Source: Allorhodopirellula heiligendammensis
GTDB taxonomy: Bacteria > Planctomycetota > Planctomycetia > Pirellulales > Pirellulaceae
NCBI RefSeq assembly: GCF_007860105.1
Contig: NZ_SJPU01000003.1
Location: 868,001 to 932,000 of the forward strand
Direction: 5' to 3'
DNA length: 64,000 nt
Of the stretch, positions 1 to 64,000 are shown in pieces. Each line of letters opens with the position of its first letter. Position 1 is the first letter of the stretch. A model generated the notes under the pieces. It did not search any database and was not told the origin of the DNA. It was given only the letters and a program-made list of their open reading frames with translations. The translations under genes were made by a program, and so were the position numbers.

Positions 1-9
1 GAAGTTCAT
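1..9 (-). CDS. start of the next operon gene (BatA-like?), cut by window edge
   Basis: An ATG at 9-7 (codons M-N-F) opens three bases after the DUF58 stop codon and runs off the left edge. In MoxR-DUF58 operons the next gene usually encodes a membrane-anchored protein with an N-terminal double-transmembrane (BatA-like) domain, and such proteins often begin M-N-F. Only three codons are visible, so the identity is inferred from context alone. Confidence 0.4.
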
Positions 10-12
10 GGG

Positions 13-918
13 CTATCGAGTCCGCCTCACTAGGTAGTCGACCAAGGCACCTGTTGGCGGCTGGTCCGTGGTCAGCTCCAAGCGATCGACGCCCTGGTGT
101 CGGCATACGTCCTCCAGCTCATCGCACCACTGCTCGATCCGGTGGAGGTAATCGCCGCGGATGCTCTCCACATCCGTTGTCACGTCGGCGCTCCCTTCCA
201 TATCTAGCACCCGCACACGACCCTGTTTGGCGAGATAACGCTCGAACGGATCGAGGATATGAAACAAAACAACCTCATGGCCGCGATGCCGCAATTGCTG
301 CAGTCCGCGTTGGATCCCAGCGACGTCGTCGACCATGTCGCTCAACACAATCACGATGCCTCGATGGCGGGCAACCGCAGCGGCCTGCTCGAGCGACTTG
401 GCGAGTTCCGTGACGGGACGCTCGGGCGTCTGCGCCAGCATCCTCAGGCAGTCCTCCCAACGTCCTGGTTTGACCGACGGATCGAGATACTGTCGGACGC
501 CATCGTCCATCAAACCCAAGGCCACAGCATCGCGTTGTTTCAGCGCCAGGAATGCCATCGCGGCAGCGAGTGTGGCGGCATATTCATACTTGGTCATCGC
601 TCCATCAATTTTGCACTGCATCGAACGACTGGCATCGACGAGCAGGTACAGATTTAAATTGGTCTCGGCATCGAATTCTTTGACGTACAGCTTGCGTTGA
701 CGGGCGAATACTTTCCAATTGACGTGCCGCAAATCGTCGCCGGGACCATAGCGACGATGTGACGAGAACTCGACGCTGTAGCCCACGAATGGACTGCGGT
801 GGAGACCCTGCAGAAAACCTTCCACCACACCCCGCGCGCGCAATTCCAACGAACTGAGTCGTGCCAGTTCATCGGGCCGCAGCCAGTTCGGTGCCGTTGT
901 TTGCGGAGAGGATTTCAT
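13..918 (-). CDS. DUF58 domain protein
   Basis: About 301 residues from ATG at 918; a GTG seven codons upstream (939) is the alternative, and neither has a clear Shine-Dalgarno. The family signature RRYGPGDDLRHVNWKVFAR lies near residues 55-73 and is followed by a von Willebrand A-like fold starting LYLLVDASRSM with a MIDAS-like D-x-S-x-S. DUF58 proteins accompany MoxR AAA ATPases and are thought to act in envelope-associated assembly or metal-insertion complexes. It lies 73 bp downstream of the MoxR gene in the same operon. The domain call is firm; the cellular role is not known. Confidence 0.9.
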   Translation of the reverse strand: MKSSPQTTAPNWLRPDELARLSSLELRARGVVEGFLQGLHRSPFVGYSVEFSSHRRYGPGDDLRHVNWKVFARQRKLYVKEFDAETNLNLYLLVDASRSMQCKIDGAMTKYEYAATLAAAMAFLALKQRDAVALGLMDDGVRQYLDPSVKPGRWEDCLRMLAQTPERPVTELAKSLEQAAAVARHRGIVIVLSDMVDDVAGIQRGLQQLRHRGHEVVLFHILDPFERYLAKQGRVRVLDMEGSADVTTDVESIRGDYLHRIEQWCDELEDVCRHQGVDRLELTTDQPPTGALVDYLVRRTR

Positions 919-991
919 GGAGCTAAGCGTGCTTGCCACGTATCGAGTTTTCGTTCTGGTTAAATGTTCATGACGACTTCAAGGCAGCGGA

Positions 992-2038
992 TCATCGACC
1001 CGCTACTTCGTCTTTGACATTCTCTAGCAGCGCATCGACCACGTCATCTGAATCCACATTGTCGGCCCGGCCGTGAAAATTCAGCACCAACCGGTGCCGT
1101 AGGACGGGATGCGCCAGCGCCCGGACGTCTTCGAAGTCGACGTGATAGCGGCCTTCGAGCACGGCGCGAGCTTTCCCTGCGAGGATCAGCGATTGCCCCG
1201 CTCGGGGACTCGCCCCATAGGTGACATACTTGCTAACCATGTCGACACGCGACTGGGAGTCGCCAGAGTTTTTCACCGGTCGGCTGGCGTTGACCAATCG
1301 GGCCGCGTACATGACCACATCGTCCGCCACCGGCACACTCCGGACGATCCCCTGAAGTTTCAAAAGGTCGGCCGACTCCAGCACTGCGGCGGGTGATGAG
1401 ATGTCGGTACCCGTCGTCCCTCGGATGATTTCGGCCTCCTCCTGGACCGTGGGATATCCCACGCGGATGTTGAACATGAAGCGGTCAACCTGGGCCTCTG
1501 GCAAGGGGTAGGTGCCCTCCATCTCAATTGGGTTCTGCGTCGCGACAACGAAGAACGGTGGATCAAGCGAATAGGTCGTATTGCCGATACTCACCTCCCT
1601 TTCCTGCATCGCCTGCAGCAGCGCGGCTTGGGTTTTGGGAGGCGTGCGGTTGATCTCGTCGGCGAGTAAGAAATTGGTAAAGATCGGGCCGGGGACAAAT
1701 TTGAGTCGATACCCACCGCTCTCTAATTCCTCCATCACGTCGGTACCGGTGATGTCCGATGGCATCAGGTCGGGCGTGAACTGAACTCGTTTGAATTTCA
1801 GATCCAAGGTTTGCGACAGCGTCCGGGCCATCAGGGTCTTACCCAGTCCCGGGACACCGTGCAGTAAAACGTGACCTCGACAGAGCAGTGCGAGCAACAG
1901 TAGGTCGACAACATCCTGTTGGCCGACGATGACTTTGGCGACCTCCTCACGCAGTTGCCGTCGCGCTTCACGAAGTTTTTCGACCTCCTCGAGCAGTTGC
2001 TTGTCATGGTTGACGGTCGAGTTCATCGTGGTGCTCAT
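992..2038 (-). CDS. MoxR-family AAA+ ATPase
   Basis: 348 residues. Walker A is GVPGLGKT near residue 63, Walker B is LLADEINR near 126, and a sensor-1 region reads FFVVATQNPIE; the C-terminal lid domain follows, with the usual family length. MoxR ATPases act as chaperones that remodel or load partners, usually VWA-domain proteins such as the DUF58 product encoded next. Its ATG overlaps the stop codon of the EF-hand gene by four bases (ATGA), which implies translational coupling. Confidence 0.95.
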   Translation of the reverse strand: MSTTMNSTVNHDKQLLEEVEKLREARRQLREEVAKVIVGQQDVVDLLLLALLCRGHVLLHGVPGLGKTLMARTLSQTLDLKFKRVQFTPDLMPSDITGTDVMEELESGGYRLKFVPGPIFTNFLLADEINRTPPKTQAALLQAMQEREVSIGNTTYSLDPPFFVVATQNPIEMEGTYPLPEAQVDRFMFNIRVGYPTVQEEAEIIRGTTGTDISSPAAVLESADLLKLQGIVRSVPVADDVVMYAARLVNASRPVKNSGDSQSRVDMVSKYVTYGASPRAGQSLILAGKARAVLEGRYHVDFEDVRALAHPVLRHRLVLNFHGRADNVDSDDVVDALLENVKDEVAGR

Positions 2039-3621
2039 GTTGCATCCTTCGTGGCTTGAGTGGCTTCGGCTTCGTCAATTAAATCGTCGTGATCGGCATC
2101 GGTTTGATGAAACACATCTCGCGGGCCGAGAAACTCGTCCCAGGTCAAGTCGCCGTCTCCATTGCGGTCCATCCGTTGGAACCAAATCGGACCACTCGGC
2201 GGTTTCAGGAATGCCTCAGGCGTATCCATCGTGGGCCGGTCAACGCGTCCGAACAGCCCCACGCCCCCACGTTGAATTTCAATCCGGTATGACTTGGTCA
2301 ATCGCGACGGATTGATCGCAGATTCGTTCCCAGCGACGTTCAGTAATTGAGTTTCACATTGTCGCAGCTCGCGAATTGAGATGCGACCGTCGGCGTTGGT
2401 ATCGAGAATCTGAAAAAAACCATTGCCATTGTCGAGCAATGTCACCTGGCACGTTGTCGATGCGGGTTCGGTGTACTGCTTGACATACGACATCATCTCC
2501 TCGGCAAACACTCGGTCGTCGTCGTCTTGATCCATCGCGTCGAAGAGGTAGCGAGCGAAACGCTGGTGTTCGGCGATTTCGTCGCGGTCGAGGTATCCGT
2601 TGGCATCAACATCGATCGCGTTGAACGTGTCTGCTGCGTTGGCGTTGGCTTCGGCCATGGGGTCTCGATGCCGGTAACTGACGCTGAGCGACAAGCCGCC
2701 GCGTTGCAGGCGGATCAAATCGGATCTCGCTACTTCCACATCAGCTGCATGGGCTGAGACGAGCTGCATGGCGTCGCTGGAGGATTGATGCAAGTCGACC
2801 GTCAAAGACATGTCGGGTTCAGCGGTCGCGAGCCGACTCATCTCTTGCATGCTCAGCTTGCCGTCCTGGTCCACGTCGAGCGACTCGAGCCGCTCTGCCT
2901 TCCAGCCCAATTCGTCAGCGGTGAGGTGGGCATCGCGATCGGTGTCGTACCGGCGAACCAAGCGGGCGGCCAGAATCGGCTCGGTGGCATCGCGAAGCAT
3001 CTCGGAGTGCACCGCCCCAGGGGGTTCGTCAAGGAGAGGGCTAACGAGAGCACCTTGCATGGTCGTCGGTGCGGTGGTCAAGAATTCGTCGAACGTCACG
3101 CATTGATCAAAATCGCTGTCACGCTCGGCGATTCGCGCGGGGGACAACTGCATTTCAACGCGGTCGATCAATCCTGACTCGTCTCGGTCGAGTACGCGAA
3201 AGACACTCAGGTCTTGGTCGGCGAGCGCATTATTTTGGCGGTAGGTTACCAGCTGTCCCGCGGCGCGATCGACCGCCAGTTCGAGGTCTTGAGTTGTGTA
3301 TGGGCGACTCGAGCGTAAGGAGTCGAGGAACTTGTTGCCTTCAAATCTTCGTCCGCTGACGAACAACGGATGCTTTTGAGTTTCAGTGCGACTGAGTTTT
3401 CCATCCTGGTCCGTGTCCAGCGACGCGACCAAGCGAGTCAAATAGTCCGCGCGGGTTTGTTCCAATGTCTTGGCATCGTCCATGATCTGGACACGCAGAT
3501 GTACGGGACCACCGGGTAACAACAACAGCATGTCGTGTCGGCCTGCATCCTCGGCTTGCACGGTTGACGAGCAGACGATCGTCAGGAACATCACGGAAAG
3601 TCGCCGCGGATATCGCATCAT
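2035..3621 (-). CDS. secreted protein with about ten EF-hand motifs
   Basis: 528 residues with an N-terminal signal peptide (about residues 1-23, ending VQA). I count ten loops of the D-x-D-x-D-G type with a Glu at position 12, among them DTDQDGKLSRTE, DVDQDGKLSMQE, DVDANGYLDRDE, DTNADGRISIRE and DRNGDGDLTWDE, spread over the whole chain. It is therefore probably an exported calcium-binding protein. Four-base ATGA overlaps on both sides (with DUF1501 upstream and MoxR downstream) place it inside one operon. Some loops, for example DSDFDQCVTFDE, lack the central Gly and may not bind calcium. No enzymatic domain is visible. Confidence 0.85.
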   Translation of the reverse strand: MMRYPRRLSVMFLTIVCSSTVQAEDAGRHDMLLLLPGGPVHLRVQIMDDAKTLEQTRADYLTRLVASLDTDQDGKLSRTETQKHPLFVSGRRFEGNKFLDSLRSSRPYTTQDLELAVDRAAGQLVTYRQNNALADQDLSVFRVLDRDESGLIDRVEMQLSPARIAERDSDFDQCVTFDEFLTTAPTTMQGALVSPLLDEPPGAVHSEMLRDATEPILAARLVRRYDTDRDAHLTADELGWKAERLESLDVDQDGKLSMQEMSRLATAEPDMSLTVDLHQSSSDAMQLVSAHAADVEVARSDLIRLQRGGLSLSVSYRHRDPMAEANANAADTFNAIDVDANGYLDRDEIAEHQRFARYLFDAMDQDDDDRVFAEEMMSYVKQYTEPASTTCQVTLLDNGNGFFQILDTNADGRISIRELRQCETQLLNVAGNESAINPSRLTKSYRIEIQRGGVGLFGRVDRPTMDTPEAFLKPPSGPIWFQRMDRNGDGDLTWDEFLGPRDVFHQTDADHDDLIDEAEATQATKDAT

Positions 3622-4928
3622 CCCACGAGCTCCTTGATCGGGGTGCCTCCTTCATCGACAATCGGGATCGGCCGATCGCCCAATGAATTACTCGATGATG
3701 ATGAGATACCGATTGATTCCAGCACTGTGGCAAATAGATCTGCGGCACTGACAGGACGATCCTTGACCTCCATCGCATCCGCGGTTGTCTCACCAATCAC
3801 CTGCCCGCCCGCGATCGAGGCACCCGCCAGAGCGACGCTCCAGGCATCGGGGAAATGGTCGCGTCCGCTATTCGGGTTGATCTTGGGGGTGCGCCCAAAC
3901 TCGCCCATCCACACGACCAGGGTCGATTCCAGCAACCCGCGCTGACGCAAGTCGGTGAGCAGTGTTGACCACGCCGGATCGAGCGTGCCGCACATGGATG
4001 TCACCGCCCGGAAATTGTTTAGGTGTGAGTCCCAGCTGGCGTCACCGGTGGCATCGAGCGAGACCTCGACAAAGGGCACTCCCCGTTCGACCAACCGCCG
4101 AGCCAGCAAACAGCCTTGCCCGAACCGACTGCGGCCATACGCATCACGCAGTTCGGCAGGCTCTTCGTCTAAGTTGAAAGCGCCTTCGCCCCGGGTTTCC
4201 ACCATCCGCATCGCTTGGTCGTAGACGGCAGCGTGCTTGAGCGCCGATGCCGATTCCCCAGCCATGCCCGCACGCATCAATTGGAGCAATTGCTGGCGAT
4301 TGTCCAATCCGTCTCGTGGGATGCCGACCGGTTCAAGGTTTTCCACAGTCAAATTCGCACGTGTGGTCGGGTTGTTGCTCGCGCCGGAAACCAGCAGCGG
4401 TGAGTAACGCGGTCCCAAAAAACCGCTCCCTAAATTTCCAAACCGGAAAGGTGCGATCGACACGAAGCCGGGCAACGGTGAGTCATGGGGCGCATTTCGC
4501 TGGGCAACCAACGAGCCGAGAACGGGATATTCGGTCCCACCGCCCATCGGTCGGTAACCGGTCTGCATCAGTTGGGTGGCCCGGCCGTGGTCGCCTTCGC
4601 GCGTTTTCATCGATCGAATCAGAGCGACGTCCCGCATCTGTTTCGCGAGCAGAGGCAGATTGTCGCTCAGTGAGATGCCCGGTACCGCAGTCGCAATGGC
4701 CTTGGTCGGCCCGCCGTTACGATGCCCCGGCTTCGGATCGAGTGTCTCCAGTTGGCTAGGCCCACCCGACATCCAGAGCAGAATGCATGCTTTGGGAGGT
4801 CGTTTGCCGGCAGCAGCGTGAGCCAATCTTGGCAGCCATCCCGAGCAACTCGTCCCCGCCAACGACGCCGCGGCGATTCGCATGATGTCGCGGCGTGAAT
4901 AATGATCGAACTGAAACCTTATCGACAT
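3618..4928 (-). CDS. DUF1501 domain protein
   Basis: 436 residues. The N-terminus carries a Tat-like segment (SRRDIMRIAAASLAGTSCSG) and is followed by the DUF1501 fold, a relative of alkaline phosphatases and sulfatases: WMSGGPSQLETLDPKPG, then RSMKTREGDHGRATQLMQTG, and VVWMGEFGRTPKIN with GRDHFPDAWS. These are the family's usual conserved blocks. DUF1501 genes in planctomycetes are nearly always paired with DUF1549/DUF1553 genes, as here: the upstream gene overlaps it by 10 bp. The substrate is unknown; the pair is commonly presumed to act on polymers outside the cytoplasm. Confidence 0.93.
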   Translation of the reverse strand: MSIRFQFDHYSRRDIMRIAAASLAGTSCSGWLPRLAHAAAGKRPPKACILLWMSGGPSQLETLDPKPGHRNGGPTKAIATAVPGISLSDNLPLLAKQMRDVALIRSMKTREGDHGRATQLMQTGYRPMGGGTEYPVLGSLVAQRNAPHDSPLPGFVSIAPFRFGNLGSGFLGPRYSPLLVSGASNNPTTRANLTVENLEPVGIPRDGLDNRQQLLQLMRAGMAGESASALKHAAVYDQAMRMVETRGEGAFNLDEEPAELRDAYGRSRFGQGCLLARRLVERGVPFVEVSLDATGDASWDSHLNNFRAVTSMCGTLDPAWSTLLTDLRQRGLLESTLVVWMGEFGRTPKINPNSGRDHFPDAWSVALAGASIAGGQVIGETTADAMEVKDRPVSAADLFATVLESIGISSSSSNSLGDRPIPIVDEGGTPIKELVG

Positions 4929-6433
4929 AGCACAAACTCCGGGCTGTTTAACAAGGCCCAGAGAATCTCGCCATAGGCGTGCTCCCGGGCCGTCTCAGTG
5001 GACTGTGTTTCCAAATAGTCGCTCAGCGATGAGAGCTCCGCCGCGGACGGCTCCCGCGTCAACACCGCTAAATACAATGTTTTGATGCGATCCTGCTGAT
5101 TGAAGAAAGGTGAGTCGAGCACGGCGCGGAGCAACCGGCTACGCTCCGAGCTGATCGCGTCACTGGTCATTTTGCCGTTCATCAGCATCAGCGCTTGCGG
5201 AATACCAGCGGCATAGTCTTCAGGAGTCGTGCCGGTTGTTTCGCTCAGTCGGCTGACTAATTGCAGGCGATCGCCGGACCACCGCGACGAGGCAGGATCG
5301 ATCCGACTGACAGGTAAGATCAGAGACTGTTCGAGAGAGTCGAATACCTGCTCGGGACTGATCACTTTCAATGTCCGTGTGAACCTCTGTGACGTAGGTG
5401 CGACTTCACTCGCCGCACTCTCAGCTTGGTACCACGCCGATTTGCATATGGCTGCCGTCAACTGATCCACGCTGAAACCGGTTGCGGCGAACCGCTGACC
5501 GAACTCGTCCAGCACTTCACGTTCGTCTGGCATGGCCAAATCGAGGTTTTCGACATCAGGGAATAACCCACGGCCCACCAAGAGCTGCCAAAAACGATTG
5601 ACCGCCGTTGCCGAAAAGTTCGGATTCGCTGCCGATGTCAGCCAGGCGGCAAACCGCGTTCGCGCTGCTCGTTCAGGTTTCTCGATCGCGGCTGGATCCC
5701 AGAGGAACTTGGCAGCATATTCAGTCCCTTCATACCATATCGATCCAGGCGTCTTCGCTTGCCGCGAAGCGTTCGCAACGTCTCCCACGCGAGGCATGTC
5801 ACCATAGAACGCAGCCAGACCCCAGAAATCAGATTGCTTCCAATCCACGAACGGATGGTCGTGACACTGGGCACATTCCATCCGCACGCCGAGGGCGACC
5901 CGTGAGATGTGAGCGGCATAATTCTCCGGCAGACTCCCCAGTAATTGGTAATAGCCGGACGTGTCCGCACTGGTCAGCCGTCGCATCATTTCGTCAAACG
6001 GTACCTTTCGAGCGAAGGCGTCTTGCAACCAGAGTTCGAGCGTCTCCGGCGCACCGTTCACCGTCGTTCCCGGCGGCAGCAGGACACGGCGCCACTGACG
6101 AGCAAGATTGGCAGCCGCGAGTCGCTGATAGACCTCCGCCCGGGTTCCTTCGCCAAAGACCAATTGATCGATCAACGTGTGCCGACGCCGATCGCCCAAC
6201 GCCTCAAAATCCCGTAGCTCCGAGACACTCGGTACCCGCCCCAATACATCCAGATAGACTCGCCGCGCAAACGTCAGGTCGTCACATCGTGTGGGGAGCG
6301 GACCAAACAATTCCTGGCCGCGTTGATCAAGCCAGGCCGCTAAATCCTCGCCCCGTGAGTCAGCCTGGGCCAGTCGCGAGGAGCCGAGCACACCGCTCAA
6401 GACGACCAGTAGAAGGACTGCCAACGATCGCAT
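4919..6433 (-). CDS. DUF1549/DUF1553 domain protein
   Basis: About 504 residues from ATG at 6433, chosen because AGGAG lies eight bases upstream and a signal peptide (MRSLAVLLLVVLSGVLGSS) starts exactly there; the frame stays open to 6565. DUF1549 follows the signal peptide (FARRVYLDVLGRVPSVSEL), with the c-type-like CAQCHDHPF motif in mid-protein. DUF1553 forms the C-terminal half (FAAWLTSAANPNFSATAVNR, then LGREP-like and NSPEFVLCR). First gene of the operon that continues with DUF1501, EF-hand, MoxR and DUF58. Role inferred only from the DUF1501 partnership. Confidence 0.92.
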   Translation of the reverse strand: MRSLAVLLLVVLSGVLGSSRLAQADSRGEDLAAWLDQRGQELFGPLPTRCDDLTFARRVYLDVLGRVPSVSELRDFEALGDRRRHTLIDQLVFGEGTRAEVYQRLAAANLARQWRRVLLPPGTTVNGAPETLELWLQDAFARKVPFDEMMRRLTSADTSGYYQLLGSLPENYAAHISRVALGVRMECAQCHDHPFVDWKQSDFWGLAAFYGDMPRVGDVANASRQAKTPGSIWYEGTEYAAKFLWDPAAIEKPERAARTRFAAWLTSAANPNFSATAVNRFWQLLVGRGLFPDVENLDLAMPDEREVLDEFGQRFAATGFSVDQLTAAICKSAWYQAESAASEVAPTSQRFTRTLKVISPEQVFDSLEQSLILPVSRIDPASSRWSGDRLQLVSRLSETTGTTPEDYAAGIPQALMLMNGKMTSDAISSERSRLLRAVLDSPFFNQQDRIKTLYLAVLTREPSAAELSSLSDYLETQSTETAREHAYGEILWALLNSPEFVLCR

Positions 6434-6641
6434 GCTTCGCTCTCCTGTCACAGGGATCAACTCATCACGATGGCCAATATAGACATTGTGTCTAAGTAAG
6501 TCAAGCTTTCGTGTCGAGATTCCTGAGCGGCGCTGACCTCGCCGAGACGACAAGCGATTCCGCAAAGGTGTCGGTTGTCATGATACCGTTAAAAAAGGAG
6601 GCGTGACGCGTGTCGTCGCTTTGCGACCTAGGGGCAATGTT

Positions 6642-7565
6642 CTATTGGAGGTGTCCTTCTTCGACCTGAGGTAGATCGTCAAGTGAGTCCAATCCGAGGA
6701 GCACGAGCAGGCGTTCGGCGGGGTAAAATCTGGACACCAGTTTCGGCTTCTTCTTACTCGAGGCCGAGTTTGCGTCTGTGGAGCTGTCTGGCGCAGCGAC
6801 TGGTTCACGTTTCATCTCAATTAGCCGGCGGCGAACCATTTGGTTTAGCAAAGGTCCGCTATCACGACCGCGTTTGTCGGTGCATTCGACGGCGGTGATG
6901 CCCGGTTGGTAGGCGACCATGGCGAGCACCTCGATCGCGGGTTGGGCGAGTTTGGTCTCGCGAACCTTGCCTGTGAACACGTGGCGGATCGATTCAACCT
7001 CCGGTGCAACGACGAGGCGATATCCCGATTCGTCCTCGGCGATTCGGATGCCTTGGCGGTGTTCGCGATAAGAGGCTTGGAGGCGATCGAGGGTTTCGAT
7101 TACTTCCTCGGGGGTCATGCCTCGCATGATCGACGCCAGGCGTGCTGCGGTGATCCCATTGCCATTGGGGTTGCCCACGAACAGCGCCGCTTCGATGATC
7201 GCCTCGGGTGACGCGGCAATCTCTTCTGCTGGCTGCTCGGCGACGTCCGCCTGCCAGGCCTCGTCTGTGTCTGGGGCGTCATCGTCGGGTGCGTCATCGG
7301 TGTTTTGACGGCTGTTAGTTTGAGCTGCAACCAAGTGTTCACGCTGGAGCACTTCGCCGATCTCCAGTCCAACGCCGTGCTCATTGGATTCGCCGTCACC
7401 GACAAGGTGTTGATAGGCCGCCCCGAGTTCCTCAAGTGAGAACGCATCCTCGTCGTCGTCGAAATCCGCGTCAGGGTCGAGTTCCTCATGTTCGAATGGC
7501 TCGCGTTCCTCGCCTGCCACGGCATCGGGATCGGCTGCATTCTCGTCACCGGTTGGATTGCTCAT
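6642..7565 (-). CDS. scpB: segregation and condensation protein B
   Basis: 307 residues. The core (about residues 115-230) matches ScpB: EAIIEAALFVGNPNG, then RLVVAPEVESIRHVFTG and QPAIEVLAMVAYQPG with the two winged-helix domains, and GRDSGPLLNQMVRRRLIE. ScpB binds ScpA and the SMC ATPase in the condensin complex that organises chromosomes for segregation. The first 110 or so residues are an acidic, low-complexity extension, and a Ser/Lys-rich insert lies near residue 260; both are longer than in typical ScpB. The ATG overlaps the upstream sigma-factor stop by four bases. No scpA is visible here. Confidence 0.92.
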   Translation of the reverse strand: MSNPTGDENAADPDAVAGEEREPFEHEELDPDADFDDDEDAFSLEELGAAYQHLVGDGESNEHGVGLEIGEVLQREHLVAAQTNSRQNTDDAPDDDAPDTDEAWQADVAEQPAEEIAASPEAIIEAALFVGNPNGNGITAARLASIMRGMTPEEVIETLDRLQASYREHRQGIRIAEDESGYRLVVAPEVESIRHVFTGKVRETKLAQPAIEVLAMVAYQPGITAVECTDKRGRDSGPLLNQMVRRRLIEMKREPVAAPDSSTDANSASSKKKPKLVSRFYPAERLLVLLGLDSLDDLPQVEEGHLQ

Positions 7566-8167
7566 GTGGCATCGCCTCGGAACTGAGACGCGGTCCAGTC
7601 GGCACGCAATTGTTTCATGCCGCGGTGCAGTAGGCCTGCGACAGCGCCGGTGGTTTTGTCGAGTACCTCGGCCACCTCGGCTAATTTCAGACCTTCGAGG
7701 TAGTGCAGTTCGATCGCTTGGCGTTGGCCTTCAGGCAGTCGTTCTACGGCCGCGGCAAGAGCGGTGACATTCTCGCCGACGACTGCCACCTGGCTCGGCG
7801 TGGCTTGATCGGCCGCTAAGAGTCCCTCCAGCCGCATCGATGACTGGGCGAGTTTCTGTTCCATCGACCGCTCGCGGCGGACATCGCGTTTTTCGCGGTG
7901 CAAATCGCGGTCAAGATGGCAGATTTGCCGTACGAGTATTTGACGCAGCCACGCTCGCAGTTCGGCCTCGGTACCGCCGCGAAACTGATCGATGGCACCG
8001 ACGGCGTTGAGCATCGTCTGTTGGACAATGTCGGAGTCGCCGATCTTGGCTCGGTACGCGGCCCGCATGTGGGTCCGAGCCAGCATTCGCAGATACGGCT
8101 CGTAACGGCCAATCCACTCGGGGTCAGACAGCGATGGCGGGGGATTGGAGGTGGCGTCAGATGACAT
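7562..8167 (-). CDS. ECF-type RNA polymerase sigma factor
   Basis: About 201 residues from ATG at 8167 (a TTG four codons earlier is possible). Region 2 contains IGDSDIVQQTMLNAV and the AELRAWLRQILVRQI core; region 4 contains AAAVERLPEGQRQAIELHYL followed by LAEVAEVLDKTTGAVAGLLH, the recognition helix-turn-helix. The region 2-4 linker is long and charged, as in planctomycete-type ECF factors. It is co-transcribed with scpB through an ATGA overlap. No anti-sigma gene is adjacent, so its control is unknown. Confidence 0.9.
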   Translation of the reverse strand: MSSDATSNPPPSLSDPEWIGRYEPYLRMLARTHMRAAYRAKIGDSDIVQQTMLNAVGAIDQFRGGTEAELRAWLRQILVRQICHLDRDLHREKRDVRRERSMEQKLAQSSMRLEGLLAADQATPSQVAVVGENVTALAAAVERLPEGQRQAIELHYLEGLKLAEVAEVLDKTTGAVAGLLHRGMKQLRADWTASQFRGDAT

Positions 8168-8377
8168 GATAAGACTCAAAAAAGCAACGATTTGAGCAGT
8201 CTGGACGAGGTCCAGGCGGCACCCCTCTATCGTACCACAAACTCCTGCTCGCGAACTGAACTACCACCGATCGGGTCTGGCCCGCTACAGTAAATAGAGC
8301 CGAGCGGCGAAGTTTGCTCGGTACCACTCGTGGCGTCGAGGCAGTCGCTCAGCGAGAACGTCTATACGGAATTCAGC

Positions 8378-9562
8378 ATGGCACGCGAAGCAATCTACCA
8401 ACAATCCGATCCTGAGCGACGCGGTGACGCGTTGGGGGACCACGTGTCGGGTGGGCGAAATCCATCCCATGCGGGGACCGACCGCTCGGCACGCCCCGAT
8501 GCCGGCGCGGCCAGCAAACGCCCCGGTACACTGCCAAATGGAGATTCTCGGGTCCCCGAGGGCCCCGTCTCGGAGGATCCCGAGGGTCAGGTTCCGGGAC
8601 GGTCGGAAGCGGACGGGAGGCTGCGTCCTCGCCGCATGGATGAAATGGTCGGGCAGAAGGATGTGATCGAGCGGCTGAAGATCGCCATTGACGCGGCTCA
8701 GTCCCGCGGCGAGCCACTCGGGCATATCCTCTTCGATGGTCCACCCGGGCTCGGTAAGACGACGTTTGCCACGGTCATTCCGGCCGAGATGAACACCAGC
8801 GTGCAGATGGCAAATGGCGCTGGTCTCCGCGCCCCCAAGGATCTGTTGCCGTATCTCACCAATGTGTCTGAGGGGTCCGTGCTCTTTATCGACGAAATTC
8901 ACCGGGTTCCCAAGGCCGTCGAAGAGTACCTCTATACGGCCATGGAAGACTTTCGAATTGACGTGGTACTGGGCGACGGCGTCAACGCCCGCACGCTCAA
9001 CCTCGAGCTGAAGCCATTCACGCTGATCGGCGCGACGACGCGGGCGGGCATGCTCAGCGCGCCGCTGCGAGATCGCTTTCAAATTCGTGAACATCTCGGT
9101 TGGTATACCCCACAAGAACTTGCCGAAATCGTTCATCGCAACGCGAAGAAACTATCGATCGAGGTCGACGACGCGTCCGCCTCCGTGATCGCAGATCGGT
9201 CCCGCAGCACGCCCCGACTGGCTAATAATCGCCTGCTCTGGGTGCGTGACTATGCCCAGAGCAAAGCGGGGGGGAAGGTCGACCGGGAGATTACCCGCGC
9301 CGCGTTGGACATGATCGGGATCGATCACCTCGGACTCGACAAGCAGGACCGAAATTATCTCGACACGCTGATGCGGGTGTTTTTGGGTGGTCCTGCTGGG
9401 CTCGATGCGATTGCGCACACCATGAATGTCAGCGGCGACACGCTCGAGGACGAAGTCGAGCCGTTTTTACTCCGCAGTGAACTGCTCGTTCGCACCCGTC
9501 GCGGTCGACTGGCGACGCCCAACGCCTACGAGCATATGCGTCGTCCGCTGCCAGCGAGTTGA
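8378..9562 (+). CDS. ruvB: Holliday junction branch-migration helicase RuvB
   Basis: 394 residues from ATG at 8378 (an in-frame GTG lies at 8330). The RuvB ATPase is complete: RRMDEMVGQKDVIERL, Walker A DGPPGLGKTTFA, Walker B VLFIDEIHRVPK, sensor 1 IGATTRAGMLSAPLRDRF, and the C-terminal winged helix (DEVEPFLLRSELLVRTRRGR). RuvB hexamers drive branch migration with RuvA during recombination and repair. An N-terminal extension of about 80 residues, polar and Pro/Gly-rich, precedes the domain. One substitution is notable: the residue after GKT-TFA is followed by VIPAEMN, slightly different from the usual family sequence. Neighbours are not ruvA or ruvC. Confidence 0.95.
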   Translation: MAREAIYQQSDPERRGDALGDHVSGGRNPSHAGTDRSARPDAGAASKRPGTLPNGDSRVPEGPVSEDPEGQVPGRSEADGRLRPRRMDEMVGQKDVIERLKIAIDAAQSRGEPLGHILFDGPPGLGKTTFATVIPAEMNTSVQMANGAGLRAPKDLLPYLTNVSEGSVLFIDEIHRVPKAVEEYLYTAMEDFRIDVVLGDGVNARTLNLELKPFTLIGATTRAGMLSAPLRDRFQIREHLGWYTPQELAEIVHRNAKKLSIEVDDASASVIADRSRSTPRLANNRLLWVRDYAQSKAGGKVDREITRAALDMIGIDHLGLDKQDRNYLDTLMRVFLGGPAGLDAIAHTMNVSGDTLEDEVEPFLLRSELLVRTRRGRLATPNAYEHMRRPLPAS

Positions 9563-9645
9563 ACGCTGATCGGCTGGCTGAATGGAACGTGCTGAGTAGA
9601 AAGTGTCTCGAAATCCGCTGGCGGGATCGGCGAGCCGCGGCAAGA

Positions 9646-10893
9646 TTAAAAACCGTCGCTGACAATTTCGTGCGACGCTCGGGTTCCCAAGGCGCCCCAC
9701 AAATCGTACGGGCTCGGCGAGCCAGGGGCGTTGTCTCCAGTGCCACCGAGCCACACGTTGCTGTGGTGATGGACGCCGCCCACGATCGACTCCGTGATGA
9801 ATTTGATCGCGCCGTCGCCCATCAGTACGTGGACGCCGCCCTGGTGTCGACTACTCGCCGATGCCACACCGTGCGAGCTCGCCGAGTTGCCACCGAAGCA
9901 GACCTCTTGGTTCGGTGGGCGGATCGTGTTGAATCCACTGAATGCTGCGCCGCTGGCGGCCCAGCGAAAACCGCGTCCCTCTTCATTCGGAGCGAGCGTG
10001 ATCGCACCCGGCAGCCAGAATTGCGGTCGTGTAGCGTCATTAAAGCCTTCGTCGAGACAGGCATCCGGATCGTCCCGGAGCATCTCGCCGGGTGGGGAAT
10101 CAAAACCAATCCCCGGGCGTGTGCGAATGTCATTGTCGCCGAGATCGGTCGCGATCTCGCCGACGAAAATCGTATTGGACAGCCCGTCGAGCACATCGCG
10201 AAGTCTCGTCGATTGATGCGAGATAAACGCTCCCCGGCAGGCCGCGGCAGCCTGTTGAGCGTGGGTGCTCAAATTGCTCATCGAGTACACGGTGCGATTG
10301 ACGATGCCGAGCGGGCCTTGATCCATGTAGTGCAGCGAGTCGCCCAGGCAGGCGGCATAGTTGGTGCGTCCGAAACTAGGCAAACCGACACCCGGATCGC
10401 TCGGGCAACGCAGAGTGGCAATCTCGGTGGTCCAGGGTGCGTAAGCTACCGCAGTTGTTTCGGGGCCCATCGCGGGCCACGGATTGGGCGCCCCGCCATT
10501 GTTTGCCAAAGGATTGCTGATTTGTTGCCACAACGCCTGTTGTTCCATGAACGGGGTCAGCCCGACCCAGATCGAAAGGTCCATGCGATTGGTGGTATTG
10601 GTGTCCAACGCGGCACCGTCACGCCAAGTGCCGCCGCCGTGCATCGGTAGTTGCTGATAGGCGGATTGATAGTTGTGGATGCTCAGCCCGAGTTGTTTCA
10701 GATTGTTGCTACAGCTCATCCGCCGGGCCGCCTCACGTGCAGCCTGAACGGCGGGCAGCAGGAGACCGACGAGGACGCCAATGATGGCGATCACGACCAG
10801 AAGTTCGACGAGCGTGAAAGCGCGGCGAGATCCGGTGTTGATGGGTTGAGCGGGCTGGTCAGGCACCTGCAAATGGGGAAGCGACGTGTGCAT
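9646..10893 (-). CDS. DUF1559 prepilin-like protein
   Basis: 415 residues from ATG at 10893, with AGAGAG upstream. The prepilin motif is AFTLVELLVVIAIIGVLVG near residues 25-43 (F26, E30), followed by the planctomycete hallmark AAREAARRMSCSNNLKQ and the DUF1559 body; the C-terminus has the family block GGVHVLMGDGAIKFITESI. DUF1559 proteins are exported, probably processed by a prepilin peptidase, and may form pseudopilin-like surface structures; planctomycetes have many copies. It is convergent with ruvB. Its first 80 residues are nearly the same as those of the DUF1559 protein encoded at 36314-37537. Confidence 0.93.
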   Translation of the reverse strand: MHTSLPHLQVPDQPAQPINTGSRRAFTLVELLVVIAIIGVLVGLLLPAVQAAREAARRMSCSNNLKQLGLSIHNYQSAYQQLPMHGGGTWRDGAALDTNTTNRMDLSIWVGLTPFMEQQALWQQISNPLANNGGAPNPWPAMGPETTAVAYAPWTTEIATLRCPSDPGVGLPSFGRTNYAACLGDSLHYMDQGPLGIVNRTVYSMSNLSTHAQQAAAACRGAFISHQSTRLRDVLDGLSNTIFVGEIATDLGDNDIRTRPGIGFDSPPGEMLRDDPDACLDEGFNDATRPQFWLPGAITLAPNEEGRGFRWAASGAAFSGFNTIRPPNQEVCFGGNSASSHGVASASSRHQGGVHVLMGDGAIKFITESIVGGVHHHSNVWLGGTGDNAPGSPSPYDLWGALGTRASHEIVSDGF

Positions 10894-10982
10894 AAAATGG
10901 CTCTCTGATGAATATTGTGTGGATAAATGTTCAGGTGATTGGCGGTCGATCGTTCGACTTTGTTGCCGCAGTCGTGAGCCGA

Positions 10983-11027
10983 GTGCCGTCAGGCACCGGG
11001 CAATAACTCCTGCCCGGTCGCTTACGC
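10983..11027 (-). repeat. 45-bp palindromic intergenic repeat, copy 1
   Basis: The copy starts GTGCCGTCAGGCACCGGG and ends GCCCGGTCGCTTACGC, exactly 45 bp. It contains two inverted repeats: GTGCC/GGCAC at the left and CCGGGC/GCCCGG across the variable centre. Copies of the same length lie at 15279-15323 (opposite orientation, very similar at both ends) and 19745-19789 (diverged). It looks like a REP-type element; it lies upstream of the DUF1559 gene. Confidence 0.7.
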
Positions 11028-11155
11028 ATTTCGGTTCACTCAATCGATGTGCCCCTAGCCATGGGCAATAAAATGGGCCGGGCTAGGCCGATGGGGGCGG
11101 ATCTCGAATGCACGCGGCGCACGAACATCCAGCAATCACTCAGGGCAGCGGCGAC

Positions 11156-11599
11156 TCAAACCGCAGCAGGTGGTCCACGCGAGAGTGCGAAGCCATAACG
11201 CTCCGCAGGCAGCCAGCAAGACTCAGCCAAGACGCCCGACTTAGCGTCAACGTCGAAGCTCCAGGCGGCTTGATCGGTGATCTGCGACGCCACCAAGCTC
11301 TGAGCCACACAGCCAGCACAGAGTGCAGCGCAGTGATGTGAATGGGTGCGGGATTGTTCGATGAAGCCATCGGCATCCGTTGGATGCTCGGCCGCATCGT
11401 GCTCGCAACCGCAGGCGTGCGCCGGTTCGCATTTACTAAGAACCGGATGGAGATGCTGGTGAGCGAGCGAATCACAACATGCGCCACCAACGGCGTGACT
11501 GTGCGTCTCAACCTGACTCGCATGATGGTGGGCGGCTGGCAATAACCAGCCCCCGACCAGATAGGCGATGAGCGTCAGGTGGGTGAGAAACCGCTGCAC
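11156..11599 (-). CDS. His/Cys-rich exported protein of unknown function
   Basis: Not a family I recognise. From GTG at 11599 it is 147 residues; a GTG at 11674 would add 25 residues but puts the signal peptide far inside. Residues 2-20 form a hydrophobic signal or anchor segment (QRFLTHLTLIAYLVGGWLL). The following 75 residues carry about 14 His and 8 Cys, in clusters such as AAHHH, ACC, CEPAHACGCEH and HSHHCAALCAGC, which suggests metal binding at the cell surface or periplasm. Upstream, at 11722-11748, is an imperfect 27-bp palindrome that could be the binding site of a metal-responsive repressor. Function is inferred from composition only. Confidence 0.6.
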   Translation of the reverse strand: MQRFLTHLTLIAYLVGGWLLPAAHHHASQVETHSHAVGGACCDSLAHQHLHPVLSKCEPAHACGCEHDAAEHPTDADGFIEQSRTHSHHCAALCAGCVAQSLVASQITDQAAWSFDVDAKSGVLAESCWLPAERYGFALSRGPPAAV

Positions 11600-11721
11600 G
11601 AAAGGTGGCCTGTCAGAACTCAGGAGAGAGGGATTTTTGCGGGTGCGCGCAGGTGCAACCCGCGCAACCCCCACAATATGTCACGCACCTACTACGACGA
11701 GAAGTCCAAAATCGTTCTAAA

Positions 11722-11748
11722 TCGTGAGGATTTACTAGATTATCACGA
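11722..11748. promoter_or_regulatory. 27-bp imperfect palindrome, candidate operator
   Basis: The arms are TCGTGA and TCACGA with an AT-rich centre that is itself largely symmetric (19 of 27 positions agree with the reverse complement by eye). It lies in the AT-rich gap upstream of the His/Cys-rich gene on the minus strand. Size and symmetry fit a dimeric repressor of the Fur/Zur or MerR type, but no consensus is matched exactly. Confidence 0.4.
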
Positions 11749-11889
11749 AACAACGATTCCTCTAGCAGGTGCGAGGATCTCCAGTTCTCAGTAAGTCTGC
11801 GGGCCAAAGGTCCAGCAATTTGCCTGGCCCCGTCTGCAGCCCCGTCTGCAGGGCTGAGGAAATCTGAACACGTTTCCTGCGACGGCGAA

Positions 11890-14475
11890 TCACCGCTCAC
11901 CTCCATCGATCGTGATCATATTCTGAATCTGCTCGCGGTCAGGTTGCTCTTCTGAGTTCACACTGCCGTCGGCCCGAGCGTACATCGCGGGTGAAAAGAA
12001 TTCGGGGTATTCATTCAGGTCCTCAGGGGCCGTCCAAGGAACGGTCTTTTTTGATTCCACGACCAAGATCGTGTTTGAGGTGCCGTCGGTGATGTCCCGC
12101 AGTTTGGTACCGCCTTTCTTTTCCATCAACGCATTCTCGGTGGTGAGGCCGAGATAGTTTGTGTGGCCCTGGGGTTGGTCACGGGGGGCCCGGGGGCTGC
12201 GGTAGATTTCCGGCATTCTATCCAGCAGGGTGAGGTTATACGTGCTGTCCCACGGTTCGGTGAATCGATAGGACTCAAATAGCTCCGCTTGATCAATTAA
12301 GGGCAGGATCGCCACACGCCAGCTGAACGGCTGGATTTGTTTCCCTTCCTCCACCGGACCGGCTCCGAGCACATTCTCCGTTCCAGGAAATTGATCATAT
12401 CTGGCGGTGAAGTTATGGAAGCCAATCGCGATCTGCTTCAAGTTGTTTGAAGATCTTGTGGTTTTGATCGCAGCGTCGGACTTGCTCACAACGTCGCGCA
12501 TCTGCTTGGGCCCCATGGATTGTGACTGGACGATGAACATCAATGCTTTGACATAGGGATCGTTGTAGTTGAGGCGGTGGTCCCCGAGTACGGCGCGATT
12601 ATCGGCTTGCGTTACTGGAAAATGGCCGACGCGTTTGAAGTTCAGCGTGTTGGGTCGAACCGTCTGCGCTGGGGGCAGACCCATCACATCGCCATCGGTT
12701 TTGACGGGCTGCGTGATGACCGAAAAGGACTGATCGATATCCTGAGGGGTTGGTTGGCTCAGTATGAGAGGCGTCTTCGCGGACTCAAACTCGAGGCGAA
12801 TCAACGTGTCGCGACTATCGTGTTGAGTGCCGAAGTTACCATAGGAAAAATCTTGCAGGTCCGTGCTGACTGTCGCCACGTAGAACTGGAAACCATCAAA
12901 GTAGGCGAGTACTGCTTTCTCCGTTTCCGGCGTCCTGTCGCTGGGGGAGGTAATTCGCCAGATGCCCTGCAGTTGGTCGGTAAGTTGTTGGGCCGCGTTC
13001 ACGCCCCGCGAAAGTGTATCGTTCCCGGAGTGCGGTTTGGGTTGCGGGTGCGGCACCTCCTCCGCATCCGGTTGGATGGCCTGCTCGTCGGCGGCTATAT
13101 CCGTCCCTGCCACAAGCTCGATATTTGTGCCCGGTCCGATGGGCAGCGTGACTTCGCTTCCGTCGGGATATTTGATCTTGAGGAACATGCCCAGCATGAG
13201 CCCTGCCAAAAGTCCGAAGAATCCGCAAGCGATCGCCATCACTCGCGGAACAGGACGGCGCAGCCAAGATTGGGAGGCGGCTGCAGTCGAAATTGGTAGT
13301 GGACGTGGGCTCGGTAGGGAAGCGTCCGCTTGCCTGACGAGTTGCTGCAGATCACTGCCGCGAGCGAAACGAGAAAGGGTCTTGGCGACTTCGCCGGGTG
13401 TGCTTGGCCGTCGGTCAGGTGATTTTTCCAACATCGTGTCGACGAGCTTGGCGACTTCGTTTGGGCAATTCGGCAATCGCGATTGGAGACTCGGTGGTCG
13501 CGCCGAGACGTGTGCGGTCAGCTTGGCAAACGAGGTCGGGTATTCTTCGGATTCAAATGGAGCGTGTCCGGTCAGCAGCTTGAAGAACGTGCAGCCGAGG
13601 GCGTAAACGTCGCTGCGACTGTCGGCATCGTGAGCATTGGCAACCTGTTCGGGAGCGACGTAATCCGCGGTTCCCATTGTTTGACCAGTGGCCGTCAGCT
13701 CGACTTCGGGGCCCACATGAAATCGTGCTAAGCCCAGGTCGAGGAGTTTCACTTCGCCACTGCGACTGATCATGATGTTGGATGGTTTGACATCGCGATG
13801 CACAAAGCCTTGGTCGCTGGTGTATTCCAGAGCGGCGGCTACTTTCAAAATCACCTCGGACGCATTGGCAAGTGACAGTGGGCCCGTCCTCGCGACGATT
13901 TGATGCAGGTTTCTGCCATCAATGAATTCGGTCACCAACACGGCCAGCCCGTCGACTTCTCGGGCATCGTGGGCCGTGACGATATTCGGATGGCTGAGTT
14001 GTCCGACTGCGCGCATTTCCGCATCGAACCGGCTGCGGGTCTGGGAATCGGTAAAACGATGATCGGCGATGACTTTGAGGGCCACTTCACGCCCCAGTTT
14101 GGTGTGGCGAGCCAGCAGGACGCGGCCCATGCCCCCGTGCCCGATCTGCCGAATGATTTCATATTCGCCGAGCTGCGCGGGGAGCTCCATCAGCGGCAAG
14201 CCGTCGTCGGTTTCATCGGCTTTTGCGAGTGCGCCGAGCGCCTTGGCCAAGGCGATTCTGCATTCGGGTTCGCGGCCGAACTCCGCGTGCTGGTCGTCGG
14301 CGCGAAGATCGACAATCAGCGAATCCTTCCCGTCATCGACGGCGTTCAGCTCCGATTGGCACTCCATACAGTCCTGCAGGTGCTCGTAGATCAGCTGGGA
14401 ATCGTCGTCCGGCAGACGCCCGCAGGAATACGCGTGGAGGAGATCGTGGGAGGGGCAGTGAGTGGCGGTCATCAT
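11890..14475 (-). CDS. Ser/Thr protein kinase with N-terminal zinc anti-sigma motif and C-terminal DUF1559 domain
   Basis: 861 residues from ATG at 14475, chosen for GGAG six bases upstream; the frame is open to 14736 but that part overlaps the divergent sigma gene. Order of parts: a ZAS-type H-x3-C-x2-C (EHLQDCMEC, H32, C36, C39); a Hanks-type kinase at about 102-370 with GHGGMG, VALK (K134), HRDVKPSN (D228), DLG (D246) and APE; one membrane helix at about 411-433; an extracytoplasmic region; and a DUF1559 domain (SSNNLKQIAIGFHNF onward). All catalytic residues are present. The membrane topology puts the zinc motif and the kinase inside and DUF1559 outside. The adjacent divergent ECF gene is the obvious partner. 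Confidence 0.9.
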   Translation of the reverse strand: MMTATHCPSHDLLHAYSCGRLPDDDSQLIYEHLQDCMECQSELNAVDDGKDSLIVDLRADDQHAEFGREPECRIALAKALGALAKADETDDGLPLMELPAQLGEYEIIRQIGHGGMGRVLLARHTKLGREVALKVIADHRFTDSQTRSRFDAEMRAVGQLSHPNIVTAHDAREVDGLAVLVTEFIDGRNLHQIVARTGPLSLANASEVILKVAAALEYTSDQGFVHRDVKPSNIMISRSGEVKLLDLGLARFHVGPEVELTATGQTMGTADYVAPEQVANAHDADSRSDVYALGCTFFKLLTGHAPFESEEYPTSFAKLTAHVSARPPSLQSRLPNCPNEVAKLVDTMLEKSPDRRPSTPGEVAKTLSRFARGSDLQQLVRQADASLPSPRPLPISTAAASQSWLRRPVPRVMAIACGFFGLLAGLMLGMFLKIKYPDGSEVTLPIGPGTNIELVAGTDIAADEQAIQPDAEEVPHPQPKPHSGNDTLSRGVNAAQQLTDQLQGIWRITSPSDRTPETEKAVLAYFDGFQFYVATVSTDLQDFSYGNFGTQHDSRDTLIRLEFESAKTPLILSQPTPQDIDQSFSVITQPVKTDGDVMGLPPAQTVRPNTLNFKRVGHFPVTQADNRAVLGDHRLNYNDPYVKALMFIVQSQSMGPKQMRDVVSKSDAAIKTTRSSNNLKQIAIGFHNFTARYDQFPGTENVLGAGPVEEGKQIQPFSWRVAILPLIDQAELFESYRFTEPWDSTYNLTLLDRMPEIYRSPRAPRDQPQGHTNYLGLTTENALMEKKGGTKLRDITDGTSNTILVVESKKTVPWTAPEDLNEYPEFFSPAMYARADGSVNSEEQPDREQIQNMITIDGGER

Positions 14476-14661
14476 GGTATTCTCCAGGGAATGCGTGTCG
14501 AACTCAAGCGACGGGGAAAACCGTCTGGATGATGAACGACGGGCGCTGACACCACTTTTGCAAGAATTTCGTAATCGAGGTCTTGAATTAATCGAGGTTG
14601 TGATCCCGGCCGCTGGCCCGTCGTGACTCACTCCAGCAACCGTCCGTGTTAGGATCTCGGT

Positions 14662-15270
14662 ATGAGTGACACCCGATTTCCAACGCCGCCCGAGCATCCG
14701 ACGCTGTCGACGTTCTGCTTGGACGGTGTTCAGCAACTCGATCCGCGGCAGTGGAGCCGTCTGGTGGAGACATTTGGACCGATTGTCTATCGTTGGTGCC
14801 GTGTCGCCGGCGTCCCCGAGTCGGAGGCCGCTGACTTAGTCCAGAACGTCTTCGTTTCGGTCGCCCGCAAGATCCCAGCGTTTGAGCGGCAAAAAGATGC
14901 GGGCAGCTTCCGATCCTGGCTGGCCACGATCACACGCAACCAAGTCCGCGATTTTTTTCGCCAAGCATCGCGGCGAGCGGATGCTCAGGGCGGCACCGCC
15001 GCGCAGCGGTGGATGCTCGATCAGGTCGATCACCTGGGTGACTCGATCGATGGCGGTTCCATTAGCGCACCCCTGTTAAAGTCAATCTTAGAGACTGTCA
15101 GAGCGGAGTTTGAGGACGTCACATGGCAGGCCTTCTGGCTGACGACGATTGAGAATCAACAACCGTCGTTGGTGGCCGAGCGAACGGGGCTCTCGTTGGT
15201 GAGCGTGTACCAGGCAAAGTCTCGGGTGCTGAAGCGTTTGCGAGCGGCGGCTAGCCAGTGGCTGGAGTGA
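14662..15270 (+). CDS. ECF-type sigma factor linked to the kinase gene
   Basis: 202 residues; ATG at 14662 preceded by AGGA eight bases upstream. Region 2 is clear (VYRWCRVAGVPESEAADLVQNVFVSV, with the helix DLVQNVFVSVARKI and SFRSWLATITRNQVRDFF); region 4 shows LVAERTGLSLVSVYQAKSRVL. It is divergent from the kinase gene, with starts 187 bp apart, the arrangement seen in planctomycete ECF groups linked to Ser/Thr kinases. Inference: the kinase's zinc motif sequesters this sigma factor and phosphorylation or DUF1559 sensing releases it. Confidence 0.9.
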   Translation: MSDTRFPTPPEHPTLSTFCLDGVQQLDPRQWSRLVETFGPIVYRWCRVAGVPESEAADLVQNVFVSVARKIPAFERQKDAGSFRSWLATITRNQVRDFFRQASRRADAQGGTAAQRWMLDQVDHLGDSIDGGSISAPLLKSILETVRAEFEDVTWQAFWLTTIENQQPSLVAERTGLSLVSVYQAKSRVLKRLRAAASQWLE

Positions 15271-15278
15271 GCCGAGAC

Positions 15279-15323
15279 GCGTAAGCGGCCGGGCCGACCA
15301 CCTTACCCGGTGCCTGACGGCAC
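15279..15323 (+). repeat. 45-bp palindromic intergenic repeat, copy 2
   Basis: It begins GCGTAAGCGGCCGGGC and ends CCCGGTGCCTGACGGCAC, 45 bp, the reverse complement of the copy at 10983-11027 at both ends, with a different centre. It starts nine bases after the sigma-factor stop, so it may be transcribed as a 3' stem-loop. Its right end is the first unit of the tandem array that follows. Confidence 0.7.
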
Positions 15324-15426
15324 GCAGCGCAATCTACCCAGTGCCTGACGGCACGCAGCGCAATCTACCCGATGCCTGACGGCACGCAGCGCAATCTACC
15401 CGGTGCCTGACGGCACGCAGCGCAAA
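15311..15426 (+). repeat. 31-bp tandem repeat, about 3.7 units
   Basis: Units start at 15311, 15342, 15373 and 15404, each TGCCTGACGGCACGCAGCGC followed by a short AATCTACCC linker and one or two variable bases. Every unit carries the small hairpin GTGCC-TGAC-GGCAC. There are no unique spacers, so it is not a CRISPR array. It looks like a local amplification of one half of the 45-bp element that abuts it. Confidence 0.85.
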
Positions 15427-15663
15427 ATCACAGGGAATTGGCGGGGCCGGGCAGCGAACAAAATGGCAACGGCCTGCGTCCACTGGAAAATCGGATTTGG
15501 TTGCAGGGAAATTGACACGTGGGCAAAAACTGTCTGGTGGGAAGCGGTTGCTGCCCGCCTCCCCCCTTCCCCAATCGCCCGATCGCATGATAATCCTGCA
15601 CCGAAGGCGCGATCGGAATGCGCCTGCAACCCATTTTAACCCCACTGCTGATCGATAAAGACC

Positions 15664-15840
15664 ATGCCTGGAACTGAACGTCGTCGTGAAATCTCCCGCT
15701 TGCGGGCCCGTCGCAAAAAAACCTCCCAACTGCTCAATCGCGTCAAGGCAGGCACGATCGATAAGGCGGAAGCGGCTCGCAAGCTCCGGCGCATGACCCC
15801 TGGCGCCGATGCGATCATCAAGCGTGAAGGCCTGGCGTAA
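15664..15840 (+). CDS. small basic protein, DUF6800-like
   Basis: 58 residues, beginning MPGTERRREISRLRARRKK and ending MTPGADAIIKREGLA. Strongly basic N-terminal half followed by an Ala/Lys helix. The R-R-E-I...R-R and L-R-R-M-T-P-G-A pattern resembles the short planctomycete family DUF6800, of unknown function. It is 57 bp ahead of the ABC transporter gene on the same strand. The opposite-strand open frame over the same bases is a shadow. Family assignment from memory, moderate confidence; that the gene is real is more certain. Confidence 0.7.
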   Translation: MPGTERRREISRLRARRKKTSQLLNRVKAGTIDKAEAARKLRRMTPGADAIIKREGLA

Positions 15841-15896
15841 CAACGCGGCCCAGTTTCATTTCATCTGATCCTCTTTCCCCTTCGGACATCGACTCG

Positions 15897-16724
15897 ATGG
15901 CAGAACCTGCACGCCAACCCGATTCGGCCGCAATCGAGCTTTCCAAACAATCGTCTCCCACTGCCGGGGCCTCGGCAGCGAAAACGGCATCCCCGTCGAC
16001 CACGATGATCGAGGCGGTGGGGCTGAGCAAGTTCTACGGCCCGTTTGCTGCCGCCCGTGACGTATCGTTTAGCGTCAAGCAGGGTGAGCTGGTTGCTTTT
16101 CTCGGCCCCAATGGGGCGGGCAAGAGCACCACGATGAAAATGTTGACCGGCTACATCGCCCCGAGCGAAGGCTTCGCCAGGATCGCTGGGCATAACATGA
16201 TGGACGACCGCATCGCCGGCAGCCATCGGTTGGGGTACCTGCCCGAAAACGGGCCGCTGTATCCCGAGATGACGCCGATGGGCATGCTGGAGTTCTTTGC
16301 CGATGCTCGCGGGCTGCCGAGTGCGACCAAGAAGGATCAAATCGACAAGGTCATTGATATTTGTGACCTCAGTTCAGTGATCTACAAGCCCATCAGCAAG
16401 CTATCCAAGGGCTTCAAGCAGCGCGTCGGGATGAGCCAAGCATTGTTGCACGAGCCCGATGTGTTGATTCTTGACGAGCCGACCGCTGGACTGGATCCCA
16501 ACCAAATTCGCGGTGTTCGCCGAACGATGCGGAAGCTCAGCGAGACCAAGACCATCCTGCTCTCGACCCACATCCTCCAGGAAGTCGAAGCGATGGCGGA
16601 CCGCGTTATCCTGATCAACGAAGGTCGCAAGGTTTATGACGGTGAGGTGGAAGGCCTTCGCGCGGCCGGTCACGGTGACGTCAACGAAGCCTTCCATGAA
16701 CTGACCGGTCACAGCGAGAGCTGA
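15897..16724 (+). CDS. ABC transporter ATP-binding protein (GldA-like)
   Basis: 275 residues. Walker A GPNGAGKST at 70-78, signature LSKGFKQRVG, Walker B VLILDEPTAGLDP, and the H-loop in LLSTHILQEVEAMADR. The first 36 residues are a polar Ala/Ser-rich extension; an ATG at residue 37 is an alternative start. With the permease/GldG fusion and DUF4340 protein that follow, it forms the Gld-type ABC system, found in many bacteria that do not glide. The substrate is not known. Confidence 0.92.
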   Translation: MAEPARQPDSAAIELSKQSSPTAGASAAKTASPSTTMIEAVGLSKFYGPFAAARDVSFSVKQGELVAFLGPNGAGKSTTMKMLTGYIAPSEGFARIAGHNMMDDRIAGSHRLGYLPENGPLYPEMTPMGMLEFFADARGLPSATKKDQIDKVIDICDLSSVIYKPISKLSKGFKQRVGMSQALLHEPDVLILDEPTAGLDPNQIRGVRRTMRKLSETKTILLSTHILQEVEAMADRVILINEGRKVYDGEVEGLRAAGHGDVNEAFHELTGHSES

Positions 16725-16819
16725 CCCCGGCCTGGTCTCTCGCAGCGAGTTTATCTCTCGTTCGCAGCGAGTCGTTGCTTCTCATTCGATCCCACCTCTC
16801 CACTTTTTCAATCGTCCCC

Positions 16820-19699
16820 ATGGCGCTCAACTACGTTTCGATGTCCCTACTCAGTGTACTGCTCTACGATGCAGTATTTCTGTTGTTGTTGCTCGCGATC
16901 GTCCTGCTGCTGTCGTACACCAACCGGGCCGCCTTTGCGGTCATGAAACGCAACTTTGTTGGTTACTTCAGCAACCCGACGGGGTATGTTTTTCTGTGCA
17001 TTTTCGTCTTCCTGACCTCGGTTGCCGCGTTCTGGCCGTACGAGTTCTTCAATTCGAATCTCGCGACGCTCGACCAGCTCAACTACTGGTTTCCGATGAT
17101 CATGCTGGTGTTCATCCCCGCGATCACGATGAGCATTTGGGCGGAGGAAAAACGCCAAGGGACCGACGAATTGTTGCTCACGCTGCCGGCGAGCGATTTT
17201 GATATCGTGATTGGTAAGTACATGGCGGCGGCGGCAATTTTCACGTTTTCGCTGCTTTTCAGCCAATTCAGCACCTTCACAACCCTAGCGGTGTTAACCG
17301 AGGGTTCGCTCGATGTGGGGCTGATTTTCACGACCTATCTAGGCTATTGGTTTGTTGGTTTGGCGATGATTGCGATCGGGATGATCGCGTCGTTCTTGAC
17401 TGGCAACCTCACCGTTGGCTTCATTTTGGGGGCGTTGTTTAACGCTCCCTTGGCCTTTGCCTCGTTGGCTGACTCGGTTAGCCCAAGCCGGCGGTTTGCC
17501 GAATGGGTCAAGGACAGTGGTATCGCTCGGCCGTTTGATGATTTTGGACGTGGCGTGATCAGCTCTTCTTCGATCATCTACTTTTTGCTGGTCGCCGCCG
17601 TGGCGTTGTACGTTTGCATGATCTTGATCGGACGTCGACATTGGACCGGCGGGAAAGATGGCAATCAAATGGCCTGGCAATACGTGGTCCGTGCGATCGC
17701 GTTGGTTGTGTTCACGGTCGGCGCAGTAATGCTCTTTCGTGCCCACGAGATCGGCCGCAGGGACATGACCGAGGGACACGTCAGTTCGCTCGCCGGTGCG
17801 ACCAAGGATCTGATTCAGAACCTCAATGACGATCGCCCGATCGTGATCGATGCTTTCATCAGCGATGAGGTTCCCGAACTCTACGCCCAGACTCGCTATG
17901 AGCTGATTAATTTACTGAAGGAATTTCGCGCCGAGGCAGCCAAGAAGAACCGTACCATTGAAGTGAACCTCCACGACGGTATCGATCTTTCGAGCGATGA
18001 AGCGGCTCTGGCGGCCAAGCGATTTGGAATTGAGCCGGTGACGCGCACGTTCCGCGAGAAAGGTGCCTACACGCAAAAGAAATTAATTCTGGGGGCCGCA
18101 TTCCGCTCGGGGCTGGAGAAGGTCACCGTGCCTATTTTTGAATACGGCATCCCGGTTGAGTATGAACTGGTCCGTTCGATCAATACCGTCGCCAGCGGCA
18201 CCCGCAAACGGCTCGGGATTGTTAAATCCGATGCCAATTTGATGGGCGGCGTCTCGATGGCGGGCATGCAGATGCAACGAATCGATAAGCACCGGCTGAT
18301 CGACGAGTTGGCGAAGCAGTACGAAGTCGAGGAAGTGGATTTGAGCGGTCCCGTGTCACCCGACATGTACGACGCGTTGTTCGTCGTCCAGCCGTCCTCG
18401 CTCGGGCCACCGGAATTTGATCGGCTCGTGACCGCAATTCAAGCTGGAATTCCCACTGCTATTTTTGAAGACCCGCGTCCGGTCGGTGCCTCGTACATCA
18501 CCGCTACTGGCGATGCGAAGGAAGCTGGCGGCGGTTTCATGGGCATGGGCGGCGGTGGTCCTCAGCCCAAAGGTGACATCCGTCGTCTGTGGGATGTGCT
18601 CGAACTCAATGTCCCCGGTACGCCAGCGGCACAAGGACTCTACGATCCCGACCTCGTGTGGCAGCAACATAACCCGTACCCAGCGCTCGAAGCAGCGAAC
18701 GAATTGTGGCTGTTCATCGACGAAGCCATCGCGCAGAAACCGGGCGAATGTCTGAGCGATGAGAGCCCCATCACGGCCGGACTCAAACAGGTCTTGGCAA
18801 TCTTTTCGGGAGGCGTTCAAGCCAAGCCCGATAGCACGCTGAAACACACCCCGCTGTTACGAACCGGCCCTCTTTCGGGCACCCTCGATGCCAATGCTAT
18901 CCGTCAGATCCTATCCGGTGGTGCCACGCTCGCGCAAGAAATCCAGGGGCTCGACCCTTATATGCCAATCGCAATGTCGATTGAGGGAGCAACTCTGACC
19001 GCTGATGAAGACGCGGCAGCAGCGACCAGCGAGAATGCAAACAAGGCAATCAAGGTCGTCTACGTCGCCGACTCCGACATTATCTTGCCGGAGTTCTTGG
19101 TCATTCGCGCCGACCCCAAGCAGATGGAACTGCGATTGCAACTGCAGAACGTCACCTTTGCACTGAACGCAGTGGACTGGTTGACCGGCCAGACCGATTT
19201 CATCGACGTGCGAAGCCACCAGATGAACTTTGCTAGCCTGAAAATGATCGATGCCCGCCAAGAACAAGCCAATGAGCAGGTTCGCAAACGCAGTCGTGAG
19301 TTCCAGAAGGAATTTGATGAAACGATCCGGACTGCTCAAGAAGAAATCGATCAGGAACTGCAGTCGCTTCGCGAAGACGTCGAGAAACTGCAGGAAGAGC
19401 GTGAGGATGGCACGGTGCCGCAAAGCGTGCTGCAAGAAAAGCTGATCGCGTTCCAGATCAAACAGGACAATCAACAGCGGATTCTCAATGTGCGTCGCAA
19501 GAGCATGGAGAACGAGCGTGACCAGAAAATCGCCACGGTTCGCCGCGAAGCCGATCGGGACGTGACCGCGATCCAAAACCAAGTCAAGACTTTGGCTGTC
19601 GCGTTGCCTTGTATCCCACCGCTGATTGTCGGGATCATGGTGTTTGCCTCGCGCCGACTGCGTGAACGCGAGCACATCAGCAAGAGCCGACTCAAGTAA
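16820..19699 (+). CDS. ABC-2 permease fused to a GldG-like domain
   Basis: About 959 residues from ATG at 16820 (TTG at 16775 and ATG at 16841 are alternatives). The first 300 residues hold an ABC-2 type permease with about six to seven membrane helices (YFSNPTGYVFLCIFVFLTSV, GLAMIAIGMIASFLTG and others); the middle is the extracytoplasmic GldG/IFT52-like domain (ITAFISDEVP-like VIDAFISDEVPELYAQTRYE); a Glu/Gln-rich coiled coil spans about 780-905; and a last helix sits near the C-terminus (ALPCIPPLIVGIMVFASRRL). It fuses what are GldF and GldG in Bacteroidota. It lies 95 bp after the ATPase gene. Confidence 0.9.
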   Translation: MALNYVSMSLLSVLLYDAVFLLLLLAIVLLLSYTNRAAFAVMKRNFVGYFSNPTGYVFLCIFVFLTSVAAFWPYEFFNSNLATLDQLNYWFPMIMLVFIPAITMSIWAEEKRQGTDELLLTLPASDFDIVIGKYMAAAAIFTFSLLFSQFSTFTTLAVLTEGSLDVGLIFTTYLGYWFVGLAMIAIGMIASFLTGNLTVGFILGALFNAPLAFASLADSVSPSRRFAEWVKDSGIARPFDDFGRGVISSSSIIYFLLVAAVALYVCMILIGRRHWTGGKDGNQMAWQYVVRAIALVVFTVGAVMLFRAHEIGRRDMTEGHVSSLAGATKDLIQNLNDDRPIVIDAFISDEVPELYAQTRYELINLLKEFRAEAAKKNRTIEVNLHDGIDLSSDEAALAAKRFGIEPVTRTFREKGAYTQKKLILGAAFRSGLEKVTVPIFEYGIPVEYELVRSINTVASGTRKRLGIVKSDANLMGGVSMAGMQMQRIDKHRLIDELAKQYEVEEVDLSGPVSPDMYDALFVVQPSSLGPPEFDRLVTAIQAGIPTAIFEDPRPVGASYITATGDAKEAGGGFMGMGGGGPQPKGDIRRLWDVLELNVPGTPAAQGLYDPDLVWQQHNPYPALEAANELWLFIDEAIAQKPGECLSDESPITAGLKQVLAIFSGGVQAKPDSTLKHTPLLRTGPLSGTLDANAIRQILSGGATLAQEIQGLDPYMPIAMSIEGATLTADEDAAAATSENANKAIKVVYVADSDIILPEFLVIRADPKQMELRLQLQNVTFALNAVDWLTGQTDFIDVRSHQMNFASLKMIDARQEQANEQVRKRSREFQKEFDETIRTAQEEIDQELQSLREDVEKLQEEREDGTVPQSVLQEKLIAFQIKQDNQQRILNVRRKSMENERDQKIATVRREADRDVTAIQNQVKTLAVALPCIPPLIVGIMVFASRRLREREHISKSRLK

Positions 19700-19744
19700 A
19701 GATTCGATTCCACCTTTCAATGAAGGCGACTCGCTGTGAATTCA

Positions 19745-19789
19745 GTGTCCCCAGGCACCTCGCGGCGTCGCCAGCCCGGTCGCTGACGC
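19745..19789 (-). repeat. 45-bp palindromic intergenic repeat, copy 3 (diverged)
   Basis: Begins GTGTCCCCAGGCACC and ends GCCCGGTCGCTGACGC, again exactly 45 bp and in the same orientation as the copy at 10983-11027. About two thirds of positions agree with that copy; the right end differs by one base. It lies between the GldG fusion and DUF4340 genes. Confidence 0.5.
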
Positions 19790-19837
19790 GGCTGGTCTCA
19801 ATCTCCCTGAAACTCTCCTCATAAAAACGATTTCAAA

Positions 19838-22075
19838 GTGAACGAAGGACAAAAAACCGGGCTGTTCTGTGTGATCGGTGCCGTCATGCTGGCCATCGGT
19901 CTATTTGTTTCCTGGCCCGATTCGCCCACTGGCGAAACTTCCATTGCCGCTGGCAAGCCGCTGTTTCCAAGTTTCAAAGATCCGTTGGCAGCCGCCAGCG
20001 TGAAAATCGTTTCGTTTGATGAGGCCCAGGGCCAGGTTGATACGTTCGAGGTGCGGAAGGATCGCGAATCGGGCCTGTGGACGATCCCGTCCCGCAAAGG
20101 ATATCCAGCCGACGCCGTTGAGCAGATGAAGGACGCTGCCAATGCCTTGGTGGGGCTGCAGATTCTCGACGTGCAGACCAGTAACCCGGAGGATCACGTG
20201 GCCCTCGGTGTGGTTGAACCCAAACTCGAAGTTCTCGAGGCTGGTGACATCGGCGTCGGTCGCTTAGTAACCTTCCGAGATGAGTCGCAAAAAGACCTCG
20301 CCTCGTTGATCATCGGAGAGCCTGTCAAGGACGAAGAAGGTCGACGATACGTACGCAAACCCGGACAAGATCCAGTTTATGTGGTCGAGCTCGACGAAGC
20401 CGCCTTGTCGACCAAGTTCCAAGTCTGGATCGAGAACGATTTGTTGCAGCTCAGCAGCATCGACATCAAATCCATGCGAATGGAAGATTACGCTGCGTCG
20501 ATGACCGCGCGAGGATTTTCGCTTGATCGTAACTACACCGCCGAAGTGCTTGCAGACGGCAGCGATTGGAAACTGGAGCAATTGCTCGAGTACCCGTCGG
20601 ATGATCCGTTGGCCGATCCCGTCGAGGTGAAGGTGGGTGCAGATCAGGTTGTTAACAAAGAAAAACTCAACGACCTCAAGAACGCTCTCGATGATTTGAA
20701 GATCGTCGATGTGGCACGAAAGCCTGAAGGCATGAGTGCCAACCTCCGGGCTGACAAGGACCTGGTTTCGGACAATGAGGCGGTCACGTCACTTGCGACG
20801 CGCGGCTTCTTTCCGGTGCAGCGAGGGACCGGTTCCGAAGTCGAAGTATTGTCCGCCAATGGTGAGCTCGATGTTACCCTTGCCGATGGTGTGCAGTATG
20901 TGCTGCGTTTCGGCAACGTTTTTGGATTGGCCGATGAGGATTCGGGAGATATCGAAGACGAGTCGTCGGACACCGCGGTCAATCGTTATCTGCTCGTCAC
21001 CGCTCGGGTCGACGAATCGCAATTCCCCGCCCCCGAGCTGAGCGTCGTCCCTCAGACAATCGAAGAGCTCGCCGCGATGCTCGACGAGTCTGCCAGCGGG
21101 GAGGGACAAGATAAGGAGTCGGGACAAGCTGAGTCGGGCGAGACAGCGGATGAGCCGGCGGCTGATGAAACCGAAATGACGGAAAGTGCATCTGCTGAAC
21201 CGGTTGATTCCGGCGAAACCCCCGCGGAAACCGCAGAGCCCGCCGAAGCAGCAACCGGTGAAGAGATGACGCCCGCCGAGGAACCTGCCGCCAGTGAACC
21301 TGCGGCCAACGAACCTGCCGCCGAGGAACCTGCTGAAATGAATGATGCCGGTGACGGCGAGCAGCCTGCCACCGCGGAAGACGCCCCCGAGAGCGAGACG
21401 CCAGCCGACGAGGGCGAGACGCCAGCGGACGAGGGCGAGACGCCTGCGGAGGCAGATGAGGCCATGCCTGCTGAGCAAGCCGAATCCTCGGAAGACGCAC
21501 CTGCTGCGGAAGAGAAGCCTGCCGATAGTGGTGATTCCGCCGCCGAAAGTGAGGATTCCGATAGCGAGACGCCAGCGACGGAGGAGGTCGAAGTGGAAGG
21601 TGGTGGTGAGGCCACCGGTGAAGGTCAAGGGCAAGCGGCTGATGACGCCGCCGCAACCGAGACTGCTGACGAGCCCGCAGAATCCGGTGACACCACCCCC
21701 GAGCCGGCTGCTGCCGCGACAGCGGCACCCGAGTCGGCGGACAACGAGTCGGGAGAGCTCGCCTTCGCTGATCTGACCCAGGAAGAGAAGGTCGAACGGC
21801 TCGAGGCCGAGCAAGAGAAAATCCTCAAAGCGAACACGCGTCTACTCGACGCTCGCAAGGATCGGCTGAACGCTGCGAAACGCCGTGTCAGCGATCTCAA
21901 TGCCCGATTCGCCGATTGGTATTACGTGATTCCCGAGGCCACCTATCGCGAGTTGCGGATCAGTCGCGACGAGTTGCTGACGGCACCGGAATCCGCCGCC
22001 GCAGCCACCCCGCCGGCTGGCCAGGGCGGCCCGAGCATGCCATTTCAAATCCCCGGCCTGAACGCACCTCGCTGA
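19838..22075 (+). CDS. DUF4340 domain membrane protein with a long Glu/Pro/Ala tract
   Basis: 745 residues from GTG at 19838, immediately ahead of one membrane helix (GLFCVIGAVMLAIGLFVSW). DUF4340 covers about residues 60-330 (LWTIPSRKGYPADAVEQMKD, then FPVQRGTGSEVEVLSANGEL). Residues of about 410-640 are a low-complexity tract rich in E, P, A, T and S, including the DNA-level duplication coding DEGETPADEGETPA near 21408-21450. A charged helix (EKVERLEAEQEKILKANTRL) and a Pro/Gly-rich end follow. DUF4340 genes typically accompany GldA/GldFG-type ABC genes, as here. The tract probably works as a flexible periplasmic spacer. Confidence 0.88.
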   Translation: MNEGQKTGLFCVIGAVMLAIGLFVSWPDSPTGETSIAAGKPLFPSFKDPLAAASVKIVSFDEAQGQVDTFEVRKDRESGLWTIPSRKGYPADAVEQMKDAANALVGLQILDVQTSNPEDHVALGVVEPKLEVLEAGDIGVGRLVTFRDESQKDLASLIIGEPVKDEEGRRYVRKPGQDPVYVVELDEAALSTKFQVWIENDLLQLSSIDIKSMRMEDYAASMTARGFSLDRNYTAEVLADGSDWKLEQLLEYPSDDPLADPVEVKVGADQVVNKEKLNDLKNALDDLKIVDVARKPEGMSANLRADKDLVSDNEAVTSLATRGFFPVQRGTGSEVEVLSANGELDVTLADGVQYVLRFGNVFGLADEDSGDIEDESSDTAVNRYLLVTARVDESQFPAPELSVVPQTIEELAAMLDESASGEGQDKESGQAESGETADEPAADETEMTESASAEPVDSGETPAETAEPAEAATGEEMTPAEEPAASEPAANEPAAEEPAEMNDAGDGEQPATAEDAPESETPADEGETPADEGETPAEADEAMPAEQAESSEDAPAAEEKPADSGDSAAESEDSDSETPATEEVEVEGGGEATGEGQGQAADDAAATETADEPAESGDTTPEPAAAATAAPESADNESGELAFADLTQEEKVERLEAEQEKILKANTRLLDARKDRLNAAKRRVSDLNARFADWYYVIPEATYRELRISRDELLTAPESAAAATPPAGQGGPSMPFQIPGLNAPR

Positions 22076-22096
22076 GTTGCGAAGCGGCTAGGAAAT

Positions 22097-22120
22097 CACC
22101 ATCGGCGTGTGCCGATGGTG
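22097..22120. terminator. perfect 10-bp-stem hairpin between convergent genes
   Basis: CACCATCGGC-GTGT-GCCGATGGTG, a perfect inverted repeat. It lies 21 bases after the DUF4340 stop and 43 bases before the ThuA-like gene's end. There is no T-run, so it may stabilise 3' ends rather than terminate on its own. Confidence 0.5.
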
Positions 22121-22163
22121 GGCTGGATTCAATTCTGCCTGGAGTCTCGCAGGCTCCCGGCGA

Positions 22164-23219
22164 TTAGGGCCACTCAGGGCTGCCAGGTGGATCGGGCAGC
22201 TCAGGTGTCTTCCCCAGTCCGTAATCGCTCGGCTGGCGATCCGCGTTCTTCCAGAAGTCTGGATCTTTGATGAAGCCAAAGAACGTGGGATGAAAGGGAT
22301 CCACAAATTCCACGTTGGCCTTCGCGGGAACGTCATGTCCTGTCAAGAAAAATGCTGCGTTGACGATCATCCGCCGGAGGTCCTCGTTGAGGAAATCGAC
22401 CGAGGCACCCGACGTAGTCGCGAACGCTTGTCCGTGATTTCCGCTGGGTGATTCATAGGTGTGCAACCAAGCAAAAGGTTGCATTGGATCGTTCTTGGCA
22501 CCTGTGATGTTTTTGGACTGAGGATCCAATGACTCGGTGACGGCTGCTCGCAGCAAGATTTTGTCATCGTCAGTCAAGTGAATCACGCCATAGACGTCAC
22601 TCGGTGCAAAGACGTCCTCGACGGAGTTCAAAATAGGGTGATCCGCGTTGGCGTCAACGATCACACCTCGGGCTCCTTGCGATTTGTGGCGGCCGTGGTG
22701 GCTGACCCACTGCTCGCCAAGAATCTGACGTCCCCATTGTCCAAACGGGATCTTGCCGCCGAACTCACCCTTTCCGGTGAACGCGTGTGTGGCGGTGCGA
22801 ATGCCGATCACTGGCTTGCCGTCATTGAGGAATTTCGTGATGTGCTCCGCTTCGTCCTTGTTGGGATGGCGGAAACGGGTGCCGATGATCATCAAATCGG
22901 CATCATCGAGCGCCGCCAACCCTCGCAATCCCTCGGCATCATTGGGGTCAATGTAGCTGCCATCTGCCGAAAGCGAGAAGATTACCGTGCATTTGAAACC
23001 ATGCCGTTGGCTCAGGATTTTACCGAGCATCGGCATCGATTCTTCGCTGCGATATTCCTCGTCACCGGAGACCAACACGATGTGTCCGATGGCTGGCGAT
23101 GATGGTTCGAAGACAAGTGTCGTGTCGTCGCCCTGGGCGATGGAAGCGGTGCAAATACATAGAAACAGCGTGCTGAGTATGCTGGTTCGTATTCGCACCC
23201 ACATGGAAGTCGTTGTCAT
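22164..23219 (-). CDS. secreted ThuA-like domain protein
   Basis: 351 residues; ATG at 23219 has AAGGA six bases upstream. A signal peptide ends near residue 30 (STLFLCICTASIAQG). The rest matches the ThuA-like (glutamine-amidotransferase-like) fold: HIVLVSGDEEYRSEESMPML, then LAALDDADLMIIGTRFRHPN, IGIRTATHAF and a WVSHHGRHKS segment, with WLHTYESPSGNHGQAFATT near the end. Planctomycete ThuA-like proteins are usually secreted and linked to carbohydrate metabolism; the true reaction is unknown. Confidence 0.88.
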   Translation of the reverse strand: MTTTSMWVRIRTSILSTLFLCICTASIAQGDDTTLVFEPSSPAIGHIVLVSGDEEYRSEESMPMLGKILSQRHGFKCTVIFSLSADGSYIDPNDAEGLRGLAALDDADLMIIGTRFRHPNKDEAEHITKFLNDGKPVIGIRTATHAFTGKGEFGGKIPFGQWGRQILGEQWVSHHGRHKSQGARGVIVDANADHPILNSVEDVFAPSDVYGVIHLTDDDKILLRAAVTESLDPQSKNITGAKNDPMQPFAWLHTYESPSGNHGQAFATTSGASVDFLNEDLRRMIVNAAFFLTGHDVPAKANVEFVDPFHPTFFGFIKDPDFWKNADRQPSDYGLGKTPELPDPPGSPEWP

Positions 23220-23527
23220 GAATGTCCTTCAGAGTAGAGGTAAGTTTGGTGGTCACGTCACACCAGATGGGTCGAGTATTCTAACCCAAATGAAGCTCGC
23301 TCCTGATCGAAGCGATGGACGACACCAAAAAAACGCCGCATCCGGTATGCCTGAGAGTTCCCCGGCGTGAGCTGGATGGGCCGAGCAGATGCTCGATTCT
23401 TACTCTGAGCGACGCACCAACTTGGCGACGTCGTGAACAAAGATTGCGATTGCCGCAAATGTGCTGATCATGGGCGGTTGTCGTCCGCCAAAGCGCGAGC
23501 GTTTCGCACGCAAACCCTGGGTTCAGT
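23220..23527. other. intergenic gap, no gene seen
   Basis: 308 bp between the ThuA-like gene and the dodecin gene, both on the minus strand. Short open frames here lack a start signal and have no protein-like composition. I see a possible extended -10 (TAGAAT, minus strand, near 23280) but no convincing -35. Confidence 0.5.
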
Positions 23528-23743
23528 TCACGAGTCCGATTCCAATGTGAATCCGACTTTCAGGGTAACCTGCCAGTGCGCCACCTTTCCGTCGACGATA
23601 TGACCGCGCGTTTCGATCACTTCGAACCATCGCATGTCGCGAATTGACTTCGAGGCGAGCGAGATGGCGTTGGTGGTGGCTTCCTCGATCGAGTTTGGCG
23701 ATGTGCCGACAAGTTCAATCTTCTTATAGATATGATCCGACAT
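23528..23743 (-). CDS. dodecin family flavin-binding protein
   Basis: 71 residues, the normal dodecin length. The sequence [37 protein letters not shown] and [13 protein letters not shown] gives the beta-alpha-beta-beta fold; the flavin-stacking Trp (W39 in MRWFEV) and the GHI segment are present. Dodecins form 12-subunit shells that store or buffer riboflavin derivatives or, in some species, coenzyme A. AGGAG lies seven bases upstream of the ATG. Single-gene unit. Confidence 0.93.
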
Positions 23744-23999
23744 GACAGACTCCTGGTGAATGCGGGGAGGTACGATACTTGAGCGGTACTTGGGCTAGCC
23801 TGGATCTACAAAGGCTCTTGCGATCAAAGCGATGTTACCACAAACCTCTCCACCGTTCCGCCGTCAACGCTACCTCCCGCACCCAAGTGGCTCCACCGTC
23901 GCAGGCGACTCGGTGCTCCCAGCATGGTCGCCAATACGGCGCGTCGATACTCGGTTCGCGACGTTTACGGCGACCATGCGAAAACCTTAGGCAGTGGCT

Positions 24000-24914
24000 C
24001 TAACTCGCAAGAGTCAAAGCTGTTTTCTGTTTTACCCGACGTCGCACCCAGACGCCGCCCGCACACACGAGGCTCAGCAAAATTGCCGACGAGGGCTCGG
24101 GAACTGCCGAAGCCTGAAGGCTAGCAGAAGTTGGACCGACCGTGACGGTGCCAGTGAGGGCACCGACAAGGTCAATGTTGATTGCGCTAACATCAAGGCT
24201 GATCGCATTTGTTGTCAGCGATAAGCTATTGATGCCATCGCCCGTCTCGATTTGTTGGTTCAGAATTAGCGACGTCCCTAGCAGCGGGCCGGTGAGCGCT
24301 ACGCCGGTGTTCGCCGCAATAAAACCGGTGACACCGAGACCGCCATATCCCGGAATGGCGATTCCAGCCACGGAGATGATCAGATCTTCCACGTAGAGCG
24401 ACCCGACCGATCCTAGCCCCCCATAGTCTCCCGATACTTCCGACGAAACCTCAAGGGTGGTTGCGGAAATCGAAAGAAGATCAGCAACCCCCAGTGTTTC
24501 GACAATCGATAGATCCAGGCCGTTGATGACGTGTTCGCCCGTAGCCGTTCGAGAACCAGATAGCCCGTCGACATTGGACGTAGCCGTTGAGGTTACTAGT
24601 CCCGTCTGCACATCTGCCACTGTAACGAGGGGGGGAGAAAATGGGACCGGATTTGCTAAGACCCCAGAGCTAATGTCAACAGTCAGCACTGAATCTGACG
24701 CAATGTAGGGCGCTGGCGCAGTTCCCGATGCCGGAGCCACGTTGTCGATACTAGCATTGAGAATGATCCCCCCTCCAAGTTCGGGCACAAGATCCAACGA
24801 CAAACCCAAATCAATCAAATCAGCTGAACTGCTGCCGGTGACGACCTCCCCCCTGGCCGTTCCACACAATGCTAGCAACACACACGCCAGAAAAGTACTC
24901 CGAGTCAAAGTCAT
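24000..24914 (-). CDS. PEP-CTERM sorted exported protein
   Basis: 304 residues with a signal peptide (TRSTFLACVLLALCGTARG) and a C-terminal sorting signal: VPEP at about 270, a hydrophobic helix (SSAILLSLVCAGGVWV) and Arg-Arg-Arg. The body is rich in Ser, Thr, Val, Gly and Leu, low in charge, with repeated hydrophobic-polar patterns as in surface or matrix proteins. PEP-CTERM proteins are processed by an exosortase in exopolysaccharide-producing bacteria. GAGGA is well placed before the ATG. No exosortase gene is in the window. Confidence 0.88.
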   Translation of the reverse strand: MTLTRSTFLACVLLALCGTARGEVVTGSSSADLIDLGLSLDLVPELGGGIILNASIDNVAPASGTAPAPYIASDSVLTVDISSGVLANPVPFSPPLVTVADVQTGLVTSTATSNVDGLSGSRTATGEHVINGLDLSIVETLGVADLLSISATTLEVSSEVSGDYGGLGSVGSLYVEDLIISVAGIAIPGYGGLGVTGFIAANTGVALTGPLLGTSLILNQQIETGDGINSLSLTTNAISLDVSAINIDLVGALTGTVTVGPTSASLQASAVPEPSSAILLSLVCAGGVWVRRRVKQKTALTLAS

Positions 24915-25309
24915 GATTCATCCTCTAGATTGAGATACATTAAGCCCGGCAGGGAAGCCCACAGGGAGACCTGCGTCACATTGTAATACCTTACCGTGAC
25001 TTATGGCCCCGTTGTTGAAAAAAATATAAAATTCCCGTTGCGCACCCAGTTTTTTTTGTTAAGTGGAGCGATCCCGCTAGGGAGACTAGTGCTATGGACG
25101 TTCAAAAACCGTAGCAGTCACGCAAAATCGTGTGACTTTCCGGATTGCGTAAGCCTGGCGAGAAGATCCACGCGTTTTCTGAGGCTCAATTCGGCGCGCG
25201 AGTGTCCTGAGTTTGCTAGCATTCTGCCGCCACCGAACCCGCTGCGACGTTTTAGTCACCCGTGGCACAACTCAAGTTCACAAGAGAAGCGGCTACCAGC
25301 AGAGGCATT
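24915..25309. other. AT-richer intergenic gap
   Basis: 395 bp between mnmA and the PEP-CTERM gene, both on the minus strand. It contains an A-run near 25018-25026, a T8 run near 25053-25060 and is clearly richer in A+T than its surroundings from 24960 to 25110. I find no gene and no stem-loop directly before the T-run. Confidence 0.5.
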
Positions 25310-26491
25310 TCATCTGGTCGTAGCAGCTACGATCCAGCCACCGCCGAGAACTCGCGCGCCGTCGTAGACGACGGCGGCTTGGCCGGGTGCGACGGCGGAT
25401 TGAGGTTCACAAAAGTGAACGGCGAATTTTGCCGGGTCATCGGCATGGAGCTGTATGCGGGCGGCGTGCGGACGGCCGTTGTAACGAATCTGCACGCTGA
25501 CCAGGCCGGGAATATCATGCGGATCGATCAACCAATTCGCTTGGTCGGCTTCGAGTCCCGGGGCGAGCAGTTCGTCCGGGCTGCCGAGGACCACGCGTCG
25601 CGTGTCGGCTTCGATCCGGACGACGAAATGGGGGGTCCCTAACGCGATCCCCAATCCTTTTCGCTGGCCGATCGTGAATGCTTCAAAGCCGTTGTGCTGT
25701 CCGACAATTTTGCCATCGGTGGTCACGAAATCGCCGGCCGTGGTGCCAATTCGGTCAGGCCGCCGCGACTTCACGAAATCGCTGTGGTGTCCTTGGGTCA
25801 CGAAGCAGATTTCCTGGCTATCCTTCTTCTCTGACACGCCCAATCCCAGCGACGCAGCGATTTCGCGAATTTTGGATTTCTCAAAATCTCCTACCGGCAG
25901 CATCATTCGGGATAATCGCTCGCGGCCGATCCCGAATAGCGCGTAGGACTGATCTTTGCCGTCATCGAGTCCCCGCAGCAGGTGCTGTTTGCCATCCTCG
26001 TGCTGCATTCTGGCGTAGTGGCCGGTGGCGACAAAATCGGCATCGATGCCGTCGGCGTAGTCAAATAGCTTGCCAAATTTGATCCAGTGATTGCATTTGA
26101 CGCACGGATTCGGGGTGCGAGCGTTGAGGTAGTCATCGACAAAGTAATCGACGATTTTACGAAAGTCTTCCTGCAGATCGAGCGAGTAGAAGGGAATGTC
26201 CATCGACATCGCCACCCGGCGGGCGTCCGCAGCGTCAGTGGCGCTGCAGCAACCCTGTTTGTGATCTGCTCGTTTGCCCGCTGTGGCGGTCCCCGCTGGG
26301 CCACTTCCGAGCACAGGCAAGCCGAGTGGATTGGGGTCGGAAGCATCGTCGCTGCTGATCCGGCAGGCCGACGCGGAGGCCTCCCCATGCCGCATGAACA
26401 CGCCGATCACCTCGTGACCAGCCTGGGTGAGCAGGTGGGCCGCGACGGACGAATCCACCCCGCCACTCATCGCAAGAACGACACGAGACAT
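25310..26491 (-). CDS. mnmA: tRNA-specific 2-thiouridylase MnmA
   Basis: 393 residues from ATG at 26491 (MSRVVLAMSGGVDSS), although the frame is open to 26518. The PP-loop SGGVDSS is followed by a lineage-type insertion with GCCSATDAADARRVA; NPCVKCNHWIKFG holds the first catalytic Cys, DFVATGHYAR and DGKDQSYALFG the tRNA/ATP segments, and SQEICFV the second catalytic Cys. MnmA uses ATP and relayed sulfur to make s2U34 in Lys, Glu and Gln tRNAs. The insertion between residues 30 and 70 makes it longer than the E. coli enzyme. Divergent from prfB with a 76-bp gap. Confidence 0.95.
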   Translation of the reverse strand: MSRVVLAMSGGVDSSVAAHLLTQAGHEVIGVFMRHGEASASACRISSDDASDPNPLGLPVLGSGPAGTATAGKRADHKQGCCSATDAADARRVAMSMDIPFYSLDLQEDFRKIVDYFVDDYLNARTPNPCVKCNHWIKFGKLFDYADGIDADFVATGHYARMQHEDGKQHLLRGLDDGKDQSYALFGIGRERLSRMMLPVGDFEKSKIREIAASLGLGVSEKKDSQEICFVTQGHHSDFVKSRRPDRIGTTAGDFVTTDGKIVGQHNGFEAFTIGQRKGLGIALGTPHFVVRIEADTRRVVLGSPDELLAPGLEADQANWLIDPHDIPGLVSVQIRYNGRPHAARIQLHADDPAKFAVHFCEPQSAVAPGQAAVVYDGARVLGGGWIVAATTR

Positions 26492-26567
26492 GTATAAATA
26501 ACCCGGTGAGAGAACCACACAAACATTGAAAAACTATCCCTATCATACCCACTGAGCCTGATTCGTC

Positions 26568-27693
26568 ATGGACGCTGAACTGACCCAACGAAGTAAATCG
26601 ATCGTCGCTCGCCTGAAACAACTACAGGACTCTCTTTGACCACGCTGGCAAGAATGAGAAGATTCGAGGGATTGAGACTCAGATGGCGGCTCCCGATTTC
26701 TGGGATAACAGCGAATCCGCACAGAAAGTCGTGATGCAGCTGAAGGCGCTCAAAGGCATCGTAGGACCACTCGACGACCTGTCCGCATCAGCTGCCGACC
26801 TCGGTGCATTGTTTGAGATGGCAGACGAAGACCCCTCCGTCGAGCAGGAGGTTGCCGCTGAGGTCAAGCGGCTCGAAGCCGTGCTCGATGATTTGGAGCT
26901 GAAGGCCCTCTTGAACGGTCCCCACGATGCGGCTGGCGCGATCCTGCAGATCAATGCCCGCGATGGCGGCACCGACGCCAACGACTGGGCCGACATGATG
27001 CTCCGGATGTATTCTGCGTGGGCCGTCGGGGAGGGCTACAAAATTGAATTGCTCGACCGACACGAGAATGAGGAGGCGGGCATCAACCGCGCTTCGATCG
27101 CCATTCGGGGGCCGATGGCGTACGGATACCTCAAGGGCGAAGAAGGTATGCACCGACTCGTCCGAATCAGTCCGTTCAACAGCGAAAGCAAACGCCAAAC
27201 CAGCTTTGCGGCCGTCAGTGTGTCGCCAGAAATCGATGACTCCATCACGATTGATATCGAGAAAAAGGATGTGCGTGAGGATACCTATCGGGCTGGTGGT
27301 GCGGGCGGACAACACGTCAACAAAACCGATAGCGCGGTCCGTTTGACCCACATTCCCACCAACACCGTCGTGCAGTGCCAGAACGAACGTAGCCAGCACC
27401 AGAACCGTGATACGGCGTGGAAGATGCTGCGTGCGAAGATGGCACGTATCGAAGAAGATCGCCGTGAAGCCGAGGAAGCATCGAAATATGCCGGCCAAGC
27501 CAAGACGGGGTTCGGCAGCCAAATCCGCAATTATTTTCTGCATCCTGATCAACGCGTCAAAGATTCTCGCACCGGACACTATGTCGGGAATTTCGAAAGC
27601 GTGATCAATGGCAGCGAGCTACAAGGATTTCTCGATGCATTTCTGCGACTCAAAGCCGGTAAGACCGAAGCAGTGACGGACGACGACAATTAG
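26568..27693 (+). CDS. prfB: peptide chain release factor 2, expressed by programmed +1 frameshift
   Basis: The gene starts at ATG 26568 (MDAELTQRSKSIVARLKQLQ), reads 23 codons, meets an in-frame TGA at 26637-26639, and continues in the +1 frame from GAC at 26638; the full product is about 374 residues. Later features are RF2-typical: the peptidyl-hydrolase motif GGAGGQHVNKTDSAVRLTH, and FWDNSESAQK near the N-terminus. RF2 terminates at UGA and UAA, and its own level governs the shift. Reading only from the later ATG at 26683 would lose the N-terminal helices. Convergent with the menaquinone fusion gene. Confidence 0.95.
26626..26640 (+). promoter_or_regulatory. prfB programmed +1 frameshift site
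   Basis: An internal Shine-Dalgarno-like AGGA (26626-26629) lies four bases before the slippery CTT, followed by the TGA stop and C (CTT-TGA-C, 26634-26640), the same heptamer as in E. coli prfB. Low RF2 lets the ribosome slip onto TTT and continue. The shift restores the frame of the rest of RF2 exactly. Confidence 0.93.
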
Positions 27694-27712
27694 GCAGGCG
27701 TATCGACCTGCC
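27693..27712. terminator. short hairpin between convergent prfB and the menaquinone gene
   Basis: GGCAGG-CGTATCGA-CCTGCC overlaps the last base of the prfB stop codon. A six-base stem without a T-run; a weak candidate for a shared terminator. Confidence 0.35.
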
Positions 27713-27734
27713 AACCGACTACCCTGCAAACCGA

Positions 27735-29684
27735 CTATAGCGACATTTGGACTAACTCACGGGCGCTGGCGTTCGCGTTGGCTGTGATCGCTTTCTGCTC
27801 GAGTTCCTCGTCAACGAGGTTGTAAAACACGTCGCGTTGGCGTGCTTCGAAGCCATGTTCTTCAATCGCCTCGCGGATCTGTTGCAAGGACAGGTAGTGC
27901 ACCGTGCCAGCTTCGGCGACGACGTTCTCCTCGATCATCAGGCTGCCCATGTCGTTGGCACCGAACATCAACGCCATCTGACCGATCTTCATTCCTTGGG
28001 TCACCCAGCTGCTCTGCAGATTCGGAATGTTGTCGAGATAGAGTCGTGACACGGCCAGCATCTTCAAGTACTCGAACGAGCCGATCTTGGGGAGTTCGCT
28101 CATCTGCGTATGTTCGGGCTGGAACGTCCAGCAGATAAAGGCAGTGAAACCGTCGGTTTCATCCTGCAGATCGCGTAGTCGACGCAGGTGCTCGACACGT
28201 TCGGCAAGGGTTTCAACATGACCGAACATCATCGTTGCCGAGCTGACCCCGCCGAGTTCATGCCAAGCTCGCATGACGCCCAGCCAATCGTCCGTCATCA
28301 CCTTGCCACGCGTGATCTCGCCACGTACCCGATCGGTCAGGATTTCCGCACCGCCACCGGGGATACTACCCAGACCCGCTGCCTTTAGGCGGGTCAGGAC
28401 TTCCGTGATCGACAATCGATTGAGCTTGGTAAAGTGATGCAGTTCGGGCGGAGAGAACCCATGAATGTTGACGCTGGGGAACTTGGATTTGATATCGCCA
28501 AGCATCTCCTCGTACCAATCGAGTTTGTATTTCGGGTGCAGACCGCCCTGTAGCAAGATCTGATTGCCGCCGAGATCGACGGTTTCCTGGATCTTCTGCA
28601 ACAGCACTTCTCGGGGCAGCACATAGCCCTCATCGCTCTTCGGGCCACGATAGAACGCACAGAAATCGCAGACGGCCGTGCAGACGTTCGTGTAGTTGAT
28701 GTTCCGGTCGATATTATAGGTTCGATACGGCTCAGGATGCTTTTGCCGCGACACCGTTTCGGCGGCCGCGCCCAGGGCGGCGAGGTCATGAGACTGCAGC
28801 AGGGCGATGGCATCGGCATCGTCCAGACGCTCACCCGCAACGGCTTTATCGAGGATGTGACGAACCGAGGAAGAATTGGAGACGGTTGCGATGGTCATAG
28901 GTGGGGTCGGGATCAATCCCGTGGCCTCTGATTTCTGGCGGAAGAGGTCAAGCCCCGCTCGCTCGCGGGGGCCAAGGTGGAAATGCAAGTTTTCAGCAAA
29001 GTAACGGTGTAGGTCTTCGTTCGTCAAACCATGACCGGCCGCTTCGCGAATGGCAATGGCTTCCAGACACTGACCGCCCTCGTCACGGGACAGGTCAAGC
29101 GCTTCGGCGATGCGATCACACGCGGTGGCGTCGGCGGTAATCTCACGTCGAGCGACCCACATCGCGAACACGAAAGGCAGTTCGGTCCACCGGCACCAGC
29201 GATCCCCTAGATCCCAGATTTCGTGATAGACGCCATGGGGCGGATGCATCGCTCGATCGCCAATCACGAGTACCGCATCCGCATCGACATCCTCCGCTGC
29301 GGTTCCAATTGGGAATGGGACCGTGGTGGGGCGCACGCCGTGCATCTCCCAGAGCAGGACTTGCGCCATTGCAGCGCTGGTGCGGCTGCCTTCATCCAAC
29401 GCGAGCGTGCGGATGTCCTGCATCGCCACGCGGCTGAGCAACCGCACGCTCCAAACTGGGCCGCGGCAGGCGATTGCCGCATCGGAGACGATTTCGTACT
29501 GATCGCGATGGCGAAAGTACTCGACACTCGGAATTAACGCCACGTCGAGCTCGCCGCTGGACAGGTCTGTGGCCAGCCGGGAGGGAAGATCGAGGCGGAG
29601 CGAGCCCCAGCCGGCCAAACGCTGCGGCAGCGTCTCGATCAGCGGTTTGGTGTTGAGATAGGAAACGGCACCGAAGCGGAGCAT
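27735..29684 (-). CDS. mqnA-mqnC: MqnA-MqnC fusion (chorismate dehydratase + cyclic dehypoxanthinyl futalosine synthase)
   Basis: 649 residues in one uninterrupted frame. Residues 1-262 are MqnA: FGAVSYLNTKPLIETLP, SSGELDVALIPSVEYF, VLVIGDRAM, and LPFVFAMWVARR. Residues 263-649 are MqnC, a radical SAM enzyme with C335-x3-C339-x2-C342 (NVCTAVCDFCAF), LLQGGLHPKYKLDWYEEM, and ICWTFQPEHTQM. MqnA makes 3-enolpyruvyl-benzoate; MqnC cyclises dehypoxanthine futalosine: steps one and three of the futalosine route to menaquinone. The in-frame ATG at the junction (28898) has no Shine-Dalgarno, which favours a true fusion. The polyprenyl synthase gene is next upstream. Confidence 0.93.
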   Translation of the reverse strand: MLRFGAVSYLNTKPLIETLPQRLAGWGSLRLDLPSRLATDLSSGELDVALIPSVEYFRHRDQYEIVSDAAIACRGPVWSVRLLSRVAMQDIRTLALDEGSRTSAAMAQVLLWEMHGVRPTTVPFPIGTAAEDVDADAVLVIGDRAMHPPHGVYHEIWDLGDRWCRWTELPFVFAMWVARREITADATACDRIAEALDLSRDEGGQCLEAIAIREAAGHGLTNEDLHRYFAENLHFHLGPRERAGLDLFRQKSEATGLIPTPPMTIATVSNSSSVRHILDKAVAGERLDDADAIALLQSHDLAALGAAAETVSRQKHPEPYRTYNIDRNINYTNVCTAVCDFCAFYRGPKSDEGYVLPREVLLQKIQETVDLGGNQILLQGGLHPKYKLDWYEEMLGDIKSKFPSVNIHGFSPPELHHFTKLNRLSITEVLTRLKAAGLGSIPGGGAEILTDRVRGEITRGKVMTDDWLGVMRAWHELGGVSSATMMFGHVETLAERVEHLRRLRDLQDETDGFTAFICWTFQPEHTQMSELPKIGSFEYLKMLAVSRLYLDNIPNLQSSWVTQGMKIGQMALMFGANDMGSLMIEENVVAEAGTVHYLSLQQIREAIEEHGFEARQRDVFYNLVDEELEQKAITANANASARELVQMSL

Positions 29685-29725
29685 GGGAGATTCAGGAGTG
29701 GGAGTGAAAGCGGGGTTGCATCGGC

Positions 29726-30874
29726 TTAAATTCGCCGTCCGACGGAGAAGTTTGCAATTTCGATCAGCGAGTCCCGGGCGGGTGAGGGGTCGAGATGCTC
29801 GATCGCGGAAATCGCTGAGCAGCGGAAACGATTGGCGACTTTGCGAGTATATTCTGCCGCATCGCTGTTGCTCAACAGCGGGAGAACTCTGGCCAGACGC
29901 TCCGGGGGGGCGGCTCGCAGGGCCGCCCGCGCCTCCGCAGCGACGGCGGGGACGTCGCTGTGCAACAGCCGAATGAGAGGCAGCGTGAACTTGCCTTGGA
30001 CCAAATCCGTGCCGAGGGTCTTGCCAATCTCATTGGGATCCCCCCACAGATCGAGATAATCGTCGGCGATTTGGAAGGCGATCCCCAGGTCATTCCCGTA
30101 GGAACCCAAGGCGGCGATTAGCTCAGGATCGCCGCCGGAGAGGCTGCAGCCAAGCTGGCACGATACGCTTGTCAGCTCGGCGGTTTTGCCACGCAAAATA
30201 TCGAGGTAGGTCTCCTCGTCGATGCTCTCCTGATCGCGGCTGAGGACCTGTCGCAGTTCGCCCTCACATACCTGCTGGGCAGCCTGACCGACCCAGCGAC
30301 AGGCCTGCGTCGAAGCCACCGCCGAGGACAGCGTCGTGGCGAGCGAGAAACTCTGGGCGAAGAGATAGTCACCCAACAAAATGCTGGTGTCACGATTCCA
30401 CCGCATATTAACTGTTGGCGTGTGCCGCCGTGTAGCAGCGTTGTCCAGAACATCATCATGGACGAGCGTCGCGGTATGGACCATCTCGATAACAGTCGCC
30501 ATCGTGATGTGATCATCGCTGATCGCGGGCAGGCGGTTCCTGCCGCGGGGCCTCGAGACGACGGAGTCGAGGTGCTGCTCGGTCACGAGAGCAGAGAGCA
30601 GCAGCAGGGCCGGCCGCAATCGCTTGCCGCCCAGCTGAGTGCCATGTCGCAGAATCGGTGTGATGGCCTCATAGCGAGATTGCAGCTCCTGACGCAGCCG
30701 CGCATTGACGGCAGCGAGGTGATCAGAGATCGGTGCGTAGACCCGCCCCATCTCAGCGCTGGCTGGGCTCGGATGCTGAGGATGGCCGGTGGGTGACGGG
30801 TCAGCGGCAACGAGTGGTTTCATGGCATGCGGTTGGGTTCGAACTTGAGGAGGCAACAGTGGCTCTAACCGCAT
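29726..30874 (-). CDS. polyprenyl diphosphate synthase
   Basis: Up to 382 residues; the start is uncertain (ATGs at 30874, 30823 and 30748). Both aspartate-rich motifs are present, HDDVLDNAATRRHTPTVN (first DDxxD) and FQIADDYLDLWGDPNEIGK (second), plus GGKRLRPALLLL and KTAELTSVSCQLG. It is a trans-isoprenyl synthase of the hepta/octaprenyl type and probably makes the menaquinone side chain, given the adjacent MqnA-MqnC gene 41 bp downstream on the same strand. Product chain length cannot be read from the sequence with confidence. Confidence 0.9.
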   Translation of the reverse strand: MRLEPLLPPQVRTQPHAMKPLVAADPSPTGHPQHPSPASAEMGRVYAPISDHLAAVNARLRQELQSRYEAITPILRHGTQLGGKRLRPALLLLSALVTEQHLDSVVSRPRGRNRLPAISDDHITMATVIEMVHTATLVHDDVLDNAATRRHTPTVNMRWNRDTSILLGDYLFAQSFSLATTLSSAVASTQACRWVGQAAQQVCEGELRQVLSRDQESIDEETYLDILRGKTAELTSVSCQLGCSLSGGDPELIAALGSYGNDLGIAFQIADDYLDLWGDPNEIGKTLGTDLVQGKFTLPLIRLLHSDVPAVAAEARAALRAAPPERLARVLPLLSNSDAAEYTRKVANRFRCSAISAIEHLDPSPARDSLIEIANFSVGRRI

Positions 30875-31282
30875 TTCTGCTCAGCGGGGCAACGCGGAAC
30901 CGCATCCAGCTCGTGAAAAAACACCCGCTGCGTCTCCCCCCTGCGATTCCAAACGGGACCAGAAGTTTGCCAACGCTCGATCGTTGCCTTTGCTTTCTCG
31001 TTCGCTTCGAGCAAGCACGGCCGAGACGTCGCTGCGAACCTCGTCGGTTTGCTGCACCGGCGGATCGCTCTGTCCACGCCAGACCCCCACGGGCGCGCTG
31101 AGCCGCTAAGGTCTCAGGATCGGAACTCATATCTGATAGCTGGTAGAAGTGTCAAAGGCGAGAACGCCAACTGATCAAAGTCAGGATGTGTTTTTGCGTT
31201 CATTCCAAGAACGACCAATGCCAAGCCCACCTCGTGCTGATATGCGCCCGTGGTCACGATCCGTACGCTAGTACCCTAAGAA

Positions 31283-31315
31283 GTTTCAATCCACGCGTCC
31301 CGTGAAGGACGCGAC
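31283..31315 (-). CRISPR. solitary type I-C-like CRISPR repeat
   Basis: Read on the minus strand, this 33-bp segment starts GTCGCGTCC, has the stem CGCGTCC-TTCACG-GGACGCG inside it, and ends GTGGATTGAAAC, the canonical shape and 3' end of type I-C repeats. I find no second copy at a spacer-like distance on either side and no cas gene in the window. So it is an orphan repeat, remnant, or chance look-alike; the double agreement (stem and 3' tag) argues against chance. Confidence 0.5.
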
Positions 31316-31429
31316 AGCGGTGGTCGCGGAACGCGTTCATCGCGACTTTCAAGCGTAGCGATTCGCGAACCTGGTGGTTAGAACGGTATCGCCCGGCTTC
31401 GCGAGCCAGTAAAACCACAGGGAAGAAAG

Positions 31430-31440
31430 GGGCCACCCAC
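31430..31440. repeat. left 11-bp target-site duplication of the IS4 element
   Basis: GGGCCACCCAC directly precedes the left inverted repeat and is repeated exactly at 33094-33104 after the right one. The length is in the normal range for IS4-family insertion. Confidence 0.92.
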
Positions 31441-33093
31441 GAATGGCACAGTCATATGCGCAACTACTTCGTCTCAAAGGAATTGTCTCCGTTGGCAAGT
31501 CGGGCTTTGAGCTCTCCTCGCGGTTGCATCATGAGATTGTAGTTCTTTTGTCGCTTCTTCAGGACTCGGGGTTCAAACCTTCCAGGACGATTGCCAACTA
31601 GGCAATTTGAAATCTGTTTCAATCGGCTCAAGCAGTAGCCAAGTACTTTTTCGATCGCCATCAGTCCACTGGCCATCATGTCCCACGCTGAAAGTACGAA
31701 CTGGCAAGTGCTCACGAAACTGATGCGTCTTGGACTGACGTTATTCAATGCAGCACTACAAGCGGCGGTCGTTCGGATAGCGTTGTACGCCAGGATCGTC
31801 GTCCAGAATTCGCGACGAACCATTTCTGGTGATTTGCAACGCAAGTGATGTAAGTTCAGATGCGTTTTGATACTGCGAATATCGAGCTCCGAGTTCCAGC
31901 GATAACCGAACAGTTCGGCAATGTCATCGATCGTCACCTCCTGCTTAACTTGTTCGCAGTTATACAGAGTTGTGACAATCACGAACGGGTCTTGTTTTCG
32001 ACCGGGTTCGTCAATGATATAGCGAATCTCTCGAAGGACGATTTCCAGTGGCATCGTGTCATACATCTCTGGGCTCATCCAAGCAGGCCGTTTCGGGCGC
32101 GTCCATGTGACAAGATGGTCATTTTTCCCCAATCGCTTGCCAGTTCGGAAGTCAGTGCGTCTGGCTTGATGCTTGCGGAAGCAGACGTCGACTCCACGGG
32201 CTATCAACAACGCGATCATCCAATAGTTGCCGTAGAATCTGTCGGCAACGGCGATATCTCTACATTCGAAGCAGTCAAGTAGTTGGCGTAGAAGCGCAGT
32301 CTCACCGGTTGCCTTGCCCTTGTATTTTCCGATGGCAACATCAATGACACAGGCAGTTGCCAATGAGAGGACAACGACGATGCGAGCGATCGGAAATCCA
32401 ATCCCTGGTTTCTGCGCTGTGTTCTGGGGATATGCAATTTGATTTTTTATCGTGTCGGGCATCATGAACGTGGAGCCGTCAATCAGCTTGGCATGACGTC
32501 CCTTGAAAAGATGCTTTGAATCGACTTGCACCTCCGCTTCGATGGCGACGTCAGAAGCCAACTCATGGAGTGCAGTTTCAGGAAGCTTGGCTCGTGCTCG
32601 ACAGTAATCGCGGGTATCGGGATCAGCCTCATCGTCCCCAGCGATTTGCAGAAAGCTGAGGATCCGAGATACGGCGGACTGGCATGCGGCCTCTTTTCCA
32701 TCTCGTAGAACTTGGCCCATGAACGCCCATAATACGATGGCCGTGGTGTAGGTGCGTCCAAAGGTTCCGCCGTGCCGAGCAAAGACTCGTGCGATCCGGT
32801 CCTGCGTGAGGATTTGCGAAAACGGAAGTTCGGGCTGTAAAAGAAACCCAGCAACAGCGTTGCCCAAGTTGAAGCTGCGACGAGGTGCGCTGTTCGGTAT
32901 AACGGACATAGAAAACCCTCCCTGGTCTCGCGTAGCAGCATTGACCAGAGAGGGCAATCACATCATCGAGGCCGAGAGCGCATCGAAGCAAGATCAACGC
33001 CCAGGCGACCTGCAAAATTTACGAAAAAACGCAGATTGCCAATAGACGAACTGCGCAAGTTCACTGCACAAAATTCAAATGACTGTGCCATTC
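31441..33093 (-). mobile_element. complete IS4-family insertion sequence, 1653 bp
   Basis: Terminal inverted repeats are GAATGGCACAGTCATATG at the left end (31441-31458) and, read on the minus strand, GAATGGCACAGTCATTTG at the right end (33093-33076): 17 of 18 identical. An exact 11-bp direct duplication flanks both ends, and a full-length transposase fills the element. Intact repeats and duplication indicate a recent insertion and probably an active element. The bases joined by removing element and one duplication contain no gene, so no coding sequence was visibly interrupted. Confidence 0.93.
31464..32909 (-). CDS. IS4-family transposase
   Basis: 481 residues from ATG at 32909, with GGAGGG seven bases upstream (the frame is open to 32957). 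DDE residues are recognisable: D in KLIDGSTFMMPD, D in IAVADRFYGNYW, and E in YRWNSELDIRSIK, where the YREK-type motif is F-x2-R-x3-E-x6-K with Phe replacing the first Tyr. N-terminal region ILTQDRIARVFARHG is typical of IS4 transposases. No frameshift or internal stop, so it should be functional. Confidence 0.93.
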   Translation of the reverse strand: MSVIPNSAPRRSFNLGNAVAGFLLQPELPFSQILTQDRIARVFARHGGTFGRTYTTAIVLWAFMGQVLRDGKEAACQSAVSRILSFLQIAGDDEADPDTRDYCRARAKLPETALHELASDVAIEAEVQVDSKHLFKGRHAKLIDGSTFMMPDTIKNQIAYPQNTAQKPGIGFPIARIVVVLSLATACVIDVAIGKYKGKATGETALLRQLLDCFECRDIAVADRFYGNYWMIALLIARGVDVCFRKHQARRTDFRTGKRLGKNDHLVTWTRPKRPAWMSPEMYDTMPLEIVLREIRYIIDEPGRKQDPFVIVTTLYNCEQVKQEVTIDDIAELFGYRWNSELDIRSIKTHLNLHHLRCKSPEMVRREFWTTILAYNAIRTTAACSAALNNVSPRRISFVSTCQFVLSAWDMMASGLMAIEKVLGYCLSRLKQISNCLVGNRPGRFEPRVLKKRQKNYNLMMQPRGELKARLANGDNSFETK

Positions 33094-33104
33094 GGGCCAC
33101 CCAC
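33094..33104. repeat. right 11-bp target-site duplication of the IS4 element
   Basis: GGGCCACCCAC, identical to 31430-31440. Confidence 0.92.
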
Positions 33105-33277
33105 TTTTCGACGTGTGATGGAGAGTGTGATGGTAGCGGCTCCTAGTTGCAATCGAACGCACTACAGTCCCTTTGTTCGCCGATATGTGACTGTATCGAC
33201 TTGATGCCCGAAGTGGTTTTTTTGCCGATTTGTTTGCAGCTCAGAAGAGTGAGATTGCATGCGTGGCCGAGATGATC

Positions 33278-36232
33278 TCAACGCGTCAATTCGAAAACGA
33301 TGGGAGCGTTGGGCGTGCTGGACTCGACGCACAGGTACTCCCGGTTCTTTTCCAAATCCCCAACCTGATCGATTTGGCCGGATGGCCATGTGATCTTGAC
33401 GTCATGGAATGTACTCGCCTGCCCTAAGCCAACATGAATGACACTTTCGTTCGATCCCATGTATCCATTGCCCGAGAGTAGGCAATGGGTTCGTAGAGCA
33501 CCCTGTACCGTTCCGGAGACAGTGGCACCGACGGCGTCACGTGATGAACGAGTGCCCTTCAAGTAGATGCGAATGTAGGCGCCTTCATCGGCGACTTTCT
33601 CGGTTTGGTTGACCAACAGCGCCGACGGCGTGGAGGCGTGGGTGATTGCCAGGTCGAGTTGCCCGTCTCGATTAACGTCGGCGATGGCTACCGACCGTCC
33701 GAGGTGGCGCCCTGTAAAATATTCTCCAATTTCGCTGGCGGTTGATTCGTCCCATCGCCCCGTCTCGGTGCGCTGAAAGAGTTGCGGTGGCATCTCGTAA
33801 TCCTCGTCGCCACCGGCGGGCCGGTTGACATGCCCATTGGCGATGAAAAGATCAAGATGTCCGGAATTGGTTAAGTCGAGAAACTGCGTCCCGAAGCCGA
33901 GCCAGGGCATGGTTGGTTCGAGGAGGCCGGATTGATACGTCCGATCCGCCCAATTTCCTGGTGAGACCTGCTCATAGTAGGTGTTGTAATCCCGCGAGAA
34001 ATGGGTCACGTAGAAATCCAAGTCACCGTCTGCATCGGCGTCGGCAACCGCGACACCCATCGAGGCTTGCGCTAGCGAAGTGCCACTGAGCCCGAGCCCG
34101 CGACTCGTCCCGGTCTCCTGATACGAGAGTTCCTCGTGTCGATAGGTCCAAAGATGATTCGCAGACATATCATTGGCAATGTAACAATCCAGCCCGCCTG
34201 TTCCGTCGAGCTGTCCCGCGACGATCCCCAAGCCGCGCCCGACCGTTGATACGTCAGCGAGAAGTTGGCTCTTCTCGACGACCCGTCCATCAGGCTGTAC
34301 TGACCAAAGGACGTCCGGCTCAGCAGGAAACTGCAACGGGGGGCACGTGACGAGATGGCTGTCGCCGCCGCATTGATGATGAAACGGTTCCTCGCCGCCA
34401 CAATAACAGACCTCGAAAATTTCGTTCAGTCCGTCCCCATCGAAATCCCCCATGGCCGCCGATGCCGACCAACGTTTGCCTTCGAGCCCCACCGCATGAG
34501 TGACGTCGACAAACGTCCCATCACCCTGGTTTTGATACAAACGGTTCTCGCCAATATTGCAATCAAACAGGTCTGAGAAACCGTCTTCATTATAATCACA
34601 AACCAAGACGCCTTGCCCAAAACCATGATCGGCGTAACCTGCCTCGACGTCGCATCGTAAAAAATTGCCATCGACATTTCGGTGCAAGGTGTTCGCGAAA
34701 CTATTGGATTTCATCGGCGCTCCGTTGAGCACGGAGGAAGCCAGGTCAGGCCAACCGTCAAGGTCAAAGTCGATCACCCCCACGCCCCCGCCGACGGTCT
34801 GATAAATCCACAGCCACCGCTCCTCGTCGGATGATCGAGGCAAGGCTTCATGGTCATAGCTCAACGCAAAGGCTCGATCATTAAGCTTTGGAACCCGATT
34901 CGGCTGGAACGCATCCGGCCTCACCAATTCGACATCGAAATGCCAGTCAAAGTCACCAAGTCCCGCAAGGTCGAGTTGTTCGGGCAAGCTCGATCCTAGC
35001 ATTTGCCAGGGCGTTCCAGAAGAAATGTGTTGGGCAACGTGTGCCAAGCGTTGATCGAGGTTTGCCACTGGGTCGTGAGCAACCTCACTTGCTTTGCGCG
35101 CCCAACCATATGCCTCCCAAGGTCGGCCCAACTCGACAAGCTGATCGGCGATTTCGAAACAGAATGTTTGCGACTGTTGCTCGGCCTCAAAAAAACGCCC
35201 CAACGCATCGCGAACGGCGGTTTCCTTTTCGATTCGGTCGGCCACCAGTTCCACTTGCGACGAGAGTCCGAGTTCCGAAAGGCTGTGGTGCAGGCCTCTC
35301 ATGGCGTGGAAATGACTGGGGTTGATTCGCAGCGTTTCAAAATAAGCTCGACTGGCCGCTTGGTGATTTCCTGTCCGCAGCGACCAGTCACCTGCGATCG
35401 CCCAATAGTCCTCCGTTTCCCGAAGATGGGCAGGTATGCGTTTGGCCCAATCTTGGATCGCCGAACCGTCCTCGGACTCAACAATCGCGTGGCCGTATAG
35501 TACCCAAGCTGGATCGATATCGGGTCGAACGGCCAGTAATTGTGACAGTTTCGTTGCCGCCTCATGGTACTTTAAATCAGCGAAATCAATCGCCGCCAAG
35601 CCATACTGCAGTTCGTGACGTTCTGGGTGAGCGCGTACCAGCTCATAGATATAATTCCAATCCGGCTTCACGCGACCGGGATCCATGGCAACGGCAATGG
35701 TTTCAAAATCTCCTTGGCCATGTTTGATCAGCACACGCATTGCGAACAGAGATTCTTCCGCCATTCCGATCGCTGAACTGATGCCGGCGATATCATAATA
35801 AAACTGAGTCGCGGACGGATGTTCGGCAATCGCACGCTTTAGTAGCTGGACCGCTTCGTATGGCTGGCCAGAACGCACGTAAGCTTGCAGTAACTTATCG
35901 TAGAACGACCTGGACGAGCCCGGCCTCATCTCCATTACTGCACGATAAGACGCGATGGCGTCATCGACGCGACCCTTTTTCAGGTATGCGTCGCCGAGAC
36001 GCTCAGCGGATTCCGCGGCCTCATCGCCGCCCACAATCAACAAAGAATTCAGTTGTTCGCGAGGCGTTGATAAAGCCTCTGTGACGCTTATGGGTGGTTG
36101 CCCTGCGGCAGACTGGGCGCTGGCAGACTGGGCGCTGGCTGATTGGCCGAGGGCAGATGGAGGTGTCGAGGAACTCGGGTGTGGCTCACATCCGAGCAAC
36201 GCCAAAACTGTGAGCAGGAACAACAGCAGCAT
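33278..36232 (-). CDS. lipoprotein with TPR, FG-GAP/VCBS and ASPIC/UnbV domains
   Basis: 984 residues from ATG at 36232, with GGAG eight bases upstream; the frame is open to 36301. The lipobox is VLALLGC (Cys near residue 15). Residues of about 60-420 hold TPR-like helical repeats (GDAYLKKGRVDDAIASYRAV, KLLQAYVRSGQPYEAVQLLK). From about 470 on there are FG-GAP/VCBS beta-propeller blades with calcium-type loops (DYNEDGFSDLFD, DFDGDGLNEIFE, DADADGDLDFYV, DVNRDGQLDLAI). The end is an ASPIC/UnbV domain (GSNESVIHVGLGQAS). Probably an outer-surface scaffold; the DUF1559 and lipoprotein genes precede it in the same direction. Confidence 0.88.
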   Translation of the reverse strand: MLLLFLLTVLALLGCEPHPSSSTPPSALGQSASAQSASAQSAAGQPPISVTEALSTPREQLNSLLIVGGDEAAESAERLGDAYLKKGRVDDAIASYRAVMEMRPGSSRSFYDKLLQAYVRSGQPYEAVQLLKRAIAEHPSATQFYYDIAGISSAIGMAEESLFAMRVLIKHGQGDFETIAVAMDPGRVKPDWNYIYELVRAHPERHELQYGLAAIDFADLKYHEAATKLSQLLAVRPDIDPAWVLYGHAIVESEDGSAIQDWAKRIPAHLRETEDYWAIAGDWSLRTGNHQAASRAYFETLRINPSHFHAMRGLHHSLSELGLSSQVELVADRIEKETAVRDALGRFFEAEQQSQTFCFEIADQLVELGRPWEAYGWARKASEVAHDPVANLDQRLAHVAQHISSGTPWQMLGSSLPEQLDLAGLGDFDWHFDVELVRPDAFQPNRVPKLNDRAFALSYDHEALPRSSDEERWLWIYQTVGGGVGVIDFDLDGWPDLASSVLNGAPMKSNSFANTLHRNVDGNFLRCDVEAGYADHGFGQGVLVCDYNEDGFSDLFDCNIGENRLYQNQGDGTFVDVTHAVGLEGKRWSASAAMGDFDGDGLNEIFEVCYCGGEEPFHHQCGGDSHLVTCPPLQFPAEPDVLWSVQPDGRVVEKSQLLADVSTVGRGLGIVAGQLDGTGGLDCYIANDMSANHLWTYRHEELSYQETGTSRGLGLSGTSLAQASMGVAVADADADGDLDFYVTHFSRDYNTYYEQVSPGNWADRTYQSGLLEPTMPWLGFGTQFLDLTNSGHLDLFIANGHVNRPAGGDEDYEMPPQLFQRTETGRWDESTASEIGEYFTGRHLGRSVAIADVNRDGQLDLAITHASTPSALLVNQTEKVADEGAYIRIYLKGTRSSRDAVGATVSGTVQGALRTHCLLSGNGYMGSNESVIHVGLGQASTFHDVKITWPSGQIDQVGDLEKNREYLCVESSTPNAPIVFELTR

Positions 36233-36313
36233 CAACTTTCTCCACTCTCGGCGGTGAAAGGAGATGCTGTTATCGTAAAAAAGATCGGGATACACAATCA
36301 TGTCCAGTGAAAA

Positions 36314-37537
36314 TCAAAAGTCGGACGAGATCACTTCCCTACCTGCTTTGGTACCCAACGCTCCCCACAGCCCGTAGGGGCTCGCGATTCCGGACTCAGT
36401 AATCTTTCCCGAGGAGTCAAATCCGATGGTGGGTCGGTTCTGGGTTCCCGCTTCGATGGACTCCGTCAGGAATTTGATCGCCCCATCTGCAAACGCCACA
36501 TGCACACCGCCAGGGTGACGACTCGAAGGTGGCAGAATCCCACGACTGCCGTGAGCTTCAACAATGCAGGCGGAGTTAGGCGGCGAGATGGTTACGAACG
36601 CCGAGAATTGCGGGCGACCATCTGCCCAACGTCGCCCGCGACCGTGTTGCGGTGCACCCCCACCTCCTGGAGTTCCGTTATCGACGTCCAAATTCTGCCC
36701 GACGGCCCAAAACTTAGGCCGCGCGGGGTCGATGTAAGGTGATTGAGTGTAAGCGGCCGCGCCATTTCGTTCGACCGCAACATCGCGGAGGGGCGATGTC
36801 ATGACGGCGCGGTCGCCCAGGTCACAAGCCACCTCGCCCGCCATCAGGGTATTGCTCAAACCGTCCTGGAAATCGCGGAACCGAGTGAAGTGCCGCGCTC
36901 GAAACGCACCCCGCGCGTAGGGCTGCTCTGCCGCCGATCCCCAGGTCCAACCGGCTTGGGAGGCGTCTCGCCCGTCATGCCAAATCCCAGAGTGATGCTG
37001 TTCGCGAATCGCGTCTCCCGTGCAAGCGGCATAGTTACTAAACGCCACCTCACCACCGCTGGCGACTGCGGGGTCACTTGGGCAACGCAGGCCTGGGACC
37101 TGTGTCAACCAAGGCACATAGTTCGCATTCCAAGGGCCGTTGCCCATTGCCGGAAAAGGCGGGACCTGGGGTGTCAATAAGTCCCGCTGAAACGCAAACG
37201 GATTGGAAATCTGCTGCCAGAGCGCCTGCTGCTCCATCATCGGCAAAACACCCACGCACCAACTTAACCAGTGCTGGTTCGTAATGTTCGAATCCGTTCC
37301 TTTTGTACCACCCGCTTGCATGGGCAGTCTGTCATAGGCCGAGTGATAGTTATGTAGTGCCAAGCCGATTTGCTTGAGATTGTTTGAGCAGCTCATCCGC
37401 CGGGCAGCCTCGCGAGCTGCTTGCACTGCGGGCAACAGCAGGCCCACCAAAACACCTATGATGGCGATCACGACTAAGAGTTCCACCAGGGTAAATCCAT
37501 GGTGTCGGAATTGGTTTCTTGAAACAATGCGAAACAC
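36314..37537 (-). CDS. DUF1559 prepilin-like protein
   Basis: 407 residues from GTG at 37537, preferred because AAGG lies seven bases upstream; a TTG two codons earlier is the other choice. Motif GFTLVELLVVIAIIGVLVG near residue 15 followed by AAREAARRMSCSNNLKQIG; C-terminal block GGVHVAFADGAIKFLTESI. The start matches the other DUF1559 protein in the window almost residue by residue, the middle much less. It is flanked by a 54-residue lipoprotein gene upstream and the TPR/FG-GAP gene 81 bp downstream. Confidence 0.92.
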   Translation of the reverse strand: MFRIVSRNQFRHHGFTLVELLVVIAIIGVLVGLLLPAVQAAREAARRMSCSNNLKQIGLALHNYHSAYDRLPMQAGGTKGTDSNITNQHWLSWCVGVLPMMEQQALWQQISNPFAFQRDLLTPQVPPFPAMGNGPWNANYVPWLTQVPGLRCPSDPAVASGGEVAFSNYAACTGDAIREQHHSGIWHDGRDASQAGWTWGSAAEQPYARGAFRARHFTRFRDFQDGLSNTLMAGEVACDLGDRAVMTSPLRDVAVERNGAAAYTQSPYIDPARPKFWAVGQNLDVDNGTPGGGGAPQHGRGRRWADGRPQFSAFVTISPPNSACIVEAHGSRGILPPSSRHPGGVHVAFADGAIKFLTESIEAGTQNRPTIGFDSSGKITESGIASPYGLWGALGTKAGREVISSDF

Positions 37538-37617
37538 AGTCAAACCTTAATGAGTTGGAGATGCAGGTTGTAGAAGGAGGAAAGGCGACGTCGTCACCTC
37601 AAGCAATCGAGTGGGAA

Positions 37618-37782
37618 TTAGGCCCCTGGCCGTTTGGACATTTGCTCGTTGTAGGCTTTTGCGGCCTCCTCCTCTTCTGCCGTCGGGAGGGCAAGCGGCT
37701 CGTATGTCGCCTGCTCATTCGAACTACATCCGGAGCAGAGGAAGGCGAGAAGAAAAAGAACGGGAAGCCGCATCAGTTTCAT
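37618..37782 (-). CDS. 54-residue lipoprotein upstream of DUF1559
   Basis: MKLMRLPVLFLLAFLCSGC starts the product: a lipoprotein signal with lipobox LCSGC (Cys 19). The mature part is short, acidic and Lys/Glu/Ala-rich (PTAEEEEAAKAYNEQMSKRP). Short lipoproteins of this kind often stand next to DUF1559 genes in planctomycetes. The gap to the DUF1559 start is 80 bp. Function unknown; the gene's reality rests on the clean lipobox and position. Confidence 0.75.
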   Translation of the reverse strand: MKLMRLPVLFLLAFLCSGCSSNEQATYEPLALPTAEEEEAAKAYNEQMSKRPGA

Positions 37783-38358
37783 GACGATCAGACTCGAAAA
37801 GGGGCAGGAGTGAGAGGCAAGTGCAACGACAGCGAAATTCGTTTCGCTTCAACTTGCTAGTAGTCGCACATGCAATCGTTGAGCCAAGTGAAACCTGTGC
37901 TGCCTCCGCGATGCTTTATGCCGCCCTGCCCGCCGTCATCGAGTTCAAAGGCGCGTCATTGAGCTCACAGGTGGAACAACGCACCTCGAACTCTTGGCCG
38001 CGTGAGCTTCGCATCTCCAAGTCCATTACCGCATCCGCCAACAAAGTAGGCTAATCTGCGGCGACGCGTGCCTGTTTCACAGGCAGACGCTCCCACGTGT
38101 GGGTGGCAGACCCTCGGTCTTGGTCGCTGGAAACGCTGCTTCTCCTGTGCAGTGCCAAGCTCTGTATTTCAAGCCATCGGTGACTGCCGTGGGGGACCGC
38201 TTGCCGCTCGTTCTTCCGCACGATATTTCGGGAGTGGTGAATGGAACCGTTTTTTGCCCCCGCTCTCGTCTTGGTGCGACAAATCTCCGCGCTGTTGGAG
38301 TGAAAGAGCGAATGCTGGAAGGGGCATGCCAAGATCGTTTTCCGGCGCGGAGCTCACA
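37783..38358. other. intergenic gap, no gene seen
   Basis: 576 bp between moaC and the small lipoprotein gene. Open frames present on both strands lack protein-like composition. Two tight stem-loops stand close together: GCCTGT-TTC-ACAGGC at 38070-38084 and CCCAC-GT-GTGGG at 38092-38103. No T-run follows. Confidence 0.5.
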
Positions 38359-38871
38359 TCATGCTCGTGAGAACGTACCGGACTTGCCCCCTGACTTCGA
38401 TTCCAAACGGGTTGCGACGATTACCATCGTTCGATCGACGCTCTTAAGCATGTCGTAGACCGTCAGCGCAGCGACCGAGGCGGCGGTGAGTGCTTCCATT
38501 TCGACGCCGGTCTTGGCCGTGGTCCGCACAGTCACCGAACACAGCAGCGATTCTTGGGATGTGGATGCCGCATCGACTGGAGCGAGCCACTGGAAGTCGA
38601 CCTCGACGCCCTCGATCGGGATGGCATGACAGAGCGGGATCAGGGTTGCCGTCGCCTTCGCTGCGCCGATGGCCGCGATACGGGCGATGCCCAGAACATC
38701 CCCCTTGCGGCTGGTGCCGGCCCGAATGGCTTCGGCGGCGAGTGAGTTCATGCAAATTCGCGAGGACGCCGTAGCGATCCGCGCGGTGACAAGTTTGCCG
38801 GTCACATCCACCATGTGAGCTTGGCCAGCATCATCGAAATGCGTCGAGCTTTGCGAATCCGAGCGGTTCAT
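38359..38871 (-). CDS. moaC: cyclic pyranopterin monophosphate synthase MoaC
   Basis: 170 residues from ATG at 38871 (GGAG just upstream; the frame is open to 39009). Motifs: HMVDVTGK, KGDVLGIARIAAIGAAK, PLCHAIPIEGVEVDF, and GVEMEALTAASVAALTVYDM with LKSVDRTM, all conserved in MoaC. It converts the MoaA product to cyclic pyranopterin monophosphate, the first stage of molybdenum cofactor synthesis. It stands alone here; moaA, moaD and moaE lie 25 kb away at the right end. Confidence 0.95.
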   Translation of the reverse strand: MNRSDSQSSTHFDDAGQAHMVDVTGKLVTARIATASSRICMNSLAAEAIRAGTSRKGDVLGIARIAAIGAAKATATLIPLCHAIPIEGVEVDFQWLAPVDAASTSQESLLCSVTVRTTAKTGVEMEALTAASVAALTVYDMLKSVDRTMVIVATRLESKSGGKSGTFSRA

Positions 38872-39715
38872 GAACTCCATCCGATTTGTGAAAAAATGAT
38901 GAAATAATGCAGTCGCGAAAGTTGGCGTGAGGGAACCGACTGCGATTGGAACACGTCGTAACCTGCGGTGGAAAAAAATTTCCGTGTGTCGATTGATCTT
39001 GACTTGCAAATTACGGCAATTGGCCGCTTGATCCGCTGATAGTGGTCATTCCTGCTGAAACGCATTAAAGAGTTACCCCGGTTTTGCTCGACACTAAGCC
39101 TTGGAAGGACACTTTCACTTTTACTTCGATTTTCTGCCCCGGTAGGTTATCGAAGTGAACGGCGAAGGTCGACGGACACCCAGGGGGGAATTCTGGGAAA
39201 CGTGTTCGCGTTGCTCCGCATCGCCAATCCATACCATCAGACGTTGGTCTGACCGGTTGGTGGTCGATGCGGAGAACCAGAACGCGGTCGATGAGCGATC
39301 CTGTACGGGTTGTTTCGATCGGAGTCCTGTTTTCTTGCTGCGTGGAATCTACTGGTTAGATTGCCAACGCGGTCGAGAACGCAGTCTCCATCGAGAACAA
39401 TTCGAAGACAGGCACGCGACAAGCGGCATCTGATTTTTTCCCCCGACATTCACGTACCCGCGTGGATGAGCCACCTCATATTTACATTTATCAACAGCGA
39501 GGATCCCACTTCGGCAAAGCGTTCAGCAGGATGCGAGCCGGCTGGCCCAGACCCAGCGTTTTGAGAATCGTTTGGTGCAAACTGATTGCGACCCACCGCA
39601 AAACCCAGTTTCACTGACAAACGATTGGACGAACGACCACGGGCCATCGAGGACATGGTTACCGACGCACCATGTTTTCAAGGGATGAATCAACGAGGCG
39701 TTTGGAGCACCTAGA
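38872..39715. other. long intergenic region between divergent moaC and an HTH-receiver gene
   Basis: 844 bp with no convincing gene on either strand. It contains the 61-base nested inverted repeat at 39566-39626 and an AT-rich stretch near 38880-39060 that is likely the moaC promoter region. Nothing else is recognised. Confidence 0.5.
39566..39626 (+). other. nested 61-base inverted repeat, candidate structured RNA or operator
   Basis: Outer arms AATCGTTTGGTG and CACTGACAAACGATT pair through 9 + 3 bases, and inner arms AAACTG and CAGTTT add six more, for about 18 pairs around a 21-base loop. Its right end is 90 bases before the HTH-receiver gene, so on that transcript it would lie in the 5' UTR. 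No riboswitch class is recognised. Confidence 0.4.
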
Positions 39716-40288
39716 ATGAAGGTCTTCACAACTGGTCAGGTCGCCAAGATCTGTAAAGTTGCCCCGAGAACCGTTAGCAAATGGTTTGACTCGGGGCGTT
39801 TAAAAGGTTACCGGATTCCCGGATCGCAAGATCGGCGGATTCCGCGAGAATATTTGATCAAATTCCTGAAAGAGCACGGCATGCCGCTGGGCGATCTGGA
39901 AGACGAAGCGATGGCGAAATGCCTGATCGTCGCCCAGGATCAGGTGTTGATCGAAAACTTGAAGCGAGAGCTTCCCCCTGAAAAATCGTTCAAAGTCGCT
40001 GTCGCGGCGAGCGGTTTCGAAGCCGGGATTCAAGCCGAAAGCTTCAACCCAGACTGCATCATCGTGGACTTCTCGATCGGCAAGATCGAAGCGGTCCAGA
40101 TTTGCCAGAACCTGCGGAAGAACATCGACTTCACCGACATTGTGCTGATCGCGTTGTTGCCCGATGACGGCCAACCGATGAGCTTCGATCGCAGCAGTAT
40201 CAACGAAACGTTCAAGAAACCATTCGACGCGCACTTGCTCGCCGAACGTTTGCGAACTCTCGTCGGTGCCAAGAAAGAGTTGGTCTAA
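39716..40288 (+). CDS. excisionase-type HTH protein with a degenerate receiver domain
   Basis: 190 residues. Residues 1-60 form a MerR/excisionase-like helix-turn-helix (FTTGQVAKICKVAPRTVSKW, then GSQDRRIPREYLIKFLKEHG). Residues of about 68-185 resemble a response-regulator receiver (KCLIVAQDQVLIENLKREL, PDCIIVDFSIGKIEAVQI, FKKPFDAHLLAERLRTLVG). The putative phospho-acceptor Asp (IIVDFS) and the Lys (FKKPFD) remain, but the acidic pair after strand 1 has become AQD, so phosphorylation is doubtful. A strong terminator follows. Probably a DNA-binding regulator with an atypical receiver; targets unknown. Confidence 0.82.
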   Translation: MKVFTTGQVAKICKVAPRTVSKWFDSGRLKGYRIPGSQDRRIPREYLIKFLKEHGMPLGDLEDEAMAKCLIVAQDQVLIENLKRELPPEKSFKVAVAASGFEAGIQAESFNPDCIIVDFSIGKIEAVQICQNLRKNIDFTDIVLIALLPDDGQPMSFDRSSINETFKKPFDAHLLAERLRTLVGAKKELV

Positions 40289-40314
40289 GGACTAACCGAT
40301 TCATCGCCTCGCTC

Positions 40315-40360
40315 AAAAACGCCACTGACGCTTGCCCGCTCGCGTCCGTGGCGTTTTTTT
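40315..40360 (+). terminator. rho-independent terminator
   Basis: Stem AACGCCAC-T-GACGC / GCGTC-C-GTGGCGTT, 13 pairs with one mismatch, closed by a short loop and followed by T7. It lies 27 bases after the HTH-receiver stop codon. Confidence 0.92.
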
Positions 40361-40549
40361 ATGGCTACTCGTTATCAATTCGCTTTTGATACTCTGCTCC
40401 CGGCCCTGTCTTTCATGAACACTGTCAGGTCGGCTACAACACACGGCCTCCTCTGCTACCATGCATCTGGCGACACCGCGTGTATCTCACCAGCCACCCC
40501 TTCTCTCGAAAACTAGCAGCCGATAGCTGAAAAGCTAGCAGCTTCTCTT

Positions 40550-41647
40550 ATGACTGATCGCATCTCTCGCTTGTCCACCTCGCTGGCCGACCTCGACGTG
40601 GACGCTATGTTGATTGTCAACGACGTCAATGTTCGCTACCTCAGCGGTTTCACCGGCGACAGCTCGTGGCTGTTGGTGCTGCCCACATCGGTGACGATCC
40701 TCTCGGACGGGAGGTATCAAGTCCAGCTCGAGCAGGAGTGCCCGTCGATACCTGCCGCCATCCGTCCGCCAGGACAACGAATCGGTGAGCTGTTTGCCGA
40801 AGTGGCCTCGTCTTACAATCTGCGTCGGATCGGCATCGAATCGGGGCACGTCTCCATCGCGATGCTGCGAGATTGGGAAGCCAGGCTGCCTGAGATGACC
40901 TGGGTCGAAACGTCGTCTGTCGTCGAAAACTTTCGCGCCATCAAAGATGATTTTGAAATCGCGACGATTCGGCAGTCAATCGCAATCGCCCAGCAGGCTT
41001 TTCGGACGGTCACGGCGAACTTCAAACCGACCAAGACCGAGCAGGATATCCACTATGAACTCGAGGCCGCGATGCGGCAGCTCGGCGCCGAGGGCGTGTC
41101 GTTTCATCCGATCGTTGGGGCTGAGCCCAGTGGGGCGCTGCCGCACTATCGGCCAGGTGACATGCCGCTGGGCGAGTGTCGCACTTTATTGATTGATTGG
41201 GGGGCGAAAGTCGACGGGTATTGCAGCGATCTGACCCGCACTCTGCACCGCCCAGGCTCGAAATCTGCCAATTCCGACCGGTATGAAGCCGCTTACCAGG
41301 CCGTTCTCGAAGCGCAGCTCGCAGCGATTGCCACCATTCGCGACGGCGTCGCGGCCGTTGAGGTCGATGCCGCCGCCCGCGCCGTCCTCGCCAAAGCCGG
41401 TTTCGCCGAGGCATTCAGTCACGGACTGGGGCACGGTTTTGGACTCGAAATTCACGAAGATCCCCGCATGGGTCCAGCCTGCACCGAGACGCTCCGCAGC
41501 GGAATGGTGCTGACCGTCGAGCCAGGTGTGTATTTCGAGGGGGAGTTCGGTATTCGCATCGAAGATGATCTGTTGGTCACCGATACTGGCTGTGAATTGC
41601 TCAGCGACCTCCCCAAGGGTCTCGATGATTGCCCGCTGGTAATGTAA
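40550..41647 (+). CDS. M24-family Xaa-Pro peptidase
   Basis: 365 residues. N-terminal creatinase-like domain (RISRLSTSLADLDVDAMLIV, VRYLSGFTGDSSWLLVL) and C-terminal pita-bread domain with the five metal ligands: D and D in LIDWGAKVDGYCSDLTRT, H in SHGLGHGFGLEIHE, E in VEPGVYFEG and E in IRIEDDLLV. Such enzymes cleave Xaa-Pro bonds in peptides and use two Mn or Co ions. It precedes accB by 59 bp, a pairing often seen in bacteria. Specificity (aminopeptidase or dipeptidase) cannot be told. Confidence 0.92.
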   Translation: MTDRISRLSTSLADLDVDAMLIVNDVNVRYLSGFTGDSSWLLVLPTSVTILSDGRYQVQLEQECPSIPAAIRPPGQRIGELFAEVASSYNLRRIGIESGHVSIAMLRDWEARLPEMTWVETSSVVENFRAIKDDFEIATIRQSIAIAQQAFRTVTANFKPTKTEQDIHYELEAAMRQLGAEGVSFHPIVGAEPSGALPHYRPGDMPLGECRTLLIDWGAKVDGYCSDLTRTLHRPGSKSANSDRYEAAYQAVLEAQLAAIATIRDGVAAVEVDAAARAVLAKAGFAEAFSHGLGHGFGLEIHEDPRMGPACTETLRSGMVLTVEPGVYFEGEFGIRIEDDLLVTDTGCELLSDLPKGLDDCPLVM

Positions 41648-41706
41648 AACACCGGTCTGAATCCCCACGCACACCACCCTTTCGTTTTGAAACTCAGGCT
41701 TTTCGC

Positions 41707-42291
41707 ATGACTGCTGATTCGCCCAAACGCGGCTCGACCACCAAGAGCGTTGGCTCGAAATCCCCTCAGGGGGCAAAATCTCGCTCAGCGACTGGACCGG
41801 GCGACGTTTTCGACATCGATCGCATTCGCCAGATCGTCGAGTTGATGGAGCAACACGAACTCAGCGAAGTGGACCTGCAGCAGGCCGACGATCGCATTCG
41901 ATTGACCCGTGGCGGCTCGCAGCCCGTACCCGCCGCGTACCCCGTTAGCGCACCTGCCCCCGCCCCTGTCGCTGCGGCGCCAGCCCCGGCTCCGGCGGCC
42001 GCAGCCCCCGCTAGCGGTGGATCCGACGCAGCAGCATCGACCGCCGGTACGATCACGATTAATTCGCCCATGGTGGGGACATTCTACGCTCGAGCGAACC
42101 CCGAGGCGCCGGCGTTTGTCAAAGTTGGCGACCGGGTCAGCGAAGACACCGTCGTGTGCATCGTCGAAGCGATGAAGGTGTTCAACGAGATTCCCGCCGA
42201 ATGCAGCGGCAAAATCGTCGAGGTGCTCGTGGGTGATCAGGAACCCGTCGACTTCAACAAGCCCCTCTTCCGCATCCAGACCGGTAGCTGA
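41707..42291 (+). CDS. accB: biotin carboxyl carrier protein of acetyl-CoA carboxylase
   Basis: 194 residues from ATG at 41707. N-terminal region DIDRIRQIVELMEQHELSEV, then an Ala/Pro-rich linker at about 80-120 (PAPAPVAAAPAPAPAAAAP), and a biotinyl domain with the acceptor Lys in CIVEAMKVFNEI. It carries the carboxylated biotin between AccC and the carboxyltransferase for malonyl-CoA synthesis. accC starts three bases after its stop. The linker is longer than usual and low in complexity. Confidence 0.95.
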   Translation: MTADSPKRGSTTKSVGSKSPQGAKSRSATGPGDVFDIDRIRQIVELMEQHELSEVDLQQADDRIRLTRGGSQPVPAAYPVSAPAPAPVAAAPAPAPAAAAPASGGSDAAASTAGTITINSPMVGTFYARANPEAPAFVKVGDRVSEDTVVCIVEAMKVFNEIPAECSGKIVEVLVGDQEPVDFNKPLFRIQTGS

Positions 42292-42294
42292 GCG

Positions 42295-43641
42295 ATGTTT
42301 CAACGAATCTTGATCGCCAATCGTGGCGAAATTGCGCTGCGCATCATCCGTGCCTGCCGTGAAATGGGCATTGAATCCGTCGCGGTTTTTAGCCAAGCGG
42401 ATGCCGACTCCATGCACGTCAAGCTCGCCGATCGGGCGATTTGCGTCGGTACCGCCCGCAGCGCCGATAGTTATCTTAAAACCGACCGGATCATCGCTGC
42501 GGCAGAAGTCTCCGGGGCGGATGCGATTCACCCCGGCTACGGTTTCTTAGCTGAGAATGCTCAGTTTAACGAAATGTGCCGGAGCAGCGGCTTTGAATTC
42601 ATCGGTCCTTCGCCCAGCGCGATGGAAAAACTCGGAGACAAGAACACCGCCCGCAGCATGGCGGTTGCCCAGAACGTCCCCGTCGTGCCCGGGAGCGATG
42701 GGTTGATCACTGACTTTAGTCGCGCCGCGGCAGTAGCCCAGGAGATCGGGTTTCCGGTGCTGATCAAAGCCACCGCCGGTGGTGGCGGCAAAGGCATGCG
42801 GGTTGCCGAGAGCGAAGAGGTGCTCGTCAGCCAACTCGAAGCTGCGCGAAACGAAGCCATTGCAGCATTTGGCAATGGCGGTGTGTACCTCGAGAAATTC
42901 GTTGCGAACCCGCGTCACATCGAGGTTCAGGTCATCGCCGATACCCACGGGAACGTCTGCCATTTGTTCGAACGGGATTGCAGCGTCCAGCGGCGACACC
43001 AAAAACTCGTCGAAGAAGCTCCCAGTCCTGATCTGCCCCAAGAACGCCGCGAGGCGATCTGTGATGCCGCCGTCCGTATGATCGCCGGCGCCGATTACGC
43101 GGGTGCGGGCACGGTCGAGTTCATCGTGGACAAGGACTACAACTTTTACTTCATCGAGGTCAACGCGCGTATCCAGGTCGAGCATCCGGTGTCGGAGATG
43201 ATTACCGGTGTGGACCTGATCCAAGAGCAAATTCGCGTTGCTGCGGGTGAGACCCTGTCTTTCGCCCAACATGATCTCCACGTCAGCGGCGTGGCGATTG
43301 AGTGCCGGATCAATGCGGAAGATCCCAAGAAGAACTTTCAACCTTGCCCCGGCAAAATTCAATCGATGTTCGCTCCCGGCGGATTGGGTGTGCGATTTGA
43401 TTCGCACGTGGCGACCGGTTATACGGTGCCTCCCTACTACGATTCGATGATTGGCAAATTGATTGTCCATCGGCCCACACGGGAACTCGCCATCGCCACG
43501 ATGCTCCGCGCGCTCCGCGAACTGCAGGTAGAAGGAATTTCGACGACGGTCCCGTTCCACGAATGGATCCTGCGGGACGAAGCGTTCCTCGGCGGCAGTG
43601 TCGACACCAAGTATGTCGACCGAGCATACAAAGGGCAGTAG
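42295..43641 (+). CDS. accC: biotin carboxylase subunit of acetyl-CoA carboxylase
   Basis: 448 residues, the family's standard length. ATP-grasp landmarks: [20 protein letters not shown] at the start, [25 protein letters not shown] (glycine-rich loop), [38 protein letters not shown], and HGYAIECRIN-type [12 protein letters not shown]. Catalyses ATP-dependent carboxylation of the biotin on AccB, the first half-reaction of fatty-acid synthesis. No accA or accD is nearby. Confidence 0.97.
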
Positions 43642-43783
43642 TCGGATTGCCGACCGACGGTTTCGCCGGTCGTGAGAATTGAGCGGGGAAACATTTGGTG
43701 TCTGCGTAACTCGCCACCACGATACGTCCGGGTTATGCTGGTGGGGATTCCCCACTTCGTATTTTACCCGTATGAGATCTCCC

Positions 43784-44623
43784 ATGGATTTTCCTTCATT
43801 CTCACGACGACGATGGCTCGCTGCTACGGCTGCAACGGTGGCTGCGGCCACACTGCCTCGGCCAGCATGGGCCGCCGGTGCCCCCCAAGCAAAATTGGGC
43901 ATTCAGCTCTATTCCTTGCGGGGTTACAACGTCAATGATGCGTTGCAACACGCCGCTGATCTCGGATTTGATGAGGTGGAGTTCTACAGTGGGATGCTGC
44001 CAATCAACTCGACGCCGGAGCAGATCGCGGAGATTAAGAAACGCGTGTCCGACTTGGGTATGTCAATTTCTGCGCACGGCGTGAATCATTTTGGTGGCGA
44101 CGCTGCTGCCAATCGCAAGCTGTTTGAATTTGCCAAGGCACTTGGTGTGCCGACCATTACGGCAGATCCAGAGCCGGCCGCTTTCGATAGTTTGGACGAC
44201 CTCGTCGACGAGTTCGACATTCGCATCGCCATCCACAATCACGGTCCGTCGGCGCGTTACAACCAAGTCGTTGATGTGCTCAAGGCGATCGAAGGTCATG
44301 ACGAGCGGATTGGGGCGTGCGCAGACCTCGGACACTACATCCGATCTGGGCAAGAACCCGTCGAGGTGATCCGCTCGCTGAAAGGACGTCTGTATGGCGT
44401 CCATCTCAAGGACTTTGCTGAGATGAAAGAACACACCAAGGGTGTGGTCTTGGGCCAAGGGCACCTCGATGTCGAAGGCGTCTTCGTCGCCATGCAGGAC
44501 GTTGGCTTTCCCACCAACGGTGCGTTGTCGCTCGAGTACGAAGAAGACCCGAGCAATCCGCTCGCTGAGATTCGCCAATGCGTCACCATTGCCAATGCCG
44601 CCATGGAAAAGGTGTCTACCTAG
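43784..44623 (+). CDS. exported sugar phosphate isomerase/epimerase-like protein (TIM barrel)
   Basis: 279 residues from ATG at 43784 (ATG at 43772 is also possible). Twin-arginine type signal: SRRRWLAATAATVAAATLPR. The barrel matches the xylose-isomerase-like/AP endonuclease family 2 group: IQLYSLRGYNVNDALQHAAD, LGFDEVEFYSG, IAIHNHGP (metal-ligand His region), LGHYIRSGQEPVEVI and YGVHLKDFAEM. Such Tat-exported proteins are common in planctomycetes, usually with oxidoreductases in sugar metabolism. The substrate is unknown. Confidence 0.85.
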   Translation: MDFPSFSRRRWLAATAATVAAATLPRPAWAAGAPQAKLGIQLYSLRGYNVNDALQHAADLGFDEVEFYSGMLPINSTPEQIAEIKKRVSDLGMSISAHGVNHFGGDAAANRKLFEFAKALGVPTITADPEPAAFDSLDDLVDEFDIRIAIHNHGPSARYNQVVDVLKAIEGHDERIGACADLGHYIRSGQEPVEVIRSLKGRLYGVHLKDFAEMKEHTKGVVLGQGHLDVEGVFVAMQDVGFPTNGALSLEYEEDPSNPLAEIRQCVTIANAAMEKVST

Positions 44624-44878
44624 ACGCTGACGACAATCCTGTAACGGCAGTTGGGCTGAGTGGTGAGCCGCATGTGGCGAGCCACGCATGCCCGTCGATA
44701 CCTTCCACGATGCGCAGTACGACGCAAAAGAAACGATCACGCTGGCGTGCTCAGCACGCTCGGCCGCGGTCGCGGCGCATGATTGTTCACCTTCGCCAGA
44801 CTTTCTTTTCTCTCCGGCTCAGCTTAGGCTGTAGTCTCAGTTTGGTGGGATCGTTGTGACAAACCGACGGGAAATGAA

Positions 44879-46006
44879 ATGCGAATTGGTGTACCGGTCG
44901 AGACCTGGCCGGGCGAACTCAGAACCTCGCTCGTGCCGAGCAACGCGAAAAAGCTGATCGGAAGTGGGTTCGAGATAACTGCGGAGTCCGGTCTCGGGCT
45001 CGCGTCGGGCTTCTCCGACGAGGAGTACACCGAGGCAGGAGTGTCGGTTGTGGCCGATCGGGATGAGGTGCTCTCGCAAGCGGACTTGGTACTGCGAGTT
45101 CGCCAGCCCGAAGCCCGCGATATTGAAACGCTCAAAAGTGGCAGCGTGCATGTCAGTTTCCTCGATCCGATGAATCGCCGGGACTTGGTGGACGCGATGG
45201 CCGCCAGGCAGGTAACGGCGGTTTCCATGGAAATGATTCCACGGAGCACGCGGGCGCAGAAAATGGATGCGCTTTCCTCTCAAGCAAACTTGGCTGGCTA
45301 CGTGACCGTGATCGCGGCCGCTTACCATTGCCCGAAAATTTTCCCGATGATGATGACGCCTTCGGGCACGATCCGGCCGGCCCGGGTGTTCGTGATCGGT
45401 GCGGGGGTGGCCGGATTGCAGGCCATCGCGACAGCGAAACGGCTCGGCGCTCGCGTCGAAGCATTCGATACGCGTCCTGTGGTTGCCGAGCAGGTGCGTT
45501 CGCTGGGGGCAAAGTTTGTTGAAATTGACTTGGGTGAGGTCGGCCAGACGGAGCAGGGATATGCGAAAGCTCTCACTCCAGAACAAATCGAGCTTCAGAA
45601 AGCCGGGCAAGCTAAAGTGATCGCTGAGTCGGACGTCGTGATCACGACGGCCCAGTTGTTCGGTCGGCCCGCCCCGCGGATCGTCACCGCAGAAATGGTG
45701 GCCTCGATGCAGCCGGGCAGCGTCGTGGTCGACATGGCGGTGGAGTCGGGTGGCAATGTCGAAGGCAGCGTGCTCAACGAAGTGGTCGATGTCGGTGGTG
45801 TGAAGATCTTCGGACTTGGCAACTTGCCCTCTCACGTCAGCCGCAGTGCCAGTGAAATGTACTCCAACAACCTGTGCAATCTGATCGAGGAGTTCTGGGA
45901 CTCCGAAGCGAAAGCATGGAACATGTCGCCCGACGATGAGATTGTTCAAGCTGCCGTGATCACTCGCGACGGCACGATTGTCCATCCCATGATTCAAAAC
46001 AAATAA
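44879..46006 (+). CDS. pntAA: NAD(P) transhydrogenase alpha subunit, part 1
   Basis: 375 residues. N-terminal alanine-dehydrogenase-like domain I: RIGVPVETWPGELR, LVPSNAKKLIGSGFE, ISMEMIPRSTRAQKMDALSS-type VSMEMIPRSTRAQKMDALSS, the Rossmann segment VFVIGAGVAGLQAIATAKRL, and a QTEQGYAKAL loop. Binds NAD(H) in the cytoplasm. It forms a three-gene operon with pntAB and pntB that couples NADPH formation to proton entry. An alpha subunit split in two genes is a known arrangement. Confidence 0.95.
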   Translation: MRIGVPVETWPGELRTSLVPSNAKKLIGSGFEITAESGLGLASGFSDEEYTEAGVSVVADRDEVLSQADLVLRVRQPEARDIETLKSGSVHVSFLDPMNRRDLVDAMAARQVTAVSMEMIPRSTRAQKMDALSSQANLAGYVTVIAAAYHCPKIFPMMMTPSGTIRPARVFVIGAGVAGLQAIATAKRLGARVEAFDTRPVVAEQVRSLGAKFVEIDLGEVGQTEQGYAKALTPEQIELQKAGQAKVIAESDVVITTAQLFGRPAPRIVTAEMVASMQPGSVVVDMAVESGGNVEGSVLNEVVDVGGVKIFGLGNLPSHVSRSASEMYSNNLCNLIEEFWDSEAKAWNMSPDDEIVQAAVITRDGTIVHPMIQNK

Positions 46007-46023
46007 ACACCCAAGGCCCCAAC

Positions 46024-46320
46024 ATGGAAACCGTTTTTCTAGGTTTCGTCTTGATGCTCTCGATCTTTTTAGGTTTTGAGCTGATCTCGAAAGTCCCCGC
46101 GACGCTGCACACCCCGTTGATGTCTGGCGCCAACGCGATCTCTGGTATCACAGTGGTCGGCGCGATCACGTTAGCCGGTGGCGAACTCGCTGGCTGGGCA
46201 ACGGCGCTTGCTGCGTTAGCGGTGTTCTTCGCGACGGTGAATGTTGTCGGTGGCTACATGGTGACCGATCGCATGTTGGCCATGTTTAAAAAGAAAGATG
46301 AACCGGAGGCACGTTCATGA
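46024..46320 (+). CDS. pntAB: NAD(P) transhydrogenase alpha subunit, part 2
   Basis: 98 residues with three membrane helices (VFLGFVLMLSIFLGFELI, ANAISGITVVGAITLAG, ALAALAVFFATVNVVGGYMV), ending in VTDRMLAMFKKK. This is the transmembrane domain II part of alpha that in E. coli is fused to domain I. It starts 17 bp after pntAA and its stop overlaps the pntB ATG (ATGA). Confidence 0.95.
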   Translation: METVFLGFVLMLSIFLGFELISKVPATLHTPLMSGANAISGITVVGAITLAGGELAGWATALAALAVFFATVNVVGGYMVTDRMLAMFKKKDEPEARS

Positions 46321-47702
46321 GCGAGGAACTGATCGGTGCCGCGTACATTGTCTCGGCAATACTGTTTATCTTTGGATTGAAACTGCTGGGTTCTCCGGCG
46401 ACCGCCGTGCGTGGCAACCAACTTTCAGCATTGGGCATGCTGGTGGCCGTGGTCGTCACGCTCGGGTCTCACGAGATTATCGACTACCGGTGGATCGGTG
46501 TGGCTGCCGTACTCGGTGCGATTGTGGGCGTGGTCTCAGCGCAGCGCGTCGCGATGACTGGGATGCCCGAAATGGTCGCGTTGTTTAACGGATCGGGAGG
46601 TTTGGCGAGTCTGCTGGTCGGATGGGCGGCACTTGATATGAGCGGCGGCACCGGTGAGGGTGATCCTCAGTCGGCCTTCACCGTCGTGACCGTCCTGCTA
46701 TCGATCCTGATCGGTGGTGTGACTTTTTCGGGGAGTATTGTGGCGTGGGGAAAACTGTCCGAAACGATCCCCAGCGGGGCGATTCGATTTCCCGGCCAAC
46801 AGATTGTCAGCCTGGCGATGCTGGTCGCTACGATTGGCTGTGGTGTCGCGATGGTTGCCCAGCCTGAGGTTTGGACGGGCACACTGATTTATGTCGTTAT
46901 TGCACTCTCGGTATTGCTCGGCGTGATGGCGGTCATTCCGATCGGCGGTGCTGACATGCCAGTCGTGATCTCGTTGCTCAACAGCTATTCCGGACTCGCT
47001 GCCTGTGCCGCTGGATTGGCTATCAACAATACGATCTTGATTGTGGCGGGGGCGCTCGTGGGTGCGGCCGGCATCATTCTGACGAATATCATGTGCAAGG
47101 CGATGAATCGCTCGCTCAGCAACGTACTGTTCTCCGGGTTCACTGCCGCGAAGGCCGCGACAAAGGTAGAAGGTGAGGTCAAGCCGATCAATCCAGACGA
47201 TGCGTACCTGATCTTAGAAGCCGCCTCATCGGTGGTGATGGTGCCGGGTTACGGCATGGCGGTCGCCCAGGCGCAGCATGTGGTGTGCGAGCTCGGCGAA
47301 TTGTTGGAGGAAAACGGCGCTGAAGTGAGCTACGCGATCCACCCCGTCGCTGGACGAATGCCGGGGCACATGAATGTGCTATTGGCCGAAGCGAACGTTC
47401 CCTATGATCAGCTCATTGAGATGGACGACATCAATCGCCGGATCGAGAATGTTGATGTCGTGATCGTGATCGGTGCCAACGACGTCGTCAATCCAGCGGC
47501 GCGTGAGGATGAGAACAGTCCCATTTATGGAATGCCGATCATCAACGTCGACCAAGCTCGTACGGTGTTTGTGCTCAAACGGTCGATGGCATCTGGTTTC
47601 TCCGGTGTCGACAATCCACTGTTCTTCAAGCAGAATACGCGGATGCTCTTCGGCGATGCCAAGCAATCACTTTCCAAGGTGATCTCGGCGTTCAAGAGCT
47701 AA
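46317..47702 (+). CDS. pntB: NAD(P) transhydrogenase beta subunit
   Basis: 461 residues. Eight or nine membrane helices fill residues 1-265, with the GMPEMVALFNGSGGLASLLV and LLNSYSGLAACAAGLAI segments lining the proton path. The NADP-binding domain III follows with VMVPGYGMAVAQAQH, IHPVAGRMPGHMNVLLAEAN, and VIVIGANDVVNPAARED. Partners are the two alpha genes upstream. Confidence 0.97.
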   Translation: MSEELIGAAYIVSAILFIFGLKLLGSPATAVRGNQLSALGMLVAVVVTLGSHEIIDYRWIGVAAVLGAIVGVVSAQRVAMTGMPEMVALFNGSGGLASLLVGWAALDMSGGTGEGDPQSAFTVVTVLLSILIGGVTFSGSIVAWGKLSETIPSGAIRFPGQQIVSLAMLVATIGCGVAMVAQPEVWTGTLIYVVIALSVLLGVMAVIPIGGADMPVVISLLNSYSGLAACAAGLAINNTILIVAGALVGAAGIILTNIMCKAMNRSLSNVLFSGFTAAKAATKVEGEVKPINPDDAYLILEAASSVVMVPGYGMAVAQAQHVVCELGELLEENGAEVSYAIHPVAGRMPGHMNVLLAEANVPYDQLIEMDDINRRIENVDVVIVIGANDVVNPAAREDENSPIYGMPIINVDQARTVFVLKRSMASGFSGVDNPLFFKQNTRMLFGDAKQSLSKVISAFKS

Positions 47703-47723
47703 CGCACCGTTGATTTGCAATCG

Positions 47724-47765
47724 CGAACCGCCAGCGAGATAGGGGCATGCCCCCGCGGCGGTTCG
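47724..47765 (+). repeat. nested inverted repeat after pntB
   Basis: Outer arms CGAACCGCC and GGCGGTTCG (nine pairs), inner perfect palindrome GGGGCATGCCCC. It lies 22 bases after the pntB stop and 72 before mgtE. It has no T-run; probably a 3'-end stabilising or REP-like element. Confidence 0.55.
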
Positions 47766-47836
47766 TCAGCTTACGTTGGGCGGTATATCTTCGTGAACAG
47801 GATTGACGCCATCGTCCGCCAGCACAGATTTTTCAA

Positions 47837-49186
47837 TTGGTAAATACGCTTCTGCTGCCGGAACTTCGCGAGATGCTGGCGCTCAGCCAGGATTTGGAGC
47901 TGCGAGAATTCTGCACGGCCTTGAACGCGGGCCGGACAGCCGAGTTCATGGAAGGCCTCGATGACGCCGACGTCTGGCGGGTGCTGCAGTTTGCCGAGCC
48001 AGAGCGGCGGGCGGAGATCTTTGGCTATTTTGATGAAGACCGCCAGCTCGCCATGCTCGCCGATGAGCCGGCTGCCGAAACGGCGAGGTTGATTGAAGAG
48101 ATCCCGGCAGATGATCGCGTCGACCTGATCCAAGGATTGCCGACGCAGGCGGTCGATGAGATCCTCCCCCTGCTGCCCACCAGTGAACGTCGCGACATTG
48201 AACGATTGCGTTCCTATCCTGAGGGGACTGCCGGCGCGTTGATGACGACGGAGGTTGCCAAGCTAGCAGAGAAGCTCACCGTCAGTGAGGCGTTCGATGA
48301 ACTGGCGGCGATCGCACGCGATCTCGAAACAATTTATTACCTCTACATCGTCGACGATAATAATCTCCTTCGCGGGATCGTCTCAACTCGGCAACTCGTT
48401 TCATCGCTCAAGCATAAATCGCGTACGTTGGGCGAGCTGATGGAGACCGACGTCGTCGCCGCATTGGCCGGTGAGGATCAAGAATCGGTGGCTGAGAAGG
48501 TGGAGCGATTCAACCTGCTCGCGATACCCGTGATTGACTCAGGCCGCCAGATGCTCGGTATCATCACGCATGATGACGTGATCGACGTCGTTCGCGAAGA
48601 ACTGACCGAGGACGCGCAGCGGATTGCTGCGGTTGAACCCTTTGACGATGACTTTTTGCGCATCGGACTATTCACTCTTTCCTACAAACGGGGGCTGTGG
48701 TTAACCATTCTGTTTTTCGCGGCCTTGTTAACCGCCTTTGCCCTGCGGCACTACGAGAGCGAATTGGCAGTCAATGCCTGGTTGGTATGGTTTATTCCCC
48801 TGATCATCAGTTCCGGAGGTAACTCGGGCAGTCAGTCGGCGACCCTGGTGATCACCGCGATGACGGGCGGTGAGGTTGAGTTGTCAGACCTGCCCAAGGT
48901 GTTATCGCGTGAACTGCGTGTCGCGTTCATGCTCGGCGGTTTTCTGGCAGCGTTTGGATTTTTGGTGGCCCTCTTCGTGGCCCCCTCCGCAGTCGCCGCC
49001 ATGGTGATTCCTATCACGCTTCTCGGCGTGATCATGTGTGGTTGCTTATGCGGCGTCACGCTGCCGATTCTCTTTAAACGCCTTGGCCTCGACCCGGCCT
49101 TGATGAGTAATCCGTTCGTGGCCGGGATTGTGGATATCCTTGGCATTGTGATTTATATCAATGTCGCCCGACTGATCCTGGGCTAG
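47837..49186 (+). CDS. mgtE: magnesium transporter MgtE
   Basis: 449 residues from TTG at 47837; no ATG lies near the natural start and upstream stops limit choices. The MgtE N domain is at about 1-130 (AEFMEGLDDADVWRVLQFA), tandem CBS domains at about 135-260 (LRSYPEGTAGALMTTEVAKL, YLYIVDDNNLLRGIVSTRQL, and IIAITHDDVIDV-type LGIITHDDVIDVV), and five membrane helices afterwards with PLIISSGGNSGSQSATLVIT, the conserved pore segment. Cytoplasmic Mg binding to N and CBS domains closes the channel. No M-box riboswitch is seen upstream. Confidence 0.94.
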   Translation: MVNTLLLPELREMLALSQDLELREFCTALNAGRTAEFMEGLDDADVWRVLQFAEPERRAEIFGYFDEDRQLAMLADEPAAETARLIEEIPADDRVDLIQGLPTQAVDEILPLLPTSERRDIERLRSYPEGTAGALMTTEVAKLAEKLTVSEAFDELAAIARDLETIYYLYIVDDNNLLRGIVSTRQLVSSLKHKSRTLGELMETDVVAALAGEDQESVAEKVERFNLLAIPVIDSGRQMLGIITHDDVIDVVREELTEDAQRIAAVEPFDDDFLRIGLFTLSYKRGLWLTILFFAALLTAFALRHYESELAVNAWLVWFIPLIISSGGNSGSQSATLVITAMTGGEVELSDLPKVLSRELRVAFMLGGFLAAFGFLVALFVAPSAVAAMVIPITLLGVIMCGCLCGVTLPILFKRLGLDPALMSNPFVAGIVDILGIVIYINVARLILG

Positions 49187-49206
49187 TTCAGCAAGAGGTG
49201 AGATCG

Positions 49207-50562
49207 ATGAAATTCATGCCCCGTCGTGGGATCGGCTACACGCTGATGGTATTCCTGGCCGGCATGGCTGGCGTGACGAATGTCGCGGCATCTGAGTTTT
49301 ACGTCGCTACGGACGGGGATGACAATCAACCCGGCACGCTCGAACAACCATTCGCATCGATTCATCGGGCGCAGGAGGTCGTCGGGCCAGGCGATACGGT
49401 CTTTGTGCGCGGTGGGACGTACCACGTGCAGGAATCGCAGATCTCCCGGACCGAGCGTATTTGGGCTTATGTGACGTGGCTTCACAAAAGCGGTACGCCG
49501 GACAACCGAATTAATTACTGGGCCTATCAAGACGAGCAGCCTGTGTTCGACTTCTCCGAAGTCAGGCCGCGCGGCAAGCGAGTGCACGCCTTTGAGGTCA
49601 CTGGATCTTGGATCCATCTGCGCGGACTGGAGGTGGTAGGCGTGCAGGTCACGATCCCATCGCATACTCAGTCGATCTGCTTCGCTAACAATGGCAGTCA
49701 CAATATTTTCGAGCAGCTGAGCATGCACGACGGCCACGCGATCGGAATCTACAGCGTTCGCGGTTCAGACAATCTGTTTCTCAATTGCGACGCGTATCGT
49801 AATGATGATCCCGTCTCCGAAGGTGGTCGTGGTGGCAATGTCGATGGATTTGGGTGCCATCCGACACCGGGTAGCACCGGCAATGTTTTTCGAGGCTGCC
49901 GCGCCTGGTTCAATAGCGATGACGGATTCGACTGCATTTCAGCGTCGGAATCCGTCACGTTCGAACATTGCTGGGCGTTCTGGAATGGGTACTCGCCAGG
50001 ATTCGAGCGCCGTGCCGACGGGAATGGATTCAAGGCTGGCGGGTACGGGTCTTTGTCGGTGCGGCGATTGCCCAGTCCGATTCCTCGACATCGAGTACAG
50101 TTCTGCGTCGCAGCTAAGAATAAAAATTGCGGTTTCTACGCGAATCACCACATCGGTGGTGTCGACTGGTTTAACAACACCGCTTTTCGAAACGGTGCCA
50201 ACTTTAATTTTCTTTCACGATTGCCTGACAACGTTACCGATGTGCCAGGATACGGGCACCGCATTAAAAACAATCTAAGTTTCGGCAGCCGCAACTCGGT
50301 CGTTCAACTGAATTACGAGGAATGCGAGCTATCGCATAATTCATTCGACATCGATATGGAACTGTCGGAAAAGGATTTCGTTGGGCTCGATGAAAGTCAG
50401 CTCGCAGCTCCGCGCCAAACCAATGGTGAGTTACCTAGGATATCGCTGCTGCACCTCACGCCCGATAGTCCCCTGGTGGACGCGGGCGTGGACATTGGAT
50501 TTCCGTTTCACGGCCAGACGCCTGACTGTGGCGCGTTTGAATTCGTTCCCAGCGAGGGATAG
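49207..50562 (+). CDS. secreted right-handed beta-helix (DUF1565, pectate-lyase-like) protein
   Basis: 451 residues from ATG at 49207, preferred because GAGGTGAG stands just upstream. A signal peptide (LMVFLAGMAGVTNVAAS) is followed by the DUF1565 entry FYVATDGDDNQPGTLEQPF and ASIHRAQEVVGPGDTVFVRG, then parallel beta-helix coils with repeated N-type turns (NNGSHNIFEQLSMHDGHAIG, DNLFLNCDAYRND). This layout resembles polysaccharide lyase family 9 proteins. Substrate unknown; the sulfatase cluster a few kilobases away hints at sulfated polysaccharide use. Confidence 0.87.
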   Translation: MKFMPRRGIGYTLMVFLAGMAGVTNVAASEFYVATDGDDNQPGTLEQPFASIHRAQEVVGPGDTVFVRGGTYHVQESQISRTERIWAYVTWLHKSGTPDNRINYWAYQDEQPVFDFSEVRPRGKRVHAFEVTGSWIHLRGLEVVGVQVTIPSHTQSICFANNGSHNIFEQLSMHDGHAIGIYSVRGSDNLFLNCDAYRNDDPVSEGGRGGNVDGFGCHPTPGSTGNVFRGCRAWFNSDDGFDCISASESVTFEHCWAFWNGYSPGFERRADGNGFKAGGYGSLSVRRLPSPIPRHRVQFCVAAKNKNCGFYANHHIGGVDWFNNTAFRNGANFNFLSRLPDNVTDVPGYGHRIKNNLSFGSRNSVVQLNYEECELSHNSFDIDMELSEKDFVGLDESQLAAPRQTNGELPRISLLHLTPDSPLVDAGVDIGFPFHGQTPDCGAFEFVPSEG

Positions 50563-50607
50563 TCGCGTCTTAGTGAGGCCGGGCTGGTGCCTCAGGGCCA
50601 ATACCAC

Positions 50608-50668
50608 AAAATCGACCGCCGGGCGGCTTGCGCCGCTCCGCTAAGAGTTTACCGGGCGGTTTGATTTT
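50608..50668. terminator. bidirectional terminator candidate between convergent genes
   Basis: AAAATC-x-ACCGCC pairs with GGCGGT-xx-GATTTT across a GC-rich inner stem. A-run at one end and T-run at the other allow it to work on both strands, for the beta-helix gene and for leuA. Confidence 0.55.
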
Positions 50669-50757
50669 GGGCGCCGCGAGGAGCCAGCGGCCCGGCCGGC
50701 GACGGTGCTGACGGCCTCCTCAACAAAAGCCACCTCAATCACATGTGACGGCAGCCA

Positions 50758-52362
50758 TTACGGCTGAGGCAGGTCGCTTTCTTCGCCGACTTCGTCTCCC
50801 GAGACGATCCGATCGATCGCATTGAGAATGGCGAAGATGGTGCTTTCGACGCTATCGGTGCTAACTCCGACCCCGCGATAGGTGCGTCCTTTGTGCTCGA
50901 CCTCCAAATTGACTTCCGCAATGGCGTCACGACCGAGCGTAGCGCTGCGGACGCGGAAGTCCTTGCAGACCAGCTCAATTCCTGTGATCTTCTCGACGGC
51001 CCAGAAGGCCGCGTCAATGGGACCATCGCCTTGCTCAACCTGTTCGGTGAACTCCTCGCCGCCGTGGCCCAGGGTCACACGCACTCGCGGCGTCTGGCTG
51101 CGAGAACTCGTGACTTCATAGTCCAGCAAACTCCATTGCGAAATCTCCGGTCCACTAATTTGTTGCTGGACCAGAGCCACGATGTCTCCGTCGTAGATCT
51201 CCTTCTTTTTGTCCGCGAGTACTTTGAAGCTATCGAAGACCTGCTGTAACTGCTCACCACTGATCGTGAAACCCAATTGTTTTGCCCGGTCGGCCAGAGC
51301 TGCCCGTCCACTGTGTTTGCCCAGCACCAGGTCGGTCTTCGCGAAGCCAACTTCCTCCGGTGACATGATCTCGTACGTGCTGCGTTCCTTCAGCATCCCG
51401 TCTTGATGGATTCCGGATTCGTGGGCAAATGCGTTGCGACCCACAATTGCTTTATTGCGTTGCACGTGGATGCCGGTCGTTTTACTGACCAAGCGACTGA
51501 CAGGGACGAGCCGACGAGAATTAATACCAGTAGTCAGGTTCAAGCAATCTCGCCGAGTTTGAATCGCCATCACGATCTCTTCCAAGGCAGCATTCCCAGC
51601 ACGCTCGCCAATCCCATTAATCGTGCATTCGATTTGGCCGGCTCCGCCGGCGACGGCCGCCAGCGAGTTGGCAACGGCCATTCCTAAGTCGTTGTGGCAA
51701 TGCGTGCTCAAGACCGCTTTGTCGATATTGGGAACACGATTGCGAAGCATCTGGAAACGCTCGAAGACCTCGGCGGGCGTGGCATAGCCCACCGTGTCGG
51801 GAACGTTGATTGTTGTGGCGCCAGCGTCAATTGCCGCCTCCACGACGCGGCACAAGAAATCGTGCTCGGTGCGGCAGGCGTCCTCAGGAGAGAACTCGAC
51901 GTCATCACAATGCGACACCGCTCGCTTGACTCCCGCGATCGCCCGCTCGACGATTTCATCGGTCGTCATCCGCAATTTAAATTGCCGGTGGATTGCGCTG
52001 GTAGCCAGGAACACATGGATGCGGCTGCTCGGGGCGACCTTGAGGGCCTCCCATGCGCGGTCGATGTCCTTTTCATTGCACCGCGCCAAACCGCAGATTG
52101 TGGCACCGCGAATCGTTGCGGCAATCTGCCGAACGGCTTCGAAATCACCTGGCGAGGCAATCGGGAAACCTGCCTCAATCACGTCGACGCCCATTTCGGC
52201 TAACGCCGCCGCCACCTCGAGTTTCTCCGCCAGGTTCATGCTCGCCCCGGGCGACTGCTCGCCATCGCGAAGCGTGGTGTCGAAAATGCGAATGTGACGC
52301 GGTTCGGTGGCGGGGGTTGGTTCGGCTGCGGCGGAATCCGCAACGGGCATGGGATCGGACAT
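50758..52362 (-). CDS. leuA: 2-isopropylmalate synthase
   Basis: 534 residues. N-terminal catalytic TIM barrel (IRIFDTTLRDGEQSPGASMN with the metal Asp and catalytic Arg, HCHNDLGMAVANSLAAVAGG with the metal His pair, and NGIGERAGNAALEE), then a linker and the LeuA allosteric dimerisation domain (GDGPIDAAFWAVEKITGI) that senses leucine. It joins acetyl-CoA and 2-ketoisovalerate, the first committed step to leucine. The ATG at 52362 has no Shine-Dalgarno; 64 bases upstream ends a strong terminator preceded by a leucine-rich leader peptide, so transcription is likely attenuated. Confidence 0.96.
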   Translation of the reverse strand: MSDPMPVADSAAAEPTPATEPRHIRIFDTTLRDGEQSPGASMNLAEKLEVAAALAEMGVDVIEAGFPIASPGDFEAVRQIAATIRGATICGLARCNEKDIDRAWEALKVAPSSRIHVFLATSAIHRQFKLRMTTDEIVERAIAGVKRAVSHCDDVEFSPEDACRTEHDFLCRVVEAAIDAGATTINVPDTVGYATPAEVFERFQMLRNRVPNIDKAVLSTHCHNDLGMAVANSLAAVAGGAGQIECTINGIGERAGNAALEEIVMAIQTRRDCLNLTTGINSRRLVPVSRLVSKTTGIHVQRNKAIVGRNAFAHESGIHQDGMLKERSTYEIMSPEEVGFAKTDLVLGKHSGRAALADRAKQLGFTISGEQLQQVFDSFKVLADKKKEIYDGDIVALVQQQISGPEISQWSLLDYEVTSSRSQTPRVRVTLGHGGEEFTEQVEQGDGPIDAAFWAVEKITGIELVCKDFRVRSATLGRDAIAEVNLEVEHKGRTYRGVGVSTDSVESTIFAILNAIDRIVSGDEVGEESDLPQP

Positions 52363-52425
52363 GGCAGTTCAAAAGGTGGTGAGAATGGAAAACGAGTGGC
52401 AAACGGTGGCGGACGACGAGCACAT

Positions 52426-52463
52426 AAAAAAAGCCCGAGACGCAATTTCAGGCGGCTCGGGCT
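52426..52463 (-). terminator. leuA attenuator terminator
   Basis: On the minus strand AGCCCGAG-C-CGC ... GCG-T-CTCGGGCT forms an 8 + 3 pair stem around an 8-base loop and is directly followed by T7. It lies between the leucine-rich leader peptide and leuA, on the leuA strand. A leader segment reading CTCGGTCT (about 52544-52537) can pair with AGCCCGAG in 7 of 8 positions, a possible antiterminator. Confidence 0.85.
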
Positions 52464-52504
52464 AATTCGTGTTCAGCTGTGTGCGGAAAAGCGACGCTCT
52501 ACGG

Positions 52505-52582
52505 TCACACGACGAATCGGCTCGAGCTGCCGGGAAGCAGACCGAGGTCGAGGAGTAGTCGTAGGGCTAGTCGATTTCGCAT
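52505..52582 (-). CDS. leuL: leucine-rich leader peptide of leuA
   Basis: 25 residues starting MRNRLALRLLLDLGLLP, with eight Leu in the first 16 codons (CTA three times, CTC three times, CTG, CTT) and three of the first four Leu codons being CTA, which is uncommon in a GC-rich genome. It stops at TGA 52507-52505, 41 bases before the terminator stem. The promoter-like TTGACG/TATTCT pair would put the transcript start at or just before this ATG, so it may be translated without a leader. Too short for family evidence; the case rests on leucine content plus position. Confidence 0.75.
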   Translation of the reverse strand: MRNRLALRLLLDLGLLPGSSSRFVV

Positions 52583-52923
52583 GTTTTGCAGAATAAACAG
52601 TGGTTCCGGTGCGCGTCAAGTGGTGCGTAAAACACCCCGCTTGCCACCCAAGACGGGCGATGACCTTACCGGGTTCGCATATGCACTGGTCCGCAACAAA
52701 GTTTTTTCACGCGGGGTTGCTTCTGGCTTGATTCAACGCGATAGCGGTTCACGCCGGACTAGGGTCGGCGAAGTCCTCCACGAGCAGGTTCTCCGCGGGG
52801 TGCATGGGAAACATGGTCCGGAAAAAATCCATTAAGCTGTTGGCCGAACGTAACCTTTGCGTAATGTCAGCTCACTGACATCCGCACCGACCATCGCCCA
52901 CTTTAACTGGTGCGCAGCCAATC
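52583..52923. other. intergenic region between leuA leader and sulfatase
   Basis: 341 bp. It holds the leuA promoter candidate at its left end. Near its right end is TGTCAG-CTCA-CTGACA (52865-52880), a 16-bp palindrome 44 bases before the sulfatase ATG that could be an operator. No gene is seen. Confidence 0.5.
52590..52619 (-). promoter_or_regulatory. promoter candidate of the leuA leader
   Basis: Minus strand: -35 TTGACG (52619-52614), 18-base spacer, -10 TATTCT (52595-52590). The predicted start falls next to the leader-peptide ATG at 52582. Confidence 0.6.
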
Positions 52924-54393
52924 ATGCTATCGAATCAAACGCACGCCCTATTCCATCGTCTGCTGTATATGATCGTCGTCCTGTGCGGGTCGGCGGCAGT
53001 GCCCTGCTGTCATGGCGATGAAACGGTAGCGAGCACTCCCCATGTGGCACCGCCGGCGCACGTGGTGTTGGTCATGAGCGACGACCAGGGTTGGGGCCAG
53101 ACAGGGTATTACAACCATCCAATTTTAAAGACTCCGCATCTTGATGCGATGGCAGCCAATGGGCTGCGTTTGGACCGCTTCTATGCCGGTGGACCGGTGT
53201 GCTCACCGACTCGCGCGAGCGTGCTGACGGGGCGGACACATGATCGCACGGGGGTTCTATCTCATGGAGATGCGCTCCGACATCAAGAGAAAACTCTTCC
53301 TCAAGCAATGCAGAATGCCGGATATGCTACCGGACATTTTGGTAAATGGCATCTCAATGGCTTGCGTGGCGCGGGCGCTCCTATTCTGGCAAGTGACACC
53401 CATCATCCTGGAACCTTTGGCTTCGATGAATGGCTCTCGGTTACAAACTTTTTCGATCTCAACCCGATTCTAAGTCGGCAAGGAGAGTTCGAAGACTTTC
53501 GCGGCGACTCCTCTGAGATTATCGTCGCCGAGGCGCTCGATTTCATTGGGCGGCAGCAACAATCCAACCATCCTTCCTTCACTGTCATCTGGTACGGGTC
53601 CCCACATAGCCCGTTCTTGGCCAACCCTGACGACACCAAAGGTTTCGACCACCTCAATGCGAACGGGCAACAGCATCACGGTGAACTGGTCGCCATGGAT
53701 CGAAGTATCGGTACACTGCGTGCTGGCTTGCGTGAGCTGGGGATCGCAGACAATACACTGGTGTGGTTCAACAGTGATAACGGTGGATTGCCCGGTGTTG
53801 GTGCGGACTCCGTCGGCGGGTTGCGGGGGTTCAAGGGATCCGTATACGAAGGTGGGCTGCGTGTGCCGGGAATCGTCGAGTGGCCAGCGGGTATCAAGCC
53901 ACGGATCTCTGAATATCCCTCGGGCGTGGTCGACATATTCCCTACCCTGGCCGAATTGGTGGGAATTCCAAGTGACCGCATGGGCCTCCCAGTCGATGGC
54001 ATCAGCTTGGTACCGCTCTTTACTTCCGACCTCACTCGGCGTGAAAAGCCGTTACCATTTCAGTACAACGACAAGACGGTTCTGATCGATAATGACGATA
54101 AACTGATCCTCAATCGTAAAACGGGCCGCCTCGAACTGTACGACCTCGACGCCGACCCGCACGAGTCCACCAACCTTGCCAGTTCCCAACCGGAGAGGGC
54201 TTCCGCGTTGCAGCAGCAGACGATCGAGCTGAGCAAATCGATCGCCCGCAGCGCTACCGGAAAAGACTATCCCGAAGGCCAGCTGCTCAAAGAAAAGCCC
54301 AGTCGCCGCTATTGGGTGCAGGACCCTGCTTATCAACCGTATCTCGATCGCCTGTTTGCACGGCCTGAGTATCAGCGTGAAAGCCAACGTTGA
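52924..54393 (+). CDS. secreted sulfatase
   Basis: 489 residues. A signal peptide lies at about 1-30. The formylglycine motif is C93-S-P-T-R-A-S (C-x-P-x-R), the metal Asp pair is [16 protein letters not shown], and [11 protein letters not shown] and [10 protein letters not shown] are the next catalytic blocks; [10 protein letters not shown] supplies the late metal ligands. It should hydrolyse sulfate esters, probably in sulfated polysaccharides, outside the cytoplasm after formylglycine conversion. The C-terminal block [20 protein letters not shown] is standard. Substrate not predictable. Confidence 0.95.
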
Positions 54394-54557
54394 CACTACG
54401 ATCGTCTGCATTTCCGATGGATGCGATGCCTGCCGTTTCCCTTGGTGGTGACCCCCATTCGTCATCGCCTCGGCAGACCCGATCTACCTCCAATTGACTC
54501 GCCCTTTCCCTGTGTCACAAAAATGACAGGGTACGTCACCTGCTAAGAGGAAAGCTG

Positions 54558-55523
54558 ATGAACCGACCTGAATCTCCGCCCTCGCTATCGCGTCGCCAGT
54601 TCTCGCTCGCCTCTGCGGCCGCAGTGGGGTCGCTGGCAATCCAAGCCAGCAGTTCGCCTGCTCGAGCAGCAGAGCTGGAAGCTACTCCATTTAGACTCAA
54701 CTACCTGCTCGCGTCGAGCATGTATGGGCATGTTTACCTTGGTGATATACTTCCCGAAGTCGCCCAAACAGGTGCCACGGCAATCGACCTCTGGCCGCGT
54801 CCTCACGGCAGCCAGCGGGAACAACTCGATGCGATCGGCGAAGAAAAACTGATTGCGATGTTGGGTCACTACAACGTCACCGTGGGGTGCTTATCACGAT
54901 TCGATCTCAGCGCGGCTGATCGACAGGGAGAGATGCGTCGCGAACTCAAGCTGGCCGGTCGCCTGGGGTGTCCCTGTGTGGTGACGGCGGGGCGGGGACC
55001 TAAGAATCTATCAGGCGGGGAACTCAAATCGGCCGTCAAACAGTTTGTCGAGGACCAGAAACGAAACATTGATGTCGCTGAAGCCAATAACGTCCGGCTC
55101 GCGATTGAAAATCATTCTAATAACCTGATCGATTCCCCCGACTCACTTAAATGGCTTGCTGAGTTCGCACCTTCGTCAGGTTTGGCGATCGCCTTGGCTC
55201 CCTACCACCTACCTCAAGACCCAGCACTGATCGCAGGTTTGATTGAATCGCTCGGTCCCTCTATTGCCTTGTTTTATGCTTGGGAGCATGGCATGGGAAG
55301 CATGAAACGCTTGCCCAAAGAACAAGAATTGACGCAGATGCCCGGACGTGGCATGCTCGACTTTCGGCCGCTACTGGCGGCACTTCAGAAGATTCAGTTT
55401 TCCGGATGGACGGAGATATTCATGCACCCCGTGCCACGGGGGATTCCAATTTTGGAAAGCGAAGCGAAGGTGACTGAGGAAATCAACGTTGCCCGAGCGT
55501 ACTTAGAAAGGCTGCTCAGATGA
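54558..55523 (+). CDS. exported TIM-barrel isomerase-like protein
   Basis: 321 residues; GAGGAAAG precedes the ATG. Twin-arginine signal SRRQFSLASAAAVGSLAIQA. The barrel is of the xylose-isomerase-like family (TGATAIDLWPRPHGSQREQL, LAIENHSNNLIDSPDSLKWL with the metal-ligand region, FSGWTEIFMHPVPRG). The stop overlaps the DJ-1/PfpI gene's ATG (ATGA). Distinct from the similar protein at 43784-44623. The substrate is unknown. Confidence 0.85.
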   Translation: MNRPESPPSLSRRQFSLASAAAVGSLAIQASSSPARAAELEATPFRLNYLLASSMYGHVYLGDILPEVAQTGATAIDLWPRPHGSQREQLDAIGEEKLIAMLGHYNVTVGCLSRFDLSAADRQGEMRRELKLAGRLGCPCVVTAGRGPKNLSGGELKSAVKQFVEDQKRNIDVAEANNVRLAIENHSNNLIDSPDSLKWLAEFAPSSGLAIALAPYHLPQDPALIAGLIESLGPSIALFYAWEHGMGSMKRLPKEQELTQMPGRGMLDFRPLLAALQKIQFSGWTEIFMHPVPRGIPILESEAKVTEEINVARAYLERLLR

Positions 55524-56089
55524 AACCTAAGGTGCTAATCGTTATCGGCGATGCTGCAGAAACACTCGATACAATGTATCCCTATTACCGATTGATCGAG
55601 GCTGGATTCCAACCCATTGTCGCGGGGCCCGAAGTCCATCGTTATCAGATGGTTTTGCACGAAGTGAAACCCGGATGGACGATTACGAAGGAGTGGGAAG
55701 GTTACACGATTCAGTCCGACATCGCGTTTCGCGATATCAATCCAGACGAATATCTTGGTATCTTCTTCAGTGGTGGACGTGCACCCGAGTATATTCGCGA
55801 GGATCCTGATCTCATTCGCGTGACGAAGCATTTCTTTGAAGTCGATGCGCCAATCATGAGTGTTTGTCACGGCGTCGAGATCCCCGCCCGGGCCGGTTGC
55901 GTGCAGGGTCGACGAATGGCCACGGTAGCGAAGTGTCAGTTCGACTTAGAGGTTTGCGGCGGCATCTACGTCGATGAGCCCTGTGTCATTGACCGCAACT
56001 TGGTCTCCGGTCGAACTTTTCACGACAACGGAGTGTTCGTCGGTCCGTGGATCAAGCTGCTTGAGGAAAGACACCGCCAGCAATCTTAA
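55520..56089 (+). CDS. DJ-1/PfpI family protein
   Basis: 189 residues. KVLIVIGDAAETLDTMYPYY begins the flavodoxin-like fold; the nucleophile elbow reads SVCHGVEIPARAG with Cys in the usual position, and GIFFSGGRAPEYIREDPD supplies the Glu-bearing loop region. It is translationally coupled to the isomerase gene. DJ-1/PfpI members include proteases, chaperones and glyoxalases; which applies here cannot be told. Confidence 0.88.
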   Translation: MKPKVLIVIGDAAETLDTMYPYYRLIEAGFQPIVAGPEVHRYQMVLHEVKPGWTITKEWEGYTIQSDIAFRDINPDEYLGIFFSGGRAPEYIREDPDLIRVTKHFFEVDAPIMSVCHGVEIPARAGCVQGRRMATVAKCQFDLEVCGGIYVDEPCVIDRNLVSGRTFHDNGVFVGPWIKLLEERHRQQS

Positions 56090-56203
56090 CCCGGCCAATG
56101 TTTGACATGTCCGCAAGCTAATATGCGGTTGGGTCGCCCGACTCACCGCTGAAGCGGTCTCGAAGCCAGTTTTTGGGTGTCACCTGCGAAAATGCGTCCC
56201 GAA

Positions 56204-56232
56204 TTGACCCGGAGACGCGGGGGGCGTAAAAT
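56204..56232 (+). promoter_or_regulatory. sigma-70-type promoter of the arg operon
   Basis: TTGACC (56204-56209), a 17-base spacer, and TAAAAT (56227-56232), 29 bases before the argB ATG. Confidence 0.7.
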
Positions 56233-56261
56233 TCCCCGCTTTTCTTGCGGACGAGCATTCC

Positions 56262-57125
56262 ATGAATCAAGCGATCGCGAAAGCGGACACCCTCATCGAG
56301 GCGATGGGGTGGATCCGTCGTTTCCGTGGCAAAACGACCGTCATCAAACTCGGTGGCAGCTTGCTCGAAGACCGGGTGGCGTTGCATCATCTGCTGCTCG
56401 ATGTGATTTTCATGGAAACCGTCGGCCTGCGCCCGGTCGTTGTCCATGGCGGCGGGAAAGCAATCACGCAGGCAATGGCTGACGCTGGCATTCAAGCTGA
56501 GTTCGTTCGCGGTCGACGGGTAACCGATGCTCCATCTCTGCAGGTCGTCGAGCAGGTCTTGGCGGGTGAGCTGAATATTGAAATCACGCAGATGATGGAG
56601 AAACTCGGCGGTCGGGCGATGAATCTTTCACCGCGTACCACCTGTGTCCTGCATGGCGAAAAGCTGCTCGATCCCGACGGCGCTGATCTGGGATTTGTTG
56701 GCAACGTCACCAGCGTTGATCGCGACGTGGTTGAGAGCCTCGCTTACACCGACCAGGTCCCCGTGATTCCGTCATTGTGTTATGACGCCGAGGGCCAGCT
56801 CTACAACGTTAACGCCGACACCGCAGCGATGGCCGTGGCCCAATCGTTAGGGGCCGACAAGCTGGTGTTTCTCTCAGATGTCAATGGCGTCCGTCGCGAT
56901 GAGCAGGACCCCCATTCGATCATTCCTGCGATGTCTGCGGGCGAGGCACGCCAGCTCATCACCGATGGGGTAATCCGCGGCGGGATGATCCCGAAGGTCG
57001 AAGCCTGCTTGGAAACGCTCGACCGGGGAGTTCAAAAAGTACACATCATTGACGGTCGCCTACGCCACTCACTCCTATTGGAAATCTTCACCACCGATGG
57101 TGTGGGAACCGAGATCCACGCATGA
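56262..57125 (+). CDS. argB: acetylglutamate kinase
   Basis: 287 residues. [12 protein letters not shown] is the nucleotide-binding start, [18 protein letters not shown] the substrate loop, and [20 protein letters not shown] with VFLSDVNGV the family's C-terminal blocks, ending in [14 protein letters not shown]. Phosphorylates N-acetylglutamate, the second step of arginine synthesis. It leads an operon with an ArgD-like gene and argF, joined by ATGA overlaps. Confidence 0.96.
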
Positions 57126-58501
57126 GTGAGTCGCAACACTCGACGCCATGGCTCAATGCACTCGCTGGAACGATTTCCGCAACCGGACGCGACTGCGAGT
57201 ATCTCACCGAGGCGAGTGCACGGTGGGCGCAGTCACAGTGGAGTGGTGAGGATAGTGGACTCGCGATCGCCGCCTCCGATCTGGCTGAGCGGCTGCGCGT
57301 CCTCACCGGTCAAGACGAACGCGGCATCGCAACCTGTCTGAACTCAGCCTCGGTCGAGAGCTTGTTGCAATGGGCCGTCGTTCTGTGCCGCCTTCATCAC
57401 CAGTCGGCTACAGAATCTAGTGGATCAGGTGAGACAAACCGTGCCGGTGCACGCTGCTTGGCTGCTGTTGGTAGCGATCACGGCGGTGGCATTGTCGGTC
57501 GCATGGCGAGCGGACGGGCGGATTCCCGATCACCGGCATGGCCGCTCGTACCAGGGTTCACCCACTCGCCGCTGGAGTCACTCGCCGAACGCATTGATCA
57601 CAACGTGGCCATGGTGCTGGTCTCGCCAATTGACGTCCACGACCGGATGCTGGCGATTCCCGGTGACCAACTTTTGGCCATTAGCGAGGCCTGTCAGCGC
57701 CATGGGGCGTCTCTGGTTATCGATCACAGCCGCATTCCGCCGCAGGGTGGTCAATTTTGGGTGCATGAGGCAATTGCACCGGTCACGGCCGACGCCGTCC
57801 TAATGTCTGCTGGGCTGACTGGTGGGGCCGAAGGCGGACTGCTGACGCTCAGCAGTCCACTGGCGAAGCAGGTCACAACTCTCGCTGCGAGCGTGCCGGA
57901 GCTGTCGAGCAGTTCGTGGATTGCAGCCATCGCCGCCGCCACTCTCGATCAGTGGATCGAGCATTCATGGTGTGATGCGGCAATGGATGGGCTGGCCACT
58001 GAGCTGGCGGGCAGAATGGCGGGCCGCGAATGCGTGCGAGATCTGCACGTTACCGGCCGGGCGATCGGCATGGAACTGGACATTCCAGCAGTTCAGTGGG
58101 CGGAGGCTGCCGCAGAACATCAGCTCGGCGTCGCGACCGCGGGCGAGTTCGCGGTCGCAATGCAACCTCCACTGATTCTCAGTTCAGACGACATCACCAC
58201 GCTGTGCAATCGAGTCGATCAGGTCTTCGATTGGATCGAGATGGAAGAACAGCAACCAGCTGAAGCTCCATCTCAGTCTGTTGAATCTCCACCCGCGGAG
58301 TCTCCAACGGATGAGTCTTCGTTGGAGGAGTCCAACACAGGTAAATCGGTCCCCGAGGAATCGCCACAACAAACCATCGACGATTCAGAATATGATGTGA
58401 ACGAAAACGACTCGCTCGACGATGATTTCGATGAAGAGTTACGCCCAGACGATGAGAATCACTCCCCGGCTATGAATATTGAACCGGAAATCCAATCATG
58501 A
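57122..58501 (+). CDS. ArgD-like class III aminotransferase homologue lacking the PLP lysine
   Basis: 459 residues. Position and pattern match acetylornithine aminotransferase: [19 protein letters not shown] stands where ArgD has NSGAEANEAAxK, and [12 protein letters not shown] (D201) stands for the DExxxGxGRxG block. The next block, where ArgD has the Schiff-base Lys before a GGG-type loop, reads [17 protein letters not shown]: Ser-Ala replaces the Lys. The GAEAN loop is also changed. The last 80 residues are a Glu/Ser/Pro-rich acidic tail. Between argB and argF with ATGA overlaps. Inference: a pseudoenzyme or a degenerate copy; a true argD would be elsewhere. Confidence 0.7.
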
Positions 58502-59454
58502 GACACCTACTCACCCTGTTCGATCTCGATCCGAACGAACTTAACTCCATTCTCGCCACCGCGCGATACCTCAAAGACGAACTCCGCAGCGGACGCCGCC
58601 CACCGATTTTGGAGCGTCATACGTTGGCACTCCTGTTCGAAAAGCCGAGTCTGCGGACGCGGGTGAGCTTTGAAACCGGCATGACCCAACTCGGTGGGGG
58701 CAGTCTTTTTTTGGGTGACGACGTCGGCTGGGGCAAACGCGAGTCACCTGCAGATTTCACGAACGTACTAGGCCAATTCGTTGACGCGGTCGCCTGCCGC
58801 TCGAAGAAGCATGAACGCGTCGAAGAGCTGGCCAGCTTCAACGCGATGCCTGTAATCAACAGCCTGACTGATCTGTCGCATCCCTGCCAAGCGATCGCGG
58901 ATGTGCTGACCATCCAGGAAGCGTTCGGCTCCCTGACCGGGCGACACGTCGTCTTCGTCGGTGATGGGAACAATGTCTCTCGCTCTCTGGCCCTGGCCTG
59001 CGCTATGCTCGGTATGCATTTTACGCTGGCCCGACCCGATGGATATGAACTCGATCAGCCCTGGCTGGACCGGATCGCAGCACGCTATCCCGATGCGAAG
59101 ATCGATCAGGTGTGTGACCCGTCGGCTGCGGTGAAACATGCTGACGCGATCTATACCGACGTGTGGACGAGCATGGGCCAGGAAGCTGAATCGAAGATCC
59201 GCCGGCAAGCATTCGCAGACTACCAGCTCAATGCCGATCTGATGGCGGCGGCTCCGCCTACTGCGCGCGTGCTGCACTGCCTGCCCGCCGTTCGTGGCCA
59301 AGAAATCACCGATGACGTGATCGATGGCTCGCAGAGCGATGTCATCAACCAAGCTGGCAACCGGATGCACGCCCAAAAAGCGTTGCTCGTGTTTCTGTTA
59401 CGACCGCAGTGGATCGACGAGAACGTGCCCCAGGCCGACCTGGCGACGCCGTAG
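58498..59454 (+). CDS. argF: ornithine carbamoyltransferase
   Basis: 318 residues. Carbamoyl-phosphate motif [11 protein letters not shown], then [16 protein letters not shown] (HPxQ), [26 protein letters not shown] and the ornithine-site [18 protein letters not shown]. Converts ornithine and carbamoyl phosphate to citrulline. Its ATG overlaps the stop of the ArgD-like gene. No arginine operator is recognised. Confidence 0.96.
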
Positions 59455-59926
59455 GCTACGACTGACTGTACATGGGTGGAGTGCGGACGTGAAGAGTTGT
59501 CTTCGTGCTCGCCAGAACGCCGATTTTAGTTGCTGGCTCGTCTATCTTGACGGCCGCTCGAGCGGGTGCAAACCTGATTAAATCAGGTGCTTGGATGATG
59601 CAAGCACTCGGGGCATTGCCCCTTGCTACGGAGCATTTGCGAGACCGCCGGCCAGCAACGGGCTGTTCGTACCATCGCGGCGGGTGGCATTCCCGCAGGC
59701 GAGCGAATCCTCTGAACTCCGCATCGCGATGACACGTCATCTCCAGTGTTGATTTCGCTTTTTATGGCCCGGCCATCTCGCAGGCCTTTTTCGGAGGGAT
59801 TTCACGCCGCTCGCTGTACTCAGGGCCTGCGTACCAAGCGTACCGATTTTTATTAAAGTCCGTTATACTTTCGCCCCTTGCCGATGTGGGCTCAACCGCT
59901 CTTTTCAATGTTTCCAACAGATCAAC
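59455..59926. other. intergenic gap before pgl, no convincing gene
   Basis: 472 bp. Frames on both strands near 59456-59740 lack starts with signals and look unlike real proteins. A palindrome GGGGCATTGCCCC sits at about 59619-59631. A TATACT box at 59864-59869 may serve pgl, but its -35 is weak. Confidence 0.45.
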
Positions 59927-60646
59927 ATGGCCGTATCAACTAAAGTTCTTGCCGATCCCGCCTCGCTTGCCGAGACCTTCGCCGCCGATTTCGCAGCATG
60001 GGTGGATGCCCAGTCGGGCGATGCCATCACGGTAGCACTCTCGGGAGGCAGCACCCCGAAGAGATTGTTCGAGTTGTGGGCAGATCAGTATGCAGATCAA
60101 ATTGATTGGTCACGAATTCAGTTCTTCTGGGGCGACGAACGCTGCGTGCCACCCGCGGATCCCGAGAGCAATTTCGGCGTCGCCAAGCAACTGCTTTTTG
60201 ATCGGATCACCATCCCGGCGGAGAATATCCATCGCGTGCGAGGGGAAGCATCCGCCGAGCAAGAATGCAGCCGCTACGAGCGAGAGATCCAGCAGGTCGT
60301 GCCTACCGATCAGGATGGAAACCCGGAGTTTGACCTAATCATTCTCGGCATGGGAGACGATGGACACACCGCGTCGATCTTCCCCCATCAGAGTGAATTC
60401 TTGAGTTCCCAGGCCGTGTGCGAAGTAGCCACGCATCCACAGTCCGGCCAACAGCGGATCACGCTGACAGGCCGAGTGCTTAACGCCGCGAAAAAGGTAT
60501 CAGTGCTCGTGACAGGCGCCGGCAAAGCAGATGTGCTGGCGGACGTGATTGGTAGGCAGGGCGCCTTTGCAGAATATCCCGTATCGCATGTTGAGGGTGA
60601 CGACGTTTGTTTCTACATCGACCAGGCCGCTGCCGCAAAGCTGTAG
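59927..60646 (+). CDS. pgl: 6-phosphogluconolactonase
   Basis: 239 residues, normal length. Motifs: VALSGGSTPKRLFELWADQY (phosphate loop), QFFWGDERCVPPADPESNFG, ILGMGDDGHTASIFPHQ (catalytic His) and RITLTGRVLNAAKKVSVLV. Hydrolyses 6-phosphogluconolactone in the oxidative pentose phosphate pathway. No zwf or gnd nearby in the window. Confidence 0.95.
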   Translation: MAVSTKVLADPASLAETFAADFAAWVDAQSGDAITVALSGGSTPKRLFELWADQYADQIDWSRIQFFWGDERCVPPADPESNFGVAKQLLFDRITIPAENIHRVRGEASAEQECSRYEREIQQVVPTDQDGNPEFDLIILGMGDDGHTASIFPHQSEFLSSQAVCEVATHPQSGQQRITLTGRVLNAAKKVSVLVTGAGKADVLADVIGRQGAFAEYPVSHVEGDDVCFYIDQAAAAKL

Positions 60647-60688
60647 CACACGGTCAAGAAGAGCGGTCTGTTTACTAAGGAATCTACG

Positions 60689-60982
60689 ATGTTGAAGTTT
60701 CTGTCGGGCCTCGTTGTGGGGGCGATTGTGATGTACACCGCGATGCACTTTCATCTCGTTCGCGGTCAAAACGGTGTCTTCGTGGTTGCGAAAGTAACCA
60801 GTGATCTGTCGGACGTCTTCGTCGACATTCGAGGTTTCACGGTCGAGGACTGGAAGCAACACAAGCCGCTCGCCGCTGCGATCATTCAGAGCGACCGCTC
60901 CGAAGTGCTCGATGACGCGACGCTTGATAGCTTCCGCGAAGGCGTGCATTCCGTGGTCGACCATCTCTTCTCAAAAGATTGA
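60689..60982 (+). CDS. small membrane-anchored protein of unknown function
   Basis: 97 residues; AAGGAAT is well spaced before the ATG. An N-terminal hydrophobic segment (LKFLSGLVVGAIVMYTAM) would anchor it, and the rest is soluble, with DVFVDIRGFTVEDWKQHKPL and a C-terminal helix. Not a recognised family. Directly upstream of the DUF542 gene on the same strand. Confidence 0.75.
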   Translation: MLKFLSGLVVGAIVMYTAMHFHLVRGQNGVFVVAKVTSDLSDVFVDIRGFTVEDWKQHKPLAAAIIQSDRSEVLDDATLDSFREGVHSVVDHLFSKD

Positions 60983-60992
60983 AGCTGATTCG

Positions 60993-61184
60993 ATGGATTG
61001 CGATCTCGACACCAGTATCCCGGACTGGATCATCGAACACCCCGAAACAACGGGTGTCTTCAGTGGGCTTGGCCTAGATATCAACTGCGCGGGCAAATCT
61101 CTGGAATATGCCTGTCTTCAGAATGACCTCAGCCCCACCGTGGTGCTCGAACAACTGCGAGACGCAATTGACGGCTCAGCCTGA
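60993..61184 (+). CDS. stand-alone DUF542 (ScdA N-terminal) domain protein
   Basis: 63 residues starting MDCDLDTSIPDWIIEHPETT. The DUF542 pattern is present: PETTGVFSGLGLDINCAGKSLEYAC, with C and AC in the positions of the family's CCGG and AC. Such domains precede the hemerythrin domain in RIC (ScdA/YtfE) iron-sulfur cluster repair proteins and also occur alone. It starts 11 bases after the preceding gene. A decayed RIC gene follows at 61662. Confidence 0.8.
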   Translation: MDCDLDTSIPDWIIEHPETTGVFSGLGLDINCAGKSLEYACLQNDLSPTVVLEQLRDAIDGSA

Positions 61185-61234
61185 TCGAGTTGAACATTTT
61201 GAACGCAGGCACCTGTGTCCGCCAGCGAATGGAA

Positions 61235-61453
61235 TCAACTGGGCGATTGCCAGGAAATTGCGAGGGCAGCCGCCTTCGCGACCCGCTCGAGTAACTCTGG
61301 ATAGCGACTGGGCGGTCCATTACTCGCAAAGTCGCTCGCAGCCTTCTGCCGATCAGCGGAGTCGGCACCGTCGGAAGTGTCCATCTCTTCGGCGCAGCGC
61401 GCCAGCCGCTCGCAAAGGTCGTCCCACTCGTTCTCGATCCAAGGGTCATGCAT
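61235..61453 (-). CDS. small acidic hypothetical protein
   Basis: 72 residues, MHDPWIENEWDDLCERLARC onward, with acidic and Ala-rich helices. No family is recognised and no Shine-Dalgarno is seen. Codon third positions are mostly G or C along its length, as in neighbouring genes, which suggests it is real. It is convergent with the DUF542 gene. Confidence 0.5.
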   Translation of the reverse strand: MHDPWIENEWDDLCERLARCAEEMDTSDGADSADRQKAASDFASNGPPSRYPELLERVAKAAALAISWQSPS

Positions 61454-61563
61454 GCTGAAATGATTGTTCGGGCAACTATTGGGGGCTACAAATCCGCCGC
61501 CAGTTTACCAAATTCGATGCCGCTTCGCTGGCGCCAACTCGAAGGTGTGAGGGAGCCCCGCAC

Positions 61564-61592
61564 TTGCCTTTCTCCCACTGCGCATATATACT
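61564..61592 (+). promoter_or_regulatory. promoter ahead of the decayed ric gene
   Basis: TTGCCT (61564-61569), 17-base spacer, TATACT (61587-61592): a near-consensus sigma-70-type pair about 70 bases before the pseudogene start. It has outlasted the decay of the gene behind it, and may now serve the cupin gene. Confidence 0.6.
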
Positions 61593-61661
61593 ATACATTC
61601 AGGTAGAGTTTATGTGCTCGGCCAGGAAGGCGCCAGCGAAAGTTTCTCGCAGAGACCAGTC

Positions 61662-61980
61662 ATGTCGGAAGTCAACTTGGGTAGCAGTGTCGGGCAGTGG
61701 GTGGTGGAATATCCGCAAACCGCCGACGTTTTTGAAACACTCCAAATCAGTTATTGCTGCGAGGGAGACCAGTCGGTCGAAGAGGCGTGCTGGAAGAATG
61801 GACTATGGCGTGCACCCAGAGGCGAGTTCGAGTCATCGCGAGATGCTCGCAGCGTTGCACCGATTTGAGATCGACACGCATCACCATCTCCACAAAGAGC
61901 ACTACCTACTATTCCCGCGGGCGATCGCATTGGAGGCGGAGTTAATGACTTCGCCCCTGACATCGCAGCCCGCCCATTAA
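61662..61980 (+). pseudogene. ric (remnant): decayed RIC/ScdA (DUF542-hemerythrin) gene
   Basis: The first frame from ATG 61662 reads MSEVNLGSSVGQWVVEYPQT, then LQISYCCEGDQSVEEACWKN, a clear DUF542 domain with CC and AC. Near 61800 coherence passes to the +1-shifted frame, which reads SSHREMLAALHRFEIDTHHH and LHKEHYLLFPRAIALEAEL, the hemerythrin C-terminus of RIC. The intervening 100 or more residues are missing. So an internal deletion and frameshift destroyed the gene. RIC proteins repair iron-sulfur clusters after nitric oxide or oxidative damage. Confidence 0.8.
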
Positions 61981-62002
61981 CCCTTTCGGAGAAAACAGAA
62001 CG

Positions 62003-62341
62003 ATGGCGATTCCTCATGCTCAGGCCGGCCAAGTCATTGATATTCGGCCGCTGGCCGACAGGCTACGCGATACGAAAACGCATACGTTATTGAAAACGGA
62101 CCACGTTGAAGTATTGCGACTGGTGCTACCAGCAGGCAAGAAGCTCGCCGAGCACAAGGCTCCTGGCGAGATCACCGTTCAATGCCTCGAAGGTGAGATC
62201 GTATTCACCTCGCCCGCCGGCCCCCACACATTGCATGCAGGCGAGATGTTATTTCTCAACGCCGGCGAACTCCATGCGGTCGATGCCATCGAAGACTCTT
62301 CGGTATTGGTAACGATTCTCCTGCACAAAAAGACGATTTAG
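62003..62341 (+). CDS. small cupin-domain protein
   Basis: 112 residues; GGAGAAAA before the ATG. A single conserved beta-barrel with VLPAGKKLAEHKAPGEITVQ (His and Glu metal ligands), LEGEIVFTSPAGPHTLHAGE and LNAGELHAVDAIEDSSVLVT. Probably a metal-binding cupin; substrate unknown. It follows the decayed ric gene by 22 bases and may have been in one operon with it. Confidence 0.85.
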   Translation: MAIPHAQAGQVIDIRPLADRLRDTKTHTLLKTDHVEVLRLVLPAGKKLAEHKAPGEITVQCLEGEIVFTSPAGPHTLHAGEMLFLNAGELHAVDAIEDSSVLVTILLHKKTI

Positions 62342-62422
62342 ATTTACGCGAATCGTGTTTGGGATCGCTCCGCCGGTATCAGCGTCCTGGTTGTAATGCG
62401 GCCAGCGGCGTTCCCAAGATCG

Positions 62423-63091
62423 CTACTTCTTTCTGCATGAGATCGCGGAGTTCGTCAGTGCGGTCAGGGATTCAGAATTTCCCGCCGGGTCTTTGATGTG
62501 CATGGCGGAGACAACGAAAGTGGGAAAGTCGCCGACATTCGCGACAACGATACCCTCGACAGCCGCGTCATCATTCGTCGTTGCGGAAAACTCAAACCGT
62601 AGCGCCCGCCGTCCATTCCACTGCCCATGCTTGATCGGTGTGCAAACCGCGCTGGGCCATCGGGCCTGGAGGGAATCGAGCATGCCTTTAAAAAAGGCTT
62701 GGTCGCTCTGGATTTCCGATTTCAGCTTAGGTAATTCCATGATCGAGATCGCGGGATGGAGGGCAACATCCGCTTCGTGGCTCCATACTGCCACTTTAAT
62801 ACCAGCCTGAGTAAATGCCTCGGTGTCACCCAAATCCGCCCGCTCAAATCCCTTCGGGGGTTGGATCGAAAACCACTCCCCATCGACACGTGGGGCCAGT
62901 AGAGCGGCTTCCGCAGGAGTTATCGACCATTCCGGGAGCTGTTCAGGGGGACCGTCCTCGGCCGAAATGTTGGCCGGTAGCACTGACATCGCGATGCAGA
63001 GAGCGAGCGATGTGATCACGCCCGATAGCGCCATTTGCCCCCACCGCGCTTTCGTGCGATTCGGTGAATCGAAGATTGAAAATAGCAGCAT
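62423..63091 (-). CDS. exported protein of unknown function
   Basis: 222 residues; GGAG about nine bases before the ATG. A signal or anchor segment lies at about 20-43 (MALSGVITSLALCIAMSVLP, then ANISA). The mature part (WFSIQPPKGFERADLG, IKVAVWSHEADVALHPAISI, RRALRFEFSATTNDDAAVEG) resembles small PsbP/DUF1795-like alpha-beta proteins in layout, but I would not name a family. Confidence 0.75.
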   Translation of the reverse strand: MLLFSIFDSPNRTKARWGQMALSGVITSLALCIAMSVLPANISAEDGPPEQLPEWSITPAEAALLAPRVDGEWFSIQPPKGFERADLGDTEAFTQAGIKVAVWSHEADVALHPAISIMELPKLKSEIQSDQAFFKGMLDSLQARWPSAVCTPIKHGQWNGRRALRFEFSATTNDDAAVEGIVVANVGDFPTFVVSAMHIKDPAGNSESLTALTNSAISCRKK

Positions 63092-63168
63092 GTCGATACT
63101 CCGTGGATATCCGATAAACGAACTTTCAAATCACTGGCTCCGAGAGCACGTACCAGATTGGTGCCGAA

Positions 63169-63609
63169 TCAATGAACTGCGGATTTACGAGGCAATTTCC
63201 AAATCGGAACATGGCGTTTCATTTCGTCAATGAACTCCTCGACGTAGGTGATCGCTTCGCGTCGGTGTGCCGCGGCGACCTGCAGCACGAACGAGCATTC
63301 ACCGTTGCCAACAAAGCCGTAGCTGTGCTCGACGTCTACTGCGATGATGCCGTGTTTGATCGCATGGGTGTGCGCAAGACGCCGCAGTTCGCGTGACGTC
63401 ATCGGTTCGTAAACTTGATATTCCAATCCAAGGATCGGTTCCGCCTGTGTCTCCTCGTTGATTTCGCTACCCCGCACACAGCCTTGAAACACAATCACAG
63501 CTCCCGCTGTCGCGGCTTCACGCGATTCCGACGCAAACTTGGAGGGTGCAAAAATCGGTCCGTCAGTCAGGCGAACAAGCACGAGCGGATCACGGTTGCC
63601 TGCCTGCAT
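63169..63609 (-). CDS. moaE: molybdopterin synthase catalytic subunit
   Basis: 146 residues from ATG at 63609 (a GTG at 63618 is possible). VIVFQGCVRGSEINEETQ, LEYQVYEPMTSREL, AVDVEHSYGFVGNGECSFVL, AAAHRREAITYVEEFIDEMK and VPIWKLPRK with the catalytic Lys are MoaE landmarks. It transfers sulfur from MoaD thiocarboxylate to precursor Z to give molybdopterin. Last gene of the moaA-moaD-moaE operon. Confidence 0.95.
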   Translation of the reverse strand: MQAGNRDPLVLVRLTDGPIFAPSKFASESREAATAGAVIVFQGCVRGSEINEETQAEPILGLEYQVYEPMTSRELRRLAHTHAIKHGIIAVDVEHSYGFVGNGECSFVLQVAAAHRREAITYVEEFIDEMKRHVPIWKLPRKSAVH

Positions 63610-63610
63610 C

Positions 63611-63901
63611 TCAGCCACCGCTAATCAATCCTACCAACGCAATTTCGTCATCGAGCGAAATTAATTGCTCCGGTGCAGCGAACTGGTGATTGATCGCAAT
63701 TCGACTGAGGCCGATCGACGCCGCGAGATCGGGATAGGCATCACTGATCTTAGACAGCAACGAGCTGGCGGTAATCGGAACGTGGACATCAGCAATGTGC
63801 AATCGGTCGGTACCCACGCTGTGCGCTTGAGGGCCAAACACGAGGACCTGTAAATCACCAGTGGATTCATTCACTCGGGCAGGTGAGGGATGCATCGTCA
63901 T
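63611..63901 (-). CDS. moaD: molybdopterin synthase sulfur-carrier subunit
   Basis: 96 residues with the ubiquitin-like fold (LQVLVFGPQAHSVG, ITASSLLSKISDAYPDLAA, INHQFAAPEQLISLDDEIAL) and the required C-terminal Gly-Gly (GLISGG). The ATG at 63901 overlaps the moaA stop (ATGA); an ATG two codons in is an alternative start. Confidence 0.93.
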   Translation of the reverse strand: MTMHPSPARVNESTGDLQVLVFGPQAHSVGTDRLHIADVHVPITASSLLSKISDAYPDLAASIGLSRIAINHQFAAPEQLISLDDEIALVGLISGG

Positions 63902-64000
63902 CCTCCGATCGCATGCATGGGACGTGATGGCCGCAGGAAGGACAAGTCATCGGTGCCGTGGCCACGTTTTTTAAACGCCACCGCACTTTGAATCGCTGCG
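63898..64000 (-). CDS. moaA: GTP 3',8-cyclase MoaA, C-terminal end only
   Basis: Partial: 33 residues and the stop remain, AAIQSAVAFKKRGHG then DDLSFLRPSRPMHAIGG. The end P-M-x-A-I-G-G is the signature C-terminus of MoaA. The radical SAM part lies beyond the right edge. It opens the moaA-moaD-moaE operon. Confidence 0.9.
   Translation of the reverse strand, partial: AAIQSAVAFKKRGHGTDDLSFLRPSRPMHAIGG

Follow-up and report, generated by a model that had tools for sequence, protein, structure and literature searches.

A predicted leucine attenuator with a putatively leaderless leader peptide before leuA in Allorhodopirellula heiligendammensis and related planctomycetes

In Salmonella and Escherichia coli, the leu genes are preceded by a terminator and alternative hairpins that stand before leuA. 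The leu leader of S. typhimurium contains three rare CUA codons (PMC1183508). In Streptomyces lividans, leuL1 and leuL2, located before leuA and leuS, respectively, encode leaderless leader peptides, and while leuL2 is associated with a hairpin and a U stretch, leuL1 is described as having no typical terminator (PMC8079986). The actinobacterial LEU element also has a Leu-rich upstream ORF before leuA, but there the Leu codons pair with the Shine-Dalgarno box of leuA in a pseudoknot, and other parts of an attenuator are missing, according to PMC1262725. The same paper relates that mutations in the leuA leader of Streptomyces coelicolor were inconsistent with classical attenuation, a case that we take as a warning against reading mechanism from anatomy. 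Finally, rnTrpL/trpL of the alphaproteobacterium Sinorhizobium meliloti is an attenuator with a leaderless leader peptide that is concerned with tryptophan and trpE (PMC10117765).

Regarding the phylogenetic range of such systems, the authors of one survey write that, as far as they were aware, Proteobacteria and Actinobacteria were the only groups in which leader-peptide systems had been demonstrated until they presented a Firmicutes case of their own (PMC2965389), and the terms 'Planctomycet', 'Rhodopirellula' and 'leuA' are absent from its main text. A paper on leader genes that does name planctomycetes has reinitiation at short distances as its subject (PMC4833913); it cites a comparative survey of attenuation published in 2010 by Lopatovskaya and coworkers, known to us through this citation, which might list a planctomycete case. 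In the literature searched, which subscription papers largely fall outside, we found none that deals with leader-peptide attenuation in planctomycetes, and within that range the initial annotation's remark that it knew of no description of such a system in this phylum holds. Within the same literature, planctomycetes appear to be new to this kind of switch; the kind itself is already known, leaderless attenuator leaders included.

Here, we examine the region upstream of leuA in a window of 64,000 nucleotides from A. heiligendammensis (contig NZ_SJPU01000003.1). Like the enterobacterial leu attenuator, whose logic it follows, it has a short leader containing Leu codons, with the rare CUA as presumed control codons, and a terminator with predicted alternative hairpins before leuA, but it gives no match to the Rfam leu leader, is predicted to be leaderless, has its region 2 where the ORF ends, and belongs to a different phylum. 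It shares a Leu-rich leader, here putatively leaderless, with leuL1 and leuL2, a hairpin and U stretch with leuL2, and a Leu-rich ORF before leuA with the LEU element; unlike in these two actinobacterial leuA leaders, a terminator is present between the leader and leuA.

The leader locus and its proposed switch

The features of the locus, all read on the minus strand, are the following.

52590-52619, minus strand: leader promoter of the sigma-70 type, read from the sequence, with TTGACG at 52619-52614, an 18-base spacer and TATTCT at 52595-52590
52505-52582, minus strand: leader peptide ORF, MRNRLALRLLLDLGLLPGSSSRFVV, 25 codons plus TGA, with the ATG at 52582-52580 and the stop at 52507-52505
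52537-52546, minus strand: region 1, CTCGGTCTGC, able to sequester region 2; it includes the segment CTCGGTCT of the initial annotation
52512-52530, minus strand: region 2, GCAGCTCGAGCCGATTCGT, made up of the predicted antiterminator 5' arm CTCGAGCCGATTCGT (52526-52512) and an overlapping arm GCAGCTCGAG (52530-52521) that pairs with region 1
52456-52470, minus strand: region 3, ACGAATTAGCCCGAG, predicted antiterminator 3' arm, overlapping the 5' arm of the terminator
52426-52463, minus strand: intrinsic terminator, recognized from stem pairing and T run, with an 8-bp GC-rich stem of AGCCCGAG (52463-52456) and CTCGGGCT (52439-52432) followed by a T7 that reaches 52426
50758-52362, minus strand: ORF of 534 aa, presumably leuA, 2-isopropylmalate synthase, the gene thought to be controlled

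The identity of leuA is our assumption, taken from the name given in the initial annotation and from the DTTLRDGEQ motif. Eight of the 25 leader codons encode Leu, CTA being used for three of these, and seven bases separate the −10 element TATTCT from the leader ATG. The initial annotation had listed the promoter, the 25-codon ORF with its eight Leu codons, the stop and the T7 hairpin, and all of them are found at the places that it gave; 63 bases lie between the end of the terminator and the ATG of leuA (52362), where the annotation had 64. There are thus clustered Leu codons in a short leader before leuA, and an intrinsic terminator between this leader and the gene.

We consider it highly probable that leuA is controlled here by a ribosome-mediated transcription attenuator, built from four regions, whose signal is charged leucyl-tRNA. 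The initial annotation's reading of the locus as a leuA attenuator is supported by the layout, the CTA bias, the promoter spacing and the conserved 2:3 pairing. Sequence and comparison show the leader ORF and the terminator themselves, the bias towards CTA, the spacing of the promoter, and that 2:3 is conserved. From this we infer where the transcript begins, that the ribosome stalls, that antitermination follows and that leucine is the signal. If the reading is true, coupling between translation and termination operates in Pirellulaceae and their relatives.

In the proposed switch, RNA polymerase would start at or beside the A of the leader ATG, and the ribosome would then probably initiate directly at the 5' AUG of a leaderless transcript. 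When leucine is plentiful, the ribosome would reach the TGA and cover region 2, and the 3:4 terminator would end transcription before leuA. The leader and the terminator together very probably sense a shortage of leucine. Under such a shortage, the ribosome would stall on the Leu codons at positions 7-16, which include two of the three CTA, and a stall from codon 9 on would hide part or all of region 1. Region 2, at the end of the ORF, could then pair with region 3 before region 4 exists, and with 2:3 formed the terminator would be blocked and leuA transcribed. If, on the other hand, the leader is untranslated, or the ribosome is positioned as early as codon 5, the 1:2 hairpin would hold region 2 and the terminator would form.

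To represent the stalled states, the edge of the ribosome footprint was set 13 bases ahead and the free RNA was folded. With the RNA extending up to region 3, the 2:3 helix forms with A-site codons 7, 9, 10, 11, 13, 15 and 16, while a stall at codon 5 leads to the 1:2 hairpin. Without a ribosome, a hairpin between regions 1 and 2 is obtained in a slightly shifted register, and with the ribosome at the stop codon 2:3 is absent. When region 4 is included, A-site codon 15 is the only stall state tried that does not have the terminator as its equilibrium fold. Since the terminator is preferred at equilibrium in the full leader, antitermination would have to be kinetic, taking place during transcription.

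Conservation among relatives

Upstream regions of leuA were collected from a named set (the best 80 of 569 loci), from the family of the window (119 genomes searched, 104 matching, 103 upstreams used), and from phylum-wide genomes (294 searched, 115 matching, upstreams of part of them taken); the genus of the window is represented by 13 of 13 members. The leuA motif is present in 257 of the 259 collected loci. The strict scan that was applied looks for an ORF 7-50 codons long that reaches a density of at least five Leu in ten and is followed, 0-110 bases after its end, by a hairpin with a T run.

The scan is positive for 152 of the 257 upstreams, or for 133 of 232 once identical upstreams are removed, with near-copies still counted among the 232; the remaining 99 of the 232 fail. 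Divided by source, the positives amount to 77/103 in the family, 51/80 among the named loci, which overlap with the family, and 24/74 in the rest of the phylum, the last figure being made up of 16/16 from a further family of the class plus 8/58 from the remainder. As a control, 1,396,173 strand-bases (the window and the DNA around the relatives' leuA) were scanned. They contain 92 terminator-like sites, and the sole positive is the window's own leader, which had been left unmasked, while 0 of the other 91 sites is preceded by the leader layout. Among dinucleotide-shuffled leuA upstreams, 1 of 1285 is positive. The layout of leader and terminator before leuA is thus far beyond chance. Conservation in relatives had been set as a test in the initial annotation, and the Leu-rich leader with its hairpin is kept in all 13 loci of the genus and in 77 of 103 in the family. 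From sequence, the predicted leucine switch of leuA is found to be common to many planctomycetes.

Some of the scan-negative loci, e.g. L122, L224 and L233, hold a weaker Leu leader and terminator that fall below the strict cut, and inspection by eye at L015, L016, L018 and L028 (Pirellula-like) and at L040 revealed no Leu leader with a terminator. The eight Pirellula-like rows L014-L020 and L028, which stand together in the tree, have no Leu leader with a terminator according to the scan, and the attenuator has probably been lost in this clade. Two contigs from metagenome-assembled genomes, L047 and L048, are labelled 'Alphaproteobacteria bacterium' and 'bacterium', and they carry planctomycete-like leuA genes (70% and 69% identity to that of the window) with leaders; the former label is probably wrong.

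The leader ORFs have medians of 19 residues and 7 Leu. CTA accounts for 190 of the 706 Leu codons of the leaders (27%), compared to 43 of 3166 (1.4%) in leuA at the same 99 loci, corresponding to an odds ratio of 26.7 (p 7e-107), and CTA content was not among the criteria of the scan. Salmonella shares this preference, suggesting that the two have converged on a starvation-sensitive Leu codon. The gap between the stop and the hairpin is narrow, with a median of 35 bases and a 5-95% range of 26-48. Among the 133 leader ORFs, the stop is mostly TAG (96/133), often followed directly by GG (81/133, compared to 12/138 for the stops of leuA), which places the stop codon in or beside the antiterminator helix; across the class this predicted helix often sits on the leader stop, with UAGGGG pairing with CCCC of the terminator arm.

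We now consider the pairing that would exclude the terminator. In the window, CTCGAGCCGATTCGT and ACGAATTAGCCCGAG of regions 2 and 3 form 13 of 15 pairs, and 12-14 of 15 are formed in all 13 genus members, while CTCGGTCTGC and GCAGCTCGAG of regions 1 and 2 form 9 of 10 pairs, with 7-9 of 10 across the genus and the lower value of 7 in six of the 13 members. The terminator stem keeps 7-8 of its 8 pairs in the 13 rows. The calculated energies are −14.5 kcal/mol for 2:3, −19.1 for the terminator and −11.4 for the 1:2 hairpin. The initial annotation had proposed that a segment of the leader can pair with the first arm of the terminator, and such an alternative fold is predicted here too, but the arm that it named, CTCGGTCT, is probably wrong. 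Its pairing with AGCCCGAG has an energy of −7.2 kcal/mol, half as strong as CTCGAGCCGATTCGT:ACGAATTAGCCCGAG, and CTCGGTCT is kept only within region 1. The arm is more probably CTCGAGCCGATTCGT, at the 3' end of the ORF.

In the 13 genus rows, 87.7% of the cells of the 2:3 helix are paired, compared to 19-45% in slid controls, and the covariation score is 0.145 versus 0.110 for shuffled alignments, a value reached in 1 of 500 shuffles. Only two pairs have changed on both sides, however, a number also attained by 181 of 500 shuffles, and in its variety of pair types the helix does not exceed the shuffled sets (494/500). Class-wide, the length of the G run follows that of the C run, CCCC being the usual partner of TAGGGG and shorter C runs that of TAGGG (35 loci with both runs long and 30 with both short, against 2 and 18 mixed; p 2e-8 for the 85 of 133 loci that are usable, in a statistic that ignores kinship). 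Cognate 2:3 duplexes have an energy of −12.7 kcal/mol, compared to −11.1 for swapped ones, and are better in 64% of the comparisons (p 1.4e-8, again ignoring kinship). Beyond the GGG:CCC core, 1.78 contiguous pairs are observed versus 1.39 expected at the 88 of 133 loci that could be anchored, and for region 2 a total of 31 of 133 loci reach p≤0.05 against shuffles of the same region, with a mean z of −0.96, both values ignoring kinship; one of the six flanking positions is individually significant for covariation. The class-wide covariation thus provides modest evidence for 2:3 at the sequence level, and the case for the pairing rests mainly on the 13 genus rows and on the association of the G and C runs. 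A predicted antiterminator that would exclude the terminator is found conserved in the 13 genus members, and more weakly over the class.

Start of the leader and alternative explanations

A TTGAC promoter with a score of at least 12 precedes the leader at 119 of 132 loci (L219, which has a short upstream, was left out), compared to 2 of 105 control stretches taken further upstream. Between the −10 element and the start codon there are 2-9 bases in 43 loci, 16 in one and 20-113 in 75, the doubtful calls of the leaderless class being L049 and L211, for which there are other readings, and L013, measured to the second of two ATGs. Over the 132 loci, the promoter spacer is mostly 18 bases in the leaderless loci near the window and 17 in most of the leadered ones.

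The distances bear on the possibility that the attenuator is the same but its leader mRNA is not leaderless, transcription starting further upstream and translation being initiated at the ATG in the ordinary way. Ordinary initiation does serve the leader elsewhere, as the 75 of 119 strong-promoter loci with the −10 at least 20 bases before the start codon indicate. In the window and its genus, however, 6-7 bases of varying sequence separate the −10 from the ATG, and the distribution of distances is bimodal. Sequences resembling a Shine-Dalgarno box are below background before the leader start in the short-distance class, although it has to be said that they are not above background in the leadered class either. 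We therefore regard a leadered mRNA in the window as unlikely, and the leaderless start predicted from the promoter spacing as well supported. The initial annotation had proposed a leaderless leader, which the −10 spacing fits; it also called this unusual for an attenuator, which needs correcting in that leaderless attenuator leaders have already been reported. A quick leuA tree (FastTree) of 136 proteins, comprising 40 leaderless, 51 leadered, 37 without a leader and 8 unclear cases, gives at least 10 changes between leaderless and leadered, and when leaderless is set against all other rows, 9 changes are forced by well-supported branches. The same leader seems to be present with and without a 5' UTR in close relatives, which makes the effect of leaderlessness on a translation-coupled switch directly comparable.

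Two further explanations do without an attenuator of this kind. T-boxes and riboswitches both use a terminator before amino-acid genes, and a tRNA-binding T-box or a metabolite riboswitch could employ the present terminator with no stalling of ribosomes. Yet no Rfam family reaches threshold, the five matches listed up to an E of 10 include neither a T-box nor a leu leader, and the leader ORF occupies roughly half of the stretch from promoter to terminator, so that this explanation is very improbable indeed. Even at a permissive threshold, the window leader has no leu leader or T-box match, and in eight relatives searched with E up to 1 the leu leader is absent, the matches being three tRNAs and one below threshold. 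The hairpin could alternatively be a constitutive terminator that makes a small RNA, the Leu-rich ORF being incidental or encoding a small functional peptide. Leader and terminator would give an RNA of about 157 bases, and RNAs and peptides derived from an attenuator have been reported to act in trans in the case of trpL of Sinorhizobium (PMC10117765). On the other side, the peptides of different genera are little alike outside the Leu codons, while the Leu content, the use of CTA, the spacing between stop and hairpin and the 2:3 pairing are all kept, and the upstreams of ilvB, trpE and leuS in 24 relatives yielded no leader that we accepted as comparable. A small RNA or peptide as the function of the locus has accordingly only a slight probability.

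In these 24 relatives, the 30 ilvB loci contain 5 terminator-like sites, the ORFs preceding them never having more than 4 Leu/Ile/Val in ten, and the 30 trpE loci have no terminator-like sites. The 24 leuS loci contain 7 such sites, and two of the upstreams pass the Leu cut, L333 and L342, the latter being the leuS upstream of the window's own genome. These two apparent Leu leaders were rejected, as they are a shifted frame of a Cys-rich ORF, and the hairpin was taken as the terminator of that gene. Within the genus, the leuS upstreams L329, L331, L332, L333, L341 and L342 have a short Cys-rich ORF with CDPCC repeats that ends in CC(N/Y) and is followed by a strong terminator of its own.

A second element before leuA

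In addition to the predicted ribosome-mediated attenuator, a second conserved element is found before leuA at 40 loci of the relatives, 38 of which also have the first attenuator; it was not seen in the leuA upstream of the window. It consists of codons for Leu-(Leu/Val)-Leu and, five bases further on (24 aligned loci), a hairpin of the GCCGGTC..GACCGGC type, in which three of the six pairs show compensatory changes. An in-frame ATG lies upstream in 39 of the 40 loci, and 35 of the 37 with a promoter call belong to the leadered class. There were 42 candidates, from which the unrelated rows L068 and L177 were dropped; the loci include L023, L025, L027, L036, L044, L052, L054, L057, L058, L085 and 30 more.

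A model of the element, with 150 candidates scored per genome, matches strongly once per genome in 12 genomes out of 12, at leuA as judged by position (E 5e-11 to 7e-6), the 12 including those that supplied sequences for the model. Three middling matches (E 7e-5 to 4e-4) in two of the 12 genomes lie inside long ORFs that by eye do not resemble leucine genes. It is important to note that the hairpin was itself a criterion of the search, so its perfect pairing is partly due to selection; what is useful as evidence is that pairs change in a compensatory way and that no second strong match appears.

The second element may be a further leucine checkpoint that acts on translation, which is a guess. 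Whether planctomycetes have a lineage of leucine attenuators of their own, with repeated switches between leaderless and leadered forms, an antiterminator arm on or beside the stop, and in many leadered cases an added second element without a terminator that would give two serial checkpoints, seems to us evenly balanced. The second element is often located inside a short ORF that reads like SRAxL(L/V)LPAPxxGR, and it lies about 110-310 bases before the DTTLRDG motif of leuA.
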